From Actinomycetales bacterium (lineage in GTDB: Bacteria > Actinomycetota > Actinomycetes > Actinomycetales > Cellulomonadaceae), in contig JAHLLI010000004.1 of NCBI GenBank assembly GCA_020444245.1, positions 62,001-126,000 of the forward strand: DNA of 64,000 nt, read 5' to 3'. How positions within the stretch are numbered: the stretch's first letter is position 1; each line of letters starts with the position of its first letter. The notes beneath the pieces were generated by a model that had not been told where the DNA came from, searched no databases, and saw only the letters and a list, made by a program, of their open reading frames with translations. Positions 1-64,000 of the stretch are shown here, piece by piece. Made by a program: the position numbers and the translations under genes.

Positions 1-495
1 GTGGCTGCCGTGGTCCTCGCGCTCAAGGGCGTCGTGATCCCGCTCGTGCTGGGCCGCGGCGTCCGCGCGACCGGGGTCGACCGGGAGAACGCGCTGCGCG
101 TCAACCCGACCTCGGGCCTGGTGGGAGTGACGTTGCTGGCCACGCTCGCCTACCTGGTCAGCCGGCCGATCACCCAGGCCACCGCCGGGATCGGGGGGAC
201 GGCCGCAGGGCCGGCGGCCTTCGCCGTCCCGGTGGGTCTGACGATGGTGCTCGTCGGTCTGCTGCTGGTGGTGACCCGGCGGCGGGCGCTGTCCCAGCTG
301 GTCGGGTTCCTCGTGCTGGACAACGGGATCGCGACCGTCGCGTTCCTCACCGCCGCAGGCGTGCCCTTCGTGGTGGAGCTCGGCGTCTCGCTCGACGTGC
401 TCCTGGTGGCGCTGATCCTGGCGGTGCTGTCCGGGCGGTTGCACGCGGCCCTCGGCGCGGTGTCCGTCGACGAGCTGAACGAGCTGAGGGACTGA
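1..495 (+). CDS. HyfE-like membrane subunit of a hydrogenase-4/complex I-type assembly (5' end outside window)
   Basis: Small integral membrane subunit of a hydrogenase-4-type complex related to the membrane arm of complex I. The visible 164 residues form about five hydrophobic helices, including an early Lys-containing segment (ALKGVVIPLVL) typical of HyfE. The family is usually somewhat over 200 residues, so the GTG at position 1 is probably internal and the true start lies upstream of the window. The stop codon overlaps the ATG of the next gene by one base, and the following gene again overlaps, so the three are one translationally coupled operon. The family call rests on helix pattern and gene order. 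Confidence 0.75.
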   Translation: MAAVVLALKGVVIPLVLGRGVRATGVDRENALRVNPTSGLVGVTLLATLAYLVSRPITQATAGIGGTAAGPAAFAVPVGLTMVLVGLLLVVTRRRALSQLVGFLVLDNGIATVAFLTAAGVPFVVELGVSLDVLLVALILAVLSGRLHAALGAVSVDELNELRD

Positions 496-1943
496 TGGAC
501 GCGATCGTGCTGGTCCCGCTGCTCGCCCCGGCACTGCTGGGTGCGGCGGCCGTCGTCGTGCCGGATCGCCGGGTGGCCGCCTGGTCGGGCGTGGTGGACT
601 CGGTGGTGGTGCTGGCGGTCGGGCTGGTGCTCCTCGCGCGGCGTGGCCCGGTGCCGGACCTGGCCGACGGGCTGCTGCGTGCCGACCAGCTCTCGGCGTT
701 CATGCTCACCGTGATCGGTGCCGTCGGTCTGACCGCCACCTGGGGTGGTGTCGACCGGGCGGCCGGCCGGGCCACTCGCGCGGAACGCCGCTACGCCGCG
801 CTGGTCTGCGTGTTCCTCGCGGCGATGTCGCTGGCCGTGCTGACCGACAACCTCGGAGTGCTCTGGGTGGCCATCGAGGCGACCACCGTGGCGACGGCAT
901 TCCTGGTCGGCCATCGCGGGACCCGTCGCTCGCTCGAGGCGGCCTGGAAGTACGTCGTGCTCGGGTCGGTCGGTGTGGCGATCGCGCTGCTCGGCGTGGT
1001 GCTGCTGTACGCAGCCGGTCGCAGCGCCGGCGAGGCGACGCTGTCCTGGACGGTCCTGACCAGCGGGCGGCTCCCGCTGGATCCCGGTCTGGTCCGCGTC
1101 GCCGTCGCCCTGGCCGTGCTCGGGTTCGCGACCAAGGCCGGACTCGCGCCGATGCACTCCTGGTTGCCCGACGCCCACGGGCAGGCGCCGGCGCCCGTCT
1201 CCGGGCTGATGTCCGGCGTGCTGCTGGCCGTCGCCCTCTACGCGATCCTGCGGGTCCGGGCGATCGCCGACGTCGTGCTCGGACCCGGCCTGATGCGCGG
1301 CCTGCTGATGACGGCGGGACTCGGGTCCCTCGCGGTCGCCGCGGCCCTGATCCTGCGCCAACGCGACTACAAACGGTTGCTCGCCTACTCGAGCATCGAG
1401 CACATGGGGCTGCTCGCCGTCGGTGCCGCGATAGGCGGCCCGCTGGCCATGGCGGCCGTCCTGCTGCACGTCCTGGGTCACGGCCTGGCCAAGGCGACCG
1501 CGTTCGTGGTCGCCGGGCGCATCCTCGCCGCGGAGGGCACCAGCCGGATCCAGGACGTGCGCGGGCTGCTGGCCCGCCGCCCGGCGCTCGCGGTGCCGTT
1601 CGTCGTGGCTGTGGCGGCACTGCTGGGGTTCCCGCCCTTCGCGCTGTTCTTCACCGAGGTCGCGATCGTGGTCGCCGGATGGCAGGCGGGCCTCGGCTGG
1701 GCGATGGCCGTGGTGCTCGTGCTGCTGCTCGCGGTGTTCGCCGGACTGGTCCGGGCGACGGCCGCGATGGTGCTCGGTCCGGCCGGCGAGCGGACCGGCG
1801 CCGACGCCTCCGGCCCGTCGCGACGGGGCGCAGGTGGGCCGGTCACGCCGCTCGTGCTGGCGCTCTGCGCGACGGCGGTGGTGGGCTTCTCGGCGCTGCC
1901 GGTCGGCGCTGCCATCGCCCGGGCTGCGGGGGTGGTCGGATGA
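495..1943 (+). CDS. HyfF-like proton-translocating antiporter-type subunit
   Basis: A 482-residue polytopic membrane protein of the NuoL/M/N-Mrp-HyfF superfamily, which forms the ion-pumping channel of complex I-like assemblies. The superfamily's conserved charged residues are visible: a membrane Glu at residue 128 (WVAIEATT) and a Lys at residue 214 (FATKAGLAPMHSWLPDAH). The later YSSIEHMG and HVLGHGLAKA segments match HyfF. Together with its neighbours it would sit in the cytoplasmic membrane and couple a soluble module to ion movement. The start is fixed by the one-base overlap with the upstream stop codon. It ends in a 4-bp ATGA overlap with the large-subunit gene. Confidence 0.88.
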   Translation: MDAIVLVPLLAPALLGAAAVVVPDRRVAAWSGVVDSVVVLAVGLVLLARRGPVPDLADGLLRADQLSAFMLTVIGAVGLTATWGGVDRAAGRATRAERRYAALVCVFLAAMSLAVLTDNLGVLWVAIEATTVATAFLVGHRGTRRSLEAAWKYVVLGSVGVAIALLGVVLLYAAGRSAGEATLSWTVLTSGRLPLDPGLVRVAVALAVLGFATKAGLAPMHSWLPDAHGQAPAPVSGLMSGVLLAVALYAILRVRAIADVVLGPGLMRGLLMTAGLGSLAVAAALILRQRDYKRLLAYSSIEHMGLLAVGAAIGGPLAMAAVLLHVLGHGLAKATAFVVAGRILAAEGTSRIQDVRGLLARRPALAVPFVVAVAALLGFPPFALFFTEVAIVVAGWQAGLGWAMAVVLVLLLAVFAGLVRATAAMVLGPAGERTGADASGPSRRGAGGPVTPLVLALCATAVVGFSALPVGAAIARAAGVVG

Positions 1944-3463
1944 CCGTCGTCCATCACCGCGGGGACGGGGTCGTGGAGCGGCACATGGCCCCCGAAGGGC
2001 TGACCGACGCCGTCACCGAGCTGCTGGCAGCCGGTCACCGGCTCGCCCTGGTCGCGGGCCACGACGACGCGGAGCGCGGGTTCCACGTCGCCTACGCCTT
2101 CGCCGGGCCCGGCGGCGCCCGGACCGAGCTCGTCGTCCGCGTGCCGCGGGGCACCCCGGCGGTGCCGTCGCTGGCGGCGATCTCGTTCCCCGCCGGACGG
2201 TTCGAGCGCGCGATGCACGACACGCTGGGGATCGTGCCCACGGGCCACCCGCGGCCCAGGCGCCTCGTGCTGCATGACCACTGGCCGGCCGACTGGTTCC
2301 CGATGCGGGCCGACGCGTCGCCCGAGGCCCGCTTCCGTCCCGACCAGGGCACGTTCTCGTTCGTGCCGGTCGAGGGGCAGGGGGTCTACGAGATCCCGGT
2401 CGGGCCGGTGCACGCCGGGATGATCGAGCCCGGCCACTTCAGGTTCTCCGTGGTCGGGGAGACCATCGTGCGGATGAAGGCCCGGCTGTGGTTCGTGCAC
2501 CGGGGTATGGAGAAGCTGTTCGAGGGCCGGGCGCCGGCCGACGGGATCGCGCTGGCCGAGCGGATCAGCGGCGACACGGCCGTCGGCCACGGCCTCGCGT
2601 TCGCGATGGCCGTCGAGGGAGCCTTGGGGCTTGAGGTGAGCGAGGAGGACCGGCTCGTGCGGGCGCTGCTGCTCGAGCTCGAACGCCTGCACAACCACGT
2701 GACGGACCTCGGCGCGATGGCCAACGACGTCGGCTTCGGCGTGGTGAACGCGCACGCCCAGCGGCTGCGCGAGACCTTGCTGCGCCACCACGCCCGGCTG
2801 ACCGGGCACCGCCTGCTGCGCGGCGGGATCACGGTGGGCGGTGCGGTGCTGCGCGCCCCGGTCGACACCGAGCTCGTCGGCCGGGTCGCTGCCGAGGTCG
2901 CCGAGCTCGTGGACGTCGCGCTCGGCAACGCTGTGGTGGTCGACCGGTTCACCGGCACGGCGGTGCTGACCCGCGAGGCCGCCCAGAACATGGGTGTGCT
3001 GGGCTACGTCGCCCGGGCCAGCGGTCTGGCCCACGACGCGCGGCTCGATCACCCGTTCGTCGACCTCGGCCCGGAGCTTCGTGTCGTGACCAGGGACGAG
3101 GGCGACGTGATGGCGAGGTTCGCGGTGCGGGCCGAGGAGGCCGCCGTCTCCGCGCGGCTGGTCGCGGACCTCGCGGGGCGGCTCGGCACCTCGCCGGGAT
3201 CCGGGACGGCTCGGTCGGGGCCGGCACCCGGCGACGCAGGTGCCGGGGTGGCCGCGGGGCTGTCGCTCGTCGAGGCGTGGCGGGGGACCGCGTGCCACCG
3301 TGTCGAGCTGGACGGGGCCGGGCGGCTCGCCCGGGTCGCGGTGGTCGATCCGTCGTTCTTCACCTGGCCGGCGCTGCCGGTCGCCCTGGCGGACACGATC
3401 GTCCCGGACTTCCCCCTGGCCAACAAGAGCTTCAACCAGTCGTACGCCGGGAACGACCTGTAG
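1940..3463 (+). CDS. HyfG-like large subunit (30-kDa + 49-kDa fusion) lacking all Ni-Fe cysteines
   Basis: A 507-residue fusion of an N-terminal NuoC-like domain (about residues 1-130) and a C-terminal NuoD/hydrogenase large-subunit-like domain (about 170-507), as in HyfG/HycE. True Ni-Fe hydrogenases bind the metal with CxxC near the start and DPCxxC at the end of the catalytic domain. Here the first motif reads ERISGDTAVGH, with Ser210 and Thr213 in the cysteine positions. The last reads DPSFFTW, with Ser472 and Thr475. The protein has a single cysteine elsewhere, so it cannot bind a Ni-Fe centre in the known way and hydrogenase activity is unlikely. The ATG at 1940 overlaps the hyfF stop; an upstream in-frame start at 1679 would run through hyfF and was rejected. 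Confidence 0.85.
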   Translation: MTVVHHRGDGVVERHMAPEGLTDAVTELLAAGHRLALVAGHDDAERGFHVAYAFAGPGGARTELVVRVPRGTPAVPSLAAISFPAGRFERAMHDTLGIVPTGHPRPRRLVLHDHWPADWFPMRADASPEARFRPDQGTFSFVPVEGQGVYEIPVGPVHAGMIEPGHFRFSVVGETIVRMKARLWFVHRGMEKLFEGRAPADGIALAERISGDTAVGHGLAFAMAVEGALGLEVSEEDRLVRALLLELERLHNHVTDLGAMANDVGFGVVNAHAQRLRETLLRHHARLTGHRLLRGGITVGGAVLRAPVDTELVGRVAAEVAELVDVALGNAVVVDRFTGTAVLTREAAQNMGVLGYVARASGLAHDARLDHPFVDLGPELRVVTRDEGDVMARFAVRAEEAAVSARLVADLAGRLGTSPGSGTARSGPAPGDAGAGVAAGLSLVEAWRGTACHRVELDGAGRLARVAVVDPSFFTWPALPVALADTIVPDFPLANKSFNQSYAGNDL

Positions 3464-3474
3464 CGGCGCGGCGG

Positions 3475-3510
3475 GAGGGCGCCGGGTGGCCATCCCCACC
3501 CGACGCCCTC
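3475..3510. terminator. Bidirectional terminator hairpin between convergent genes
   Basis: The stem pairs GAGGGCG with CGCCCTC and, after one mismatch, CGGGTG with CACCCG, around an 8-nt loop. It lies 12 nt after the hyfG-like stop codon and 8 nt before the stop of the opposing flavin oxidase, so it can serve both transcripts. There is no long T-tract, as is common in high-GC actinobacteria. Confidence 0.6.
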
Positions 3511-3517
3511 GCGCCTC

Positions 3518-4984
3518 CTAGATCTCCGCGACCACCGCGTTGACGGGGCCGGCGGCGACCGGTGCATCGAGCACCGGACGGTTGGAACGGATCACGCCAT
3601 CGGGGTCGACGAGCTCCTTGAGCAGCCGGAGTCTGACCACGTCGGGCCCGGGGTAGCTGCGGGCCACCGTGTCCGTCCGGTCGAGGAACGTCAGCGGCGC
3701 GGTCGCAGTCGCCCACGGCGCGACGGCCGCGAGCAGGGCGTCCAGCCCGCCGGACATCACCGGTGCGAGCTCGGGTGCGGGCACGATCGCCAGCCCGGAG
3801 ACCAGGTAGGGCGAGTCGTCGGGGCCGGCGACGGCCGGCACGGCCTGCTCGGCCAGGGCGTCACCCAGGTGCCGCAGCTGGACCTGGAGCAGCGGGGTGC
3901 CGCTGCCCACGCCCACGGCGGCGACCAGCGCGTCGATCGCGGCGTCGTCCATGCCGCGCAGCCGGGTGGCGGCGAGCATCGAGGGGCTCGGGTCCTCGGG
4001 GTCCTCGGCGACCTGGCCGACCTCGGCGACGTCGACCGGCCGGATCGCGTCCCGAAGCACCGGGCCGGCCCGGCGCACGTCGGCGAGCAGGTCGTCGAGC
4101 GTGGCCCGGTCTCCGAGGTGCATGGCCTGGACGATGGCGAGCGACTGCCCACGCATCGGCTCGGGGATCGCCTCGATGTCCGGCAGGTGCAGCAGCGCCG
4201 CCCACAGGGTCGTCGCCGGACCGGCGTGCGTGGTCGCGTCGCGCCAGGCGCGCAGCACCGCGGGCGCGGCGGTGCCGGGGAACGCGAGCGTGCCGCCGTG
4301 CAGCTCGGGGGCCGGGAACAGGTCGACCTCGACGGCCGTCACGACCCCGAAGTCCCCGCCACCACCGCGCAGCGCCCACATCAGCTCGGGGTCGGACTCG
4401 TCGGAGACCCAGCGGCGGTGGCCGCGAGGGTCGACGACCTCGGCCGCGCGCAGCGCCCGCGACCCGTTGCCGTAGGCACGGCTGAACCAGGACAGCCCGC
4501 CGCCGAGCGCGAGCCCCACCACCGTGACGTCCCCGCTCGACCCGCACAGCGCGGTGAGCCCGGTGCCGGCCAAGGCGGCCTGGAGCGCGCCGAGCTTGAC
4601 CCCGGCACCGACCCGGGCGACCCGGGCCTCGGCGTCGATCCAGATGTCGTCCAGCGCGCCGGTGCGCACCAGCACGACGCCGCGCAGGTCCGAGCTCGCG
4701 CCGTGGCCGCCCGGTTGTGCGGTGACCGCCAGGCGGTGGGCCGCGGCGTGCCGGACCGTGCGCGTGACGTCGTCGGCGTCTGCGGCGAGCACCGCGGCGA
4801 TCGGGTGCTGGTCGACCGCGACGTTCCACGGCATGCGTACCGCGTCCCAGTCGAGGTCGGTGGGCCGCACGATGCGGCCGGTGAGGTGCAGGCCGGCGAG
4901 CGGGTCGCCGGCGAGACCGTGGTGGTGTGCGTGGCCGGTCCGGTCCTCGTGGGGCGGGTTCACGGCCTGATCAGTCGTCGTCAT
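3518..4984 (-). CDS. FAD-linked (berberine bridge-type) oxidoreductase
   Basis: A 488-residue PCMH-fold flavoprotein oxidase. The segment AQPGGHGASSDLRG places a histidine (H94) where this family attaches FAD covalently. The following GSSGDVTVVGLALGGGLSWFSRAYG is the FAD-binding glycine-rich region, and the C-terminal 45 residues resemble a BBE domain. Such enzymes oxidise sugars, alkaloids or secondary-metabolite intermediates with oxygen; the substrate cannot be read from the sequence. The N-terminus is His-rich (HEDRTGHAHHHG) and has no signal peptide, so the enzyme is probably cytosolic. It is divergent from the LuxR regulator at 5123, which is its likely controller. Confidence 0.85.
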   Translation of the reverse strand: MTTTDQAVNPPHEDRTGHAHHHGLAGDPLAGLHLTGRIVRPTDLDWDAVRMPWNVAVDQHPIAAVLAADADDVTRTVRHAAAHRLAVTAQPGGHGASSDLRGVVLVRTGALDDIWIDAEARVARVGAGVKLGALQAALAGTGLTALCGSSGDVTVVGLALGGGLSWFSRAYGNGSRALRAAEVVDPRGHRRWVSDESDPELMWALRGGGGDFGVVTAVEVDLFPAPELHGGTLAFPGTAAPAVLRAWRDATTHAGPATTLWAALLHLPDIEAIPEPMRGQSLAIVQAMHLGDRATLDDLLADVRRAGPVLRDAIRPVDVAEVGQVAEDPEDPSPSMLAATRLRGMDDAAIDALVAAVGVGSGTPLLQVQLRHLGDALAEQAVPAVAGPDDSPYLVSGLAIVPAPELAPVMSGGLDALLAAVAPWATATAPLTFLDRTDTVARSYPGPDVVRLRLLKELVDPDGVIRSNRPVLDAPVAAGPVNAVVAEI

Positions 4985-5031
4985 GGCGGCAACTGTCGGG
5001 GTGCGGCCCGGAGCCGGACCATCCCTTTTCA

Positions 5032-5084
5032 CTGGGTTTCTCGTCCCCCAGCACACCCGGAGGCGAAGAACCCAGAAACCTGGG
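5032..5084. promoter_or_regulatory. Candidate operator with four CTGGG/CCCAG half-sites
   Basis: The divergent intergenic region between the flavin oxidase and the LuxR gene holds CTGGG at 5032 and 5080 and CCCAG at 5047 and 5071. These form two inverted pairs; the pair at 5071-5084 (CCCAG-AAAC-CTGGG) is perfect. GGGTTTCT at 5034 is also an inverted match to AGAAACC at 5074. The region is visibly less GC-rich than its surroundings. It is a likely binding region for the adjacent regulator. Confidence 0.4.
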
Positions 5085-5122
5085 GGTTTCCTGCGCAAGG
5101 GACGAACGTCACCATATGGGGT

Positions 5123-6271
5123 GTGACCACTCTGCGCACCGACCCCGTGCGTCGCGGTCTGGACGCACTCGCCCGGTCCGGCCTCGACTGGGAGTCGTTC
5201 GCCCACGGCGCGATCGACCTCCTCGGCCGTGCGGTGCCCTTCGACGCGGCATGCGTGGGGCCCGCCGACCCGCGGACCGGCCTGCTCACCGGGTCGGTGA
5301 AGCGTGGCATGGGCAACGACAAGGACTTCGAGTTCCTGCGCCACGAGTACCTCGACGACTCGGTCAACCTGTTCCTGGACCTCGTCCACCGGCCCGTACC
5401 GGTGGCGATCCTGGTGGACGACACCGGCGGCCACCCCGAGGTCGCCTCGCGGCACCGCGAGCTCTTCGTGCCCGAGTGGGACCTGGGCCACGAGGTTCGT
5501 GCCGCGGCGGTGCTCGACGGCCGTCCGTGGGCCGGGTTCTCCCTGTACCGCTCCTCGGGCGCGGGCGGGTTCAGCCCCGCCGAGGCGGACTTCCTGGCCA
5601 GCGTCGCGCCCACCGTCGCGCTCGGGGTGCGGGCCGGTCTGGTGGCCGGTGCGGCGCAGGCCGCGCTGGAGGCCCCCGAGGACGGCCCGGCGGTCCTCGT
5701 GGTGGGTCCGGACGACCGCGTGCTCCAGGCCTCACAGGCCGCACAGTCGCGGGTCGCCGACCTGGGCGGCGACGTCTGGCGGCGCCTGCCGACGGCGGTC
5801 GGCTCGATCGTGGCCGTGGCGCGGGCCCTCGCGGCGGGGCACTCGACCCTGGTGCCGCGCCTGCGGGTGCGCAGCCGGTCGGGGCGCTGGTTCGTGGTCC
5901 ACGCCTCGCCGCTGGCGTCCGCCGACGGCGGCGCGGCGCAGGTCGCGGTGACCATCGAGGAGGCCGGCCCGGGGGACGTCGTGCCGCTGGTGGTGGCGGC
6001 GTTCGGACTGACCGGTCGCGAGCGTGACGTGCTCGTCGCGGTGGTGCAGGGCTCGAGCACCGCGCAGATCGCCGCCGCCCTGCACCTGTCGCCGTACACC
6101 GTCCAGGACCACCTCAAGGTGATCTTCGACAAGGCCGGGGTGAGCAGTCGTCGTGAGCTGATCGCCAAGGTGGTGCTCGAGCAGTACGCGCCGCGGTTCG
6201 GCGGCCGGCTCGGCACGTCCGGCTGGTTCGCCGACGACTCCGAGCCCTCGGCGGTCGCGCCGGTCGCGTGA
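5123..6271 (+). CDS. LuxR-family transcriptional regulator with N-terminal sensory region
   Basis: A 382-residue regulator. The C-terminal LuxR helix-turn-helix covers about residues 295-350 (LTGRERDVL ... TAQIAAALHLSPYTVQDHLKVIFDKAG). The preceding 280 residues look like a GAF/PAS-type sensor followed by a short second sensor-like segment. There is no response-regulator receiver domain, so the signal is probably a small molecule or redox state. The GTG start at 5123 is the most plausible because the next upstream in-frame codons run into the operator region; no clear ribosome binding site is present. It is transcribed away from the flavin oxidase gene and converges on the PQQ-repeat gene with a 6-bp gap. 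Confidence 0.8.
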   Translation: MTTLRTDPVRRGLDALARSGLDWESFAHGAIDLLGRAVPFDAACVGPADPRTGLLTGSVKRGMGNDKDFEFLRHEYLDDSVNLFLDLVHRPVPVAILVDDTGGHPEVASRHRELFVPEWDLGHEVRAAAVLDGRPWAGFSLYRSSGAGGFSPAEADFLASVAPTVALGVRAGLVAGAAQAALEAPEDGPAVLVVGPDDRVLQASQAAQSRVADLGGDVWRRLPTAVGSIVAVARALAAGHSTLVPRLRVRSRSGRWFVVHASPLASADGGAAQVAVTIEEAGPGDVVPLVVAAFGLTGRERDVLVAVVQGSSTAQIAAALHLSPYTVQDHLKVIFDKAGVSSRRELIAKVVLEQYAPRFGGRLGTSGWFADDSEPSAVAPVA

Positions 6272-6277
6272 CGCCGG

Positions 6278-7729
6278 TCAGGAGTCCTCGGGGCTCCGGG
6301 GTTGCAGGCCGGCGAGGACGACCGGGCCGACGGCGAGCACGTGGCCGGTGGGCGTCACCACCAGCGCGTTCGCGGTGACCATGGACCACGGCGCCGTCCA
6401 GACGACCTCACCGGTGGCCAGCCGCCGGGCGACCATCTGGTACTCCGTGCCGGGCCTGACGTCGTCGGCGTACTCGGGCACCGAGCTCAGCGCCACGACC
6501 TCCACACGCGCCACGATCTCGCCGTCGGTCACGATGCTCGGCCACGCACCGACGACGGAGGGTTCGGTGCGCCAGAGCTCCTCGCCGGACCGGGCGTCGA
6601 CGACGGCGAGCCACTCGTCCGACCGCAGCAGCAGCCGGCGGTCGACCAGTGCCTGGGGTTCGGCCGCCCTGTCGGTGCTCCACAGCTCCTCGCCGGACCG
6701 GGCGTCGATGGCGCGCAGCTCGGCGGCGCCCTGCGGCGCGACGAGCAGGACGTCGGCCGCGGTGCCGTCGTCGGCGGTCGGTTGTGCCAGGTACCCGTCG
6801 GTGACGAAACGCTCGCTGCCGTCGGCCTCGAGGACGCGGACCCGCTTGGTCCGCGCGCCCGGCCACGACGTCTCCGACTCCTCGACCGCCTCCGCGCCGC
6901 CGGGCAGCGCGGCCCTCGACGTCACCACGGAGCCGGAGCCTGGCAGGCGGGCACCGGTCGCCGTGTCGAGGTGGACGACGGTGGTCGGGGTGACGACCTC
7001 GACCACCTCGGGCTCGAGGTAGGCCAGGGGACGGTCGCCGTCGGCCACGGTGTCACCGGTGTAGGACCAGCGCTCCTCGGCAGTCGAGGCGTCCCAGCGG
7101 GCGGCTGCGATGTGGCCGTCCTCGTCGAGCCCGACCGCGACCACGTCGGTCCCGAGGACTCGTGCGTCGACCTCGGTCCACGGGAGCGCCACCGTGCTCA
7201 CGAGCATCCCGTCGGACACGTCGACGACGTCGAGCCTGGCCCCGTCGGCGCAGAGCAGGAGCTCAGCGCCATCGGTGGGTCGGGTGGGTGTCGGATCGGT
7301 GGTCGGGAAGCGGCATGTCGCGTCGGCGGTGATGGTCGCACTCGTCCACAGCACCGCGCCCGAGTCGGGGTCGAGCGCCCGCAGGCGTCTGCTCTCCCCG
7401 TCGTAGGAGACCAGCACGCCCGAGCGCTCGGCGGCCCCGACGTAGGTGCCGTACGAGCGCCAGGCGTCGTGCACCGGAAGCGTGAGGTCGGAGGCGAGGC
7501 CGTCGGTGGCTGCCAGGCGCGCTGCTCGCCGCTCGCTGCGCACCCACGACGTCGCCGGCACCGCCACGGTGAGGCACAGACCCGCCAGCAGGGAGACCCG
7601 CAGCCAGAGGGGAAGCCGACCCCATGCCCTGCGGAGCGCGTGCTGCGCCTCGCTCTCCGGCGCTGCAGTCGGGAGCTGCTGATCCCCGTCGAGGTCCACC
7701 GCGATCCAGTCGCGGTGCGACTGTCTCAT
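6278..7729 (-). CDS. Membrane-anchored PQQ-like beta-propeller protein
   Basis: A 483-residue protein with a cytoplasmic N-terminus, one transmembrane helix at about residues 40-62 and a large extracytoplasmic domain. At least five PQQ/WD-like beta-propeller repeats with the pattern D-x-x-(S/T)G-x-x-x-W are visible (for example DPDSGAVLW, DARSGEELW twice, LATGEVVW). No enzyme active site is recognisable; such proteins in actinobacteria are scaffold or binding proteins of unknown role. The ATG follows a CTGGAG ribosome binding site at a short distance. It is read in the same direction as the YbaK gene upstream, with a 137-bp gap. Confidence 0.75.
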   Translation of the reverse strand: MRQSHRDWIAVDLDGDQQLPTAAPESEAQHALRRAWGRLPLWLRVSLLAGLCLTVAVPATSWVRSERRAARLAATDGLASDLTLPVHDAWRSYGTYVGAAERSGVLVSYDGESRRLRALDPDSGAVLWTSATITADATCRFPTTDPTPTRPTDGAELLLCADGARLDVVDVSDGMLVSTVALPWTEVDARVLGTDVVAVGLDEDGHIAAARWDASTAEERWSYTGDTVADGDRPLAYLEPEVVEVVTPTTVVHLDTATGARLPGSGSVVTSRAALPGGAEAVEESETSWPGARTKRVRVLEADGSERFVTDGYLAQPTADDGTAADVLLVAPQGAAELRAIDARSGEELWSTDRAAEPQALVDRRLLLRSDEWLAVVDARSGEELWRTEPSVVGAWPSIVTDGEIVARVEVVALSSVPEYADDVRPGTEYQMVARRLATGEVVWTAPWSMVTANALVVTPTGHVLAVGPVVLAGLQPRSPEDS

Positions 7730-7866
7730 CGCTCCAGGATCGCACCGGGCGTCGCTCCACGTGGGCGAACCCGCGCTCTCGCCCGGATCCCGGGACGCCG
7801 TCTCGGCTCGCGGCCCGAGGGCGGTCCGGGCCATGGCCGGCCTGGGGACGGCGCGGTGTCCCGGGC

Positions 7867-8406
7867 TCAGCGGCCGAGGCCCTCGACCGCCTCGACGCCG
7901 AAGGCCGCGAGGTCGCGGCCGGGCAGCACGATCTTGGAGCGGCGCACCCCGCTGCCCACGATGACGGGTGCCTGGTCGGCGAGCACGTCGGCGTCCGCCA
8001 TGACGCGCCAGCCGACCGGGAGGCCGATCGGTGTGATGCCGCCGTACTCCATCCCGGACAGCTGCACGGCGCGCTCGGTGGGCAGGAACGTGGCCTTGCG
8101 CACGTCCAGCAGGCGCCGCACGACGGTGTTGACGTCGGCCCGGGTCGTGGCGCGCACCACACACCCGGCGAATCGCTCGTCGCCGCCCCGCCTGCCCACC
8201 ACCAGGACGCAGTTCGCCGACGCGTGCGGGTCGAGCCCGTAGGCCTGCGTCAGCGCCGCGGTGTCGGCCAGGTCGGGGTCGATCTCGGCGACCAGGACGC
8301 GCGCGGCCGCCGCCGGTTCGCGCGAGGCGAGCAAGCGCACCGCGTCCCTGGTCGGGGGTGCCAGCAGGTCCGGCCGGGTGAGCGCGGGGGCGGCGACGAG
8401 GTCCAC
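7867..8406 (-). CDS. YbaK/EbsC-type aminoacyl-tRNA deacylase
   Basis: A 179-residue protein of the YbaK/ProX family, which hydrolyses mischarged aminoacyl-tRNA (typically Cys- or Ala-tRNAPro) in trans. The conserved lysine region and the ending VRKATFLPTERAVQLSGMEYGGITPIGLP ... SGVRRSKIVLPG are characteristic, including the GxxxPxG-type loop. The GTG start at 8406 gives the usual family length; a longer reading to 8553 adds an Arg/Ser-rich tail unlike the family. It is divergent from the diguanylate cyclase gene. The exact tRNA specificity is not readable. Confidence 0.85.
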   Translation of the reverse strand: MDLVAAPALTRPDLLAPPTRDAVRLLASREPAAAARVLVAEIDPDLADTAALTQAYGLDPHASANCVLVVGRRGGDERFAGCVVRATTRADVNTVVRRLLDVRKATFLPTERAVQLSGMEYGGITPIGLPVGWRVMADADVLADQAPVIVGSGVRRSKIVLPGRDLAAFGVEAVEGLGR

Positions 8407-8545
8407 GCGGCCATGATGGCCGCTGCCCCCCGCCTCTCGCGCGCTCAGCGTCCAGGCCCCGGCGACGAGTTTCGCCCGCGCGCCGGCTAAGGCCGTCGCC
8501 CGATCGGCCGATCTACCGGTAGGGGGTCGGCGACTCGGAGGATGA

Positions 8546-10000
8546 GTGGACACGCACGGCCAGCGGGCGTACCTGGGCGTCGCGCTCCTCGGTGTGCCGC
8601 TCGTGGCCCTGTGCGCACTCGGCGACGTGTCGCGCTACGCGGCGGTCGCCGCGGCGAACCTCGTCGTGCTGGTGGTCCTCGCGGTCGCGCGTCGCCGTGG
8701 CGGCGTCCCCGCAGGGCCCGGCGGATCGCTGCTGGTCGCGGGCGTTGCGGTCCTGGCAGCCCACAACGTCGAGACCCTGGCCGCGGTCGCCACCAGCGGC
8801 TCGCCCGCCGACGGCGCCTTCGCGGTGGCGAGCCTCGGGCTGGGCTACGCCCTCCTCCTCACCGGTGGCCTGGCCGTCACCTTCCCATCCCTCCACCGCG
8901 ACGTCGGGGGTGTGCTCGATGCGATGGTGATCGGGTTGGTCGTCGCGGTCGTGATGTGGGGGGTCGTCCTCGGCCCTGCTCACGAGCGCCTCGGTTCGGG
9001 CGTCGTCACCCGTGCCTACGAGACGTTCCTCGTCCTGCTCGCGGCGGCGTTGACCGGTGCAGTCGTGCGAGCCGCGGTCGTCGCGCGCGGCGCGCGGACG
9101 GCGGCCTCCCTCCTCGTCCTCGCGATGTGCGCGGCAGACCTGTCCGACATCGCCTACACGCTGACCTTGGACCGTGCGACCGGCCTCTCGGCCTGGTGGG
9201 CGAGCGCGGTGGCCGTCGTCGCCCTCGTTGCCTTCGGTGCCGGGCTCGCCCACCCCGCCGTCGCGGCGGTGGCAGCGCACGGGACCGGCACCCGCGGGCT
9301 CACGCGATCACGCCTCGTGCTCCTCGGCGGAGCGCTCGCGGTGAACCCGGCGATGGCCGGTGTCCAGGCGGTGGCCGGGCACCCGGTCGACGTCGCGCTG
9401 CTCTGCGTCAGCTCACTGCTCCTGGTGCCCCTGGTGCTCTGGCGGATCGGGCTGCTCGCCAGCTGGCACGCCGACGCGGCCCGACGTCTGCAGGACCTCG
9501 CGTCACTCGACGCGTTGACCGGTCTGCCGAACCGCCGGACGATGACCGCACACCTGGAGTCGACCCTCGACCGCCTGGCGGCCGGCACGTCGCCCGGGGC
9601 GGTCGTCCTCTATCTCGACCTGGACGACTTCAAGGCCGTCAACGACACGTACGGGCACGTGATCGGCGATCGTCTGCTGCAGGCCGTTGCCACCCGGGTG
9701 AAGGCGTGTGTCCGCTCGTGCGACGTGGTCGCGCGCTTCGGCGGTGACGAGTTCGTCGTGGTGCTGGAGGGTGCCCCGCAGGACATCGAGGCCGTCGTCC
9801 TGCCGGGCCTGGAACGCGCGATGGCGGAACCGGTGACCATCGACGCCGTCGTGGTCTCGGAGCTGGCCAGCATCGGTGTCGCCGCGATCAGCCCCGGCGA
9901 ACGCGTGGACGCAGAGACGGTTCTTCGCCGTGCGGACGCGGAGATGTACCGCGTGAAGCGGGCTCGTCGGCAGGCTCGCGCGCAGACCGCAGGCGTGTAG
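8546..10000 (+). CDS. Membrane diguanylate cyclase (GGDEF) with intact inhibitory site
   Basis: A 484-residue protein with about eight hydrophobic segments in the first 305 residues followed by a GGDEF domain (about 317-475) that makes the second messenger cyclic di-GMP from GTP. The signature GGDEF is exact at residues 399-403. An RxxD product-inhibition site (RSCD, 390-393) sits five residues upstream, so feedback inhibition by c-di-GMP is expected. No EAL domain is attached. The GTG at 8546 follows GGAGG (8537-8541); the N-terminal membrane domain presumably senses an unknown signal. Confidence 0.9.
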   Translation: MDTHGQRAYLGVALLGVPLVALCALGDVSRYAAVAAANLVVLVVLAVARRRGGVPAGPGGSLLVAGVAVLAAHNVETLAAVATSGSPADGAFAVASLGLGYALLLTGGLAVTFPSLHRDVGGVLDAMVIGLVVAVVMWGVVLGPAHERLGSGVVTRAYETFLVLLAAALTGAVVRAAVVARGARTAASLLVLAMCAADLSDIAYTLTLDRATGLSAWWASAVAVVALVAFGAGLAHPAVAAVAAHGTGTRGLTRSRLVLLGGALAVNPAMAGVQAVAGHPVDVALLCVSSLLLVPLVLWRIGLLASWHADAARRLQDLASLDALTGLPNRRTMTAHLESTLDRLAAGTSPGAVVLYLDLDDFKAVNDTYGHVIGDRLLQAVATRVKACVRSCDVVARFGGDEFVVVLEGAPQDIEAVVLPGLERAMAEPVTIDAVVVSELASIGVAAISPGERVDAETVLRRADAEMYRVKRARRQARAQTAGV

Positions 10001-10030
10001 GCGCGCGTGCCGCGCGTCTGACGCTCGCTC

Positions 10031-10561
10031 TCAGTGTCGGTAGGTGGGCGCCAACGTCGCGCGCGCGAGGGTGTGGAACAGCGTGTTGAACGCGACGGCG
10101 GTGGGCGTGGCGCTCGCGTCGACGCCCAGGTGCTCGACGTCCAGGGCGTGCACGGCGAACACGTAGCGGTGCACCTGGTCGCCGACCGGGGGAGCGGCGC
10201 CCAGGTAGCCCTGGCCACCGCCGTCGTGGCGCACCTGGAACGCGCCGGCCGGCAGGCCGGACCCGTCGGGCGCACCGGCGCCGGAGGCGAGCGAGGTGAC
10301 CGAGGCCGGGATGTCGACCACGCTCCAGTGCCAGAACCCGGCGGGGGTGGGTGCGTCGGGGTCGAAGCAGCTCACCACGAAGCTGCGGGTGCCCTCGGGG
10401 AAGCCGCTCCAGGACAGCTGGGGCGACGTGCTGCCGCCCTCGGCGGTGAAGGGGTGCGCCATGGGTGCCCCGTCGGTGACGTCGGTGCTGGTCACCTCGA
10501 ACGCCGGGACGGCGGGCAGGAGGGAGTACGGCTCGGGTGCGGTCGGTCGGGTCAGGTCCAC
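10031..10561 (-). CDS. YbhB/YbcL-type PEBP (Raf kinase inhibitor-like) protein
   Basis: A 176-residue phosphatidylethanolamine-binding-protein-fold protein. The ligand-pocket motifs [26 protein letters not shown] and [10 protein letters not shown] are clear. Bacterial members have no firmly established substrate. I chose the GTG at 10561 over the ATG seven codons upstream, because AGGAGG lies six bases before the GTG and overlaps the upstream codons. It is divergent from the SOS operon, separated by about 160 bp containing the LexA box. Confidence 0.85.
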
Positions 10562-10666
10562 GGTGCACCTCCTCGAGGCCATCTTCGTCACACCGGCCGT
10601 GTGCCGCACGGGGAGCGGTGCCGGGCCGGTTGACACCTGTCGGCGTGTGGGTGTGGAGTGGGATAC

Positions 10667-10682
10667 TCGAACAGATGTTCGA
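10667..10682. promoter_or_regulatory. SOS (LexA) box
   Basis: TCGAAC-AGAT-GTTCGA is a perfect match to the mycobacterial/actinobacterial LexA operator TCGAAC-N4-GTTCGA. It ends 38 nt before the imuA' ATG. A GATACT hexamer at 10662-10667 abuts it and may be the -10 box, so bound LexA would block polymerase. It implies DNA-damage induction of the three-gene mutagenesis operon. Confidence 0.93.
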
Positions 10683-10720
10683 TACGACGGCTGAAGCCCG
10701 TCGAAGGTGTGGAGGCGACG

Positions 10721-11464
10721 ATGAGTGCGGTGGCGGTGCCGGGCCGGCCGGTCGCGCTCGATCGCGCCGCGGTCGCCAGGGCCGTGCTCGCCCGCGCCGA
10801 GGAACGCACCGGGACGGCCCGGCGTCCGTGGGGAGACCGTGGTGACGTCGTCCGGGGCCCGGTGCGGGACCACGGTGTGCGGTCCCTGCCGGTCGACCCG
10901 ACCCTGGACGCCCTGCTGCCCAGCGGTCTGGAGCGCGGCACCACGCTCACCGTCGCAGGGTCCACCTCCCTGCTCCTGGCGATGCTGGCGCGGGCGTCGG
11001 CCGACGGGGCGTGGGTCGCGGTGGTCGGGCTGCCGGCGGTGGGACTGCTGGCCGCCCACCAGCTCGGGCTGTCGCTCGAGCGCCTGGTGCTGGTGCCGGA
11101 CGCCGGCCCGGACGGGCCGCGGGTGCTCGCCGCGATGGTCGACGGGGTGGACGCGGTGGTGGTCGGTGACGTCGCGCTGACCGACGTGGACCGCCGCAAG
11201 CTCAGCGCCAGGGCCAGGGAGCGCTCGGCGGTGCTGCTGAGCACCGGACCGTGGCCGGGGGCGTCGGTGGTGCTCACCGCGCAGGGGTCGCGGTGGTCGG
11301 GGGTCGGCCGCGGCGAGGGTCGGTTGCGCACCCGCGTGCTCACGGTGGCCCGGGAGGGCCGCGGGGCCGCCGGCCGCGGTTGGCACGGCCAGGTGCCGCT
11401 GCCCGGTGTCGGTGCCGCCCGGGGCGCGCGCCTGCTCGGGCTCGACGGGCGGCGAGCCGGATGA
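10721..11464 (+). CDS. imuA': ImuA'-type SOS mutagenesis accessory protein
   Basis: A 247-residue RecA-fold-like protein without an obvious intact Walker A motif, matching the actinobacterial ImuA' accessory protein that works with ImuB and DnaE2 in damage-induced mutagenesis. The identification rests on position: it is first in an operon behind a LexA box and overlaps imuB by 4 bp (ATGA). The ATG at 10721 follows GGAGG with a 5-nt spacer; an in-frame start 63 bp upstream would lie inside the LexA box and was rejected. ImuA' sequences are poorly conserved, so the domain call alone would be weak. Confidence 0.82.
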
Positions 11465-13092
11465 GCACGACGCTGGCCGACGCGGCAGCGGCGGCACCCG
11501 AGACCCGGCCCCGCCGCACCGCAGCGCTATGGGTGCCGGACTGGCCGGTGCTGGCGGCGATGGGCGCCGCGCAGGTGCCAGCCCACCTGCCGGCCGCTGT
11601 GCACGACGGGCGTCGGGTGGTGGCGGCCTCCGCCCAGGCCCGCCGGCAGGGTGTGCGGCGCGGCATGCGGCGGCGCGCCGCCCAGCAGTGCTGTCCCGAG
11701 CTGGTGCTGCTGAACGCCGACCCCGGGCGCGACGCTCGCGAGTTCGAGCCGGTCGCGCTGGCCGCCGAGACCGTGGTGGCAGGGATCGAGGTGGCCAGGC
11801 CGGGCCTGGTGCTGCTGCCGGCGGCCGGGGCGGGGCGCTACCACGGCTCGGAGCTGGTGCTGGCCGAGCGGTTGGTGGACGCGGTCGCCGAGGTCGGCTG
11901 CCAGGCGCAGGTCGGGATGGCCGACGGGGTGGGTGCGGCGGTGCTGGCCGCCAGGGCCCACGCGATGGTGCCGCCGGGGGAGACGGCCCGGTTCCTGGCC
12001 GGCCGGTCGGTCGCCGAGCTCCAGCACGTGACCACCGACGGTGCCGCCGAGGTCGCCGACCTGGTGGACCTGCTGGTCCGGCTCGGCGTGCGCACGCTGG
12101 GCGACCTGGCCCGGCTGCCCCGCGGTGACGTGCTCGCCCGGTTCGGGGTGTGGGGCGAGTGGGCGCACCGGGTGGCCTCCGGCCAGGACGACCGGCCCAC
12201 CGCGCTGCGCCGCCCCGAGCCCGATGTGGCGGTGGCGACCGAGCTCGACCCACCGGTGGAGCGGCTCGAGCAGACCGCGTTCGTCGCCCGGCGGCTGGCC
12301 GAGGAGCTGCACGCCACGATGGTCGCCGCGGGGGTGGGGTGCGGGCGGGTGCGGATCACCGCCGCCACCACCGAGGGCGCCGAGCTGGTGCGCACCTGGC
12401 GCACCGACACCGCGCTCGGCGGACTGTCGGTGGCCCGGCTGACCGATCGGGTGCGTTGGCAGCTGGACGGCTGGCTGACCGCTCAGCAGGCACGGCGCGG
12501 CGGCGCCGATGACCCCCGACCGGGACCGCTGGTCCGGCTGGGGCTGCTGGCCGAGGAGGTTGTCGCGGTCGGTGCGGAGCAGGGTCGGCTGTGGGGGCAG
12601 GCGGCGGGTGCGGACCTGCGGGCTCAGCGCGCCGTGCACCGGGTCCAGGGTCTGCTGGGTCCCGAGGCTGTGCTCGCCGCCCGGGTGCAGGGTGGGCGTG
12701 AGGTGCGCGACCAGGTGCACCTGGTGCCGTGGGGCGAGGAGCGGCCGCCCGAGCGGCGGGTGGACGCGCCATGGCCGGGACGCCTGCCACCGCCCGCTCC
12801 GGCGACGGTGCTGCCCGCGCCCGTCGCGGTCCAGCTGTGCGGCACCGACGGGCGACGGGTCGAGGTGGACGCCCGGTTGGGGATGAGCGCCGACCCGGCG
12901 GTGGTCTGGTGGCCGGACGGCACCTCGCAGACCGCCGTGACCGGCTGGGCAGGCCCGTGGCCCGTGGTGCAGCGCTGGTGGGGCGACACCCCGCACCGTG
13001 CGGTCTACCTGCAGGCCACCCTCGAGGACGGCCGCGCCGTGCTGCTCGCGCTGACCGACGGGGCCTGGGCGCTCGAGGCGCTCTATGACTGA
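11461..13092 (+). CDS. imuB: ImuB, Y-family polymerase-like mutasome adaptor
   Basis: A 543-residue protein with the Y-family polymerase fold but without its catalytic acidic pair. Where active enzymes carry S(I/V)DE, this one has GAGRYHGSE. The N-terminal WVPDWPVLA segment replaces the usual DMDAFF. In mycobacteria ImuB is non-catalytic and bridges the beta clamp, ImuA' and DnaE2. A QGRLWG segment (residues 374-379) sits in the C-terminal part and resembles the QLPLWG clamp-binding motif described for the mycobacterial protein. It overlaps imuA' by 4 bp and dnaE2 by 8 bp, so translation is coupled. Confidence 0.9.
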
Positions 13093-16000
13093 GGACCGGG
13101 GACGGCCGCGCTATGCCGAGCTGCACGCGCACTCGGCGTTCAGCTTCCTGGACGGTGCGAGCCAACCGGAGGACCTGGCGGCCGAGGCCGCCCGGCTCGA
13201 GCTGTCCGGCCTGGCGCTGACCGACCACGACGGTCTGTACGGCGTGGTCAGGTTCGCCCAGGCGGCCCGGGACGTGGGCCTGCCCACGGTGTTCGGCGCC
13301 GAGCTGCACCTGGCCACCGCCGACGGCGTGCTCGACGAGCCGACCGGCACCCCCGACCCCCGGTCGACGCACCTGCTCGTGCTGGCCCGCGGGCCCGACG
13401 GGTACCGCGCGCTGTCCTCAGCGATCGCCGACGGGCACCTGGCCACCGGGTCCAAGGGCCTGGCGCGCTACCGGCTCGAGGAGCTGGCCGCCGCGGCGGA
13501 CGGACAGTGGCTGGTGCTCACCGGCTGCCGCAAGGGCGCCGTCCGCCAGGCGCTCGAGGGCACCGGGAGGGTGCGGCGGTCCAGGCCCGGCACCGAACCG
13601 GCCCTCGACACGGACGCCGCGCGCGCCGAGCTGGACCGCCTGGTCGCACTGTTCGGCGCGGGCAACGTCGCCGTCGAGGTCACCGACACCGCCGACCCGT
13701 GGGACCACGAGCGCAACGACGCGCTGGCGGCGCTTGCCGAGGCCGCCCGCCTCCCGCTGGCGGCGACCACCAATGCCCACCACGCCGGGCCGCAGGACGC
13801 CGACCTGGCAGCCGCGCTGGCCGCGGTGCGGGCCAGGTCCAGCATGGCCGACATCGACGGCTGGCTGCCCGGCGGCACCGGGCGGCACCTGCGCTCGGCC
13901 GTGGAGATGCTCGACCGGCACCGCCGGCACCCGCAGGCCGTGGCCACCGCTGCGGCGCTGGCCGACGAGTGTGCCTTCGACCTGGCGCTGGTGGCGCCCA
14001 GCCTGCCGCCGTACCCGGTGCCGCCCGGTCACGACGAGGCCAGCTGGTTGCGTGAGCTGGTCCGCCGCGGTGCCACCGAGCGGTACGGACCGCGCGAGGC
14101 CGAGCGGGTGCCCGGCGCCTGGGCCCAGCTGGACCACGAGCTGGACATCATCGAGCTGCTGGGCTTCCCCGGCTACTTCCTCATCGTCCACGACCTGACG
14201 GACTTCTGCCGGCAGCGGGGGATCCTGTGCCAGGGCCGCGGATCGGCCGCGAACTCCGCGGTCTGCTACGCCCTGGGCGTCACCGCCGTGGACGCGGTGC
14301 GCCACGGCCTGCTGTTCGAGCGTTTCCTGGCACCCGAGCGCGACGGCCCGCCGGACATCGACGTCGACATCGAGTCCACCCGTCGCGAGGAGGTCATCCA
14401 GTACGTCTACGAGCGGTTCGACCGCCGGCACGCCGCACAGGTGGCCAACGTGATCTCCTACCGGCCGCGGTCTGCGGTGCGCGACGCCGCCCGGGCACTC
14501 GGCTACGACGCCGGCCAGCAGGACGCCTGGAGCAAGTCCGTCGAGCGCTGGGGGTCGCTCAAGGGTCCCGAACCGGCCAGCTCGTGGTGGACGATGCACC
14601 GCTCCGGCCCGGTGAGCCCGGGCGCCGTCGCGGACCTGCCCACCTGGTTCGGCCCGCACGGCACCTACGGCAAGCCCGAGGCACCCCGGGCCGCGTCGGG
14701 TGGACGGGCCGACCGGCCGCACACCGACCACCTGCCCGGCCTCGGGCGGGACGTGGCCGGGCCCGGGGACCGCTCCGGCGTCGGCGCCCCGATCGGCCGC
14801 AGCGAGGCGACCTGGACCCCGACGCTCGGCCACCCGGGCTCGCGTGAGGCGCCACCGGGCACAGTGACCGACGACGGGCACGACGTGGTCCCGCCGCACC
14901 GCCCGCCGGCGGCCACCGAGGAGGGGCTCATCCCCGCCGAGGTGATCGATCTGGCCGAACGCTTCCTGCGTCTGCCGCGCCACCTGGGCATCCACTCCGG
15001 CGGCATGGTGATGTGCGACCGCCCGGTGGTCGAGGTGTGCCCGGTGGAGTGGGCGCGCATGCCCGGGCGCACGGTGCTGCAGTGGGACAAGGAGGACTGC
15101 GCCGACGCCGGCCTGGTGAAGTTCGACCTGCTCGGTCTGGGCATGCTCTCCGCGCTGCGCATCGCCTTCGAGCTGGTGGCCAGGCACGAGGGTCAGGACC
15201 TGAGCCTGCACACGCTGCCCCAGGAGGACCCGGCGGTCTACGACCTGCTGTGCGCCGCGGACACCGTCGGGGTGTTCCAGGTCGAGTCGCGCGCGCAGAT
15301 GGCCACGCTGCCCAGGCTCCGGCCGCGGGAGTTCTACGACATCGTCATCGAGGTAGCGCTCATCCGGCCTGGGCCCATCCAAGGCGGGTCGGTGCACCCC
15401 TACATCGACCGGGTGCGCGGTCGCCAACCGGTGACCTACCTGCACCCGCTGCTGGAGCGGTCCCTGGCGAAGACCAAGGGCGTGCCGCTGTTCCAGGAGC
15501 AGCTCATGCAGATGGCCATCGACGTCGCAGGGTTCACCGGCTCGGAGGCCGACCAGCTGCGGCGCGCGATGGGCTCCAAGCGGTCCATGGAGCGCATGGA
15601 GGCGTTGCGCGCCCGGCTGATGTCCGGGATGGCAGAGCGTGGGGTGACGCCGGACGTCCGCGAGCAGATCTACGACAAGCTCAAGGCGTTCGCCGACTTC
15701 GGGTTCCCCGAGTCGCACGCGTTCTCGTTCGCCTACCTGGTCTACGCCAGCTCGTGGCTGAAGGTGTACCACCCGGCCGCGTTCCTCGCCGGGCTGCTGG
15801 CGGCCCAGCCGATGGGGTTCTACTCGCCCCAGTCGCTGGTGGCCGACGCCCGCCGGCACGGGGTCCCGGTGCTGCGCCCGGATGTGCAGGCCTCGGGCGT
15901 GCTGGCCGGGCTCGAGCGGCTCGGCGACGGCGAGTCGGGCGACGAGAGCCCGGTCGGCGGTGGTCGGGGCGGGAGCCGACGTGGTGTGGACACCGGCCCG

Positions 16001-16795
16001 CAGGCCGGTGAGGGCCGCTGGACCCCGGCTCCGGACCTCCCACCGGGCACCGAGGTGCGCCCCGGCCAGGTCGCCCTCGAGGTCGACCCCACCCTGGCGG
16101 TGCGGATGGGCCTGGCCTCGGTCCGCAGCGTGGGGGAGCAGGTCGCCGAGGAGGTGGTCGCCGAGCGCACCGCGCACGGACCGTTCGCCGACCTGCGAGA
16201 CCTGGTGCGCCGGGTTCGCCTCACCACCACTCAGCTCGAGGCCCTGGCCACCGCGGGTGCGCTGGGCTGCTTCGGCGTGGAGCGCCGCGCCGGGCTGTGG
16301 GCGGCCGGCGCGCTGGCCCAGGAGGGGCCGGACACCCTGCCCGGGGTGTCGGTGGGGGTCGAGGCGCCGACGCTGCCGGGGATGGACGAGGTGGAGACCG
16401 CGATGGCCGACGTGTGGGCCACCGGGGTGTCGGTGGACTCCTACCCGACCCAGTACGTGCGCGACGGCCTGACCGCCGCAGGGGTGCTCACCGTGGCGCA
16501 GGCGCACCGGCACGAGCCGGGGCGACGGGTCGCGGTGGCCGGCGTGGTCACCCACCGCCAGCGGCCCGGCACCGCGGGTGGTGTGACGTTCCTCTCCCTG
16601 GAGGATGAGACCGGCCTGCTCAACGTCATCTGCACCGCCGGGGTCTGGCAGCGGTTCCGCACGGCGGCTCGCTCGTCGGCAGCGCTCGTGGTCCGCGGGG
16701 TGCTGGAGCGGGCGGACGGCGCGACCAACCTGGTCGCCGAGCACATGGCGTCACTGTCGCTGCGGGTGCCGTCGAGCTCCCGCGACTACCGCTGA
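13085..16795 (+). CDS. dnaE2: Error-prone DNA polymerase DnaE2
   Basis: A 1236-residue C-family polymerase for translesion synthesis. An N-terminal PHP domain begins with ELHAHSAFSFLDGAS. The palm carries the catalytic PDIDVDIES motif after GRGSAANSAVCYALG. The fingers and thumb follow, then a helix-hairpin-helix region and a C-terminal OB fold (about 1140-1230). Two stretches look inserted: a Gly/Pro/Arg-rich linker of about 120 residues at roughly 492-612, between the palm and the conserved LGIHSGGMVMCDRPV segment, and a second low-complexity stretch at about 940-980. The gene is last in the LexA-controlled operon. Confidence 0.95.
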   Translation: MTEDRGRPRYAELHAHSAFSFLDGASQPEDLAAEAARLELSGLALTDHDGLYGVVRFAQAARDVGLPTVFGAELHLATADGVLDEPTGTPDPRSTHLLVLARGPDGYRALSSAIADGHLATGSKGLARYRLEELAAAADGQWLVLTGCRKGAVRQALEGTGRVRRSRPGTEPALDTDAARAELDRLVALFGAGNVAVEVTDTADPWDHERNDALAALAEAARLPLAATTNAHHAGPQDADLAAALAAVRARSSMADIDGWLPGGTGRHLRSAVEMLDRHRRHPQAVATAAALADECAFDLALVAPSLPPYPVPPGHDEASWLRELVRRGATERYGPREAERVPGAWAQLDHELDIIELLGFPGYFLIVHDLTDFCRQRGILCQGRGSAANSAVCYALGVTAVDAVRHGLLFERFLAPERDGPPDIDVDIESTRREEVIQYVYERFDRRHAAQVANVISYRPRSAVRDAARALGYDAGQQDAWSKSVERWGSLKGPEPASSWWTMHRSGPVSPGAVADLPTWFGPHGTYGKPEAPRAASGGRADRPHTDHLPGLGRDVAGPGDRSGVGAPIGRSEATWTPTLGHPGSREAPPGTVTDDGHDVVPPHRPPAATEEGLIPAEVIDLAERFLRLPRHLGIHSGGMVMCDRPVVEVCPVEWARMPGRTVLQWDKEDCADAGLVKFDLLGLGMLSALRIAFELVARHEGQDLSLHTLPQEDPAVYDLLCAADTVGVFQVESRAQMATLPRLRPREFYDIVIEVALIRPGPIQGGSVHPYIDRVRGRQPVTYLHPLLERSLAKTKGVPLFQEQLMQMAIDVAGFTGSEADQLRRAMGSKRSMERMEALRARLMSGMAERGVTPDVREQIYDKLKAFADFGFPESHAFSFAYLVYASSWLKVYHPAAFLAGLLAAQPMGFYSPQSLVADARRHGVPVLRPDVQASGVLAGLERLGDGESGDESPVGGGRGGSRRGVDTGPQAGEGRWTPAPDLPPGTEVRPGQVALEVDPTLAVRMGLASVRSVGEQVAEEVVAERTAHGPFADLRDLVRRVRLTTTQLEALATAGALGCFGVERRAGLWAAGALAQEGPDTLPGVSVGVEAPTLPGMDEVETAMADVWATGVSVDSYPTQYVRDGLTAAGVLTVAQAHRHEPGRRVAVAGVVTHRQRPGTAGGVTFLSLEDETGLLNVICTAGVWQRFRTAARSSAALVVRGVLERADGATNLVAEHMASLSLRVPSSSRDYR

Positions 16796-16804
16796 ACCGG
16801 CCGT

Positions 16805-18082
16805 TCAGTCCTCGTCGACGTCCCCGCCGTCGACCGGCTCCTCGTCCCCGGTGTCCTCGTCGCCGTCCGGCCGCACGGGCACCGGGGTGCCCACCGCTGC
16901 CTCCAGGGCAGCCATGTCCGTCGGCGGCTCGAGCACGCGCAGCCGCGCGAACACGGCCCACGCCACGGCGACCAGCGGCACCGCGACGACGGCGCCGAGG
17001 ATCCCGGCAACCAGGGTGCCGGCGGTCACGGAGATCGCGACGACCACCGGGTGCAGCGACACCTGCTTGCCCATCACCAACGGCTGGAGCACATGACCTT
17101 CGAACTGACCGATGAGCGCGATGACCACACCGACGAGCAGCGCGTTGAGCAACCCGTTCGCGGCGAGAGCGACGATCATCGCGATGACCATCGCCAGCGG
17201 CGCACCGATCAGCGGGATGAACGCGCCGATGAACACCAGCACCGCGAGCGGGGCGGCGAGCGGCACCCGCAGGATGAGCAGCCCGATCGCCGCCAGGAAG
17301 CCGTCCGACGCCGCGACCAGGAACGTCCCTCGCGTGTACCCGGAGAACGTGTACCAGGCGACCCCGCCGCCCACGTACCAGGACGCCCGGAACCGGCTGG
17401 GCAGCTGGTTGAGGAACCACGTCCACATGTCGGTGCCGCGGATGAGGAAGAACACCGTGAAGAACGTCGCGAGCGCCAGCGCGGTGAACACCTCGACCAC
17501 CGACCCGGCGCTGGTCAGCGCGGTGCTGGCGACCTGGCCGGAGTTGTCCTGGATCCACTGCTGGGCCTGGTTGAGCCAGTCCTGCACGTTGGCGTTGGTG
17601 ATGGTCAGGTGCAGCGGCGAGTTCTCCAGGGTCGTCAGGATCGTCGTGATGCCCTCGTTGAACTGCTTCGCGAGGTCCTGCCACTGGCCCGCGACCGAGA
17701 AGCCGATGTACGTGAAGAGCCCGGCCACCACCGCGAACGCCAGGATGATCGACAGCGCCGCGGCCAGGCCGCGCGGCATGACCTTGTCCATGACGTTGAC
17801 CACCGGACGCAGCACCGCGGTGAACACCAGCGACAGGAACACCGCGATGAACAGCAGCAGCACCTTGGTCGTCGCGAAGAACACCAACGACACGGCGGCG
17901 ATCACCACGATGATCCGCCACGACCAGCCCGCCGCGGCGCGCAGCCAGAGCGGGGCGACCTCGACCGGCTCGTTGTGCCGGCGGCTGCCGGCGACCCGGC
18001 CGATCACGCGGGTTCCGCCGGGCAGCTGGGCGGCAGCGGCGCGGGGCCGCTCGGTCGCCGCGGAGTCGTCGCGATCGGTCAC
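16805..18082 (-). CDS. AI-2E family transporter (TqsA/PerM-type)
   Basis: A 425-residue membrane protein of the AI-2E/PerM family: paired N-terminal helices, an extracytoplasmic amphipathic stretch (residues about 130-200, AGQWQDLAKQFNEG ...), then four to five further helices including the conserved GAFIPLIGAPLAMVIA segment. Members export autoinducer-2 or act as Na+/H+ antiporters; the substrate here is unknown. The C-terminal 50 residues are acidic and cytoplasmic. The GTG start at 18082 follows GAAAGGG; an ATG 45 codons upstream would give an atypical Arg-rich leader. Confidence 0.85.
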   Translation of the reverse strand: MTDRDDSAATERPRAAAAQLPGGTRVIGRVAGSRRHNEPVEVAPLWLRAAAGWSWRIIVVIAAVSLVFFATTKVLLLFIAVFLSLVFTAVLRPVVNVMDKVMPRGLAAALSIILAFAVVAGLFTYIGFSVAGQWQDLAKQFNEGITTILTTLENSPLHLTITNANVQDWLNQAQQWIQDNSGQVASTALTSAGSVVEVFTALALATFFTVFFLIRGTDMWTWFLNQLPSRFRASWYVGGGVAWYTFSGYTRGTFLVAASDGFLAAIGLLILRVPLAAPLAVLVFIGAFIPLIGAPLAMVIAMIVALAANGLLNALLVGVVIALIGQFEGHVLQPLVMGKQVSLHPVVVAISVTAGTLVAGILGAVVAVPLVAVAWAVFARLRVLEPPTDMAALEAAVGTPVPVRPDGDEDTGDEEPVDGGDVDED

Positions 18083-18147
18083 AACGCGCCCTTTCGGAGA
18101 GTGGACACGGCCCGTTCCGACGCCAGTCTGCCCCAGCCTGCGGCGTG

Positions 18148-18175
18148 CTGACCTGCTGCCACTCCGTGCTATCTT
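18148..18175 (+). promoter_or_regulatory. Promoter of the tRNA-Leu gene
   Basis: A CTGACC -35-like hexamer (18148-18153) and TATCTT -10 (18170-18175) are 16 nt apart, 45 nt before the tRNA. Confidence 0.55.
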
Positions 18176-18220
18176 GGCTGCCGCGCTCGGCGCCCTGACC
18201 AGGGTGTCCGGGTCCACCTC

Positions 18221-18304
18221 GTCCGGGTGGCGGAATGGCAGACGCGCTAGCTTGAGGTGCTAGTGCCCGTATAGGGCGTGGGGGTTCAAGTCCCCCTCCG
18301 GACA
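18221..18304 (+). tRNA. tRNA-Leu (anticodon GAG)
   Basis: The 84-nt class II tRNA folds completely. The acceptor stem GTCCGGG pairs with TCCGGAC (one G-U) with discriminator A. The anticodon stem CTAGC/GCTAG encloses the loop TTGAGGT, giving anticodon GAG, which reads CUC/CUU leucine codons. There is a long variable arm (TGCCCGTATAGGGCGT) and the T arm is GGGGG-TTCAAGT-CCCCC. The 3' CCA is not encoded. Confidence 0.96.
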
Positions 18305-18327
18305 CTCGTTGAGACAGCGAGCCGACG

Positions 18328-18362
18328 GGCCGTGACCAGCAGAGATGCGGGTCGCGGCCTTT
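18328..18362 (+). terminator. Intrinsic terminator of tRNA-Leu
   Basis: A 10-bp stem (GGCCGTGACC with GGTCGCGGCC, one G-U) is followed immediately by TTT, 24 nt after the tRNA. It is the most canonical terminator in the window. Confidence 0.7.
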
Positions 18363-18529
18363 CGTGCGTCTGACTGCGTCTGCGGCCGACGCGGGCGGCA
18401 CCTGCAGGCTGGGAGACCGTCAGGCACTGTTCACCGCCGCGCGAGTCATGCGCTGTTGTGGTCGGGAGTTGCCGCCTGCTTGACTGCGGCTCGGGTCTCG
18501 CGAGAGCCCGACACGACAGGGGGAATCCT

Positions 18530-18946
18530 ATGAGCACGCATCTAGCCCGTCGCATCGCCTCCGCCGCCGGGGGCCTGGTCCTGATGCTTGGCGTCGCGGT
18601 ACCAGCGGCCGGAGCAGCGACCGTCACCCCTCCGCCCGCAGCCACGATCACGACTCCCGCCGCCGCCACGCCGGCGATGGTCTCGGACTGGACGTGGTAC
18701 GAGGGGCCGTTCAGCAGCTACTCGAAGTGCGAGGCGCGCGCCGCCTACATCCGGCACGTCTACGGCGGTACCCACTACGGCGCGATTGTCGACACGAAGT
18801 GCGCCGCGGTCTACCTGCCGTACACATGCCCACCAAAGATCGGCATCTCGCTACTGGTGAAGTCGATCACCGGCGTCGGTGGTGGTGGCGGTGGAACGTG
18901 GTCGATCCGCCCCAAGTCGTTCGTGCCAGCGGCAACCGTCTGCTAG
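18530..18946 (+). CDS. Small secreted protein of unknown function with four cysteines
   Basis: A 138-residue protein. The first 30 residues are a clear Sec signal peptide (Arg-rich start, hydrophobic core LVLMLGVAVPAAGA). The mature part is rich in Ala/Pro/Thr, then has four cysteines (SKCEAR, DTKCAAV, YTCPPK and the final residue), suggesting two disulfide bonds, and a run of six glycines. I recognise no family. AGGGGG precedes the ATG at good spacing. Codons ending in A or T (ATT, CTA, ACA, CCA, AAG) are more frequent than in neighbours. With its position directly behind a tRNA gene this hints at horizontal acquisition. Confidence 0.7.
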   Translation: MSTHLARRIASAAGGLVLMLGVAVPAAGAATVTPPPAATITTPAAATPAMVSDWTWYEGPFSSYSKCEARAAYIRHVYGGTHYGAIVDTKCAAVYLPYTCPPKIGISLLVKSITGVGGGGGGTWSIRPKSFVPAATVC

Positions 18947-18966
18947 CCGGCCGCCGAGGGACGCCC

Positions 18967-19695
18967 GTGGACCTGCGTCAGCTTCTCGTCACCACAGGCA
19001 TCCCTGTGTCTGCCTGCGGCCCAGTGGTCCTGGTCGCCGGGGGCCGTGCCCTACTCGTCGACCAGACGGGCCTGGTCGAGGCGTGGGGTCGCCAGGTGCC
19101 CTTCCCGGAAGACACGCCTGGGTTGGTGCCTCTGGTCGGTGAGGTCCCGGGCAACCCGGGCGACATCGTCACTGTCACGGGTGTGTGGACCGGAACGGCG
19201 CTGAGTGTCGCATCGGTCCATCCTGAGCCGAATGTGTCGATGCCTTCGCCGCCCGCCTTGTACGACCCGAGCGACGGCGCGTCTCCAGACCTGTGGGACC
19301 GAGGGCTCGTCGCAGCTGCCGAGCGCCCACTGTGGGATGCCGGCGCACTCGTCGGGCGGGTTGTGGTGCGGACGGGCGGCAGCATCGTGGTCCGTGTGTC
19401 CACCCACGATCCGGTCATGACCGCCCGCGCCCTCCTGCCCGTCTTCGGCGAGGCGCTCGAGGTGGTCCAGAGTCCGTTCAGCGCCGACGACTACGCACGA
19501 GTCGACGCCCTGATCGAGGTGGCCGAGCGCGCCGGCGTCCTGGTGGCGACGAGCCAGGAGACGGACTCGCAGGCGGTCGTCCGGCGGTCGGTCGAGGTCA
19601 CCCATGTGGTCCCGGCGATGGTTGCGGCCGCAGCCCCGATCCCGGACGGCCTCGTCACCGTCGGTGCGCTGGTCTACCCCGTTCCCTCGGAGTAG
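18967..19695 (+). CDS. Protein of unknown function
   Basis: A 242-residue soluble protein with no signal peptide, membrane helix or recognisable motif. It is likely all-beta or mixed in its first half (ACGPVVLVAGGRALLVDQTG) with a more helical segment at about 160-200 (SADDYARVDALIEVAERAGVLVATSQ). GAGGG lies about six bases before the GTG start. It begins 20 bp after the secreted protein and is probably co-transcribed with it. No function can be assigned. Confidence 0.65.
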   Translation: MDLRQLLVTTGIPVSACGPVVLVAGGRALLVDQTGLVEAWGRQVPFPEDTPGLVPLVGEVPGNPGDIVTVTGVWTGTALSVASVHPEPNVSMPSPPALYDPSDGASPDLWDRGLVAAAERPLWDAGALVGRVVVRTGGSIVVRVSTHDPVMTARALLPVFGEALEVVQSPFSADDYARVDALIEVAERAGVLVATSQETDSQAVVRRSVEVTHVVPAMVAAAAPIPDGLVTVGALVYPVPSE

Positions 19696-19738
19696 GCGCT
19701 CGCCGGTGTCACGCGGGCCGGGAGGCTCGCCGCAGGAC

Positions 19739-20962
19739 TCACAGCTCGTCGAGCGGCACAGCGGCGTCGGCGAGACGTTCCGCGTCGACGGCCCGGCCTG
19801 AGGTGACCAGCGTCGTCAGCGGCTCGGTCGCGTCCCAGGTGTTGACGTGCATGGCGGCGGCGACCCGGTCACCGGCGAGCCAGAACGCCACGAAGGCGAG
19901 CCCCGCCACGTCGCCGCGCAGGACGACGCGGTCGTAGGAGCCGGCGGGCGCGTGGCCGACGTACTCCATGCCGAGCTCGTACTGGTCGGTGAAGAAGAAC
20001 GGCAGGTCGCGGTAGGTGGCGTCCTGGCCGAGCATCGCCCGCGCCGCCACCGGCCCCTGGCTGTTCGCGGTGGCCCAGTGCTCCACCCGGATCCGCCGGC
20101 CGAGCACCGGGTGGTCGGCGTTCGCGATGTCCCCGGCTGCCCAGACGCGCGGGTCGGCGGTGCGGAGGTGGGCGTCGACCAGCACCCCGTTGTCGACGGC
20201 GAGGCCGGCGGTCTCCGCGAGCTCGGTGCGGGGGACCGCACCCACGGCCACGAGCGCGAGGTCAGCGTCGAGCCGGGTCCCGTCGGTCAGCTCCACGGCC
20301 TCGAGCGCACCGCCCGTCCCCACGAAACGTGCAACGCCTGCGGACGTGCGCAGGTCGACGCCGTGGTCGCGGTGCAGGTCGGCGAACACCCGAGCGACTC
20401 GCGGTCCCAGGATCCCACCCAGCGGGACCTCGCCCCGCTCGACGACCACGACCTCCGGGCCGGCAGCCCGCGCTGCTGCGGCAACCTCGAGGCCGATCCA
20501 CCCGCCACCGACCACGACCAGCCGCCGGCCGCCCGCGAGCGCCTGCTTGAGGGCGTCGGAGTCGTCGAGCGTGCGCAGCTGGTGGATCCCGGCGAGGTCG
20601 GCGCCCGGGACGTCGAGCCGCCGAGGCCGCGAGCCGGTCGCCAGGAGCACGCCGCCGTAGCCGATGCGTTCGCCGTCCCCGGTCACGACGACCTGGTCGT
20701 CGCGGTCGAGCCCGGTCACCTGGGTGCCGGTGCGCAGGTCGACGTCGTGGTCGCGGTACCAGCCGTCGGGGCGGGAGAAGACCTTGTCGCGGGGCTCCTC
20801 GCCCATCAGGTAGCCCTTGGACAGCGGTGGACGCTCGTAGGGCGGGTGAGGCTCGGCGCCCAGCAGCGTCACCGAGCCGTCGAAGCCCTCGGAGCGGAGC
20901 GTCTCGACGGCGGTGACCCCGGCCTGGCCCGCTCCCACCACGACAAGGCGTGGACGACTCAT
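19739..20962 (-). CDS. Ferredoxin/rubredoxin reductase-type FAD-dependent oxidoreductase
   Basis: A 407-residue flavoprotein of the putidaredoxin/rubredoxin reductase class, passing electrons from NAD(P)H to a small iron-sulfur protein. The FAD-binding VVVGAGQAGV is at residues 7-16, the NAD(P)-binding VVVGGGWIGLEVA near 150, and the second FAD motif VWAAGDIA near 285. The C-terminal domain (about 310-407) is the reductase-type dimerisation fold. The ATG follows GGAGG closely. No ferredoxin gene lies next to it, so the partner protein is elsewhere. Confidence 0.88.
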   Translation of the reverse strand: MSRPRLVVVGAGQAGVTAVETLRSEGFDGSVTLLGAEPHPPYERPPLSKGYLMGEEPRDKVFSRPDGWYRDHDVDLRTGTQVTGLDRDDQVVVTGDGERIGYGGVLLATGSRPRRLDVPGADLAGIHQLRTLDDSDALKQALAGGRRLVVVGGGWIGLEVAAAARAAGPEVVVVERGEVPLGGILGPRVARVFADLHRDHGVDLRTSAGVARFVGTGGALEAVELTDGTRLDADLALVAVGAVPRTELAETAGLAVDNGVLVDAHLRTADPRVWAAGDIANADHPVLGRRIRVEHWATANSQGPVAARAMLGQDATYRDLPFFFTDQYELGMEYVGHAPAGSYDRVVLRGDVAGLAFVAFWLAGDRVAAAMHVNTWDATEPLTTLVTSGRAVDAERLADAAVPLDEL

Positions 20963-21087
20963 GACACCTCCACGGTCCCGATGCGTGAATCGGCCCGCAG
21001 GATCGGTCCGTGGGCCGTCACGGCCACTGAACCACCGTGCCCGCGCGCCCGCACGAGCACGGTGCTTCGCCCGGGGATGGCGGGCGG

Positions 21088-21219
21088 TCAGCCGCCGCTG
21101 CCGGCCGGCGCCGCGCACGCGGCCTCGCCGCCGGAACCGAGGACCAGGTGGCCGGAGGAGCAGCCGGTGATGGCCGACACACAGAGCAGGGTTGCCGCCA
21201 GCCACGCGCGTGTTCCCAC
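21088..21219 (-). CDS. Tiny lipoprotein (43 aa)
   Basis: A short gene with the layout of a lipoprotein: GTG start, positively charged TRAW, hydrophobic LAATLLCVSA and the lipobox ITGC with cysteine 20 followed by SSG. The mature peptide is only about 24 residues, Gly/Ala-rich with two more cysteines. GAGGAG precedes the GTG by four bases. The mature part is too short for a folded enzyme; it may be a membrane-anchored peptide or a decayed lipoprotein. No homologous family recognised. Confidence 0.6.
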   Translation of the reverse strand: MGTRAWLAATLLCVSAITGCSSGHLVLGSGGEAACAAPAGSGG

Positions 21220-21347
21220 GGCACTCCTCGATGCACGCCGCCGGTCCGATGCCGCCCGCGCGCGGCACGATTCCGCCAGGCCCGAGCGCGGTGAACGGGT
21301 GCTGAACCTGCTGTCCGGAGTGCAGACCACGAGCACCAAGCGGCCGG

Positions 21348-21353
21348 TAGGGT
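21348..21353 (+). promoter_or_regulatory. -10 box of leaderless gene 21360
   Basis: TAGGGT ends 6 nt before the ATG; no ribosome binding site is present. Confidence 0.55.
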
Positions 21354-21359
21354 CCGCGC

Positions 21360-21857
21360 ATGGGGAACGACGCACCCGCCGTGCTCTTCAGGTTCCGCCC
21401 TGACCAGGTCGTCGAGTCTGCCGACCTCCCGCTCGGCTTCGCGGAGGGGGGCGAGCTCGGGGAGTCTGACCTGGACCGCCTCGACTGGAAGCGGGCCGCG
21501 CGCGCCTTCGACGGGGATGGCCTGCGCATCGCGCTCCGGTGCGGCCGTGCGAGCCGCCAGGGCCTGACGGTGCAGGCGGCGGACCTGCTGGTGCTCGACC
21601 GACCGCACCACATGCGCCAGGTCCAGGCGGAGTCGACGCGGAGCAGGCGCGCGATGCGGCGGAACCTGGAGCGTGAGGTCATGCATCCCTGTGTGCGCGA
21701 GGCCCACAACCGGTCCGACGCCGCCGCGGACACCCGAACCCTGGAGTCGCTCGTGAAGGCCGACGAGGCTGCCCGGAGGGCCCTGGCCGCACCGCCGTCG
21801 ACGGAGCTCGTGCAGCACTGGCTCGGGCTCGGCGGCTTGCTTCCCGACCCGGCCTGA
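21360..21857 (+). CDS. Protein of unknown function
   Basis: A 165-residue soluble, Arg- and Glu-rich, mostly helical protein with no recognisable domain. Third-position GC is as high as in neighbouring genes and the reading frame is uninterrupted, supporting a real gene. A leaderless -10 box sits directly before the ATG. It is bounded by minus-strand genes on both sides, so it is a single-gene transcription unit. Confidence 0.6.
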   Translation: MGNDAPAVLFRFRPDQVVESADLPLGFAEGGELGESDLDRLDWKRAARAFDGDGLRIALRCGRASRQGLTVQAADLLVLDRPHHMRQVQAESTRSRRAMRRNLEREVMHPCVREAHNRSDAAADTRTLESLVKADEAARRALAAPPSTELVQHWLGLGGLLPDPA

Positions 21858-21895
21858 GCCCTCACGGCCGCGTCGTCCTTCGGTGCGATGCAGCC

Positions 21896-22699
21896 CTACT
21901 CCAGTGCCGCGACCTCCGTGCCGCGCAACGCCGGCAGCGCGCGCGGGGACAGCCTCGCGACCAGCACGGCGATGATCACGGCGAAGGCCAGGCTCATCGT
22001 CCCGTCGCCCCAGCCCAGCCCACCGACCGCAGCGCCCTTGCCCGTCCAGTCGGCGACCGAGGCTCCGAGCGGGCGGGTCAGGACGTAGGCGATCCAGAAC
22101 GACGCCACCGGGTTCCAGCCCCACCAGCGGTACCCGATCGCGGGGACGCAGATCGCAACGGCGAACAGGACGATCGACCCCGCGTAGCCCAGGTGCAGCG
22201 TCCGAGCGGTCATGTCCCCGACGGCGGTCCCAGTGGCGAACGTCGCGGCGACGGCGGCCCAGTAGAACAGCTCGCGGCGCCACGTCGTGACCGCGTGCAC
22301 CGAGAGGGTGCCCTCGACCCGCCGCCACGCCCAGAAGACGCCGGCGAGCACCGCCGCGTAGGCGATGCTCGAGGCCAGGTACGGGACGCCGAGCACGACG
22401 TGGACCACGTCGGCCGCCATCGTGCCGAAGATCCCGACCATGACCACGGCGAGCCAGTACGCCCAGGGTGTGTACCGGCGGCGCGTCAGCTGCACGGCCA
22501 GCGCAGCCGCGAACGCGACGAACCCCGCCAGCACAGCGGCCACGGGGTTGATCGCGACCACCAGGTAGTCGGACGCGGACTCGCCGAGCGCGGTGGACAG
22601 GCCCTTGACCGCCCAGAAGGTCGCGGAGATCTCCGCGACCCGCACGGCGGTCGACGACCAGGAGGTGGGGATGCGCAGGCTCACCGTCACGTGCGGCAT
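21896..22699 (-). CDS. COG4705-type polytopic membrane protein
   Basis: A 267-residue membrane protein with about eight helices. It resembles the uncharacterised COG4705 family, including the duplicated motif RVAEISATFWAVKGLSTALGESASDYL and the later WIAYVLTRPLGASVADWTGK. The function of this family is not known. It starts 41 bp downstream of the epimerase-like gene and probably forms an operon with it. The ATG start at 22699 is chosen because the hydrophobic family sequence begins there. Confidence 0.78.
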   Translation of the reverse strand: MPHVTVSLRIPTSWSSTAVRVAEISATFWAVKGLSTALGESASDYLVVAINPVAAVLAGFVAFAAALAVQLTRRRYTPWAYWLAVVMVGIFGTMAADVVHVVLGVPYLASSIAYAAVLAGVFWAWRRVEGTLSVHAVTTWRRELFYWAAVAATFATGTAVGDMTARTLHLGYAGSIVLFAVAICVPAIGYRWWGWNPVASFWIAYVLTRPLGASVADWTGKGAAVGGLGWGDGTMSLAFAVIIAVLVARLSPRALPALRGTEVAALE

Positions 22700-22740
22700 C
22701 GTGCGTGGTGCGGCTGGGAAGCGTCTGGGAGTCGGCCCAC

Positions 22741-23715
22741 CTACCCGTCGAGCGTGGCTCGGACCCGACGCTCCTCGTCGTCGGTGAGTCCGGCGCGGCG
22801 CGGCTCGGTGCGGTGGTCCTCGTAGGCCAGCACGTCGCGGAACGTCTCGGCGAGCGGGCGGGTGTGCAGGCCCGCCTCGCGGGCTCGCGCGGTGTTGAGC
22901 GTGGCTAGGCCACGGGCGTCCGGGTCGTCGATCCACAACGGGAGCGACGTCGGGCCCATCCACGAGCCGACGCCGAGCTCACGCAGGCGCTCCGGCGGGA
23001 CGGGGCGGGGCCGGGCACCGCTGCCGCCGACCTCCGCGGCGACGGCGAGCGCCTCCGCCAGCGAGAGCGTCGGCCCGGTGGCGTTGAATGTGCCGGCCAC
23101 CCGGTGCTCGGCGGCGGCGACGATCCAGTCGGCCAGGTCGCGCACGTCGATGAGAGCGCAGGGCTGGTCCGGGTCGTCGGGGACGATGGCGTCGTCGCCG
23201 GTTGGGTGCGCGAAGCGCCACGGCCAGTACCCGCTGCGCGCCGACACGTCGCCCGGGCCGCCGATGAGCCCCGGGCGAACGATCGTGGCGGGTGCGTCCG
23301 CGGCGCGCACCGCATCCTCGCAGGCCACCTTCGCCTCGCCGTAGACCTCCGGGCTCGTCATGACCTCGCCGTCCAGCGGTTCGAGGACGGGCGCGTGCTC
23401 GTCGGCCTCGACGCGCGACGCGTCCGCGTAGACGCTCGCCGTCGAGACGAACACCCAGTGGCCCGTGGACAGGTCCCGCACGGCGCGGCGGACCTGGCCC
23501 GGGTGGCGCGAGACGTCGACCACGACGTCCCATACGGCACCCGCGACGGGTGCCAGGCCTGCGTCGTCGTCGCGGTCGCCGGCGACGAACCGCGCCCCGT
23601 CGGGCGCGGGAGCGGTGCCGCGGGCCAGGCACGTCACCGCGTGCCCGCGCCGTTGGGCTGCGAGCGTGATCTCACGGCCGAGGAACGCCGTCCCGCCGAG
23701 CACCAGGAACTCCAC
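22741..23715 (-). CDS. NAD-dependent epimerase/reductase-like protein
   Basis: A 324-residue extended short-chain dehydrogenase-fold protein. It starts with the nucleotide-binding motif LVLGGTAFLGREI (GxxGxxG) and carries STASVYAD and the catalytic-type YGEAK (YxxxK). The C-terminal substrate domain ends in an LTDDEERRVRATLDG helix. Members of this group reduce or epimerise nucleotide sugars or act on isoflavone-like compounds; the substrate is not readable. It starts with GTG; a TTCACT hexamer six bases before it is a weak leaderless -10 candidate. Confidence 0.85.
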   Translation of the reverse strand: MEFLVLGGTAFLGREITLAAQRRGHAVTCLARGTAPAPDGARFVAGDRDDDAGLAPVAGAVWDVVVDVSRHPGQVRRAVRDLSTGHWVFVSTASVYADASRVEADEHAPVLEPLDGEVMTSPEVYGEAKVACEDAVRAADAPATIVRPGLIGGPGDVSARSGYWPWRFAHPTGDDAIVPDDPDQPCALIDVRDLADWIVAAAEHRVAGTFNATGPTLSLAEALAVAAEVGGSGARPRPVPPERLRELGVGSWMGPTSLPLWIDDPDARGLATLNTARAREAGLHTRPLAETFRDVLAYEDHRTEPRRAGLTDDEERRVRATLDG

Positions 23716-23770
23716 GCGTGCAGTGAACCACCCGAGGCCCGCGACCGTCGCGCAACGGGGCGGTCGGGCC

Positions 23771-25426
<1,656 letters not shown>

Positions 25427-25479
25427 CCTCGCCCCCCGGGCGGCCTACGGGCACATCCATTCCACGGGAGCCGGAGCGG

Positions 25480-25497
25480 GCGCCCGCGCTCGGGCGC
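25480..25497 (-). terminator. Hairpin downstream of the dienelactone hydrolase gene
   Basis: A 7-bp GC stem (GCGCCCG/CGGGCGC, 4-nt loop) starts 6 nt after the stop codon. There is no T-tract. Confidence 0.4.
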
Positions 25498-25502
25498 GGG
25501 AC

Positions 25503-26192
25503 TCAGCTGCCCAGCTGCTCGGCGAGGAACGCGGTGGTCTGCGCCCACGCCGCCGCCGACGCGTCCGCGTGGTAGGCGACGAAGTCGGAGTTGTCGAAGG
25601 CATGGCCGGCGCCCTCGTGGAGCTCGACGCGTGCCCCCTGCGGCTCGACCGCGGCGGTGATGCGCGCCACGGTCGGCGGGTCGAGGTAGGCGTCGGCGGT
25701 CCCGAAGTGCATCAACGTCGGGCAGGTCACCCGCGCAGCCAGGTCCATCAGCCGGGGCAGCGCCGACCCGTAGTAGGCGACGAGCGCGTCGGGGCTCTCG
25801 GTCGCGGCGACCTCGAAGGCCATCCCACCGCCGAAGCAGAAGCCGACCAGCGCGCTCGGGCCGCTGACCTCGGGCCGCTCGCGCAGCACACGCTGGGCGG
25901 CGATCGTGTCCGCCACGCCGGTCGGCCAGTCGAACCGCTGCGACAGGGCCAGACCCTCGTCGAGCATGTCCGGGCCATTCGGCACCGCCGCCACGCCGAG
26001 CCGCCAGAACAGCTCGGGCACCAGCACCACGTACCCGAGCGCGGCCAGGTCGGCGGCGCGACGCCGGATGTAGGGGCTCACGCCGAAGATCTCCTGCACG
26101 AGCAGCATGCCCGGTCCGCGCCCTGCCTCGGGCAGCCACAGGTGGGCGGGCATCTCGCCGTCCCGGAGAGGGACGGTCACGGTCTCGGTCAC
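25503..26192 (-). CDS. Dienelactone hydrolase family protein
   Basis: A 229-residue alpha/beta hydrolase of the DLH family. The nucleophile is a cysteine in GFCFGGG, with the acid in GTADAYLD and the histidine in GAGHAFDN, giving a Cys-Asp-His triad as in carboxymethylenebutenolidases. No signal peptide. GATACT lies six bases before the GTG start at 26192, consistent with a leaderless transcript. It is divergent from an AraC-type regulator gene. The natural substrate is unknown. Confidence 0.87.
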   Translation of the reverse strand: MTETVTVPLRDGEMPAHLWLPEAGRGPGMLLVQEIFGVSPYIRRRAADLAALGYVVLVPELFWRLGVAAVPNGPDMLDEGLALSQRFDWPTGVADTIAAQRVLRERPEVSGPSALVGFCFGGGMAFEVAATESPDALVAYYGSALPRLMDLAARVTCPTLMHFGTADAYLDPPTVARITAAVEPQGARVELHEGAGHAFDNSDFVAYHADASAAAWAQTTAFLAEQLGS

Positions 26193-26313
26193 CGCGTGAG
26201 TATCACTCCGCACCGCGGGCGGCGCCGCTCGAGGCCCCACCTCGGCCATCGAGCCAGGTGCCGCCGGATGCGTCGGTCGGTCGCATCCGGGACGCTTGGG
26301 GCAGGAGGCCTTG

Positions 26314-26784
26314 GTGAGCAGAGCCGTCGAGGAGATCAACCGCTCGATGCTGCGGGTGCGCGACGCCATCGACGCGCGCTACCGCGACGAGCTGGACCTG
26401 GCGTCGCTCGCGGCCGTCGCCCACGTCACCCCGGCGCACCTGGTGCGGTCCTTCCGCCGGGTGTTCGGCGAGACGCCGCACCGCTACCTGCAACGCCGTC
26501 GGGTCGAACGTGCGATGTACCTCCTGCGGTCGACCGACTGGTCGGTGACCCGGATCTGCACCGAGGTCGGATTCACGAGCCTGGGCACGTTCGGGCGGAC
26601 GTTCGCGGCCGTCGTCGGGGAGAGCCCCACCGCCCACCGGGCACGGGGGCCGATGGCACCGGTGCCGTCGTGCTTCACGATGGCGTGGGCACGACCGGCG
26701 CAGGCCGCCCCGGGCGCCGCGCAGCCGGCGCAGTCCGCGCAGATGCCGATTTCGGAGAAGCGCGCGGCCGAGGTGCAGCCGTAG
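26314..26784 (+). CDS. Short AraC-family regulator (DNA-binding domain only)
   Basis: A 156-residue protein that is almost only the double helix-turn-helix of AraC regulators (about residues 25-115: LDLASLAAVAHVTPAHLVRSFRRVFGETPHRYLQRRRVERA ...), followed by an Ala/Pro-rich tail. No sugar-binding or sensor domain is present, as in SoxS/MarA-size members. AGGAGG is five bases before the GTG; a TTG one codon earlier is too close to it. Its stop codon lies inside the -10 box of the next gene, so the two are tightly linked. Confidence 0.85.
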   Translation: MSRAVEEINRSMLRVRDAIDARYRDELDLASLAAVAHVTPAHLVRSFRRVFGETPHRYLQRRRVERAMYLLRSTDWSVTRICTEVGFTSLGTFGRTFAAVVGESPTAHRARGPMAPVPSCFTMAWARPAQAAPGAAQPAQSAQMPISEKRAAEVQP

Positions 26785-26787
26785 CGT
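26782..26787 (+). promoter_or_regulatory. -10 box of leaderless gene 26795, overlapping the AraC stop codon
   Basis: TAGCGT begins with the TAG stop of the upstream gene and ends 7 nt before the ATG. Confidence 0.6.
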
Positions 26788-26794
26788 CGCCGGC

Positions 26795-27208
26795 ATGAAC
26801 CTCACCGCGAACAACCTGTCCTCGATCTACGTCCTCGACCAGGACCAGGCCCTGGAGTTCTACGTCGGTGTCCTGGGACTGGAGGTCACCGCGGACCTGA
26901 TGTTCGGCCCCATGCGGTGGCTGACCGTGCGGGTGCCCGGCGACAGCAAGCAGATCCTCCTGGAGAAGCCGGGCCCGCCCGCCCACGACCCCGCGACCGC
27001 CGACCAGGTGCGCGAGCTCGTCGCCAAGGGCGCCGGCGGCGGATGGCTCGCCTTCACCGCGGACGACGTCGACGCGGTGTACGAGCACCTGGTGGCTCAC
27101 GGTGTCGAGGTCGTCCAGCCGCCGGCCGACCAGTCCTACGGTCGTGACATGGGGCTGCGCGACCCGTTCGGCAACAACCTGCGGATCGGGACGTTCCCCA
27201 AGATCTGA
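26795..27208 (+). CDS. VOC (glyoxalase/bleomycin resistance) family protein
   Basis: A 137-residue protein with two beta-alpha-beta-beta-beta modules of the vicinal-oxygen-chelate fold: YVLDQDQALEFYVGVLGLEVTADL in the first half and the closing GLRDPFGNNLRIGTF in the second. Its metal-binding and substrate residues cannot be matched to a specific enzyme. It follows the AraC-type regulator by 10 bp but has its own leaderless-type -10 box. Confidence 0.85.
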   Translation: MNLTANNLSSIYVLDQDQALEFYVGVLGLEVTADLMFGPMRWLTVRVPGDSKQILLEKPGPPAHDPATADQVRELVAKGAGGGWLAFTADDVDAVYEHLVAHGVEVVQPPADQSYGRDMGLRDPFGNNLRIGTFPKI

Positions 27209-27359
27209 GCTGCGCCGGACCGCCGCGTGTCGGGCATGATCGTCCACCTGCCGGGAAGGAGGCGGGAACACCTCACGCCCGACGTGCGTTGTACCGATTC
27301 GAGAGGGAGAGTTCGTCGTACCCCTCCGAGAGGCCACTTCCATCATCCCCATCGTCTTC

Positions 27360-28007
27360 GTGCACGGCACCAGGACCTCATCTGCCATCTGGGACCCCCA
27401 GGTCCAGGCGCTCGAGGCCGTCGGCCACGGTTCGCACGCACTTGATCTTCCGGGCCACGGTGCCCGCTCCGTCGAGCGCTTCACGCTCGAGGGCGCGCTC
27501 GAGGCGATCGACGCGGCGGTGGAGGCGCAGACCGCCCCGCCGATGCTGGTCGGCCTGTCGCTGGGTGGCTACCTGTCGCTGGCCTACGCCGCGCGCAACC
27601 AGGACAAGCTCGCCGGTGTGATGCTGTCCGGCTGCTCGACCGAGATCGCCGGCAAGCCGTTGCGGCTGTACCGGCGGTGGACCTCGAGGATCGCCGCGAC
27701 GTTCCGCCCGGGCGGAACGTGGTACGTGGTCGCGGACATGCTCCACGCCATGCACGGCTACTCCGCCCTGGCCGACCTGCGGCGCCTGCTCGTGCCGGTG
27801 TGGATCGTCAACGGGCGCCGTGACCCGCTGCGGTGGGGCGAGTGGCGGATGCGTGCCGCCCTGCCGTTCGCCCGGTGGCACGTGGTCCCCGGCGCCGGTC
27901 ACGACGTCAACTCCCACGCCCCGGCCGAGTACACCCGCATCCTGCTCAGCGCCCTTGCCGAGCTCGGCCCCGAGCGCGTGCTGGCGGAGGTCGGCGCCCG
28001 ACGCTGA
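27360..28007 (+). CDS. Alpha/beta-fold hydrolase with an abnormal start
   Basis: A 215-residue serine hydrolase-type protein with nucleophile elbow VGLSLGGYLS, acid in VNGRRDP and histidine in GAGHDVN. The only standard start codon (GTG at 27360) lies inside the first conserved motif, so the protein would begin at HG of the oxyanion-hole loop. The preceding in-frame codons encode a normal first strand (SIIPIVFVHG), and the frame stays open back to 27240 without ATG, GTG or TTG. The real start is therefore non-canonical, or a small indel has occurred. AAGGAGG at 27256-27262 and GAGAGG at 27328 are possible ribosome binding sites. Confidence 0.7.
   Translation: MHGTRTSSAIWDPQVQALEAVGHGSHALDLPGHGARSVERFTLEGALEAIDAAVEAQTAPPMLVGLSLGGYLSLAYAARNQDKLAGVMLSGCSTEIAGKPLRLYRRWTSRIAATFRPGGTWYVVADMLHAMHGYSALADLRRLLVPVWIVNGRRDPLRWGEWRMRAALPFARWHVVPGAGHDVNSHAPAEYTRILLSALAELGPERVLAEVGARR
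27699..27720. repeat. 22-bp perfect palindrome inside a coding region
   Basis: The two 11-nt arms (left arm ACGTTCCGCCC) are exact reverse complements with no spacer. It lies in the alpha/beta hydrolase gene, coding for residues around TFRPGGT. Confidence 0.6.
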
Positions 28008-28175
28008 CCCGGGCAGGACCGGCCCGCGACCGGAGCCCGGCGCGCGACCAACGTCCCACGCCCGGTCCCCGGCTCGGCCGACGGTCGCCCGACCGGCCCG
28101 CGCGGCCCGCGGTTCGCGGCACGGCCGCGCCTGGTGCTCGCTAGCGTTCACGGCGAGCCAGGGGAGGCGCGTGCG

Positions 28176-28655
28176 ATGGTTCAGGTCTCGTCACAGCAGG
28201 TGTGGGACGTCCTCGGCAAGCAGGTGTTCGCGGTCGTCGGGATGGTCAGCGCCCGCGGCGAGGGGCGCACGGTGGGCATCGTCCCGACGGTGCACGACGG
28301 CGCGCTGTGGTTCCTCAGCAAGGGCGGCGAGTGGAAGGTCAAGCACCTGCGCGCCAACCCCGAGATCTCCGTGACCTACCCGATCGCCAAGCGGATCCCG
28401 CTCATGCCGTGGATCAGGATCCCGGCGGCGACCATCACGTTCCGGGGCACCGCCACGGTGGTGCCGGGAGGTGACGTTCCCACCGACGTCTGGCAGGCGC
28501 TGACCCGCGGGCTCGAGGTGCCCGACGAGGGCGACGACCCGCACGTCGGGGTCCGGATCGACCCGCACGGCGACTTCGTCACCTACGGGGTCGGCACCTC
28601 GCTGATGGGTATGCGCGACACCCTCAACGCCCGCGGACGCGCCCCGGTGCGGTGA
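28176..28655 (+). CDS. Pyridoxamine 5'-phosphate oxidase-like (PPOX) flavin/F420-binding protein
   Basis: A 159-residue split-barrel protein of the PPOX-like superfamily. The central VGIVPTVHDGALWFLSKGGEWKVKHLRANPEISVTYP is the usual cofactor-binding region for FMN, F420 or heme. No specific reaction can be assigned. AGGGGAGG precedes the ATG by eight bases, and a TAGCGT -10 box lies at 28142-28147. A nested hairpin (CCGAAGCCC at 28661 with GGGCTTCGG at 28696) after the stop may terminate this gene while overlapping the next promoter. Confidence 0.78.
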   Translation: MVQVSSQQVWDVLGKQVFAVVGMVSARGEGRTVGIVPTVHDGALWFLSKGGEWKVKHLRANPEISVTYPIAKRIPLMPWIRIPAATITFRGTATVVPGGDVPTDVWQALTRGLEVPDEGDDPHVGVRIDPHGDFVTYGVGTSLMGMRDTLNARGRAPVR

Positions 28656-28678
28656 TCCTCCCGAAGCCCGCGGACGGG

Positions 28679-28723
28679 TCACCCGGCCTGGGTGAGGGCT
28701 TCGGCGGGCGGGGCACCTAGCGT
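28679..28723 (+). promoter_or_regulatory. Promoter A with palindromic activator site (shared element)
   Basis: TCACCC (28679-28684), 5 nt, GGGTGA (28690-28695), then 22 nt to the -10 box TAGCGT (28718-28723). The right half-site abuts the expected -35 position. The same element at the same spacing occurs at 32999 and 37538. Confidence 0.7.
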
Positions 28724-28787
28724 CGAGGTCGTCGGCCCTCGGAGGCCGGCCCCGCAGCCGCGGGTCGCGACGAGCCGGGAGGTACCC

Positions 28788-29222
28788 GTGAGCGCTCATC
28801 CGGACCCCGACGACCTCGGTCCCGTCGACGTGGCGGTGGTCGCGATCCGCGGTGATGTCACGGTGGGCGTGGCCCAGGCCCTGGCGCGGCTGCACCGTGA
28901 CGGCGTGGTACGCGTGCTCGACCTGGCCGTGATCCGCAAGGCCGACGACGGCACACCCGCGTACCTCGAGGTCGACGAGGCAGGGCTCGGCGACGCCTTC
29001 GCGTGGCTGGGCGACGAGGAGCTCGACCTGCTCAGCGACGAGGACCTGGCGGCGGTCGGCGAGGGAGTCGAGCCCGGGTCCTCGGGTCTGGTCGTGGTCT
29101 GGGAGAACGCGTGGGCACGTGACCTCGCGGTGGCCCTGCGGGCCGAGCACGGCTCGCTGGTGATGCACGAACGCGTCCCGCGCGAGACCGTGGTGGCAGC
29201 CCTGGCCGCCCTGGACGACTGA
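28788..29222 (+). CDS. DUF6325/DUF1269-like protein
   Basis: A 144-residue soluble, acidic protein resembling actinobacterial DUF6325 proteins: VDVAVVAIRGDVTVGVAQALARLHRDGVVRVLDLAVIRKADDG, then a run of acidic helices. The fold is likely ferredoxin-like, as in DUF1269; the function is unknown. GGAGG lies five bases before the GTG. It is the first gene behind promoter A and is followed 19 bp later by the SHOCT protein, so the pair is an operon. Confidence 0.75.
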   Translation: MSAHPDPDDLGPVDVAVVAIRGDVTVGVAQALARLHRDGVVRVLDLAVIRKADDGTPAYLEVDEAGLGDAFAWLGDEELDLLSDEDLAAVGEGVEPGSSGLVVVWENAWARDLAVALRAEHGSLVMHERVPRETVVAALAALDD

Positions 29223-29241
29223 CGAGAGACGGAGGCTGACC

Positions 29242-29550
29242 ATGCGAGGACGACGGATGGGACGGCCCGGCCTGGTGGGCACGATGGCCAGGACGGCCGT
29301 GATCGCGGGCACCGCGTCGGCGGTGTCCGGCAACGTGCAGCGCCGTCAGGCGACGAAGTACGCCGAGCAGGCGTACCCACCCCCGGCACCGGTGGCACCG
29401 GCCCCCGCAGCCGCACCGGCACCCGCACCCGCCCCAGCGCCGGCGGACGCGATGATGGCTCAGCTCGTCCAGCTCGGGGAGATGCGCAACCAGGGCCTGC
29501 TCAGCGACGCGGAGTTCGCCGCGGCCAAGGCGCGTCTGCTGTCGTCCTGA
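29242..29550 (+). CDS. Small SHOCT-domain membrane-associated protein
   Basis: A 102-residue protein. The basic N-terminus has a Gly/Ala-rich helix (about 10-32), then an (Ala-Pro)-rich spacer of some 25 residues, and it ends in a SHOCT domain (about 73-102, LVQLGEMRNQGLLSDAEFAAAKARLLSS). SHOCT domains mediate oligomerisation and often sit at the ends of membrane or stress proteins. In this locus it is the second gene of the promoter A operon. Confidence 0.82.
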   Translation: MRGRRMGRPGLVGTMARTAVIAGTASAVSGNVQRRQATKYAEQAYPPPAPVAPAPAAAPAPAPAPAPADAMMAQLVQLGEMRNQGLLSDAEFAAAKARLLSS

Positions 29551-29557
29551 GCGCGCT

Positions 29558-29579
29558 CCCGCCACCGGCGGGCTAGCGT
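29558..29579 (+). promoter_or_regulatory. Hairpin followed by a -10 box
   Basis: CCCGCC-ACC-GGCGGG (29558-29572) may end the SHOCT operon. Two bases after its start of arm two, TAGCGT (29574-29579) is a -10 candidate for the gene at 29620. Confidence 0.45.
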
Positions 29580-29619
29580 GGGGATGACGCGATCGGGCGG
29601 CGGCCGAGGGGAGAATCCC

Positions 29620-31755
29620 GTGGCGCGTGGCGTCCTGGCGAGGGACCTGCGCGATGCCGTGCTGGGCGCCGTGGCGACCGGCATCGCCCTCCTGCTGGCG
29701 GCCGCCGTCGTACCAGGCCTCGAGGTGCAGCACTGGTGGGCCACCGTGGTGGTCGCGCTCGCAGTCGGCGCCCTGGACCTGGTCCTTCGACCCGTGCTGC
29801 GACCGATCGCGATCCGGGTAGGCGTGCCGGGCGCGCTGATCCTCGGCGTGCTCGCGCAGCTGGTGGGTGTGCACCTCTCGCTCGTCGTGGTGCCCGGCGT
29901 GTCGGTCTCCGGCCTGGGTGCGAGCGCGGCGACGCTCGGGGTGGTCGCGCTGGTCCTGGCCGTCGCGCGGTGGGTCCTGGGTGCGGACGACCGTGACTAC
30001 CTCGTGGCCGACCTGCTGCGGCGCGTCCCGAGCGGCCCCGATCGCGGGCAGGACGACCCCCCGGGGCTCGTGGTGGTCCAGATCGACGGGCTCGGCTACC
30101 CCGTGCTGCGGCACGCGATCGCCTCGGGTGACGTGCCGACCCTGGCCGGGTGGCTACGCGCCGGCACGCACCGCGCCAGGTGGTGGTGGGCGCGCGTGCC
30201 CTCCACGACCCCCGCGAGCCAGGCGGGGCTGCTGCACGGGACCAACGACGGCATCCCCGCGTTCCGCTGGTACGACAAGCGTGCGGGCCGCCTGGTGGTG
30301 ACCAACCGGCCGGGCGACGCCGCGATGGTCGAGGCGCGCCTGACCGACGGGCACGGACTGCTCGCCCCCGGTGGCGCCGCGGTGTCCACGATGTTCACCG
30401 GAGACGCCGAGACGGCGCTCATGGTGATGAGTCGCGCCGGGCGCCGCGGCGGTCTGGGATCCGGCGCGAGCTACCTGCGGTACTTCGCCCGGCCCTTCGT
30501 GCTGTCGCGCTCCCTGGTGCTCACCGTCGGGGAGCTCGCCAAGGAGCTCGCGCAGGCCCGCCGCCAGCGCGTGCGCCGGGTCTGGCCCCGGGTACCTCGA
30601 CGCGGCGCGTACGTCGCGCTGCGGGCGATCACGAACGTGCTGCTGCGGGACCTGAACGTCTCGCTCGTCGCCGAGCAGATGGCCCGCGGCGTGCCGGTGG
30701 TGTTCGTCGACCTGGTCGACTACGACGAGATCGCACACCACAGCGGGGTCGCGCGTCGCGAGGCGATCGACGCCCTGGCGGGGGTGGACGCGGCGATCGG
30801 CACGCTCGAGCGGTTCGCGGCCAGGTGCCCTCGTCGGTACCGGTTCGTGGTGCTCTCCGACCACGGCCAGAGCCAGGGACCGACGTTCGCCCAGCTCAAC
30901 GGGCGGTCGCTGGAGCAGGTGGTCTCCGAGCTCACGGGCGTCGGCGGGCTGGACCTGGTGGCGGCGACGGGCCAGGAGGAGGTCTGGGGCCCGCTGGCGA
31001 CGTTCCTGTCGGACGTGCCCGGCCGAGGCGGGACGACCGGCGCCGCGAGCTGGACCCCTGGGGCGCGCCGCCCGCGACGCACGCGGCGCCCCGAGAGCCC
31101 GGACGCCGCCGAGCCGCCGTCCGACCAGGACGCGTCGCGTGCGGTGGTCGCGGCCTCCGGCAACCTCGGGCTGGTCTGGTTCCCCGAGCTGCCCGGACGG
31201 GTGGACCTCGACACGCTCGCCGCGCGCTTCCCCGCGCTGGTGCCCGGGCTGCTGGACCTGCCAGGGGTCGGATTCCTCGTGGTGGACAGCGTGCGCGGGC
31301 CGCTGGCCGTGGGACCGCACGGCGTGCACGCCCTGACCGACGGGCGGGTCGAAGGCGCCGACCCGTTGAGCGCGTTCGGACCGCGGGCGGCCCGCGACCT
31401 GCTGCGCGTCGCGGCGATGGCCGAGGCCCCCGACGTGCTCGTCCACTCCGCCTACGACGAGCAGACCGGCGAGGTGCACGCGTTCGAGGAGCTCGTCGGG
31501 TCGCACGGCGGGCTCGGTGGCGACCAGAACCTCGCCGTGCTGCTGCACCCCGTCGAGTGGGAGCTGGACGCGGACCTGCTCGACGACGCCGAGGCGGGCG
31601 ACGCGGTGCTCTACGGCGCGGACGCCGTGCACCGCCAGCTCATCCGGTGGATCGCGCGGGCGGGCGTGCACGGCGGGCGGCCCGGGGCCCCGGTGCGCGA
31701 CGACCCGGCCGACCACGGGGTCGAGGCGGCCGAGGGCCCGGAGACACCGCCGTGA
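29620..31755 (+). CDS. Holin-like membrane domain fused to an alkaline-phosphatase-superfamily phosphodiesterase
   Basis: A 711-residue protein. The first 120 residues hold four helices resembling the PF04020 'phage holin 4_2' membrane family (ALDLVLRPVLRPIAI). The rest is a type I phosphodiesterase/nucleotide pyrophosphatase domain. Metal and nucleophile residues are in place: QIDG, STTPAS (Thr nucleophile), DYDEIAHHS, SDHGQ and a late SHGG. A low-complexity Arg/Pro insertion lies at about 475-505. The catalytic domain probably hydrolyses a phosphodiester or phospholipid-type substrate at the membrane. AGGGGAG is 7 bases before the GTG. The gene overlaps the next by 4 bp. Confidence 0.82.
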   Translation: MARGVLARDLRDAVLGAVATGIALLLAAAVVPGLEVQHWWATVVVALAVGALDLVLRPVLRPIAIRVGVPGALILGVLAQLVGVHLSLVVVPGVSVSGLGASAATLGVVALVLAVARWVLGADDRDYLVADLLRRVPSGPDRGQDDPPGLVVVQIDGLGYPVLRHAIASGDVPTLAGWLRAGTHRARWWWARVPSTTPASQAGLLHGTNDGIPAFRWYDKRAGRLVVTNRPGDAAMVEARLTDGHGLLAPGGAAVSTMFTGDAETALMVMSRAGRRGGLGSGASYLRYFARPFVLSRSLVLTVGELAKELAQARRQRVRRVWPRVPRRGAYVALRAITNVLLRDLNVSLVAEQMARGVPVVFVDLVDYDEIAHHSGVARREAIDALAGVDAAIGTLERFAARCPRRYRFVVLSDHGQSQGPTFAQLNGRSLEQVVSELTGVGGLDLVAATGQEEVWGPLATFLSDVPGRGGTTGAASWTPGARRPRRTRRPESPDAAEPPSDQDASRAVVAASGNLGLVWFPELPGRVDLDTLAARFPALVPGLLDLPGVGFLVVDSVRGPLAVGPHGVHALTDGRVEGADPLSAFGPRAARDLLRVAAMAEAPDVLVHSAYDEQTGEVHAFEELVGSHGGLGGDQNLAVLLHPVEWELDADLLDDAEAGDAVLYGADAVHRQLIRWIARAGVHGGRPGAPVRDDPADHGVEAAEGPETPP

Positions 31756-32510
31756 GGCTCACCTGGTGGGGGCACTCGTCGGTGCTGCTCGAGGCCGACG
31801 GCGTCCGGCTGGTCGCCGACCCGGTGCTGCGACCCCGGATGGGTGCGCTGCGCCACGTGAGCCCGCCGGACGCGCGCGCGTGGTCGACACCGGACGCGGT
31901 GCTCCTGTCCCACCTGCACCACGACCACTGCGACCTGCCGAGCCTGCGGGGGCTCGGGGCCCCCCTCGTCGTGGTGCCACCCGGGGCGGGTGACTGGCTC
32001 GCGCGGCACGGCGTCGAGGGGGTGACCGAGGTGGAGCCCTGGGCCTCGGTCGCGATCGGCCGAGGCGTGCGGGTCAGCGCTGTCCCCGCCGAGCACAGCG
32101 GGCGCCGCGAGCCGTGGGGGCCGACCGCCCTGGCGGTGGGTCACCTGGTGCACGGGCCTCGGACCACGAGCTGGATCGCCGGCGACACCGCGCTCTTCGA
32201 CGGGATGCGCGAGCTGTCCGGCCTGGGGCCGCGCGGCACGGTCGACCTTGCGGTGGTGCCGGTGTGGGGCTGGGGGCCCAACCTCGGTCCGGGCCACCTG
32301 GACCCCGACGAGGCGGCGGAGGCGGTGGCACGGGTCGGCGCCCGGCACGCGGTCGCGGTGCACTGGGGGAGCTTGCACCCCGCGGGGATGCGCACCCTCA
32401 TGCGGCACCACCTGACCACGCCCGGCGAGCGGTTCGCGGCCGCGGTGCGTCGTGCGGCGCCCGGCACGACGGTGTACCCCTTGGCCCCCGGTGAGGCGTT
32501 CCGGGTCTGA
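31752..32510 (+). CDS. Metallo-beta-lactamase-fold hydrolase (UlaG-like)
   Basis: A 252-residue protein of the MBL superfamily, closest in form to UlaG/YtnP-like lactonases or phosphodiesterases: it begins LTWWGHSSVLLEADGVRLVADPVL and carries the metal motif HLHHDH. Later metal ligands are AGDTALFDG and the histidine in AVHWGSLHPAG. The start codon overlaps the stop of the phosphatase fusion gene (GTGA), so the two are translationally coupled and may act on linked substrates. Confidence 0.83.
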   Translation: MRLTWWGHSSVLLEADGVRLVADPVLRPRMGALRHVSPPDARAWSTPDAVLLSHLHHDHCDLPSLRGLGAPLVVVPPGAGDWLARHGVEGVTEVEPWASVAIGRGVRVSAVPAEHSGRREPWGPTALAVGHLVHGPRTTSWIAGDTALFDGMRELSGLGPRGTVDLAVVPVWGWGPNLGPGHLDPDEAAEAVARVGARHAVAVHWGSLHPAGMRTLMRHHLTTPGERFAAAVRRAAPGTTVYPLAPGEAFRV

Positions 32511-32537
32511 GCCGGCGACCGGGGCGGGCGCGGCTCC

Positions 32538-32948
32538 TCAGCCCGCGGCCTCGGATCGCTGACGGCGCTCGTACGCCGACAGCACCGCGTAGCTCAGGAA
32601 GAAGCTGACCACCGAGATCACCAGTGCCCCGAGCAGCGCCCACCAGAACGAGTCGATCCGCAGACCGACGTCCGTCAGACCGGTGATCCACGCGGTGAGC
32701 GCCAGCATCAGCGCGTTGACCACGAGCGTGAACAGGCCGAGCGTCAGGACGTACAGCGGGATGGACAGGAACACCACCAGCGGCCTGACCACGGCGTTCA
32801 CCAGGCCGAACACCAGCGCGACGGCGAGCGTGAGGAGAACCGTGGTGCCCACCCCCCGGTCCTCGGGGACCAGGGTGAGGCCGGGAAGGATCAGGACCGT
32901 GAGCCAGATCGCCACGGCGTTGAGGACCAGTCGAACGAGGAACGTCAT
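32538..32948 (-). CDS. PF04020 ('phage holin 4_2') family membrane protein
   Basis: A 136-residue protein with four transmembrane helices and the family motif FGLVNAVVRPLVVFLSIPLYVLTLGLFTLVVNALML. Despite the name the family is chromosomal and has no demonstrated holin role. It is related to the N-terminal membrane domain of the protein at 29620, so two paralogous segments sit in this cluster. AAGGAG lies six bases before the ATG. It is divergent from the HerA-like gene and shares its 100-bp control region. Confidence 0.83.
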   Translation of the reverse strand: MTFLVRLVLNAVAIWLTVLILPGLTLVPEDRGVGTTVLLTLAVALVFGLVNAVVRPLVVFLSIPLYVLTLGLFTLVVNALMLALTAWITGLTDVGLRIDSFWWALLGALVISVVSFFLSYAVLSAYERRQRSEAAG

Positions 32949-32998
32949 CGTGGGCTCCTTGGGTCGGCGACACCTCGTGACCCGCGGTGGGGCGGGCT

Positions 32999-33043
32999 TC
33001 ACCCCGTGGGGATGATCTGCTCCGCCGCGTGAGTACCTATCGT
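32999..33043 (+). promoter_or_regulatory. Promoter C with palindromic activator site (shared element)
   Basis: TCACCC (32999-33004), 5 nt, GGATGA (33010-33015), then 22 nt to the -10 box TATCGT (33038-33043), which is 7 nt before the ATG at 33051. One base differs from the element at 28679 and 37538; the spacing is identical. Confidence 0.68.
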
Positions 33044-33050
33044 GCCCGAG

Positions 33051-34454
33051 ATGGACGCAACGCACGTCAATGATCACGCGGTGTGCCTCGACGGCCGCCG
33101 CTTCCGGGCCGTGGCACCCCTGGGGCGGGGCATCGTGCCGGGCGACCTCGTCGTGCTGACCACGGGCACCCAGCAGGTGCTCGGGCAGGTGCACGGCCTC
33201 AGCCTGGACGGCGACGGGCCGCGCGGCGACCCGACGGTGGTCGCGGAGGGGGACGTGCTGGGCCTGCTGGGTGCCGACGGTGTGGAGCTGGGCCCGACCG
33301 CCCCCTTCGTGGCAGACCAGGTCCAGCGGGCCGGGACGGCCGCCACCGTGGCGCTGCAGGAGAAGACCGGCGCGACCATCCCGGTGGCGACCCGGACCGT
33401 GTCCGACGGCGAGGTCGACGTGCGGCTGCGGCCCGGCAAGCTGAACCGGCACACGTTCCTGTGCGGGCAGAGCGGCTCGGGCAAGACCTACGCGCTGGGG
33501 GTGCTGCTCGAGCAGATGCTCGTGCACACCGGCATCACGATGGTCGTCCTCGACCTGAACGCCGACTTCGTGCGCCTGTACGAGGTGCGCACCGACGCCG
33601 ACCCCGCGCTGGCCCGGGCGTTGGAGCAGATCGACGTCCGGGTCCTGCGACCGGCCGGCGAGGGCACCGACCCGCTCGTGGTCCGGTACCCCGACCTCGA
33701 TGTCCGTGCGGCGGCCGCGGCGATGCGTCTCGACCCGCTGGTCGACCGCGACGAGTACGAGGAGGTGCTGCGCTACCGCGAGGAGGCCGAGGGCGGCCGT
33801 CCCCTCGACATCGAGCGGCTGCGCGCGCCGGGCCGGACGCCCGAGCAGGAGCGCCTGCACCAGCGGCTGCGGAACCTCGGCGTGCTCGACTGGCAGGTGT
33901 GGGCCCAGGGCGCCAGGCCCGTGACCGAGATCCTCGACGACCGACACCGCGCCACCGTCCTGGACCTGTCCGGCTTCGCCCAGCCCGAGGAGCGCCTGCT
34001 CGTGGCGCTCGCGGTGCTGGACCACCTCTGGGCGCACCGCGCCGAGCGCCGGCCGACCCTGGTGGTGATCGACGAGGCGCACAACGTGTGCTCGGCGGCG
34101 CCCGACGGCCCGCTCCAGGCGGCGGCCACCGAGCGGCTCGTCCAGATCGCCGGGGAGGGCCGCAAGTACGGGCTGTGGCTGCTGCTGTCCACCCAGCGAC
34201 CGTCGAAGATCCACCCGAACGTCCTGTCCCAGTGCGACAACCTGGCCCTGATGCGCATGAACGGGCCCAGCGACCTGGCCGAGATCTCGTCGGTGTTCGG
34301 CTTCGCACCGCCCGAGCTGGTCGCCAAGGCGGCCCGGTTCGGGCTGGGCGAGGTGCTGCTCGCCGGCGGCTTCGTGCCGGTGCCCACCGTGGCACGGATG
34401 GGGTCGCGGCTGACCGCCGAGGGTGGGGCGGACGTCCCGGTGCCGCGTTCCTGA
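33051..34454 (+). CDS. HerA-like DUF87 ATPase
   Basis: A 467-residue P-loop ATPase of the HerA/FtsK-like (DUF87) class. An N-terminal beta-barrel-like region precedes Walker A GQSGSGKT (residues 139-146). Walker B is VVIDEAH with Asp 341. The arginine-finger region follows (LLSTQRPSKIHPNVLSQCDNLALMRM). HerA ATPases form hexamers that pump DNA or act with NurA nuclease, but no nurA lies nearby. The ATG at 33051 is favoured over a GTG at 33042, because the TATCGT -10 box overlaps the GTG and would give a leaderless transcript starting at the ATG. Confidence 0.82.
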   Translation: MDATHVNDHAVCLDGRRFRAVAPLGRGIVPGDLVVLTTGTQQVLGQVHGLSLDGDGPRGDPTVVAEGDVLGLLGADGVELGPTAPFVADQVQRAGTAATVALQEKTGATIPVATRTVSDGEVDVRLRPGKLNRHTFLCGQSGSGKTYALGVLLEQMLVHTGITMVVLDLNADFVRLYEVRTDADPALARALEQIDVRVLRPAGEGTDPLVVRYPDLDVRAAAAAMRLDPLVDRDEYEEVLRYREEAEGGRPLDIERLRAPGRTPEQERLHQRLRNLGVLDWQVWAQGARPVTEILDDRHRATVLDLSGFAQPEERLLVALAVLDHLWAHRAERRPTLVVIDEAHNVCSAAPDGPLQAAATERLVQIAGEGRKYGLWLLLSTQRPSKIHPNVLSQCDNLALMRMNGPSDLAEISSVFGFAPPELVAKAARFGLGEVLLAGGFVPVPTVARMGSRLTAEGGADVPVPRS

Positions 34455-34471
34455 CCGCTGCCGACCCCGCC

Positions 34472-34678
34472 TCAGTCGGGCAGGCGGTGCATCTCCAGGA
34501 GCGTGAGCCGCAGCAGCGAGAACCGCGCGATCAGGCCCTCGAGCTCGTCCTGGTCGACGAGCGGCCCGTACAGCACGTGGTCGCTCGTCGCGGACACGTG
34601 CAGTCCGGGGAAGGCGTGCTGCACGGTCTGCGACAGCCGCTCTGCGAAGCGGAACTCGTACCGGAGTGTCTCGTTCAC
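34472..34678 (-). CDS. Small protein of unknown function (68 aa)
   Basis: A short cytosolic alpha/beta protein (YEFRFAERLSQTVQHAFPGLHVS ... LLRLTLLEMHRLPD). It resembles small actinobacterial hypothetical proteins with an alternating beta-alpha-beta-beta-alpha layout. No function known. It converges on the HerA-like gene with a 17-bp gap and is divergent from the LAL regulator. Confidence 0.62.
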   Translation of the reverse strand: MNETLRYEFRFAERLSQTVQHAFPGLHVSATSDHVLYGPLVDQDELEGLIARFSLLRLTLLEMHRLPD

Positions 34679-34768
34679 CGCTGCCCTCGTCCCGGCGGGT
34701 CGTCCCGGCCGGCACGTGGCGCCGCCCGGTCAGGCTGAGGCCCTCAAGCCTGGCGCCACGAGGGGGCC

Positions 34769-34828
34769 GGTGACCTCACCCGTCCCGGACGACCTCCTGT
34801 GGCGACCACGGGGCGGTGCCGATAGCGT
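34769..34828 (+). promoter_or_regulatory. Promoter region of the LAL regulator with inverted half-sites
   Basis: The -10 box TAGCGT is at 34823-34828. Upstream, GGTGA-CC-TCACC (34769-34780) carries the two half-sites of the shared cluster element in the opposite order and without the fixed distance to the -10 box. It could be an autoregulatory site with different geometry. Confidence 0.4.
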
Positions 34829-34882
34829 CGACCCGTCGGCGTCGTCGTGCGGGGCGCGCCGCGGAGCCGTCACGGGGGTGCC

Positions 34883-37513
34883 GTGGAGCGAGCACCGCAG
34901 GCACGACGCGGGGTACCCGCGCCGAAGACCCGTGTCCCGAGCATCCCGGCGGACCTGGTCGGCCGCCGTCGACTGCTCGACAGCCTGTGGTGGGACAGCG
35001 CCCCCGATGGTCGGGTGGCACTGGTGACCGGCGCCGCCGGGGCGGGCAAGACGACGTTGGTCGCCCTGTGGCTCGAGCAGCGACGTTCCGAGCAGGAGCT
35101 GGCCGTCGCGTGGGTGTCGCTCAACCCGCAGGACGACGAGGTCCACGCGTTGTGGTCGGCGGTCCTGGTCGCGCTGGAGCAGTGCGGCGCGTGGTCCGAC
35201 ACCCCGCCCCTGCACGACCTCGAGGCGCCGCGCCGCAGCGTCGGCCAGGGCTTCCTGGCGCAGCTGGTCGACGCGATCGAGAGCGCAGCGGTCCCGGTGT
35301 GCCTGGTGCTCGACGACCTCCACGTGCTCCGGGACCGGGCCGCGCTGGACAGCATCGACGCGCTGCTGCGCAGCCTCCCGAAGAGGTTCGAGCTGGTCCT
35401 GAGCGCCCGGTTCACCCCGGACCTGGCGGTGGCACGCCTCCAGGTCGAGGGGCGCCTGGTGCGGGTCACGGCGCCCGATCTGGCCTTCACCCGCGAGGAG
35501 GTCGGCGCCCTGCTGCACCGTCACGGCCTGCAGGTCTGCCCCGAGGACCTCACGGCGTTGCACCGGCGCACGGAGGGTTGGGCGGCCGGGCTCGCGCTCG
35601 CCGTGTCGTCGATGGGACGGCGCGCGGACGTGCACCGCTTCATCGAGGAGTTCGCCGGGGACGATCGCACGATGGCCGACTACCTGGTCGGCGAGGTCCT
35701 GCGTCAGCTCGAGCCGGACGTGGTCGACTTCCTGCTGGCCGCCTCGATCTGCGACGACGTCGACCACGACCTCGCCGTGGCCGTCACCGGGCGACCGGAC
35801 GCAGCGCGGCTGCTGGACGAGGTCGAGCACGCCAACGTCCTGGTGACGCGGGCCGCCGGCCACGACACGACGTACCGCTACCACGCGATGCTGCGGGAGT
35901 ACCTCCAGGCGGAGCTCGCGCGGCGCGACCCGGGCCTCGTGCCGGTGCTGCACCGCCGGGCGGCGGGGCGGCTCGCGGCGCGGGGCGAGCCGCTGCGGGC
36001 CCTCGAGCACGCGGTCGCTGCGGCCGACCCCGGGCTGGTCCGGGACGTCGTGGCGCGGGAGGGCCTGCGGCTGGTCTGGACGGGATCGGCCTCCAGGGTC
36101 CGACGTGCGCTCGCGCGCGCCCGGCGTGCGGGCCTGGTGGACCCCGTGCTCGGGCTGGTCGAGGCGGTCGCCGCGCTGGATGCGGGGGACACCGCTGCGC
36201 TCGCCGACGTCGAGCACACCTTGGCGGTCCTGCCGCCGTCCGCCGTCGCGGATCCGGCCTGGGCGCTGATGGCCACGCTGGTCCGCGCCCGCATCGCGCT
36301 GTGGAACGGTGAGGTGGCGGCGGCCGTCGAGCTCGTCGGAGAGGTCGACCGACCGCTCGACCCCGACCTGAGGCTGTACGCGGACGGTGTGCGCGCGGCC
36401 GTCCGGCTCTCCAGCGGCGACCAGGACGCCGAGGAGCTGCTCACCGACGTGGTCGCGCGTGCTCGGGCGATGGGTCGGCGCGGCCAGGTGGTCAGCGGGC
36501 TGGCCCAGCTGACCGTCGCGGCGGGTGCCCGGGCCGACACGGTCGAGGTGGTCGCCCGCGCCCGCGAGGTGCTGGACCATGCCGATCGGCTCGGGCTCGG
36601 TGGCGGCCCGCACGGCGCGACCGCCCACGTCGCCCTCGGCTGGGCAGGCTATCTCCGGGCCGACGACGAGATGGCTGCCACCGGTCTCGCGGAGGCCGTC
36701 GCACTGATCGACGCCGGTGTCTGCGAGCCGGCGACGGAGCTCGCCGCCCGGACCCTTGCGGCCGTCCTGGATGCCGACGCGGCCCCGGCGGTGGCCGCGG
36801 ACCGGTTGCGGGCCGCGTGGGGCACGGACCGCCCGCTCGCGGCGTGGCGCGCGCTGGCCGCGATCGTGCCCCAGACCGAGCTGCGACTGGCCCTGGGGCT
36901 CGGCCGGCGAGTGGCGGCCGAGCGGATCGTGTCGGCCACTGCCGCCCGGCTCGGTGAGGGAGCCGAGACGGTGCTGCTGCGTGCCGCCCAAGCCCTCGAC
37001 CGGGGTCGCCCGGACGTGGCGGAGCGCCATGTCCGTCCTGTGCTCGCCGGGAGCCTGCCGGCGGTGAACGGGGTGACCTCGGTCAGCGCCCACCTGCTCG
37101 GCGCGACCGCCTGGGAGCGCCAGGGCGGCCGGGTCCGCGCGCACCGGGCGCTGGTCGACGCGCTGGCGGAGGCGGAACCGCTGGGGCTCGCGCGCCCGTT
37201 CCTGGACTCCGGACCGGAGGTGCTGGCGCTGCTCGACGACGGGATCGGCCGGTTCGGGCGCCATGAGGCGTTCGTCGCCCTGCTCCGGTCACGTCGCGTG
37301 GCGCACGAGGCCCCCGGTCCGCAGAACCTCACCGCCAGGGAGCTCGAGCTCCTGGCCGAGCTGCCCACCCTGGGGACGAACGAGGAGATCGCGGCCGCGC
37401 TCGTGGTCTCGGTCAACACCGTCAAGACGCATCTGCGCAGCATCTACCGCAAGCTCGGGGTCTCCACCCGCCGCGAGGCCATGCTCGCCGCCCGTCGGCG
37501 CGGCCTGGTGTAG
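34883..37513 (+). CDS. MalT/LAL-type LuxR transcriptional regulator
   Basis: An 876-residue large ATP-binding LuxR regulator. An N-terminal STAND-type NTPase has Walker A GAAGAGKT (residues 50-57) and VCLVLDDLHVL as Walker B. A winged-helix and TPR-like helical sensor region follows (about 280-790), then a C-terminal LuxR HTH (about 812-870: LTARELELLAELPTLGTNEEIAAALVVSVNTVKTHLRSIYRKLGV). LAL proteins are signal- and ATP-dependent activators that oligomerise on sites beside the -35 region; E. coli MalT recognises GGGGA(T/G)GAGG. It lies between three promoters bearing a TCACCC-N5-GGGTGA element and is the obvious candidate activator. The start is GTG after GGGGG. Confidence 0.9.
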   Translation: MERAPQARRGVPAPKTRVPSIPADLVGRRRLLDSLWWDSAPDGRVALVTGAAGAGKTTLVALWLEQRRSEQELAVAWVSLNPQDDEVHALWSAVLVALEQCGAWSDTPPLHDLEAPRRSVGQGFLAQLVDAIESAAVPVCLVLDDLHVLRDRAALDSIDALLRSLPKRFELVLSARFTPDLAVARLQVEGRLVRVTAPDLAFTREEVGALLHRHGLQVCPEDLTALHRRTEGWAAGLALAVSSMGRRADVHRFIEEFAGDDRTMADYLVGEVLRQLEPDVVDFLLAASICDDVDHDLAVAVTGRPDAARLLDEVEHANVLVTRAAGHDTTYRYHAMLREYLQAELARRDPGLVPVLHRRAAGRLAARGEPLRALEHAVAAADPGLVRDVVAREGLRLVWTGSASRVRRALARARRAGLVDPVLGLVEAVAALDAGDTAALADVEHTLAVLPPSAVADPAWALMATLVRARIALWNGEVAAAVELVGEVDRPLDPDLRLYADGVRAAVRLSSGDQDAEELLTDVVARARAMGRRGQVVSGLAQLTVAAGARADTVEVVARAREVLDHADRLGLGGGPHGATAHVALGWAGYLRADDEMAATGLAEAVALIDAGVCEPATELAARTLAAVLDADAAPAVAADRLRAAWGTDRPLAAWRALAAIVPQTELRLALGLGRRVAAERIVSATAARLGEGAETVLLRAAQALDRGRPDVAERHVRPVLAGSLPAVNGVTSVSAHLLGATAWERQGGRVRAHRALVDALAEAEPLGLARPFLDSGPEVLALLDDGIGRFGRHEAFVALLRSRRVAHEAPGPQNLTARELELLAELPTLGTNEEIAAALVVSVNTVKTHLRSIYRKLGVSTRREAMLAARRRGLV

Positions 37514-37537
37514 GCGGTGCCCGACCGGACCGGGTCC

Positions 37538-37582
37538 TCACCCGGCTGGGGTGAGGCCCGGCCGACGGGCCGGGCCTAGCCT
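37538..37582 (+). promoter_or_regulatory. Promoter B with palindromic activator site (shared element)
   Basis: TCACCC (37538-37543), 5 nt, GGGTGA (37549-37554), then 22 nt to the -10 box TAGCCT (37577-37582). The spacer contains a second GC hairpin (GGCCCGGC/GCCGGGCC), and the first can extend to CCTCACCC/GGGTGAGG, so a terminator role for the LAL transcript is an alternative or added function. Confidence 0.68.
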
Positions 37583-37615
37583 CCGACCACGGCAAGCAGG
37601 AGACCGGGAGGGACG

Positions 37616-38314
37616 ATGGGGGAGGACGGCTCCGCGCGCGAGGCCGGCGCAACGGCCGACGAGAAGGCGCCCGCGGACGGTGCTCCCGCCGAACCGATCG
37701 GTGCCGAGCGGATCCGGGACATCATCGCCGTCGTCATCCTGTCGATCACGGCCGTGCTCACCGCCTGGAGCGGCTTCGAGTCGAGCAAGTGGGGCGGCGA
37801 GATGTCGATCTCCTTCTCCAAGGCGTCGACGGCGCGGATCGAGGCGTCCAGGGAGGCCGAGCGGGCGAACGCCGCGCGCGGCTACGACCTGGACGTCTTC
37901 GGCATCTACGTGCAGGCGCTCGCCTCGGACGACCAGGTGCTCGCCGACTTCGCCGAGGAGCGCTTCAGCGATGCCTTCCGGCCCGCGTTCGACGAGTGGA
38001 TCGCGATGGAGCCGCTGCAGAACCCGGACGCCCCGAAGAGCCCCTTCGCGCTCGACGCCTACCAGCCACCCGGCCAGCAGGAGGCGGCGGAAGCCGACGC
38101 CCGGGCCGACGAGCTGTTCCAGACGGCGTTGCGCAACAACCAGCGCGGCGACAACTACACGTTGCTGACGGTGCTGTTCGCCCTCGTGCTGTTCTTCACC
38201 TCCGTGTCCGGGCGGCCCAAGCTCGCGTCCATGCGGTGGTTCATGCTCGGTCTGGCCGTCACCCTCGCCATCGTGGGGGCGGGCTTCCTCGCCGCGTTCC
38301 CGAAGATCATCTAG
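37616..38314 (+). CDS. Membrane protein of unknown function (three helices)
   Basis: A 232-residue protein. A charged Ala/Glu-rich N-terminus is followed by a helix at about 36-54 (IIAVVILSITAVLTAWSGF), a 120-residue soluble region with Trp/Phe-rich helices (SKWGGEMSISFSKASTARIEASREAERANAARGYDLD) and two C-terminal helices. The pattern resembles uncharacterised DUF-type proteins near stress regulators. GGGAGG precedes the ATG and the gene is first behind promoter B, directly after the LAL regulator. Confidence 0.75.
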   Translation: MGEDGSAREAGATADEKAPADGAPAEPIGAERIRDIIAVVILSITAVLTAWSGFESSKWGGEMSISFSKASTARIEASREAERANAARGYDLDVFGIYVQALASDDQVLADFAEERFSDAFRPAFDEWIAMEPLQNPDAPKSPFALDAYQPPGQQEAAEADARADELFQTALRNNQRGDNYTLLTVLFALVLFFTSVSGRPKLASMRWFMLGLAVTLAIVGAGFLAAFPKII

Positions 38315-38389
38315 CCACCGCCAACCCGAGAGGCGCCCTCACCATGGTCACCGGACGGACCCACGACACCGCGTCAGAGGGCTGACCCG

Positions 38390-39766
38390 GTGAGCCCGCC
38401 CCGCGCCAGACGGACGCCGTCCGCCGACGAGCCGGACCATGAGGAGCTGCTGGCCAGGATCGCGAGCCTGGAGGCGGAGAACGCCACCCTGCGGACGTCC
38501 GCCGAGCCCCCTCGTCGGCGTGGCGGTCGGGGGCGGTCCGCGGCCGTGGTCGTGCTGGTCGTGGTCGCCGCGCTGCTCGCCCCGGTCGCGGTCACCCTCG
38601 CCTGGGCTCGTGGACTGGTCACCGACACCGACCGCTACGTCGAGACCGTGGCGCCGCTCGCCGACGACCCGGCGGTGCAGGCCGCGATCACGGACCGCGT
38701 CACGACGGCCCTCGCGGACGCGCTCCGGGTCGACACCCTGGTGCAGAACGCCTCCGACGCGCTCGACGAGTCCGACCTGTCGCCGGCGGTGAAGCTGCTG
38801 GTGCGGTCGTTGGGCGGGCCCCTGATCGACGCGCTGCGCAGCCGAGTGCGCTCCGCCGTGGCCTCGGTGGTCGGCTCGGACGCGTTCGCGACGGCGTGGC
38901 GGGAGGCGAACCGGGCCGCCAGCGAGCAGCTGGTCGCCGTGCTGCGCGGTGACCCTGACGCGATCGCGCAGCTCGACGAGGGCGGCACTCTCAGTGTGGA
39001 CCTGGCCAGCGTCATCGAGGTGGTGCGCCAGAACCTGTCCGACAGCGGCTTCGGCCTGGTCGACCGCCTGCCTGCCGTCACCGCGAGCTTCCCGCTGCTG
39101 TCCAACGGCGACCTGGTGAAGCTCCGTGGCCTGTACCGGGCGATCGACCTGCTGGGCACGGCGATGGTCTGGGTCGTGCTCGCTCTGCTGGGCGCCGCGG
39201 TCTGGCTGGCTCGGGACCGGCCCCGGACGGTGATGGTGTCGGGCTTCGTGATCGCGCTGGCCGGTGTGATCCTCGGCGCGGGCATCAACGTGGGACGCGG
39301 CGTCTACACCGCGGCGGCGGCGGGCCAGGTCGCCCGGCCCGATGCCGCGGTGGCCGTGTACGACCAGGTCGCCTCCGGCCTGCGGCTCGCGACGCGGACG
39401 ACGCTGGCCCTCGGACTGGTGATCGCCCTGGTCGGGTTGGTCGCGGGGCGGTCGGCCGCGGCCGGGGGTCTGCGCGCGGCGCTGACGAAGGCGGGGGAGG
39501 CGGCCGGCCGCAACGGCGTGCTCGCCCAGGTCCGTCAGGGGCCGGTCGGGGTGTGGCTCGCGCGGCACCTCACGGTGGTTCGGGCGGGCATCGGCGTGCT
39601 GGCGGGCCTGGTCCTGGTCCTCGCCGATCGGCTGACCGGTGGCCTGATCCTGTGGGTCGGCGCGGTGGCGGCGGTCCTGCTCGTGGTCGCGCAGGTGCTC
39701 GCCGCGCCGGAGGAGGCGGGGGCGTCGGCCGAACCGGAGGAAGCGGGGTCGCCGTCCGGCGGCTGA
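38390..39766 (+). CDS. Polytopic membrane protein with N-terminal coiled coil
   Basis: A 458-residue protein. Residues 15-38 form a short coiled coil (HEELLARIASLEAENATLR), followed by a helix at about 50-72, an extracytoplasmic helical domain (about 75-250) and five to six further helices to residue 440. The C-terminal tail is acidic and Pro/Ala-rich. No known family motif. It lies 75 bp after the preceding membrane protein in the same direction and is probably in its operon. AGAGGG is eight bases before the GTG. Confidence 0.72.
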   Translation: MSPPRARRTPSADEPDHEELLARIASLEAENATLRTSAEPPRRRGGRGRSAAVVVLVVVAALLAPVAVTLAWARGLVTDTDRYVETVAPLADDPAVQAAITDRVTTALADALRVDTLVQNASDALDESDLSPAVKLLVRSLGGPLIDALRSRVRSAVASVVGSDAFATAWREANRAASEQLVAVLRGDPDAIAQLDEGGTLSVDLASVIEVVRQNLSDSGFGLVDRLPAVTASFPLLSNGDLVKLRGLYRAIDLLGTAMVWVVLALLGAAVWLARDRPRTVMVSGFVIALAGVILGAGINVGRGVYTAAAAGQVARPDAAVAVYDQVASGLRLATRTTLALGLVIALVGLVAGRSAAAGGLRAALTKAGEAAGRNGVLAQVRQGPVGVWLARHLTVVRAGIGVLAGLVLVLADRLTGGLILWVGAVAAVLLVVAQVLAAPEEAGASAEPEEAGSPSGG

Positions 39767-39776
39767 TCGAGGGCCG

Positions 39777-40328
39777 TCAGCGCCCGCGAGCCGCGGGCTC
39801 CTGGCCGGGCTGGCGGGACGGACGGTCTGCCGGCAGGTGCTCGAAGATCAGGCTCGTCTCGGTGTGGGAGATCTCGGGCCTGGCGGAGAGCTGGTCGACC
39901 ACGAACCCGCGGAGCGTCTCGGTGTCGCGCGCAGCCACGTGGACCAGGAAGTCGTCGGTCCCGGCCACGAAGTAGACGTCGAGCACCTCGGGCACGGCGG
40001 CGAGCTCGCGGCCGAGCTTGGCCATCGCGGCGCGTGCGGTGCCCTGGACCCGGACCGCGATCATCGCCTGGAGCTGGTGGCCCAGGGCCGCCGGGTCGAT
40101 GTCTGCGTGGAACCCGCGGATCACCCCCGACTCGCGCAGCGCCTTGACCCTGGCCAGGCACGTCGACGGGGCGATTCCCACCCGGTCGGCGAGGGCGTTG
40201 TTGGCGATGCGGGCGTCGGCCCGAAGGACACGGAGGATGGCGCGGTCGGTGGTGTCGAGCGCGGGGCGCCGAACTTTGTTCGGCGACGTCGGCCGACGTG
40301 TGCCGCTGCCCGAAGAAGTGACTTCCAT
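39777..40328 (-). CDS. Lrp/AsnC-family regulator, likely of alanine dehydrogenase
   Basis: A 183-residue regulator with an N-terminal winged HTH (LDTTDRAILRVLRADARIANNALADRVGIAPSTCLARVKALRESGVI) and a C-terminal RAM effector domain (about 85-165), where an amino acid binds. In mycobacteria the divergent Lrp homologue AldR regulates ald, and this gene is divergent from ald with 105 bp between. That strongly suggests alanine-responsive control. The gene is leaderless: TATCTT sits six bases before the ATG. Confidence 0.9.
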   Translation of the reverse strand: MEVTSSGSGTRRPTSPNKVRRPALDTTDRAILRVLRADARIANNALADRVGIAPSTCLARVKALRESGVIRGFHADIDPAALGHQLQAMIAVRVQGTARAAMAKLGRELAAVPEVLDVYFVAGTDDFLVHVAARDTETLRGFVVDQLSARPEISHTETSLIFEHLPADRPSRQPGQEPAARGR

Positions 40329-40334
40329 TGACCC

Positions 40335-40340
40335 AAGATA
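40335..40340 (-). promoter_or_regulatory. -10 box of the leaderless Lrp gene
   Basis: Reads TATCTT on the minus strand, 6 nt before the ATG at 40328. It lies in the AT-richer divergent ald/Lrp control region (40329-40433), where the Lrp-type protein is expected to bind. Confidence 0.6.
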
Positions 40341-40433
40341 CCGAACAGAATGAACCTGTTACCCACCCGAAACGCAACTTCCCACACACTTGTGAGGTCG
40401 GGCACATCCACCGCAGACCGAGCGGAGACAGCG

Positions 40434-41549
40434 ATGCAGATCGGGATTCCCACCGAGCGCAAGGTCCACGAGTACCGCGTCGCGGTCACCCCCGCAGGGG
40501 CGCACCAGCTCGTGGCCGCTGGGCACGAGGTGCTGATCGAAGCCGGTGCCGGCCTCGGGTCGGCGATCACGGACGACGACTACCGGGCCGCGGGCGCCAC
40601 GATCGTGCCCACCGCGGAGCAGGTCTGGGCGGCCGAGATGGTGTGCAAGGTCAAGGAGCCGATCGCCTCGGAGTACGGCTACCTGCGTCGGGACCAGGTG
40701 CTGTTCACCTACCTGCACCTCGCGGCGGACCGGGCCTGCACCGACGCGCTGCTGGCTGCGGGCACCACCTCGATCGCCTACGAGACCGTGCAGCTCGCCG
40801 ACGGCTCGCTGCCCCTGCTGGCGCCGATGAGCGAGGTCGCCGGCCGCCTGTCGATGCAGGTCGGTGCCTACCACCTGATGCGCAGCCAGGGCGGGCGTGG
40901 CCTGCTGCCCGGCGGTGTGCCGGGCGTCGCTCCGGCCAAGGTCGTCGTCCTGGGCGGCGGTGTCGCAGGCCACCACGCCATCGAGGTCGCAGTCGGGATG
41001 CGCGCCGACGTGACAGTGCTCGACGTGTCCCTGCCCCGGCTGCGCGAGCTTGACGCGCTGTGGGGCGGCCGGGTGCGCACCCTCGCGTCGACGCCGTACG
41101 CCATCGAGGCAGCGGTCCTCGAGGCGGACCTGGTCATCGGTGCGGTCCTGGTGGCGGGTGCACGGGCGCCGAAGCTGGTGAGCAACGAGCTGGTGTCCAG
41201 GATGAAGCCGGGTTCCGTGCTCGTGGACATCGCCGTCGACCAGGGCGGCTGCTTCGCCGACACCCGGCCCACGACGCACGCCGAGCCCACCTTCGAGGTG
41301 CACGGGTCGGTCTTCTACTGCGTGGCGAACATGCCCGGGGCGGTCCCGGCCACGTCCACCGCGGCGCTGACCAACGCGACCCTGCCGTACCTGTCCAGGC
41401 TGGCCGACGCCGGCTGGCACACGGCGCTCGCGCAGGACGAGGCGCTGCGCCGCGGCCTCACCACCCACCACGGGGCCCTGCTCAACGCCGCGGTGGCGCA
41501 GGCGCACGGCTACGCGGTGACGGACCCGGCCGGCCTGCTGGTCGGCTGA
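40434..41549 (+). CDS. ald: Alanine dehydrogenase
   Basis: A 371-residue NAD-dependent alanine dehydrogenase interconverting L-alanine with pyruvate and ammonia, at the cross-over of nitrogen and carbon metabolism. It starts MQIGIPTERKVHEYRVAVTP as in all members. The catalytic Lys74 (CKVKEP) and His95 (TYLHLA) match the mycobacterial numbering. The Rossmann motif is VLGGGVAGHHA, and DIAVDQGG precedes the C-terminal domain. Length agrees with the family (about 371). GGAG lies seven bases before the ATG. A strong hairpin follows. Confidence 0.96.
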   Translation: MQIGIPTERKVHEYRVAVTPAGAHQLVAAGHEVLIEAGAGLGSAITDDDYRAAGATIVPTAEQVWAAEMVCKVKEPIASEYGYLRRDQVLFTYLHLAADRACTDALLAAGTTSIAYETVQLADGSLPLLAPMSEVAGRLSMQVGAYHLMRSQGGRGLLPGGVPGVAPAKVVVLGGGVAGHHAIEVAVGMRADVTVLDVSLPRLRELDALWGGRVRTLASTPYAIEAAVLEADLVIGAVLVAGARAPKLVSNELVSRMKPGSVLVDIAVDQGGCFADTRPTTHAEPTFEVHGSVFYCVANMPGAVPATSTAALTNATLPYLSRLADAGWHTALAQDEALRRGLTTHHGALLNAAVAQAHGYAVTDPAGLLVG

Positions 41550-41558
41550 GGCGGGCGT

Positions 41559-41602
41559 CCGGGGCGAGGCGGGCCACCCTCTCCCGGCGGGCCTCGCCCC
41601 GG
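41559..41602 (+). terminator. Strong hairpin after ald
   Basis: A perfect 12-bp stem (CCGGGGCGAGGC with GCCTCGCCCCGG) encloses a 20-nt loop, 9 nt after the ald stop. It has no T-run. Confidence 0.6.
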
Positions 41603-41620
41603 ATCGCCGGCCCGACGGCC

Positions 41621-41626
41621 TAGGGT
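41621..41626 (+). promoter_or_regulatory. -10 box of leaderless gene 41635
   Basis: TAGGGT ends 8 nt before the GTG; no ribosome binding site. Confidence 0.55.
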
Positions 41627-41634
41627 CGCCTGTC

Positions 41635-42249
41635 GTGGAACCCGTGGAGCTGACAGACGGTGCGGTGCTGCTGAGCCCGCCCACCGAGGCGGACGTCGAC
41701 GCGATCTTCGACGCGTGCCAGGATCCCGAGATCCAGGCGTGGACGACGGTGCCGAGCCCGTACGAGCGCGAGCACGCCGAAGGGTTCGTGCGCGAGTGGG
41801 TGCTCGCCGGGTGGTCGGAGAACCGGCACGCGACCTGGGCGATCCGCGAGGGCGGGGCGCTCCGGGGCATGGTCGGGCTGGCGATGCGCCCGCCCGGCTC
41901 GGCCGAGATCGGCTACTGGATGTCGCGCGAGGGGCGTGGACGCGGGCTGTTGCACCGTGCGGTGCTGCTCGCCCTGGGCTGGGCGTTCGACGCCCCGGAC
42001 GGCCCGCGACTGGAGCAGGTGGAGTGGCGCGCATTCGCCGGGAACTGGCCCTCGTGGCGGGTGGCCTGGCGGGCGGGGTTCAGGTTCGAGGCGGCCGTGC
42101 GGCTCGGGGTCAGCCACCAGGGCACCAGGCGCGACGACTGGGGCGGGACGCTGCTGCGCGACGACCCCCGCGAGCCCGTCGCGCCGTGGCCCGCGACGAC
42201 GATCGCGGCGCCGGTGCCACCCGAAGGTCCGATCCGCGCCGTGCGTTGA
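41635..42249 (+). CDS. GNAT-family N-acetyltransferase
   Basis: A 204-residue acetyltransferase of the RimJ/RimL-like GNAT group: VELTDGAVLLSPPTEADVDAIFDACQDPEIQAWT at the start and the acetyl-CoA loop EIGYWMSREGRGRGLLHRAVLLAL at about residues 92-115. Such enzymes acetylate protein N-termini or small amines; the substrate is unknown. It is leaderless and converges on the fructosamine kinase gene. Confidence 0.85.
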   Translation: MEPVELTDGAVLLSPPTEADVDAIFDACQDPEIQAWTTVPSPYEREHAEGFVREWVLAGWSENRHATWAIREGGALRGMVGLAMRPPGSAEIGYWMSREGRGRGLLHRAVLLALGWAFDAPDGPRLEQVEWRAFAGNWPSWRVAWRAGFRFEAAVRLGVSHQGTRRDDWGGTLLRDDPREPVAPWPATTIAAPVPPEGPIRAVR

Positions 42250-42268
42250 CCGGGCCTGGCGTGCGCCG

Positions 42269-43039
42269 TCACACGTAGCGGCGCACCAGCTCGGCGAGCT
42301 GGGCGCCGTACCCGCCGCCGAACAGCACGGCGTGCATGCCCACCGGGTACACCTGGTGCAGGCCCACCAGGTCCCGCCAGCCGTCGGGTAGGGCGGCAGC
42401 CTCGTCGTAGGCCGCCAGCACCCTGCCCAGGTGCGGCAGGCCGAACAGGGCGAGCATCGCCAGGTCCGTCACGGGGTGCCCGCCGTGCGCCGCCGGGTCG
42501 ATGAGCACCGCGCCGCGCTCGGTCCACATCACGTTGCCCGACCACAGGTCGCCGTGCAGGCGCGCCGGGGGCAGGCCGTCGTCGAAGTCGCCGTCCCGCA
42601 GCCGGCCGGCCAACCGGTCCAGGTCCGTGCGCAGCTTGCCGGACAGGGCCCCGCGCCGCGCCAGCAGGTCGCGCACCTGGTCCACCCGGCGGTCGGCCTG
42701 GAAGCCACCCCAGGCGTCACGGTGGTCGGCGGGCAGCGGCAGCGGCTCGTCCAGCGGCCCGAAGAAGCCGTCGCCGCGCCAGCCGGCGGGCGGGGCGCCG
42801 AACGCCGGGGCGCCGGCCGCATGGGTGGCGGCGAGCGCGCGGCCGAACGACTCGGCGGCGACGGCGTCCGGGGCGGCGGGGGAGAGGCGCTCGAGCTCGA
42901 GGGCGTCGTCGTGCACCGCGAGGACCCGGACCACAGCGGCGCCGCCCGTGGCGGCGGCGAGCCAGCGCAGGCCCGCGGCCTCGCACGCGAAGAACCCGGC
43001 GGGGGCGCCCGAGCGGTGCTTGCGGAACGTCGCGGTCAC
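42269..43039 (-). CDS. Fructosamine kinase family protein
   Basis: A 256-residue kinase of the fructosamine-3-kinase/APH fold, which phosphorylates sugar-amine adducts on glycated proteins and starts deglycation. The catalytic loop ARLHGDLWSGNVMW and the metal-binding VLIDPAAHGGHPVTDLAML are exact family hallmarks. A Gly-rich P-loop is less clear at the N-terminus (RKHRSGAPAGFFACEAAGLRWL). It starts with GTG, 31 bp downstream of the HEAT-repeat gene and in the same direction, so it is probably the last gene of that operon. Confidence 0.9.
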   Translation of the reverse strand: MTATFRKHRSGAPAGFFACEAAGLRWLAAATGGAAVVRVLAVHDDALELERLSPAAPDAVAAESFGRALAATHAAGAPAFGAPPAGWRGDGFFGPLDEPLPLPADHRDAWGGFQADRRVDQVRDLLARRGALSGKLRTDLDRLAGRLRDGDFDDGLPPARLHGDLWSGNVMWTERGAVLIDPAAHGGHPVTDLAMLALFGLPHLGRVLAAYDEAAALPDGWRDLVGLHQVYPVGMHAVLFGGGYGAQLAELVRRYV

Positions 43040-43070
43040 CGGTCCAGTCCACCACGGGTCCGACGTGGGC

Positions 43071-43808
43071 TCACCCGACCAGGGCGCGCAGGCGCTCCAC
43101 CGCCGCGGGGTCGGCGCGGGTCAGCCGACTCTTGGTGAGGTTCTGGCGGACCAGCCAGCGTACGTCGGGGTCGGGGTCCTGCGCCCAGCGCTCGAAGCGC
43201 GGCAGGCCGACCGCCGGGTCGGCCGCCACCGCCACGCTCCAGCAGTACGCCAACCCCTGGCGCAACGTGCGGGCGTCGGGCTCCCGGCGTCGGGTCTCAG
43301 GAAGGGCGCGCAACGCTGCCGTCGCGGTGTCGAGCACGTCGAGCGCGATCGAGACCGTCGTGGGGTCGTGCAGGAGCCGTGGCTCGCACACCCCTGCCGC
43401 CGCCGCCCGTTGCACGAGCGGTCCGCCGTCGGACCACGCGGCCAGGATCTCGCGGAGCAACCCCGGCTCGCGGTCACCGATCCGCTGGAGCGCGAACGCG
43501 ACGCCCTCGCGCACCCGCCACCGGCCGTCGTCCGCGGCGGTGCGCAGCCGCTCCGCGTCACGGTCGTCGACCCGATCGACCAGCCGGCCCAGTCCCGCGG
43601 TGCCGCACGTCGCCAGGTACTCGTCGGCGTCCTCGGCCCAGGCGCGCAGGAGATCCGGTGGGGCCAGGTCGCCCACGACGTCGAGCAGCTCGAGATTCGC
43701 CCTGGGGCCGGGCAGGCCGGAGTGCTCGGTGAGGTAGGTGGCCCACTGGGAGGTCGGCATCGCCTCGAGGGCCGCGGCGTGCGCGCGGCCCGGTGCCGTA
43801 CGCCTCAC
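43071..43808 (-). CDS. HEAT-repeat-like protein
   Basis: A 245-residue all-helical protein with repeated W-R-V-R-E-G-V-A-F-A-L and D-P-D-V-R-W-L-V-R-Q-N-L helices typical of HEAT/ARM or DNA alkylation repair-like repeats. No catalytic residues are evident; a role as a scaffold, or in binding of DNA or protein, is the only safe statement. It overlaps the end of the upstream deazaflavin gene by 4 bp (GTGA), so expression is coupled. Confidence 0.72.
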   Translation of the reverse strand: MRRTAPGRAHAAALEAMPTSQWATYLTEHSGLPGPRANLELLDVVGDLAPPDLLRAWAEDADEYLATCGTAGLGRLVDRVDDRDAERLRTAADDGRWRVREGVAFALQRIGDREPGLLREILAAWSDGGPLVQRAAAAGVCEPRLLHDPTTVSIALDVLDTATAALRALPETRRREPDARTLRQGLAYCWSVAVAADPAVGLPRFERWAQDPDPDVRWLVRQNLTKSRLTRADPAAVERLRALVG

Positions 43809-44320
43809 AGCACGGGCCCGTGCTCGGGCCGGAAGGCGACCATCGGGAAGGACGCGAACATCTCGACCGGGTCGTCGAACGTGCCGGCCGGCACCGCGCC
43901 GATCGCGGCCATCACCCGCGGTCCGACGCGGGCCTCGAACCGGTGCGCACGCCCGAACCGCTCGGCGACCTCACGGCCCTCCTCCGGCGTGAGGAACCGC
44001 TGCTCGGGCACGAACTCCGCGCGCCCGGTGCGCACCAGCGTCGCGGGGTGCTCCTGGAGGTTCCGGTACCAGTTGGCGGTCGGGCCGTAGGCCGAGGCGA
44101 CGATGCGCTCGTCGGTGACCGGGTCGTGCACCACCACCTCGAGCACCGTCGTCAGGTCGCGGCCCGACTTCCGCCCGACGTGCTGCACCGCGAGGAACCG
44201 CCCGCCCAGAGTCCAGCCGAGGCCGTGGCCGTACAGCCAGTTCGGTGCGTCGAAGACCACCTTGGCCCACGGGCGGGGTCGGGGCCGCGTGGTCGGTCTG
44301 GGGTTGTTGCCGGAGTCCAT
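43805..44320 (-). CDS. DUF385-type nitroreductase/deazaflavin (F420)-binding protein
   Basis: A 171-residue split-barrel protein of the actinobacterial 'nitroreductase family deazaflavin-dependent oxidoreductase' (Ddn-like) group: LGGRFLAVQHVGRKSGRDLTTVLEVV followed by YGPTANWYRNLQEHPATLVRTGRAEF. Members bind F420 and reduce quinones or nitro compounds. A TAACCT -10 candidate and AGGGAG lie upstream. It is first in a three-gene operon with the HEAT-repeat and fructosamine kinase genes. Confidence 0.85.
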   Translation of the reverse strand: MDSGNNPRPTTRPRPRPWAKVVFDAPNWLYGHGLGWTLGGRFLAVQHVGRKSGRDLTTVLEVVVHDPVTDERIVASAYGPTANWYRNLQEHPATLVRTGRAEFVPEQRFLTPEEGREVAERFGRAHRFEARVGPRVMAAIGAVPAGTFDDPVEMFASFPMVAFRPEHGPVL

Positions 44321-44400
44321 GTCCGTCTCCCTGGTCCCGGCCAGGTTATGCCCGCGCGCGGCCCGGCGTACTGCGCGCGCGAGTCCTCGCCGACGGCTGA

Positions 44401-44406
44401 CAGGAT
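44401..44406 (+). promoter_or_regulatory. -10-like box of gene 44413
   Basis: CAGGAT, one base off TANNNT, ends 6 nt before the ATG. Weaker than the other leaderless candidates. Confidence 0.4.
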
Positions 44407-44412
44407 GGCGGC

Positions 44413-46491
44413 ATGCCTGCGTCCCTTGACCCTGCCAACCCGTTCGCCGCGCCCTCGACGCTGCCCTACCGGCTGCCGGACTTCGCCGCCATCCGCGAGG
44501 AGCACTACCTGCCCGCGTTCGAGGCCGGGATGGCCGAGCAGCGCGCCGAGTTCGAGCGCATCCTCACCGACCCCGCCGCGCCGGACGAGGAGAACACCCT
44601 GCTCGCGCTCGAGCGCACCGGGCGCCTGCTGCACCGGGTGTCGAGCGCGTTCTGGAACATCGTCGGGTCGGACTCCACGCCGGGCCTGGAAGCGATCGAG
44701 GAGCAGGTCGCGCCGCGGCTCTCGGAGCACTACGACGCGCTCTACCTCGACCGGCGGCTGTTCGACCGGCTCGAGGCACTGGCCGCCAGGGCCGGGTCCG
44801 GTGAGGTCGAGCTGCCCGACGACGCCGCCTACCTGCTCGAGCACCTGCGCCGGGACCTGATCCGGGCCGGCGCGGCGCTGCCCGAGGACCAGCAGGAGCA
44901 GGTCAAGGCGATCAACGCGCGGATCAGCACGCTCGAGGCCGCTTTCAGCCGCGAGCTGCTCGCCGAGTCCAACGACAGCGCGGTCCTGATCACCGACCCC
45001 GCCGAGCTCGACGGGCTCTCGGACGCCGAGGTCGCGGCCGCGCGCCAGGCCGCCGCGGACCGGGGGATCGACGAGGGCTGGTTGCTCGAGCTGTCTCTGT
45101 TCAGCACGCAGCCCCAGCTGGTCGCGTTGGCGAGTCGCGACGTGCGCGAGCGACTGCACCGGGCGTCGCTGGCCCGCGGCATGCGCGGCGGCGATCACGA
45201 CACCCGCGCGACGCTGCTCGAGCTGGTCCGGTTGCGGGCGGAGCGGGCCGGCCTGCTCGGGTACGACCACCACGCCGCGTACGTGGCCGAGGACGGCACC
45301 GCCAAGACCGCCGCGGCCGTGCACGCGATGCTCGCTCCGCTGGCTCCGGCGGCGGCTGCGAACGCCCGGGTCGAGGCCGCCGACCTCGAGCAGGCGCTGC
45401 GGGCCGACGAGCCCGACGCCACGCTCGAGGGCTGGGACTGGCCGCGCTACGCCGAGCGCGTGCGCGGTGAGCGCTACTCGCTCGACGACGCCGCGCTGCG
45501 CCCCTACCTCGAGCTCGAGCGGGTGGTGCACGAGGGCGTGTTCCGCGCCGCCCACGAGCTCTACGGCCTGGACTTCACCGAGCGCACCGACCTGGTCGGG
45601 TACCACCCGCAGGTCCGGGTGTTCGAGGTGCACGACGAGCACGGAGACCCCGTCGGGCTGTTCCTGGCCGACTACTACACGCGGGCGTCCAAGCAGGGCG
45701 GCGCGTGGATGAACTCGCTGGTCGACCAGAGCCATCTGCTCGACGAGCTGCCGGTGGTGGTCAACAACCTGAACATCCCCAAGCCGCCGGACGGCGAGCC
45801 GACCCTGCTGACCTGGGACTTCGTCATCACGCTGTTCCACGAGTTCGGCCACGCGCTGCACGGGCTGCTGTCCGACGTGCGGCTGCCCTCGCAGTCAGGC
45901 ACCGACGTCCCGCGCGACGTCGTGGAGTTCCCGTCCCAGGTCAACGAGATGTGGGCCTGGGAGCCGCAGATCCTCGCGCACTACGCGGTCCATCACGAGA
46001 CCGGTGAGCCGATGCCCGCCGCCTGGGTCGAGACACTGCGGGCCTCACGCCAGTTCAACGAGGGCTTCGCCACCACCGAGTACCTCGGTGCCGCGCTGCT
46101 CGACCAGGCCTGGCACCGGCTCGCGCCGGCCGACGTGCCCGCCGAGGTCGACGCCGTGGAGGCGTTCGAGGCCACGGTGCTCGAGCAGGTCGGCGTCGCG
46201 GTCCCGGCGGTGGCTCCGCGCTACCGCACGACGTACTTCAAGCACGTCTTCGGCGGCGGGTACGCGGCCGCGTACTACTCCTACCTGTGGTCGGAGGTGC
46301 TGGACGCGGACACCGTCGAGTGGTTCACCGAGAACGGCGGGCTCAGCCGCGAGAACGGTGAGCGGTTCCGAGCCGCGCTGCTCTCCCGTGGTGGTTCCGG
46401 CGACATGATGGCGTTCTTCCGCGCGCTGCGCGGTCGTGACCCGGAGATCGGCCCGCTCGTGGCGCGCCGGGGGCTGACGCCGGTGGCCTGA
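44413..46491 (+). CDS. M3-family zinc metallopeptidase (Dcp/oligopeptidase A-like)
   Basis: A 692-residue cytosolic peptidase. The zinc motif HEFGH lies at residues 476-480 with the third ligand Glu 505 (EFPSQVNEMW), and the substrate-closing GGYAAAYYSYLWSEVLDAD is typical of the thimet/Dcp family. There is no signal peptide. These enzymes degrade short peptides released by proteases, fitting a cell that also has a Pup-proteasome. The next gene's GTG directly follows its stop codon. Confidence 0.93.
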   Translation: MPASLDPANPFAAPSTLPYRLPDFAAIREEHYLPAFEAGMAEQRAEFERILTDPAAPDEENTLLALERTGRLLHRVSSAFWNIVGSDSTPGLEAIEEQVAPRLSEHYDALYLDRRLFDRLEALAARAGSGEVELPDDAAYLLEHLRRDLIRAGAALPEDQQEQVKAINARISTLEAAFSRELLAESNDSAVLITDPAELDGLSDAEVAAARQAAADRGIDEGWLLELSLFSTQPQLVALASRDVRERLHRASLARGMRGGDHDTRATLLELVRLRAERAGLLGYDHHAAYVAEDGTAKTAAAVHAMLAPLAPAAAANARVEAADLEQALRADEPDATLEGWDWPRYAERVRGERYSLDDAALRPYLELERVVHEGVFRAAHELYGLDFTERTDLVGYHPQVRVFEVHDEHGDPVGLFLADYYTRASKQGGAWMNSLVDQSHLLDELPVVVNNLNIPKPPDGEPTLLTWDFVITLFHEFGHALHGLLSDVRLPSQSGTDVPRDVVEFPSQVNEMWAWEPQILAHYAVHHETGEPMPAAWVETLRASRQFNEGFATTEYLGAALLDQAWHRLAPADVPAEVDAVEAFEATVLEQVGVAVPAVAPRYRTTYFKHVFGGGYAAAYYSYLWSEVLDADTVEWFTENGGLSRENGERFRAALLSRGGSGDMMAFFRALRGRDPEIGPLVARRGLTPVA

Positions 46492-47283
46492 GTGGCCGGC
46501 TTCGAGTACGCCGAGAGCGGGGCAGGTCCGGCCGTGCTCTTCCTGCCGGGCAGCTTCGGCACCGGTGCCGGGTGGAAGCACGTGCTGGGCCACCTCGGGG
46601 AGCGCTACCGCGTGGTGACCACGAGCCTGCTCGGCTACGGAGCCACGCCGGAGGTCCGGCCCGACGGCAACGCGACGATGGCCCAGCAGACCGCGGTGAT
46701 CGACGCGATCATCGAGCGGATCGGCGAGCCGCCGCACGTGGTCGCGCACTCGTTCGGCGGGCTTGCCGCCCTGGCCCACGCCGTGTCCGGTCGGAAGGGC
46801 GTCGCGGGTCTGGTGCTCGTCGAGGCCAACCCGCTCGGGCTGCTGCGGGTGCTCGGAGAGCTGGACCACTACGCGATGTTCACGGCGATGACCGATCGGT
46901 ACTTCGCGGAGGTCGCCGCCGGCCGCGCCGACGCGGCCGGGCGCGTCATCGACTTCTACGGCGGGCCCGGCACGTTCGACGCGATGCCGGCGAAGGTCCG
47001 CGAGTACGTCGTGGCCACGACGGCTGTCAACGTGCGGGACTGGACGTCGGGCACCCCGTTCGAGCCCGACGCCGAGACGCTGCGGTCGATCGAGGTGCCG
47101 ACGACGGTCGTCCGCGGTGGCGCCGGCCATCCGGCGATGCTCCGGATCGCCGAGCTCCTGCACCGGAACATCCCGGCCGCGCGGCTCGTCACGATCGACG
47201 CGGGCAGCCACTTCCTGCCCAGCACGCACCCTGCCGAGCTCGCGGCGCTGGTCCGCGAGCACGTCGACGACGCGCCCCGCTAG
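46492..47283 (+). CDS. Alpha/beta hydrolase
   Basis: A 263-residue alpha/beta-fold hydrolase: FLPGSFGTGAGWKHVLGHLGERYRVV supplies the oxyanion hole, HVVAHSFGGLAAL carries the serine nucleophile, and AGSHFLPSTHP contains the histidine. The acid is likely Asp in PFEPDAE or nearby. The start codon immediately follows the M3 peptidase stop, giving a two-gene operon. Esterase, lactonase or peptidase activity are all possible. Confidence 0.85.
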   Translation: MAGFEYAESGAGPAVLFLPGSFGTGAGWKHVLGHLGERYRVVTTSLLGYGATPEVRPDGNATMAQQTAVIDAIIERIGEPPHVVAHSFGGLAALAHAVSGRKGVAGLVLVEANPLGLLRVLGELDHYAMFTAMTDRYFAEVAAGRADAAGRVIDFYGGPGTFDAMPAKVREYVVATTAVNVRDWTSGTPFEPDAETLRSIEVPTTVVRGGAGHPAMLRIAELLHRNIPAARLVTIDAGSHFLPSTHPAELAALVREHVDDAPR

Positions 47284-47398
47284 GTCACCAGCGCGGGGCT
47301 GACGGCGCCGGGCCGTTGCGAAACGATCACGGCGGTGCGTCGGATCGCCGAGGTGGCCCCAGGTGCGGTCCGCGCCCCGTAGCGTGCGGTCGAGCGCC

Positions 47399-48181
47399 AT
47401 GGCAGGACGTGGCGCGCGGGGGGAGGCGGCGCTGGTGCTGCGGGCGTGGCGGGTGCTCGTCGTGGCGCTGCTCGCGGTCGGCGGGCTCGCCGGGTCGGCC
47501 GTGGGTGCGAGCGCCACGGATCGCGACGAGGCGGCCGCCGACGCGGTGCTGCGGACCGCGGGCGTCGCGTGGTTGGCCCAGGCCCTCGCGCCCGACGACC
47601 CCGGCTCGGTCAGCGCGTCGATCGAGTTCGGGCCCGCCCATGCGGTGCACCAGTTCTCGCGCGCCTACGCGCGTGGTGACGCGACCGCCCCCGTACTGGC
47701 CGAGCCCTCCGAGTGGGTCGCGGCGTGGACCAGCCCGGGGATCCCGCGCGGCCTGATCCGGGTGTGGCGACCATCGCAGCAGATGGAGATCTCCGGGTCG
47801 GACTTCGACGCCGCGGCGGCGCAGGCGCTGCTCGCCTGGGACGGTGCCGGTGCCCTGGTGGAGGAGCCCTGGCGCGCCCGATGGTTCGTCCTGGAGGGCA
47901 CCACGTTGACCACGCTGTCCGGGCCGACCTACCTCGATGCCCCACTGGCCGCGTCCTACGACACAGGCACGTACGCGACGGACATCGCCGCCTACCTCGA
48001 CTCCGCGCAGGACATGCCCGGGGTGTGGATCGGGCCGCTCTACCTGGGTCCCAGCGGCACGGTGATCCCGGTCGTGGCGATCGTCCTGCTTCTGGCCGCG
48101 GTGGCGATCCTGGGGGCCCGACGGCGGCGACGGCGCCGGTCGGGCGAGCCGCCGGCTACAGCGTCCGGTGCACCCGGATGA
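47399..48181 (+). CDS. Secreted/membrane-anchored protein of unknown function
   Basis: A 260-residue protein with an N-terminal signal/anchor helix (about 17-36), a 180-residue extracytoplasmic domain and a C-terminal helix (about 220-240) followed by a basic Arg-rich cytoplasmic tail. No recognisable domain. A TAGCGT -10 candidate lies at 47380-47385. Its 3' end overlaps the convergent DUF5703 gene by 26 bp. Confidence 0.65.
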   Translation: MAGRGARGEAALVLRAWRVLVVALLAVGGLAGSAVGASATDRDEAAADAVLRTAGVAWLAQALAPDDPGSVSASIEFGPAHAVHQFSRAYARGDATAPVLAEPSEWVAAWTSPGIPRGLIRVWRPSQQMEISGSDFDAAAAQALLAWDGAGALVEEPWRARWFVLEGTTLTTLSGPTYLDAPLAASYDTGTYATDIAAYLDSAQDMPGVWIGPLYLGPSGTVIPVVAIVLLLAAVAILGARRRRRRRSGEPPATASGAPG

Positions 48182-48380
48182 TCTTGCGCCGGAGCCACAC
48201 CTTTCGCGCACCCCCGGCGTAGAGGCGTGTGCGCGCCAGCTCCCATCGGCCGTACTCGGCCTCGTCGGTGAGCAGCCGACCAGCCTCGGACCTGCTGGTC
48301 CGCTGATCGATCGTCAGCACGCGGTACTCGTACTGAGCACCGCGTGCCCGCCACCCGTCCGGTTCGAGCCCCTCCGCCAT
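48156..48380 (-). CDS. DUF5703 family small protein
   Basis: A 74-residue protein matching actinobacterial DUF5703: QYEYRVLTIDQRTSRSEAGRLLTDEAEYGRWELARTRLYAGGARKVWLRRKIIR. No known function; it is a small soluble beta-rich protein. The ATG at 48380 follows GGAGGGAGC at wide spacing. It overlaps the end of the opposite-strand gene. Confidence 0.75.
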   Translation of the reverse strand: MAEGLEPDGWRARGAQYEYRVLTIDQRTSRSEAGRLLTDEAEYGRWELARTRLYAGGARKVWLRRKIIRVHRTL

Positions 48381-48431
48381 CGCAACGGCTCCCTCCTGCG
48401 GTATCTGGTGCCATTGTCTACCGCGCGGCGA

Positions 48432-48437
48432 TACGGT
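48432..48437 (+). promoter_or_regulatory. -10 box of leaderless gene 48444
   Basis: TACGGT ends 6 nt before the ATG. Confidence 0.6.
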
Positions 48438-48443
48438 CTGGTC

Positions 48444-48761
48444 ATGACCGTAGACCCACGCGCCGCGCTCGACCGACTGCTCGCAGCGCTCGAGGCGCAC
48501 TACCACGCGGTGGCCACGCGCCGGGCCGACGACGACCCCAAGGTCGATGACGCCTACGACGTGCTCGCCGACGCGTTCGAGGTCTACGACGACGCCATGG
48601 TCCGGGTGCACGGTGAGACGCTCCCCTTCTACCTCGCCGACGACGAGACGGACGACGAGGACGACGACTCGGACGACGACGAGGACGACGACGAGGACGA
48701 CGAGGACGACACCGACGTCGACCTCGACCCGCTCGACGGCGTGGAGCTCGAGGAGAGCTGA
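48444..48761 (+). CDS. Small protein with a highly acidic C-terminal tail
   Basis: A 105-residue protein. The first 65 residues form helices (DPRAALDRLLAALEAHYHAVATRRADDDPKVDDAYDVLADAFEVYDDAM). The last 40 are an Asp/Glu-rich tail with about 25 acidic residues that must be unfolded and strongly negative. Such tails mimic nucleic acid or bind basic proteins or metal ions. It is leaderless. No family recognised; actinobacterial genomes often carry similar short acidic-tail proteins. Confidence 0.72.
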   Translation: MTVDPRAALDRLLAALEAHYHAVATRRADDDPKVDDAYDVLADAFEVYDDAMVRVHGETLPFYLADDETDDEDDDSDDDEDDDEDDEDDTDVDLDPLDGVELEES

Positions 48762-48792
48762 GTCCGGCAGCACGGCAAGTCCGGCAGCACGG
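48761..48792 (+). repeat. Two direct 15-bp repeats
   Basis: AGTCCGGCAGCACGG occurs at 48761-48775 and again at 48778-48792, directly behind the acidic-tail gene. Confidence 0.6.
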
Positions 48793-49183
48793 TGTGATCC
48801 GCTGAGTCGAACCCTCCGGGCGAGCCCCGATCCGATCGAGGCGTGGGGTGCCGGGAGCCGCCGTTCCCGGTCATGGCCGACGTGCACGAGGGTGACGCGC
48901 CGTCGCCGGCGGCTCCCGGCACCCCACGCGGCGAGCCGGCGCTCAGACGCCGATCCGTGCGGGGCCGTCCACCCTGCGGACGCCCGTCCGGGCCTCCGAC
49001 ACGCTCCGCCGCGTCGGCCGCCGCCCGCACCACCGTCGACGGCTTGCCCGCAGATGGCGTGGCGGCACAGCGTCGTCCGCTGATGCCGCACCGTCGCGCG
49101 CCGGAGTCGCGTGTCAGGGTTGGCTGCGATGTCCTGATCCCGCCGACGCCGGAGCCTGCGTCCGATCCAGAGGAGTCCTCGCC
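48762..49183. other. Gene-free 420-bp stretch
   Basis: No convincing gene. Open frames here lack start signals and codon bias, and they read through an inverted repeat. Two short direct repeats lie at its left edge and a long inverted repeat in its middle; the right 250 bp shows nothing recognisable. Confidence 0.6.
48841..48929. repeat. 23-bp perfect inverted repeat with 43-nt loop
   Basis: The arm at 48841-48863 (starting GCGTGGGGTGCC) and the arm at 48907-48929 are exact reverse complements. Transcribed in either direction this is a very stable hairpin; as DNA it could form a cruciform or be the core of a small mobile repeat. Confidence 0.75.
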
Positions 49184-49612
49184 GTGACCGACCCCGCAGA
49201 GCGTGACGCCTCGTTGTTCCCGGACCCCGACGTGGCCCTGACGCAGATCCTGGTCGTGAGCGACGTCGTCCGCTCCCGGGAGTTCTGGACCGAGGTGCTG
49301 GGTGCCGAGCTGTACCGCGAGTACGGCGGAACCAGCGTGGTGCTCCGCTTCGCCGGAGCGTGGCTGCTGCTCGTCCTCGGTGGTGGACCGACCGCGGACA
49401 AGCCAGGCATCACGCTCGCGCCGCCGACCGATCCAGACATGGTGAGCGCGGCGATCACGCTCCGGGTGGCCGACTGCCGGGGCGCCTACGACGTGCTCGT
49501 TCGGCGCGGGGCCCAGTTCCTCACTCCGCCGTACGACTGGGGCGCAGAGGTCCGCTGCTTCCTACGCGATCCCGATGGCCACCTGATCGAGCTGTCCGAA
49601 GCTCGCGGCTGA
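49184..49612 (+). CDS. VOC-family (glyoxalase-like) protein
   Basis: A 142-residue protein with the vicinal-oxygen-chelate pattern: ALTQILVVSDVVRSREFWTEVLGAELYREYGG in the first module and RCFLRDPDGHLIELSEA at the end of the second. The final Glu and an early position could bind a metal. The substrate is unknown. GAGGAG precedes the GTG start. Confidence 0.83.
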   Translation: MTDPAERDASLFPDPDVALTQILVVSDVVRSREFWTEVLGAELYREYGGTSVVLRFAGAWLLLVLGGGPTADKPGITLAPPTDPDMVSAAITLRVADCRGAYDVLVRRGAQFLTPPYDWGAEVRCFLRDPDGHLIELSEARG

Positions 49613-49649
49613 CGCACTCGATGAACGACCGGACGTCGTTCCGGAGTAC

Positions 49650-49671
49650 GAAGCGCCGGGCCGGCGCCTTC
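49650..49671. terminator. Hairpin between convergent VOC and aldo/keto reductase genes
   Basis: GAAG-CGCC pairs with GGCG-(C)-CTTC around a 5-nt loop with one bulge. No T-run. Confidence 0.35.
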
Positions 49672-49728
49672 GACGGGCCTGTCGCGACACGTCCATCGCT
49701 CCGGCTCGCAGTGGCTGAGCGCCCGGCG

Positions 49729-50682
49729 TCAGCGGCGCTCGGGGTAGCCGAGCGCCGGCGCGCTGACCTCGTCGAGCGCGGCGAGGATCTCCGGCGGGAG
49801 CACGGCCGTGCTCTCCAGCACCGGGGCGAGCTGGGCAGGCGTGCGCGCCCCCACGATCGCCGAGGAGACGTCCTGGGCGAGCACCCAGGCGAGCGCGACC
49901 TCGAGCGGGGCGATCTCCAGGCCCTCGGCCGCGGTCAGCACCGCGTCGACCACGGGCGCCGTCGTCGCACCCAGGTACGGTGCGACGAACCCGGCCAGGT
50001 GCGCCGACGCGGCGCGTGAGTCGGCCGGCACCGTGCGACGGTACTTGCCGGTCAGCACGCCCCGGCCGAGCGGTGACCAGGCGAGCACGCCGGCACCCAC
50101 CTCGCGGGCGGCGGCGGTGACCTCCCGCTCGATGCCACGCTCCAGCAGCGAGTACTCGACCTGGACCGCGGCGAGGCGCTGCGGGGCGAGCAGGTCAGCC
50201 ACCCGCACCGTGCGCCAGGCCGGGTGGTTCGCGAGCGCGACATAGCGGGCCCGCCCCGTCGCCAGCACGTGCTCGAGCGTCGCGGCGACCTCGTCGGCCG
50301 GCGTGGCGGAGTCGGGCTGCTGGACGCAGAACAGGTCCACGTGATCGGTGCGGAGCCGGGCGAGCGAGGCGTCCAGCGAGTCGAGCAGGGCGCGCCGCGA
50401 GGTGTCGGCGACCGCCCCGTTGGCCGTGCGGCGGACGCCCGCCTTGGTGCACAGCACGACGTCCTCTCGGTCCACGACCTCGCCGAGCAGCGCGCCCAGC
50501 ACGAGCTCGGCCGCACCGTCGCCGTACGACGCCGCGGTGTCCACGAGGGTGCCGCCCGCATCGGTGAAGTTGCGCAGCAGCTCGGCGGCGGGCTCCGCCT
50601 CGGTGTCCCGACCCCAGGTCAGCGTGCCCAGCCCCACCGACGACACTCGCAGCCCGGTGGTACCGAGCACTCGTTCCTCCAT
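49729..50682 (-). CDS. Aldo/keto reductase
   Basis: A 317-residue NADPH-dependent TIM-barrel reductase. The catalytic set is visible: Asp in VDTAASYGDG (with the Tyr), Lys in LCTKAGV, and a later histidine-position residue (FCVQQPD). The family C-terminus IVGARTPAQLAPVLES is the cofactor loop. It resembles YajO/L-glyceraldehyde-type reductases. The gene is leaderless (TAGCCT seven bases before the ATG) and divergent from uppP. Confidence 0.9.
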   Translation of the reverse strand: MEERVLGTTGLRVSSVGLGTLTWGRDTEAEPAAELLRNFTDAGGTLVDTAASYGDGAAELVLGALLGEVVDREDVVLCTKAGVRRTANGAVADTSRRALLDSLDASLARLRTDHVDLFCVQQPDSATPADEVAATLEHVLATGRARYVALANHPAWRTVRVADLLAPQRLAAVQVEYSLLERGIEREVTAAAREVGAGVLAWSPLGRGVLTGKYRRTVPADSRAASAHLAGFVAPYLGATTAPVVDAVLTAAEGLEIAPLEVALAWVLAQDVSSAIVGARTPAQLAPVLESTAVLPPEILAALDEVSAPALGYPERR

Positions 50683-50689
50683 GTCCGCG

Positions 50690-50695
50690 AGGCTA
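50690..50695 (-). promoter_or_regulatory. -10 box of the leaderless aldo/keto reductase gene
   Basis: Reads TAGCCT on the minus strand, 7 nt before the ATG at 50682. Confidence 0.6.
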
Positions 50696-50771
50696 CGCGG
50701 CCCGCGGCGCCAGAAGGGAACGGCGCTCCGCGGCCCGCACACCGCCCGCCCACGGGGCGCTGCACACCGTT

Positions 50772-50843
50772 GTTCGCACGCGAACCTGTGCGCGGCTGCG
50801 TACTGCAGGCAGTACGAGGACGCACCGTTGCTCGCATGCGAGC
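50772..50843. promoter_or_regulatory. Three palindromes in the divergent control region of uppP
   Basis: GTTCGC-AC-GCGAAC (50772-50785), GTACTGC-AG-GCAGTAC (50800-50815) and GCTCGCATGCGAGC (50830-50843). The first and third are embedded in near-identical direct repeats, CACCGTTGTTCGCACGCGA and CACCGTTGCTCGCATGCGA, 58 bp apart. The layout suggests a dimeric regulator bound at both outer sites. Confidence 0.55.
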
Positions 50844-50875
50844 TGGGTGGGCGCGCCTCGGCCCCCGTGCGCCTG

Positions 50876-50881
50876 TACCGT
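50876..50881 (+). promoter_or_regulatory. -10 box of leaderless uppP
   Basis: TACCGT ends 8 nt before the GTG. Confidence 0.5.
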
Positions 50882-50889
50882 GACCCCCC

Positions 50890-51762
50890 GTGACGTGGTG
50901 GGAAGCGACAGTGCTGGGGCTCGTCCAGGGCCTGACCGAGTTCCTCCCGATCTCCTCCAGCGCGCACCTGCGCATCGTCGGGGAGCTCATCGGGAGCACC
51001 GACCCGGGGGCTGCGTTCACCGCGATCACCCAGATCGGCACCGAGAGCGCCGTGCTGCTGTACTTCCGGCACGACATCGCCCGGATCGTGGTCGCGTGGT
51101 GGCGTGCCATCACCGGCAAGCGCGGGACCGACTGGCGCTCCCGGATGGGCGAGGGCGACCCCGACGCGCGGATGGCGTGGTGGATCGCGCTCGGCTCGGT
51201 CCCGATCGTGGTGCTGGGCCTGGCGTTCCAGGACACGATCACCACGGCGTTCCGCAACCTGTACCTCATCGCGGCGACCCTGCTGGTCTTCGGCCTGGTC
51301 CTCGGCTGGGCGGACCGTGTCGGCGCCAAGCGCGACGGCCTGGAGAAGCTGAACGGCAAGCACGCCGTGTACTACGGCTTCGCCCAGGCGATGGCGCTGA
51401 TCCCGGGGGTGTCCCGGTCGGGCGGCACCATCACCGCGGGTCTGCTGATGGGCTACACCCGGTCCGCTGCCGCGCGGTACTCGTTCCTGCTGGCCATCCC
51501 CGCCGTGCTCGGCTCGGGGTTCGAGCAGCTGGTCACGAACATCGACCTGCTGGGCACCGAGGGGCTGCCGAGCCTTCCGATGACGTTGCTCGCGACGGTG
51601 ATCGCGTTCGTCGTGGGCTACGTGGTGATCATCGGGTTCCTCAAGGTCGTCAGCACGTACAGCTACCAGCCGTTCGTCGTCTACCGGATCGGCTTGGCGA
51701 TCGTGGTGCTGGTGCTGCTGGTGACCGGCGTGCTGCAGCCCTACGGCACCGGCGGTCCGTGA
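50890..51762 (+). CDS. uppP: Undecaprenyl-diphosphate phosphatase
   Basis: A 290-residue integral membrane enzyme that converts undecaprenyl diphosphate to the monophosphate, recycling the peptidoglycan lipid carrier; it is the classic bacitracin target. The active-site motifs [14 protein letters not shown] near the start and [17 protein letters not shown] near residue 170 are exact. About eight transmembrane helices. The start codon has no ribosome binding site. The gene overlaps the pirin gene by 4 bp (GTGA) and is followed by mshC. Confidence 0.95.
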
Positions 51763-52733
51763 GCAACGGCGAGCGCGAGCCTTCCGAGGTCCGGTGCGGC
51801 CCGGCGGCTCCGGCGCGCGGCGTGCAGGTGCTCGACCCGCGCGACGTACCGCTGGGTGGCCCGCGCGCGATGCACGTGCGGCGGACGTTGCCGCACCGGG
51901 AGCGCTCGTTCGTCGGGGCGTGGTGCTTCGTCGACCACTACGGGCCCGACCCGATCACGACCACCGGCGGTATGGACGTGCCGCCGCACCCGCACGCGGG
52001 CCTGCAGACCGTCACGTGGCTGTTCGCCGGCGAGGTCGAGCACCACGACAGCGGCGGCGGGCACGTGGTGGTCCGGCCCGGCGAGGTCAACCTCATGACG
52101 GCCGGCCACGGGATCGCCCACTCCGAGGTGTCCACCGCCGGCACCGCGACGCTGCACGGCGTCCAGCTGTGGGTGGTCCTGCCGGAGGCTGACCGGGACC
52201 TGCCGCGCGAGCTCCAGCACCACGCCGCGCCGCCGGTGGCCTTGGCCGACGGCGTGCGGGCCAGGGTGCTGGTGGGGGAGCTGGGCGGGCACCGGTCGCC
52301 GGTGCGCACCCGCACCCCGCTGCTGGGGGCAGAGCTGGAGCTCGAGGCGGGTGCGGCGTGGACGGTGCCGGTGGACCCGGCGCACGAGCACGCGGTGCTG
52401 GTCGACGCCGGCACGGTCCGGTGGCACGGTGCGGCGCTCGGGCCCGGGCAGCTCGGCGTGGTCGACGCCGGCCCGGCCGAGCTGCGCCTAGAGGCGGACG
52501 TCGCCGCACGCGTCCTGCTGCTGGGCGGCGAGCCGTACCCCGAGCAGATCGTCATGTGGTGGAACTTCATCGGCCGCGACCACGACGAGGTGGTCGCCCT
52601 GCGTGAGGCGTGGCAGGCAGGCTCGGCGCGGTTCGGTGACGTCGTGGGCTACCCGGGCCGGCTGTCCCGGCTGCCCGCACCCACGATGCCCGGCGGAACG
52701 CTGCGACCGCGGGCCCGCAGGCCAGGACACTAG
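51759..52733 (+). CDS. Pirin family protein
   Basis: A 324-residue bicupin pirin. The metal-binding cupin segment is [26 protein letters not shown] with HGIAHSE downstream. The C-terminal pirin domain carries [10 protein letters not shown]. Bacterial pirins act as quercetinases or as protein partners; the role here is unknown. It is coupled to uppP by a 4-bp overlap, and its stop codon is part of the mshC -10 box. Confidence 0.9.
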
Positions 52734-52736
52734 GCT
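52731..52736 (+). promoter_or_regulatory. -10 box of leaderless mshC, overlapping the pirin stop codon
   Basis: TAGGCT begins with the pirin TAG and ends 6 nt before the GTG. Confidence 0.6.
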
Positions 52737-52742
52737 TCCGGC

Positions 52743-53996
52743 GTGCAGACCTGGCCCGCGCCCTCCGTCCCTCTCCTTCCTGGCCGAGGCCTTCAGGTCC
52801 GGGTTCGCGGCCTGGACGGGACGTTGGTGCCCGCCGCGACCGGCCCGGTCGCCGGGATGTACGTGTGCGGCATCACGCCCTACGACGCGACCCACCTGGG
52901 CCACGCGGCCACCGCTGTCGCCTTCGACCTGCTGCACCGTGCGTGGCTCGACGAGGGGCTCGAGGTGCGCTTCGTGTCCAACGTGACCGACGTGGACGAC
53001 CCGCTGCTCGAGCGGGCCGCTGCGCTGGGCGTCGACTGGGCGACCCTGGCGGCCGAGCAGTCCGCCCTGTACGCCGACGACATGACCGCGCTCGCTGTCC
53101 TGCCACCCCAGGTGTACCTGGGCGCCGTCGAGGCGATCCCGCTGGTGGCCGACGCGGTCACCCGGCTGCTCGACCGCGGGCTCGCCTACCGCGTGCCGCT
53201 GGAGCCCGGCGCCGGAGGGGCGCACCCCGAGCTCGGCGACGTCTACGCCGACGCGCACGCCCCGGAGGTGGAGCTCGTTCCCGGCCTGGACCACGACGCC
53301 ACCGTGGCGCTGTTCGCCGAGCGCGGCGGTGACCCGGCCCGCCCCGGCAAGCGCGACCCGCTGGACCCCGCGCTGTGGCGGCGCGAGCGCCCGGGCGAGC
53401 CGGCGTGGGACGCCGGTGTGCTCGGCTCCGGGCGGCCCGGCTGGCACATCGAGTGCACGGTGATCGCCGAGCAGGCGCTGGGCGACGCGTTCGACGTGCA
53501 GGGTGGCGGCCGCGACCTGTGCTTCCCGCACCACGCGATGAGCACCGCCCACGCCAAGGCCCTCGGTGGGCAGGGCGCCCGGGTGCAGCTGCACGCCGGG
53601 ATGGTCGCCCTGGCGGGGGAGAAGATGAGCAAGTCGCTGGGCAACCTCGTGCTGGTGTCGACGTTGCGCACTGAGGGCGTGGACCCGATGGCGGTGCGCC
53701 TGGCGATCCTCGCCCACCACTACTCGCAGGACTGGGAGTGGAACGACGAGGTCCTCGCGACCGCCACCGAGCGGCTGACCACCTGGCGCGCCGCGGTCTC
53801 CGGCAACGGCGGCCCGGACGCGACCGCGACGCTGGCCGAGGTCCGTGCGGCACTCGCCGAGGACCTCGAAGCCCCTCGTGCCCTGGCCGCGGTGGACAGC
53901 TGGGCGTCGACGTCGCTGACCCTGGGCGGGGACGTCGAGGGCGCGCCGGGCGTGGTCGCCCGGGCGGTGGACGCACTGCTGGGGATCCGGCTCTGA
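52743..53996 (+). CDS. mshC: Mycothiol ligase (L-cysteine:GlcN-Ins ligase)
   Basis: A 417-residue class I cysteinyl-tRNA synthetase-like enzyme that joins cysteine to glucosaminyl-inositol in mycothiol synthesis, without binding tRNA. The first zinc ligand Cys42 ([16 protein letters not shown]), the HIGH-type HLGH (51-54), zinc-site [19 protein letters not shown] and the signature EKMSKS are all present. Length agrees with MshC (just over 410) rather than a full CysS, because the tRNA-binding C-terminus is absent. Mycothiol is the actinobacterial thiol buffer, so this supports the taxonomic call. Confidence 0.95.
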
Positions 53997-54013
53997 GGCG
54001 CCCGGTCGGCGTC

Positions 54014-54026
54014 GCGGCAGAGCCGC
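54014..54026. terminator. Short hairpin between convergent mshC and lipoprotein genes
   Basis: GCGGC-AGA-GCCGC in a 31-bp gap. Confidence 0.35.
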
Positions 54027-54027
54027 C

Positions 54028-55407
54028 TCAGGACGTGCAGACCGAGTCCGGCGTGCGGACGAACGAGTAGTCCATCCCGGGGCTGGACATCACGATCGTG
54101 TCGCGGCCGATCGGGAAGAGCTCCAGCTCCTGACCGGGGCTCTCGGCCCAGGGTGCCTCGTGATCGGCCAGTCGCCACAGGGAGCCGTCGATCGGGCCGA
54201 CGACGGTGCCCTGGCACTGCGGTCGCGGGTTCCAGACGTAGCGGGCGCCGGTCGGCGGCATGCCCCGGTAGCCGTCCTCGACCAGCGGGCCGGGCTGCGG
54301 ACCGGCGTTCGGGTCGCGGTGGATCTGCGCGTCGGTGGCCACGGCGTCGGGCCGCGAGAGATCGACGTCGACCAGGGTGCGCTCCTGCGGTGCGCCGGGC
54401 GGGGGAGCCTGCGCGTCGAGCTGGACCGTGAACGGACCGGTGGGCAGCAGGGTGCGCTGGACCGCGACGACGAACGAGTGCGGGTTCGCGTCGGCGTTGC
54501 ACCCCGTCTGCGGGCCGGAGCCCGGCACGACGAGCGTGCCGTGCAGCGTCGCGCCGTCGACCACGACCCCGTCGAGTCGGACGGGGCAGCCGCTGCCGTA
54601 GACGGCACCGAACCAGACGACGATCTCGTGGTGCCAGTCGACCTCGGGGGCCGGGCCGGCCAGACCCGACTCCTGCCAGAGCGCGGCCAGCTGTGCGTCG
54701 GTGGTCGCCACGTCCGTGCGGTACGGCTCCCCGGTGCCCTCCGCGTGACCGAGCAGGCGCCAGCTCTCGCCGCCGTCGGCCTGCTCGCCCTCGGGGACGA
54801 GCCGGGCGGGGTCCACCGCGTCCACGCACAGCGGTTCGCCGGCGAACGTGCGTAGCGCCGCGTCCGCCTCGGGGGAGGCGACGACGCCCGAGACCTGGAG
54901 CAGCCCCCGAGGCACGTCGGGCGACAGAGCCATGGTCCGGGTCCCCGCCTCGGTCAGCGCGACCCGGACTCGCTCGCCCAGCGCCTCGAGCTCGGCGAGC
55001 GTGCGCGGCACCGCCACCACGACCACGCCCTCACCGGGGAACCGCGCGGCCACCTGCCCCTGGAGAGTGGCGACATCGCTGCCGGGTCCGAACCCGACGG
55101 TCACCCAGCCGTGGTGGTCGCGGTCCAGCCAGAGCTGGGCGAAGCCTGGTTCGCCGGAGGCCCATGCGCTCACCTGCGCCACGAGGGCGTCGGCGTTGCC
55201 GTACCGGGGCTCGTCGCGGTACAGCGCCGCGTCGGCCGTGATCGTCGGCGCGTCGAGGCAGGACGGGAAGCCCGCGTAGCCGTCCGCGACCCCCACGTCG
55301 GCGCCACCGCCCGCGCACGCCGCGAGGCCGGCCGTCAGCAGGACCGGCGCGGCGCACCACGCGAGCGCGCGCGTCATCCGTGCGCCGCGTCGCATGCCCC
55401 GTGCCAT
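54028..55407 (-). CDS. Lipoprotein of unknown function
   Basis: A 459-residue predicted lipoprotein. A basic start (MARGMRRGARMTRALAW), hydrophobic core and lipobox LAAC with cysteine 31 are clear. The mature protein is acidic and Cys-containing (about ten cysteines) with no recognised domain; it may be an extracellular solute-binding or adhesion-like protein. GAGGGGG precedes the first ATG at 55407. It lies 83 bp downstream of the PAC2 gene in the same direction. Confidence 0.75.
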   Translation of the reverse strand: MARGMRRGARMTRALAWCAAPVLLTAGLAACAGGGADVGVADGYAGFPSCLDAPTITADAALYRDEPRYGNADALVAQVSAWASGEPGFAQLWLDRDHHGWVTVGFGPGSDVATLQGQVAARFPGEGVVVVAVPRTLAELEALGERVRVALTEAGTRTMALSPDVPRGLLQVSGVVASPEADAALRTFAGEPLCVDAVDPARLVPEGEQADGGESWRLLGHAEGTGEPYRTDVATTDAQLAALWQESGLAGPAPEVDWHHEIVVWFGAVYGSGCPVRLDGVVVDGATLHGTLVVPGSGPQTGCNADANPHSFVVAVQRTLLPTGPFTVQLDAQAPPPGAPQERTLVDVDLSRPDAVATDAQIHRDPNAGPQPGPLVEDGYRGMPPTGARYVWNPRPQCQGTVVGPIDGSLWRLADHEAPWAESPGQELELFPIGRDTIVMSSPGMDYSFVRTPDSVCTS

Positions 55408-55490
55408 GCGCGCCCCCTCGACCTCTCCGCGGGACCCGACGGTCCTCACGGTGTGTGTCGCGACGCCCGACGTTCTTGCGGCGGCTGCGG

Positions 55491-56342
55491 TCAGCTGCCG
55501 GGCGTGTCGCGGCGGCGCAGGTAGCGCTCGAACTCGCGAGCGATCGCCTCGCCGCTGGCCTCGGGCAGCTCCGCGGTGTCCTTGGCCTCCTCGAGCTGCT
55601 GGACGTACTCCGCGATCTCGCTGTCCTCGGCGGCGAGCTCGTCGACACCGTTCTGCCACGCCTCGGCGTCCTCGGGGAGCTCGCCGACGTCGATCGCCTC
55701 GCCGAGCAGCTCCTCGATCTTGGTGAGCAGAGCCAGGGTGGCCTTGGGCGACGGCGGGTGGGCGACGTAGTGCGGCACGGCCGCCCACATCGACAGGGTG
55801 CTCATGCCCCGCTCCCTGGCCTCGTGGGCCAGCACGCCGACGATGCCCGTCGGCCCTTCGTAGGTGCTGCGGTCCAGGTCGAGCGCAGCGCGGATCTCGG
55901 CGTCGTCGCTGGTCACGGTGATCGGGATCGGCCGGGTGTGCGGGACGTCGGCCAGCAGCGCGCCCAGCGTGATGACCGTGGTGACGCCGAGGCGCTCGGC
56001 GGCGTCCAGCAGCTCCGCGCAGTAGCTGCGCCAGCGCATCGACGGCTCGATCCCGTGCACCAGGACCAGCTCGGTGCCGTCCGACGGGCGCTCCGCCACC
56101 GCGATCGATGTCACCGGCCACGTGATCCGGCGCACCCCGTCGGGGTCCGTCGCGACCTGCGGGCGGTTGACCTGGAAGTCGTGGTACTCCTCGGGGTCCA
56201 GCTCGTCGACCTGCTCGGCGTCCCAGGCCTGGTGCAGGTGCACGACGGCCTGCGAGGCGGCTGACCCGGCGTCGTTCCAGCCCTCGAAGGCGGCGATCAT
56301 CACCGCGCCTCTCAGGGCGTCGGGCGGCTGGGGCGCGTTCAT
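55491..56342 (-). CDS. PAC2 family protein (proteasome-assembly chaperone-like)
   Basis: A 283-residue protein of the PAC2 fold found in actinobacteria near proteasome genes: MIAAFEGWNDAGSAASQAVVHLHQAW, then WRSYCAELLDAAERLGVTTVITLGALLADVPHTRPIPI. In archaea and eukaryotes PAC2 proteins help assemble the 20S proteasome; the bacterial role is untested. It is leaderless, divergent from the HAD gene, and only a few kb from mpa and dop. Confidence 0.87.
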   Translation of the reverse strand: MNAPQPPDALRGAVMIAAFEGWNDAGSAASQAVVHLHQAWDAEQVDELDPEEYHDFQVNRPQVATDPDGVRRITWPVTSIAVAERPSDGTELVLVHGIEPSMRWRSYCAELLDAAERLGVTTVITLGALLADVPHTRPIPITVTSDDAEIRAALDLDRSTYEGPTGIVGVLAHEARERGMSTLSMWAAVPHYVAHPPSPKATLALLTKIEELLGEAIDVGELPEDAEAWQNGVDELAAEDSEIAEYVQQLEEAKDTAELPEASGEAIAREFERYLRRRDTPGS

Positions 56343-56349
56343 GCCGACC

Positions 56350-56355
56350 AGCGTA
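56350..56355 (-). promoter_or_regulatory. -10 box of the leaderless PAC2 gene
   Basis: Reads TACGCT on the minus strand, 7 nt before the ATG at 56342. Confidence 0.6.
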
Positions 56356-56405
56356 GGCGCTGCCGCCGCGAGCGCCGATCCCGCACCCCCGCGCGGCGCG
56401 ATCCC

Positions 56406-56411
56406 TACACT
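56406..56411 (+). promoter_or_regulatory. -10 box of the leaderless HAD gene
   Basis: TACACT ends 6 nt before the ATG. Confidence 0.65.
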
Positions 56412-56417
56412 GACGCG

Positions 56418-57119
56418 ATGGCCACAGCCGACCGCCCTGCCCTGCCCGCCGCGGTGCTCTGGGACATGGACGGCACCCTGGTGGACACCGAGCCGCTGTG
56501 GTTCGCCGCCGAGGCCGCGATCGCCGAGCGGCACGGCGTGCCGTGGGGGCCGGAGCTGTCGGCCCAGCTGGTGGGGATGCCCCTCGAACGCTACGCGCAG
56601 ATGCTGGTCGAGCGTGGTGTGGCGCTGCCCACGCCGGACCTGGTCAGCGCTCTGGTCGACATCGTCGCCGCAGGCCTGGACCAGCGGATCACGTGGCAGC
56701 CGGGCGTGCTCGACCTGCTCGCCGAGCTGGCGGCAGCCGGCGTCCCGTGCGCCCTCGTGACGATGTCCTACCGGCGGCTGGCCGACGCGGTGGTCGCCAA
56801 GGCACCGGCGGGAGCCTTCAGGGTCGTGGTGACGGGGGACGACGTCGAGCACGGCAAGCCGCACCCCGAGCCGTACCTGCGTGCCGCGGCGGAGCTGGGG
56901 GTCGAACCACACCGCTGCGTCGCGCTGGAGGACTCGCCGCCGGGGATCGGCTCGGCGATGGCGTCAGGAGCTCGGACACTCGGCGTGCCGCACATGGTGC
57001 CGGTGGAGCCCCGGCCGGGACTCAGTCGGGTGCCGACGCTCGCCGGGATCGGCCTGGCCGAGCTGGCGAGGATCGTCGCCGGTGAGGATCTCGACCTGCT
57101 GGCCGCCCAGGCGGACTGA
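56418..57119 (+). CDS. HAD-superfamily phosphatase/phosphomutase
   Basis: A 233-residue haloacid dehalogenase-fold enzyme with a small helical cap. Motif I is WDMDGTLVDTE (nucleophile Asp at about residue 16), motif II VTMSYRR, motif III HGKPHPEPY (Lys), motif IV VALEDSPPGIGSAMASG. It resembles beta-phosphoglucomutase-like or phosphoglycolate phosphatase-like enzymes; the substrate is not readable. Confidence 0.92.
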   Translation: MATADRPALPAAVLWDMDGTLVDTEPLWFAAEAAIAERHGVPWGPELSAQLVGMPLERYAQMLVERGVALPTPDLVSALVDIVAAGLDQRITWQPGVLDLLAELAAAGVPCALVTMSYRRLADAVVAKAPAGAFRVVVTGDDVEHGKPHPEPYLRAAAELGVEPHRCVALEDSPPGIGSAMASGARTLGVPHMVPVEPRPGLSRVPTLAGIGLAELARIVAGEDLDLLAAQAD

Positions 57120-57155
57120 CGGCGGGCCGCGACGCAACGACGTGCGTGCCGAGCC

Positions 57156-58043
57156 TCAGCTCTCGGGCCGTACGCCGAGCGCGCGCTCGACGGCGTCGGG
57201 GTCCAGCGGGGGCGGCGTGCCGCCGAACGCCGGGCACAGAGCCCGGTGGGCGCACCAGTCGCACAGCGGCGAGGTGCGCGGCGCGAACTCGCCGCGGCGC
57301 CCCGCGTCCAGGATGCTGTCCCAGAGCGCCGCGACCCGGCGCTCGATCACCGCGAGCTCGCGCTCGTCAGGAACGTGGCGCAGCAGGACGCCGTCGCCCA
57401 GGTACACGAGCTGGAGCATGTCCGGCACCCGACCCCGCAGCCGGGAGAGCAGCAAGGCGTAGAACCGCATCTGGAACAGGGCGCTGGACTCGAAGCCCTC
57501 GCGCGGTGAGCGCCCCGTCTTGTAGTCGACGACCCGCACGGCACCGTTGGGGGCGACGTCCAGGCGGTCGACGATGCCCCGCATCTCCCAGCCGCCCTCG
57601 GTCACCAGACGGACCGGGAGCTCGCGCTCTGCGGGTTCGAGGCGATTGGGGTCCTCGAGGGTGAAGTAGGTCTCCAGCAGAGCCCGAGCCGCGGCGAACC
57701 AGCCGTCCTCGCCGCCCTCGTCCAGGACCTCGGTCGCGCGCGGGTCTGCCGCGACCAGCTCGGCCCACACAGGTGCGAGCAGATCCGCCGCCGCGTCCGG
57801 GGTGCGCTGGCCCGCGGGCCGGTCGAAGAGCCGCTCGAGCACCGCGTGCACCAGCGTCCCGCGCAGCGCTGCCGGGCTCGGCGGCTCGGGCAGCCGGTCG
57901 ATGACGCGCAGCCGGAACAGCAGTGGGCACTGCTGGTAGTCCGACGCCCGCGACGGCGACAGGCCGGGCAGGCGCGGGCGCTCCTCCTCGGGCTCGAGGC
58001 TCTCCGGGTCGAGGGCGGGCTCCGGTGCGACGGTGGGTTCCAC
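57156..58043 (-). CDS. RecB-type PD-(D/E)XK nuclease with an Fe-S cluster motif
   Basis: A 295-residue single-domain RecB/AddB-like exonuclease. The catalytic core is GIVDRLDVAPNGAVRVVDYKTGRSP (the Asp and the DYK signature). Four cysteines frame the domain: Cys39 (DYQQCPLLFRLR) and the C-terminal SPLCDWCAHRALCPAF, the pattern that binds a 4Fe-4S cluster in AddB and Cas4-like nucleases. No helicase is attached. A role in DNA repair is probable. It is leaderless and divergent from the site-2 protease. Confidence 0.88.
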   Translation of the reverse strand: MEPTVAPEPALDPESLEPEEERPRLPGLSPSRASDYQQCPLLFRLRVIDRLPEPPSPAALRGTLVHAVLERLFDRPAGQRTPDAAADLLAPVWAELVAADPRATEVLDEGGEDGWFAAARALLETYFTLEDPNRLEPAERELPVRLVTEGGWEMRGIVDRLDVAPNGAVRVVDYKTGRSPREGFESSALFQMRFYALLLSRLRGRVPDMLQLVYLGDGVLLRHVPDERELAVIERRVAALWDSILDAGRRGEFAPRTSPLCDWCAHRALCPAFGGTPPPLDPDAVERALGVRPES

Positions 58044-58050
58044 GTCCGCG

Positions 58051-58056
58051 AGCGTA
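58051..58056 (-). promoter_or_regulatory. -10 box of the leaderless RecB-type nuclease gene
   Basis: Reads TACGCT on the minus strand, 7 nt before the GTG at 58043. Confidence 0.6.
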
Positions 58057-58103
58057 CGTCCCGGCACCGACGTCCCGGCGGGCAGGTGCGCGGCCGACGC
58101 CCT

Positions 58104-58109
58104 TAGGGT
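58104..58109 (+). promoter_or_regulatory. -10 box of the leaderless site-2 protease gene
   Basis: TAGGGT ends 6 nt before the GTG. With 58051-58056 it makes a back-to-back leaderless promoter pair. Confidence 0.6.
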
Positions 58110-58115
58110 GGGGCG

Positions 58116-59237
58116 GTGAGCGAACCGTCCCGGCAGCGAGGGTGGGTCGTCGGGCACATCTGGCGGGTGCCGGTGGTGCTCTCGCCCGGGTGGCTGGTCG
58201 CGGCCGTCGTCCTGACGCTGCTGCTGCTGCCGTTCGCCGAGCGTCTCGCCCCCGGCGCGAGCTCGGCGTTCGTCTGGCTGCTCGCGCTGTCCGCCGTCCT
58301 CCTGCTGTTCGTGTCGACGTTCCTGCACGAGCTGGCGCACGCGGCCGCCGCGCGACGCTACGGGATGGTGGTGCACCGGATCGCGCTGACCCTGCTGGGC
58401 GGCCACACCGAGCTGTCGGACCGGGCGCCAGGGGCCGGGCCCTCGGCGGTGGTCGCCGTGGTCGGGCCCCTGACCAACCTCGCCCTGGGCGCGGTCGCGT
58501 GGGGGGTGTGGCGCGTGCTCCCGGGCCAGGGTCCCCTCGAGGCGCTGATCCTCGCCCTGGCCGTGACGAACGGGTTCGTCGCGGCGCTCAACCTGCTGCC
58601 CGGGCTGCCGCTCGACGGCGGGCGCGTCCTGGAGGCCGGGGTCTGGGGCCTGACCGGCCGGCGGGCGACCGGGACCCGGGTCGCCGGCTGGGTCGGGCGC
58701 ATGGTCGCCGTGGCCATCGCCGCGTGGGCGCTCGCACCGGCCCTGACCGGAGGCGTCGACCTGACCCAGGTGCTGTGGGCGGCCCTCATCGCGATGTTCA
58801 TCTGGACCGGTGCGAGCCAGGCGATCGCCGGGGCGAGCGTCGAGGAGGCACTCGAGCAGCTGTCCATCGCCGGGCTGACCATGCCCGCCGTGCTCCTCGC
58901 GGCCGATGCCCCGGTCTCGGCGGCCGACGCCGCACCGCCGGGTCACGGGGTGGTGCTGGTCGACCCGTCGGGGCAGCCGATCGGGTACCTGGACGGCGCG
59001 GCGTCGGCGGCCATCCCCATGCACCTGCGCGCCGCGACACCGCTCAGCGCTGCCGCCTCCCCGCTGCCCCCTGAGGCGCGGGTCCCGGTGGGCCTGGACG
59101 GCCGGGACGCCGTCGAGGCGGTGCGCCAGGCGGCCGCGCGATCCCCGGTGATGGCCGTCGTGGCGCCGGACGGCGCGGTGATCGGGCTGCTGCGTGCGAC
59201 CGACGTGGTGCGTGCCCTGCGGGGCGCGGACGGCTGA
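58116..59237 (+). CDS. Site-2 protease (M50) family intramembrane metalloprotease with CBS-like domain
   Basis: A 373-residue membrane protease. The zinc motif HELAH is at residues 71-75 in a helix, and the third ligand Asp 167 is in LPLDGGRV. The C-terminal 130 residues hold CBS-like segments (VVLVDPSGQPIGYLDG, VMAVVAPDGAVIGLLRATDVV) that could sense adenine nucleotides. Such proteases cleave membrane-bound anti-sigma factors or signal peptides. It is the first of four mostly co-oriented genes with trmI, mpa and dop. Confidence 0.9.
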   Translation: MSEPSRQRGWVVGHIWRVPVVLSPGWLVAAVVLTLLLLPFAERLAPGASSAFVWLLALSAVLLLFVSTFLHELAHAAAARRYGMVVHRIALTLLGGHTELSDRAPGAGPSAVVAVVGPLTNLALGAVAWGVWRVLPGQGPLEALILALAVTNGFVAALNLLPGLPLDGGRVLEAGVWGLTGRRATGTRVAGWVGRMVAVAIAAWALAPALTGGVDLTQVLWAALIAMFIWTGASQAIAGASVEEALEQLSIAGLTMPAVLLAADAPVSAADAAPPGHGVVLVDPSGQPIGYLDGAASAAIPMHLRAATPLSAAASPLPPEARVPVGLDGRDAVEAVRQAAARSPVMAVVAPDGAVIGLLRATDVVRALRGADG

Positions 59238-59280
59238 GCCGGCTGGACCCCCGCCCGCTGCGACGGCAGACTCGGGCGCC

Positions 59281-60273
59281 GTGACCCACCCCACCGGCGC
59301 CCAGCAGCGGCGCGGCCCCTTCCGCGCCGGCGAGCGCGTGCAGCTCACCGACCCCAAGGGACGGCTGCACACCATCACCCTGACGCCGAACGCCTCGTTC
59401 CACACCCACCAGGGCTACTTCCACCACGACGCGCTGATCGGTGCCAGCGAGGGCAGCGTGGTCACCGGGTCGGGCGGGGTGCAGTACCTGGCCCTGCGGC
59501 CACTGCTGAGCGACTTCGTGATGTCCATGCCGCGCGGCGCGCAGGTGGTGTACCCGAAGGACGCCGGGCAGGTCGTCACGATGGGGGACATCTATCCCGG
59601 GGCCCGGGTGGTCGAGGCCGGCGTCGGCTCAGGTGCGCTGAGCATGAGCCTGCTCCGGGCGGTGGGTGACGGCGGGGTGCTGCACTCGGTCGAGCGGCGC
59701 GAGGACTTCGCGGCGATCGCGCGGGCTAACGTCGAGGCGTTCTTCGGTGCCCCGCACCCGGCCTGGCGGCTGACCGTCGGCGACCTGGCCGACGCGCTCG
59801 TGGCCGAGCCGGCCGCGAGCGTGGACCGGGTGGTGCTCGACATGCTCGCGCCCTGGGAGAACATCGGTGCGATCGCCCACGCGCTGGCCCCGGGCGGGGT
59901 GCTGACCTGCTACGTCGCGACCACCACCCAGCTGTCCCGGCTGGCCGAGGACCTGCGTGCCGACGGCCGGTTCATCGAGCCGACCGCCTGGGAGTCGATG
60001 GTCCGGACCTGGCACCTCGAGGGGCTCGCGGTGCGACCGGACCACCGGATGATCGCCCACACCGGCTTCCTGCTCACCACCCGCCGGATGGCCGACGGCG
60101 TGGCGGTGCCCGAGCGCATCCGCCGGCCCGCCAAGGGCGCCTACCCGCCGGGCGAGTGGACCCCGGAGGACCTTGGCGAGCGCGAGATCTCCGACAAGAA
60201 GGTGCGTCGCGTCCGCCGCGACCTCGGCGCTGCTCCGCCCCCCGCCGACGCGCCGCCGGTGGCCACCGACTGA
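59281..60273 (+). CDS. trmI: tRNA (adenine-58-N1)-methyltransferase
   Basis: A 330-residue SAM-dependent methyltransferase that puts m1A at position 58 of tRNAs. The N-terminal beta domain ([17 protein letters not shown]) and the Rossmann motif [20 protein letters not shown] with VERREDF are characteristic, as is the catalytic-type [12 protein letters not shown]. It is the usual neighbour of mpa in actinobacteria. The gene ends 83 bp before mpa. A CAGACT hexamer lies 8 nt before its GTG start. Confidence 0.93.
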
Positions 60274-60325
60274 GACGACCCGGCGCGCGGGGCCCCTTGC
60301 CCGCGACTCTCCCCGCTACGCGACC

Positions 60326-60331
60326 TATCGT
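60326..60331 (+). promoter_or_regulatory. -10 box of mpa (with leader)
   Basis: TATCGT lies 25 nt before the ATG, and the leader contains a GGGAGG ribosome binding site. Confidence 0.45.
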
Positions 60332-60356
60332 GGGAGGACCTGCAGCGGGAGGCACC

Positions 60357-62057
60357 ATGACCCACACACCGGACCACCGTGATCCGGCCGGCGAGGGCGC
60401 CAACCAACCCTGGCCGGGAGCGCAGCAGCGCGCCGAGCACGCCCGCCAGGCCGGCGACGCCGCCCGTCAGGCCGCTGCGCTGGCCGCCAAGAACGAGCGG
60501 CTGGCCGAGGCGCTGCGTGCCGCGAGGGACCGCATCGTCGAGCTCCAGAGCCAGATCGACGACCTCGGTCGGCCTCCCGCGACGTTCGCGACCTTCCTCC
60601 TCCCGCGCGAGGGCAACACCGCTGTGGTGGTGCAGCAGGGGCGCAAGCTGCACGTCCAGGCTGGTCCCGGCGTGGACGTCTCGGTGCTGCGCGCCGGGCA
60701 GGAGGTCCGGCTCAACGAGGCGATGGTCATCGTCGAGGCCGGTGCCTACGAGCAGGTCGGTGAGATCGTCACCGTCAAGGAGCTGCTCGAGCCCGACCGT
60801 GCCCTGGTGGTCGGCCGCGGCGACGAGGAGCGCGTGGTGCGCCTCGCCGGTCCGCTGCTGTCGGCGACCGTGCGCGTCGGCGACGCGCTGACGGTGGACT
60901 CCCGCTCGGGCTTCGTGTTCGAGCTGATCCCCAGGTCCGAGGTCGAGGAGCTCGTCCTCGAAGAGGTCCCCGACATCGACTACGAGGACATCGGCGGCCT
61001 TGGCGCGCAGATCGAGCAGATCCGCGACGCGGTCGAGCTGCCGTTCGCCCACCCCGAGCTGTTCCGCGAGCACGGTCTGCGCCCGCCCAAGGGCGTGCTG
61101 CTCTACGGCCCGCCCGGGTGCGGCAAGACGCTCATCGCCAAGGCCGTGGCCCGGTCGCTGGCCGAGACCCGCGGCCGGACGCCGGACGGCAAGCCGGGCA
61201 CGTCGTACTTCCTCAACGTCAAGGGTCCGGAGCTGCTCAACAAGTACGTCGGGGAGACCGAGCGTCACATCCGGCTGATCTTCGCCCGTGCCCGGGAGAA
61301 GGCGTCCCAGGGGTCGCCCGTCGTGGTGTTCTTCGACGAGATGGAGTCGCTGTTCCGCACCCGCGGCACGGGCATCTCCTCCGACGTCGAGACCACGATC
61401 GTGCCGCAGCTGCTCGCCGAGATCGACGGTGTGGAGCGGCTCGACAACGTCATCGTCATCGGGGCGTCGAACCGCGAGGACATGATCGACCCCGCGATCC
61501 TGCGGCCGGGCCGCCTCGACGTGAAGATCAAGATCGAGCGGCCCGACGCCGAGGCCGCCAAGGAGATCTTCGCCAAGTACCTGACCCCGGACCTGCCGCT
61601 GCACGCCGACGACCTGGCCGAGCACGACGGCGACCGGGACGCGACCGTCGGCGGGATGGTCGAGCGCGCCGTGGAGCGGATGTACGACGAGTCGACCGAC
61701 AACGAGTTCCTCGAGGTGACCTACGCCTCGGGCGACAAGGAGGTCCTGTACTTCAAGGACTTCGCGTCCGGCGCGATGATCCAGAACGTCGTCGACCGTG
61801 CGAAGAAGACCGCGATCAAGGACTTCCTCGCCACCGGCCAGCGTGGGCTGCGGGTGGATCACCTGCTCACCGCGTGCATCGACGAGTTCCACGAGAACGA
61901 GGACCTGCCCAACACCACCAACCCCGACGACTGGGCCCGGATCTCGGGCAAGAAGGGCGAGCGGATCGTGTTCATCCGCACGATCGTCCAGGGCAAGGCC
62001 GGCAAGGAGAGCTCGCGCACCATCGAGACGGTCAACCCGACGGGCCAGTACCTGTAG
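60357..62057 (+). CDS. mpa: Proteasome-associated ATPase Mpa/ARC
   Basis: A 566-residue hexameric AAA ATPase that recognises pupylated proteins, unfolds them and feeds them to the 20S proteasome. Residues about 20-75 form the coiled coil that binds Pup, followed by two OB folds. The AAA module has Walker A GPPGCGKT (251-258), Walker [10 protein letters not shown] and a sensor segment. The C-terminus TGQYL carries the penultimate-tyrosine motif needed to open the 20S gate, so this species probably also encodes prcBA. GGGAGG lies six bases before the ATG. The last 26 bp overlap the next gene on the opposite strand. Confidence 0.96.
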
Positions 62058-63078
62058 CCACGTCACCGGCTCGCGGTGCGACTCGGGTCCGGCGCAGCGC
62101 CCCGACGAGGGCGGCGCCGGTCATGACCAGCGCCAGTGCACCGCCGGCGCCCCAGATCACCGCGAGCGCGACGATCTTGGTCGACGTGGTGAGCGCAGCC
62201 ACCGAGGCGACGGCCACGCCCACGGCGACGTGCGTCACCCACCACCGGGTCGAACGCGGCACCGTGGCGACCCCGGGGTCGTTGGAGTGGCGCAGGTTGC
62301 GGGCCAGCACGAGGCCGAGGACCGCGTACAGCCCCAGGGCGAAGGCCTGGCGTGGTCCGCTAACCGGGTCGTCGCCGCCTTGGGCGAGCAGCACGAAGAA
62401 GGCGAGGAAGCCCACGGTGACGAGCCACAGGGCCAGGTAGCCGCCGCGCTGTGGCAACGCCTCGCCCAGGTGCTCCACGCGCGGAACCCGCGCCGCCCAG
62501 GCCACCACGGCCCAGATCGCGAGCGCCGTGAGCCCGAGCGACGCCACCGTGACCGCGCCCATGGGGCCGTGCGAGCCTCCCGCCACGACGCCGACCAGCA
62601 CCGTGGCGCCCCACACGCGTCGTGGACCGAACGAGCGGAGCCGACGCGGCAGGAGACCCCACAGACGCGGCTCGCGGACCAGGACCTGCTCGGCGAGCAC
62701 GAGCGGCAGGATCGTCGAGACGAAGGGGTGGTGAAAGCCGGCCACCACGATCAGGGTCGGCAGGTCGACCGGGCCGAGGGGCGTCGTGCTGTCCCAGGGT
62801 GCGTCCCACAGCACGCGCGTCACATAGAACTCGTAGAGGCCCATGATGACGCCGGCCGTCCACAGTGCCGTCAGGGTCGGCCGCGGGTTGCGCCGCAGGA
62901 CGATCGAGGCGAGCAGGAGCACCTGGGTGCCGTAGACGGGGACCAGCAGGACCCACATGGCCGGGTCGAGCAGGCCCCACGGGGCGGATCCGATGCTCAC
63001 CTCGGCGAGCGCGATGGACAGGCTCGTCACCAGCACCACGGCGGCCAGGCGGGTCCGCCTCGTCGCTCCGGTGTCCAC
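62032..63078 (-). CDS. Polytopic membrane protein of unknown function
   Basis: A 348-residue protein with nine to ten hydrophobic helices and a basic C-terminal tail. Short conserved-looking segments are [18 protein letters not shown] and [20 protein letters not shown] recognise no family. It starts with GTG from a leaderless promoter and converges on mpa with a 26-bp overlap; it is inserted between mpa and dop on the opposite strand. Confidence 0.75.
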
Positions 63079-63085
63079 GGTCCGG

Positions 63086-63091
63086 ACGGTA
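63086..63091 (-). promoter_or_regulatory. -10 box of leaderless gene 63078
   Basis: Reads TACCGT on the minus strand, 7 nt before the GTG. Confidence 0.55.
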
Positions 63092-63179
63092 TAGGTGTGC
63101 GAGGGCCGTGGTCATCAGGGTCCTCCCTGATCTGTGGCGGTTGCCGTGGCCGCGGCGCGGTCCGTTCGGCGGGCGCCAG

Positions 63180-63185
63180 TAGCCT
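63180..63185 (+). promoter_or_regulatory. -10 box of leaderless dop
   Basis: TAGCCT ends 6 nt before the GTG. Confidence 0.6.
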
Positions 63186-63191
63186 GGCGCG

Positions 63192-64000
63192 GTGAGCGTG
63201 CGCCGGGTCATGGGGATCGAGACGGAGTACGGCGTCCTGCAGCCCGGGCGCCCGCAGGCCAACCCCATGCTCCTGTCCAGCCACGTGGTGAGCGTCTACG
63301 CGGCGGTGCACGCCCGGTCACGCGCCCGGTGGGACTACGCCGACGAGGACCCGCTGGCGGACGCGCGCGGGTTCCGCCTGGCCCGCGCGGCGGCGCACCC
63401 CTCGATGCTCACCGACGAGCCCGAGCACCCGGCGCCCGGTGCCGCCCCGGCCGACGACGCCCTGGACGTCGCGTCGATGGAGCGGCCGGTCGCCGAGGAG
63501 TACGACGACCCCGGGGCGGCCACGTCGATCCTGTCCAACGGCGCACGGCTGTACGTCGACCACGCCCATCCGGAGTACTCCTCGCCGGAGGTGACCTCGC
63601 CCCGGGACGCGGTGGTCTGGGACAAGGCGGGCGAGCGCGTCATGCTCGCGGCGGTGCGGGCCTGCGCGGAGAGCCCGGCGCTGCCCGAGATCGTGCTGTA
63701 CAAGAACAACGTCGACGGCAAGGGCGCGTCGTACGGCACCCACGAGAACTACCTGGTCGACCGATCCCTGCCGTTCGGCGTGCTCGCCGCCCAGCTCATG
63801 CCGTTCCTGGCCACGCGTCAGGTGTTCGCCGGCGCGGGGCGCGTGGGCCTGGGCCAGAACGGTCAGCAGCCCGGCTTCCAGCTGTCCCAGCGCGCCGACT
63901 ACATCGAGGCGGAGATCGGGCTCGAGACCACCCTGCGGCGCCCGATCGTCAACACCCGCGACGAGCCGCACGCGGACCGGACCCGCTGGCGGCGCCTGCA
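63192..64000 (+). CDS. dop: Depupylase/deamidase Dop (3' end outside window)
   Basis: The first 269 codons of Dop, which deamidates Pup's C-terminal glutamine and removes Pup from substrates. The start [16 protein letters not shown] is the glutamine-synthetase-like ATP/Mg2+ site shared with PafA. The long acidic loop (residues about 75-115, [34 protein letters not shown]) marks it as Dop rather than PafA, which lacks the Dop loop. [19 protein letters not shown] and [18 protein letters not shown] are conserved. The frame is open at the window edge. In other actinobacteria pup, prcB, prcA and pafA follow. Confidence 0.94.

Follow-up and report, generated by a model that had tools for sequence, protein, structure and literature searches.

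A GGRTGA-N5 palindrome at a fixed promoter distance and its linkage to LAL regulator genes in actinobacteria

The helix-turn-helix (HTH) domain of BldM is of the GerE/LuxR type. MalT, for which ATP and a ligand serve as the activating switch, binds asymmetric boxes. Many actinobacteria encode LAL/STAND regulators, few of which, to our knowledge, have a defined operator. The BldM Group I site of Streptomyces venezuelae was reported as a 16-bp sequence, TCACcCgnncGgGTGA, which carries TCACCC/GGGTGA half-sites with a spacer of 4 and is bound by the homodimer (PMC4125116). The core of the MalT box was given as GGA[TG]GA, and the authors who studied the LAL protein SCO6993 of Streptomyces coelicolor stated that its binding consensus could not be predicted (PMC9628970). 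Here, a related palindrome is described from a window of 64,000 nucleotides, the whole stretch of DNA that was analysed, from an Actinomycetales bacterium of the Cellulomonadaceae. Based on sequence comparison, TCAYCC-N5-GGRTGA is very probably the operator of a subfamily of LAL (MalT-type STAND) activators, represented here by the protein encoded at 34883-37513. No title or abstract start in the open-licence literature was found to describe an N5 element, and nothing was found there that joined at least two of DUF6325, SHOCT and LuxR; judged from open-licence papers alone, the element is apparently unpublished.

The locus and the rarity of the element

The original prediction placed the element at three promoters, each followed at exactly 22 nt by a TANNNT hexamer, and both the positions and the spacing were confirmed. 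The features of the locus are as follows.

28679..28695, + strand: N5 element TCACCCGGCCTGGGTGA, predicted operator of the DUF6325/SHOCT unit
28718..28723, + strand: -10 hexamer TAGCGT, 22 nt after TCACCCGGCCTGGGTGA
28788..29222, + strand: DUF6325 protein, predicted target (Pfam PF19850, 38 bits, cut-off 23.4)
29242..29550, + strand: SHOCT-domain protein, same unit as the DUF6325 gene (PF09851, 30.1 bits, cut-off 27)
29620..31755, + strand: protein with 4 TM and a type I phosphodiesterase domain (PF01663, 41.7 bits)
32538..32948, - strand: Phage_holin_4_2 family membrane protein, divergent from the HerA-like gene (PF04020, 97.6 bits)
32999..33015, + strand: N5 element TCACCCCGTGGGGATGA, predicted operator of the HerA-like gene, in the divergent intergenic region
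33038..33043, + strand: -10 hexamer TATCGT, 22 nt after TCACCCCGTGGGGATGA
33051..34454, + strand: HerA/FtsK-like ATPase (PF01935, 49.8 bits)
34472..34678, - strand: 68-aa protein, divergent from the LAL gene (no Pfam match)
34776..34792, no strand assigned: degenerate element TCACCCGTCCCGGACGA with 1 mismatch, located between the genes for the 68-aa protein and the LAL
34883..37513, + strand: LAL (MalT-type) regulator, proposed element binder (PF00196, 45.6 bits; AAA_16, 34.9 bits)
37538..37554, + strand: N5 element TCACCCGGCTGGGGTGA, predicted operator of the membrane-protein pair
37577..37582, + strand: -10 hexamer TAGCCT, 22 nt after TCACCCGGCTGGGGTGA
37616..38314, + strand: membrane protein 1 (mem1), predicted target (no Pfam match)
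38390..39766, + strand: membrane protein 2 (mem2), presumed same unit as mem1 (no Pfam match)

When palindromes with up to 3 mismatches were combined with TANNNT at 22 or 23 nt, only the same three sites were recovered in the window, and Markov sequences of equal dinucleotide content (30 runs) averaged 0.0 exact composites, or 0.1 when up to 2 mismatches were allowed. Palindromes with 2 mismatches were not enriched in the window (10 versus 9.4 expected), and therefore the signal lies in the exact palindrome together with its spacing. The 4.41-Mb genome contains 4 copies of TCAYCC-N5-GGRTGA and none of a reversed-pattern control, so that the element is rare rather than equally common in random DNA. 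The earlier statement that there is no other copy thus holds for the window, but a fourth exact site lies 84 kb from the three window sites, and a degenerate one is present at 34776. All four exact copies have TANNNT 22 or 23 nt downstream. From the base composition of the window, 0.79 palindromes would be expected in the genome (P(>=4) = 0.009), and palindromes combined with TANNNT were observed 4 times versus 0.007 expected.

The LAL regulator and its linkage to the element

The LAL protein (876 aa) consists of an N-terminal STAND ATPase, a probable MalT-like helical region and a C-terminal GerE/LuxR HTH. Its AAA_16 match lies above the cut-off of 32.6, the PF00196 match at residues 815-868 above that of 23.5, and a PF17874 match of 34 bits below that of 45; no receiver domain was found in Pfam. 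Residues G53, G55, K56, T57, D144 and D145 are invariant (5 homologues), and the profile match to MalT (8bob) has an E value of 1.3e-69 over model positions 35-445; GerE structures were likewise matched clearly by profile. It is, as had been noted, the only large regulator in the interval; another GerE-domain frame, without a LAL ATPase match in Pfam, is located at about 6008 in the window, and a protein scan of the genome contigs with the LAL yielded one distant HTH only. The promoter of the LAL gene itself carries no exact N5 site, only TCACCCGTCCCGGACGA, which lacks TANNNT at 22/23 and matches NANNNT only on the minus side, at 23 (CAGGCT). The position of TCACCCGTCCCGGACGA aligns with exact elements in the same place in two other genomes (G087 and G036), and the LAL may regulate its own gene and that of its 68-aa neighbour.

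Linkage was assessed with 131 sites from 29 LAL-positive genomes with a site and with 48 of 57 LAL genes (E<=1e-30), the other 9 being in genomes without listed site positions; sites of genomes without such a LAL (9 in G024, 3 in G018, 4 in G198 and single sites elsewhere) were excluded. Fifty-five of the 131 sites are located within 20 kb of a window-like LAL gene versus 2.3 expected, and 76 are not; a site is present at most 700 bp upstream of 12 of the 48 LAL genes versus 0.04 expected. LAL phylogeny predicts this linkage. In a tree of 41 LALs, all members of a group of 10 that includes the LAL of the window have a site within 10 kb, while only 1 of 14 does in another group, 13 of whose members carry a different recognition helix, a class that was defined after the data had been seen. 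The linkage labels change 6 times on the tree versus 13.3 times when shuffled, and none of 500 shuffles was as low, a test that is helped by near copies. At the level of genomes, TCACCCN5GGGTGA was found 68 times in 38 LAL-positive genomes (1.79 each) versus 85 times in 210 LAL-negative ones (0.40 each; P 7e-10), the negative call being based on three candidates scored per genome at E<=1e-30; the LAL-negative genomes are still above the control (85 sites versus 23).

From 18 congeners, the locus was read in G001, G008, G002 and G003. In G001 and G008 the locus is kept, but without the LAL, DUF6325, SHOCT, holin, HerA and mem1 genes, and no exact N5 element was found at either locus. Departures from the linkage are also seen: in G028, which has 11 sites, the contig that encodes the LAL carries none of them; G047 encodes a window-type LAL but lacks an exact site; and G024, with its 9 sites, has no LAL at E<=1e-30, a distant LAL being present in its cluster.

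It is conceivable, although unlikely, that a BldM-like or a short stand-alone GerE regulator encoded elsewhere binds the element and that LAL genes simply recur among the members of its regulon. The half-sites of the BldM Group I site TCACcCgnncGgGTGA are identical to those of the element (PMC4125116), the genome has 28 GerE-domain matches, so that other HTH proteins are candidate binders, and short GerE frames with an HTH about 54% identical to that of the LAL occur in this and related genomes. However, the BldM spacer is 4 and that of the element is 5, and the five N4 copies among the matches listed for G000 are on contigs C21, C36, C39 and C42, none of them with TANNNT at 15-34 nt, while the N5 set is on C10; BldM as a direct explanation was rejected on the spacer and the location of the N4 copies. 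Against a third regulator in general, the LAL and the N5 sites are jointly absent from the G001/G008 locus though G008 has a short GerE frame, and linkage follows the LAL group, a pattern not expected from a shared third regulator.

Promoter geometry and proposed mechanism

The geometry was analysed in 147 unique sites that had been collected solely by their palindrome, after one was dropped near an end; the set includes loci L007-L026, L058-L060 and L063-L064 and excludes L163-L192, which were selected by their -10, and 12 listed sites in G187, G117, G073, G268, G042 and G198 are outside the fetched set. TANNNT occurs at 22/23 in 31 of the 294 flanks (17 at 22 and 14 at 23), compared with a mean of 0.46 per offset and a maximum of 3 elsewhere. 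The looser NANNNT is found at 22/23 on at least one side of 96 of the 147 sites, compared with a mean of 11.2 and a maximum of 22 for other offset pairs, and on neither side of the remaining 51; in a set of 129 sites it is on both sides in 15. The constant spacing claimed for the window is therefore strongly conserved, but as 22 or 23 nt and not solely as 22. No -35-like consensus was found beside the element in 107 oriented promoters, nor any TTGACA/TATAAT-type pair in 28600-38400, which together with the fixed spacing is in keeping with the earlier view that the element abuts the -35 position. A site adjoining -35, a fixed -10 distance and no good -35, the features of a class II promoter, are found at the sequence level. 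An ATG follows the -10 by 6-8 nt in 19 of the 107 oriented promoters, the pattern expected of leaderless transcripts.

We infer from these data that the LAL would be both binder and activator. By analogy with MalT, ATP and a ligand would switch it on, and two GerE-type HTH domains of the activated oligomer would bind, as a dimer, to the two GGRTGA half-sites, whose starts are 11 bp apart, or about one helical turn. The element would be situated at about -51 to -35 relative to the start, with its centre near -43 and directly upstream of the would-be -35 box, and RNA polymerase would be recruited in a class II-like manner to promoters with a -10 of the TAGCGT/TACGTT type and without a -35 hexamer.

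The element could instead be a repressor site, with the LAL or some other protein shutting off promoters whose -10 is otherwise in use; polymerase could also be occluded by an operator that abuts -35, and SCO6993 was reported to repress (PMC9628970). This is quite improbable in view of the missing -35 signals just described and of the fixed 22/23-nt spacing, which polymerase contact would demand, whereas a repressor site need not be fixed. A reading of the repeats as hairpin terminators, or as palindromes that arise by chance in GC-rich DNA, is hardly credible: two copies are 23-24 nt behind upstream stop codons and able to form hairpins, but the earlier worry that part of the match reflects terminators was unsupported. 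A search of 28600-38400 gave no terminator-like site, the genes on either side of the middle copy are divergent, some sites have NANNNT on both sides, the reversed-pattern control is empty, and the -10 spacing rules this reading out as a full explanation. An activator element used by the LAL is supported by rarity, conserved -10 spacing, orthologous promoters and phylogeny-tracking linkage.

Predicted targets and comparison with known systems

The predicted regulon here comprises the DUF6325/SHOCT unit, the HerA-like ATPase, the two-membrane-protein unit and a distant alpha/beta-hydrolase. The phosphodiesterase gene (29620..31755) is probably conserved locus backbone rather than a regulon member, because it is kept in G001 and G008, both without the LAL and the sites. 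The holin gene is a possible second target of the middle element; like the LAL, it is missing from the locus in G001 and G008, and no -10 at 22/23 was found on its side. The mechanical GTG start of the HerA-like gene (33042) overlaps its -10, and the transcript is probably leaderless because the ATG at 33051 is only 7 nt past the -10.

The original prediction was to be checked at orthologous promoters, where the element is present, and relatives of the targets stand beside sites elsewhere. Orthologous DUF6325 genes in L031, L056, L019 and L043 have the element upstream, and the site in L041 (G036) is 45 nt from the matched start of a HerA-like homologue. Homologues of mem1 (L045, 66% identical, site about 590 nt from the match) and mem2 (L046, site 123 nt from the match, and L056) were also found, as was a mem2 relative in G001, 52% identical and without an N5 site. 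In G059, G087, G036, G004 and G003, relatives of the 68-aa protein adjoin a site, a LAL gene or a large GerE gene. Target relatives adjoin sites in other families and orders as well; of the 22 composite loci from outside the order, 11 show neither a recognised target nor a LAL in the 2-3 kb retrieved. A domain scan covered 85 proteins, namely 84 of the 89 downstream proteins (5 doubtful frames were dropped) and the DUF6325 protein of the window. Membrane, sulfatase, SulP, ClC and DUF1269 proteins recur among the targets, from which one might guess at envelope or ion/sulfur-ester stress as the signal.

Sequence comparison thus provides a predicted operator, a promoter geometry, a regulator group and a target list for an uncharacterised LAL family. 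This list is rich in proteins without known function (DUF6325, DUF1269, SHOCT and DUF389), and the signal of the regulator and the function of the target families become testable. In a broader reading, which we favour only slightly, LAL/STAND activators would govern a class-wide and apparently undescribed actinobacterial regulon through the strict GGRTGA-N5 palindrome, a one-base N5-versus-N4 spacer code would keep apart LAL and response-regulator GerE proteins that recognise an identical half-site, and regulator, operators and targets would come and go together as a single module. How related HTH proteins separate their sites could be studied cleanly through the N4/N5 contrast with BldM.

Compared with BldM, which activates several promoters through the same half-site palindrome (PMC4125116), the system differs in its spacer, which is 5 in all four genomic copies here, in its linked regulator, which is a LAL with an ATPase domain and not an orphan atypical response regulator, and in its targets, those of BldM being developmental, chaplins and others (PMC8914203). 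Escherichia coli MalT shares with the LAL the STAND ATPase, the GerE HTH and probably the helical region, and the MalT-box core (PMC9628970) resembles GGRTGA. A likeness to the MalT box had been proposed, but only one of the six half-sites matches the core exactly (GGATGA, 33010-33015), the other five being GGGTGA; among known half-sites, that of BldM comes closest. The MalT regulon also differs from the strict palindrome, fixed spacer, fixed promoter distance and unrelated target genes found here. SCO6993 belongs to the LAL family and was reported to bind short inverted repeats and its own promoter, but it acts as a repressor and its targets are antibiotic regulatory genes (PMC9628970).

N5 elements and promoter geometry

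The original prediction had described three copies of the palindrome TCAYCC-N5-GGRTGA (the N5 element) in the window, each followed after exactly 22 nt by a TANNNT hexamer as the putative -10 box. All three pairs were found where it had placed them, and this three-promoter observation is confirmed. As also claimed, these are the sole composites (element plus TANNNT) with this geometry in the window, even at three palindrome mismatches. The genome-wide search that was called for, covering 4.41 Mb in 44 contigs, returned four palindromes and none for the reversed control, with 0.79 palindromes and 0.007 composites expected from the base composition of the window. The fourth copy is the following:

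Contig 10:183405, N5 element before an alpha/beta-hydrolase-like gene, TAGCGT 23 nt downstream

This site may be functional too, because in L170, a locus from another family of the order, a composite element is followed, as its second gene, by a hydrolase with 51% identity.

Among 147 unique sites (294 flanks) collected by the palindrome alone, TANNNT was counted 17 times at spacing 22 and 14 times at 23 (other offsets: mean 0.46, maximum 3), and NANNNT 72 and 40 times, respectively (mean 6.2, maximum 14). NANNNT at 22/23 was present on at least one side of 96 of the 147 sites (other offset pairs: mean 11.2, maximum 22). A smaller set of 129 sites gave 107 orientable promoters, with NANNNT at 22/23 on both sides of 15 sites, and ATG lay 6-8 nt past the hexamer in 19 of these 107. 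No -35-like consensus was found next to the N5 element. Based on its spacing to the -10 box, the element is inferred to span about -51 to -35, the position of a class II activator. At the HerA-like ATPase gene, the mechanical GTG start (33042) overlaps the predicted -10, and ATG 33051 is 7 nt past it; a start at this ATG would make the mRNA leaderless. Close pairs of elements, 49 bp apart from start to start in G065 (C1:1082768, 1082817) and 38 bp in G084 (C1:138974, 139012), perhaps serve cooperative binding.

Linkage of the LAL regulator to the sites

34883-37513, plus strand, LAL (MalT-type STAND regulator), STAND ATPase at the N-terminus and GerE domain at the C-terminus
34472-34678, minus strand, uncharacterised protein of 68 aa, transcribed divergently from the LAL gene

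A profile of LAL and four homologues matched the solved MalT fragment at E 1.3e-69. Of 131 sites from 29 LAL-positive genomes, checked against 48 LAL genes, 55 had a LAL gene at most 20 kb away (expected: 2.3) and 26 had one at most 2 kb away (expected: 0.33); a site was present in the 700 bp upstream of 12 of the 48 genes (expected: 0.04). Across 248 genomes of the order, TCACCCN5GGGTGA averaged 1.79 copies in LAL-positive genomes (n=38) vs 0.40 in LAL-negative ones (n=210), and three or more sites occurred in 10/38 vs 5/210. Control patterns totaled 3 and 23, respectively; since there were only 23 in the 210 genomes, LAL-negative genomes likewise exceed background. Some of them may hold more distant LALs, because three candidates per genome were scored at a strict cut-off.

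Site-less genomes exist among the LAL-positive ones, and the LAL tree accounts for much of this absence. Among 41 LALs, one branch with strong support separates off a group of ten that includes the window's LAL; all ten had a site within 10 kb, vs 1 of 14 in another supported group, 13 members of which have a recognition helix of another type (GPxIA..L.VSxNTxRTHT). The linkage label required 6 changes vs 13.3 after shuffling, and none of 500 shuffles was as low, with near copies contributing to this result. Against this reading, G047 lacks any exact site despite its window-type LAL, and none of the 11 sites in G028 is on the contig of its LAL. Overall, the comparative evidence supports well that LAL would act through the N5 element.

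In G059, G087, G036, G004, and G003, relatives of the 68-aa protein (35-44% identical) were found next to a LAL gene, a large GerE gene, or an N5 site, and G073 has a weak match at the locus of a LAL without nearby sites. In G087 and G036, the same divergent pair encloses an exact element; in the window a 1-mismatch element is present there. The protein is possibly a partner or modulator of LAL.

Genes beside the sites and the locus in congeners

Sites at orthologous loci, for which a check had been proposed, were borne out: relatives of the window targets (DUF6325/SHOCT unit, HerA-like gene, and membrane-protein pair mem1/mem2) adjoin sites in other families. Raw Pfam counts for 85 downstream proteins, taken without a background gene set, were Sulfatase 11, DUF6325 11, DUF1269 9, sulfate permease 4, SfLAP 4, HAD hydrolase 4, DUF389 3, PLDc_N 3, SHOCT 3, ClC 2, AI-2E 2, and GerE 2. 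The class-wide composite search gave 46 places in 31 of 345 genomes (control 3). Outside the order, relatives of known targets or of LAL were present in 11 of 22 fetched loci and absent from the fetched stretches of the other 11.

Relatives at composite loci outside the order
LAL: L184, L188, L190
DUF6325: L192
DUF1269: L188
PLDc_N type: L184, L185
Sulfatase: L191

Very similar composites recur in several genomes of genus g125, also outside the order (L179-L182), with no recognised target or LAL within the 3 kb fetched. In the window, 29620-31755 encodes a type I phosphodiesterase domain preceded by an N-terminal stretch weakly like Phage_holin_4_2 (below cut-off).

The locus was looked for as DNA in 18 congeners, and four were read. 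In G001 and G008, four genes of the locus are retained in their order (alpha/beta-hydrolase, phosphodiesterase, metallo-hydrolase, alanine dehydrogenase); LAL and mem1 are missing from it, as are DUF6325, SHOCT, HerA, and the holin-like gene. Neither stretch has an exact N5 element, and G008 has one 1-mismatch copy within the metallo-hydrolase gene. PNPOx and a 52% identical mem2 are kept in G001 and absent from G008. The stretch read in G002 has only the hydrolase and dehydrogenase of the locus genes. G003 lacks LAL at the strict cut-off and has one N5 site before DUF6325/SHOCT on the same contig; 1.7 kb away is the end of a large protein with a Pfam match to the GerE domain only, which is truncated at the edge of the fetched sequence and has at least 520 aa.

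Comparison with BldM, MalT, and SCO6993

The BldM Group I site, as given in an excerpt of PMC4125116, is TCACcCgnncGgGTGA, with a 4-bp spacer; its half-sites equal those of the N5 element, and the spacers differ (4 vs 5). The genome under study has five TCACCC-N4-GGGTGA copies on C21, C36, C39, and C42 (L193-L197), not on the contig of the N5 set. No TANNNT was found 15-34 nt from any of them, and three (one each on C21, C36, and C42) have a short GerE frame no more than about 1 kb away. Because the N4 copies are on other contigs and without TANNNT at these distances, N4 and N5 look like two systems with a common half-site. Short GerE-only frames of 90-178 aa occur in this and same-genus genomes (L193, frame containing 2694-2888; L204; L205), and their HTH is about 54% identical to that of LAL. 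At about 6008-6166, the window encodes another regulator with a GerE domain; it matches a PAS fold weakly and gave no match to AAA/STAND.

As to the suggested likeness to the MalT box, the exact core is present in one of six half-sites, and the other five have no exact match. SCO6993, a Streptomyces LAL, was described in an excerpt of PMC9628970 as binding inverted repeats whose consensus was not predictable. Both it and the window's LAL belong to the LAL family, within which the window's LAL would represent a regulator group with an operator class of its own.
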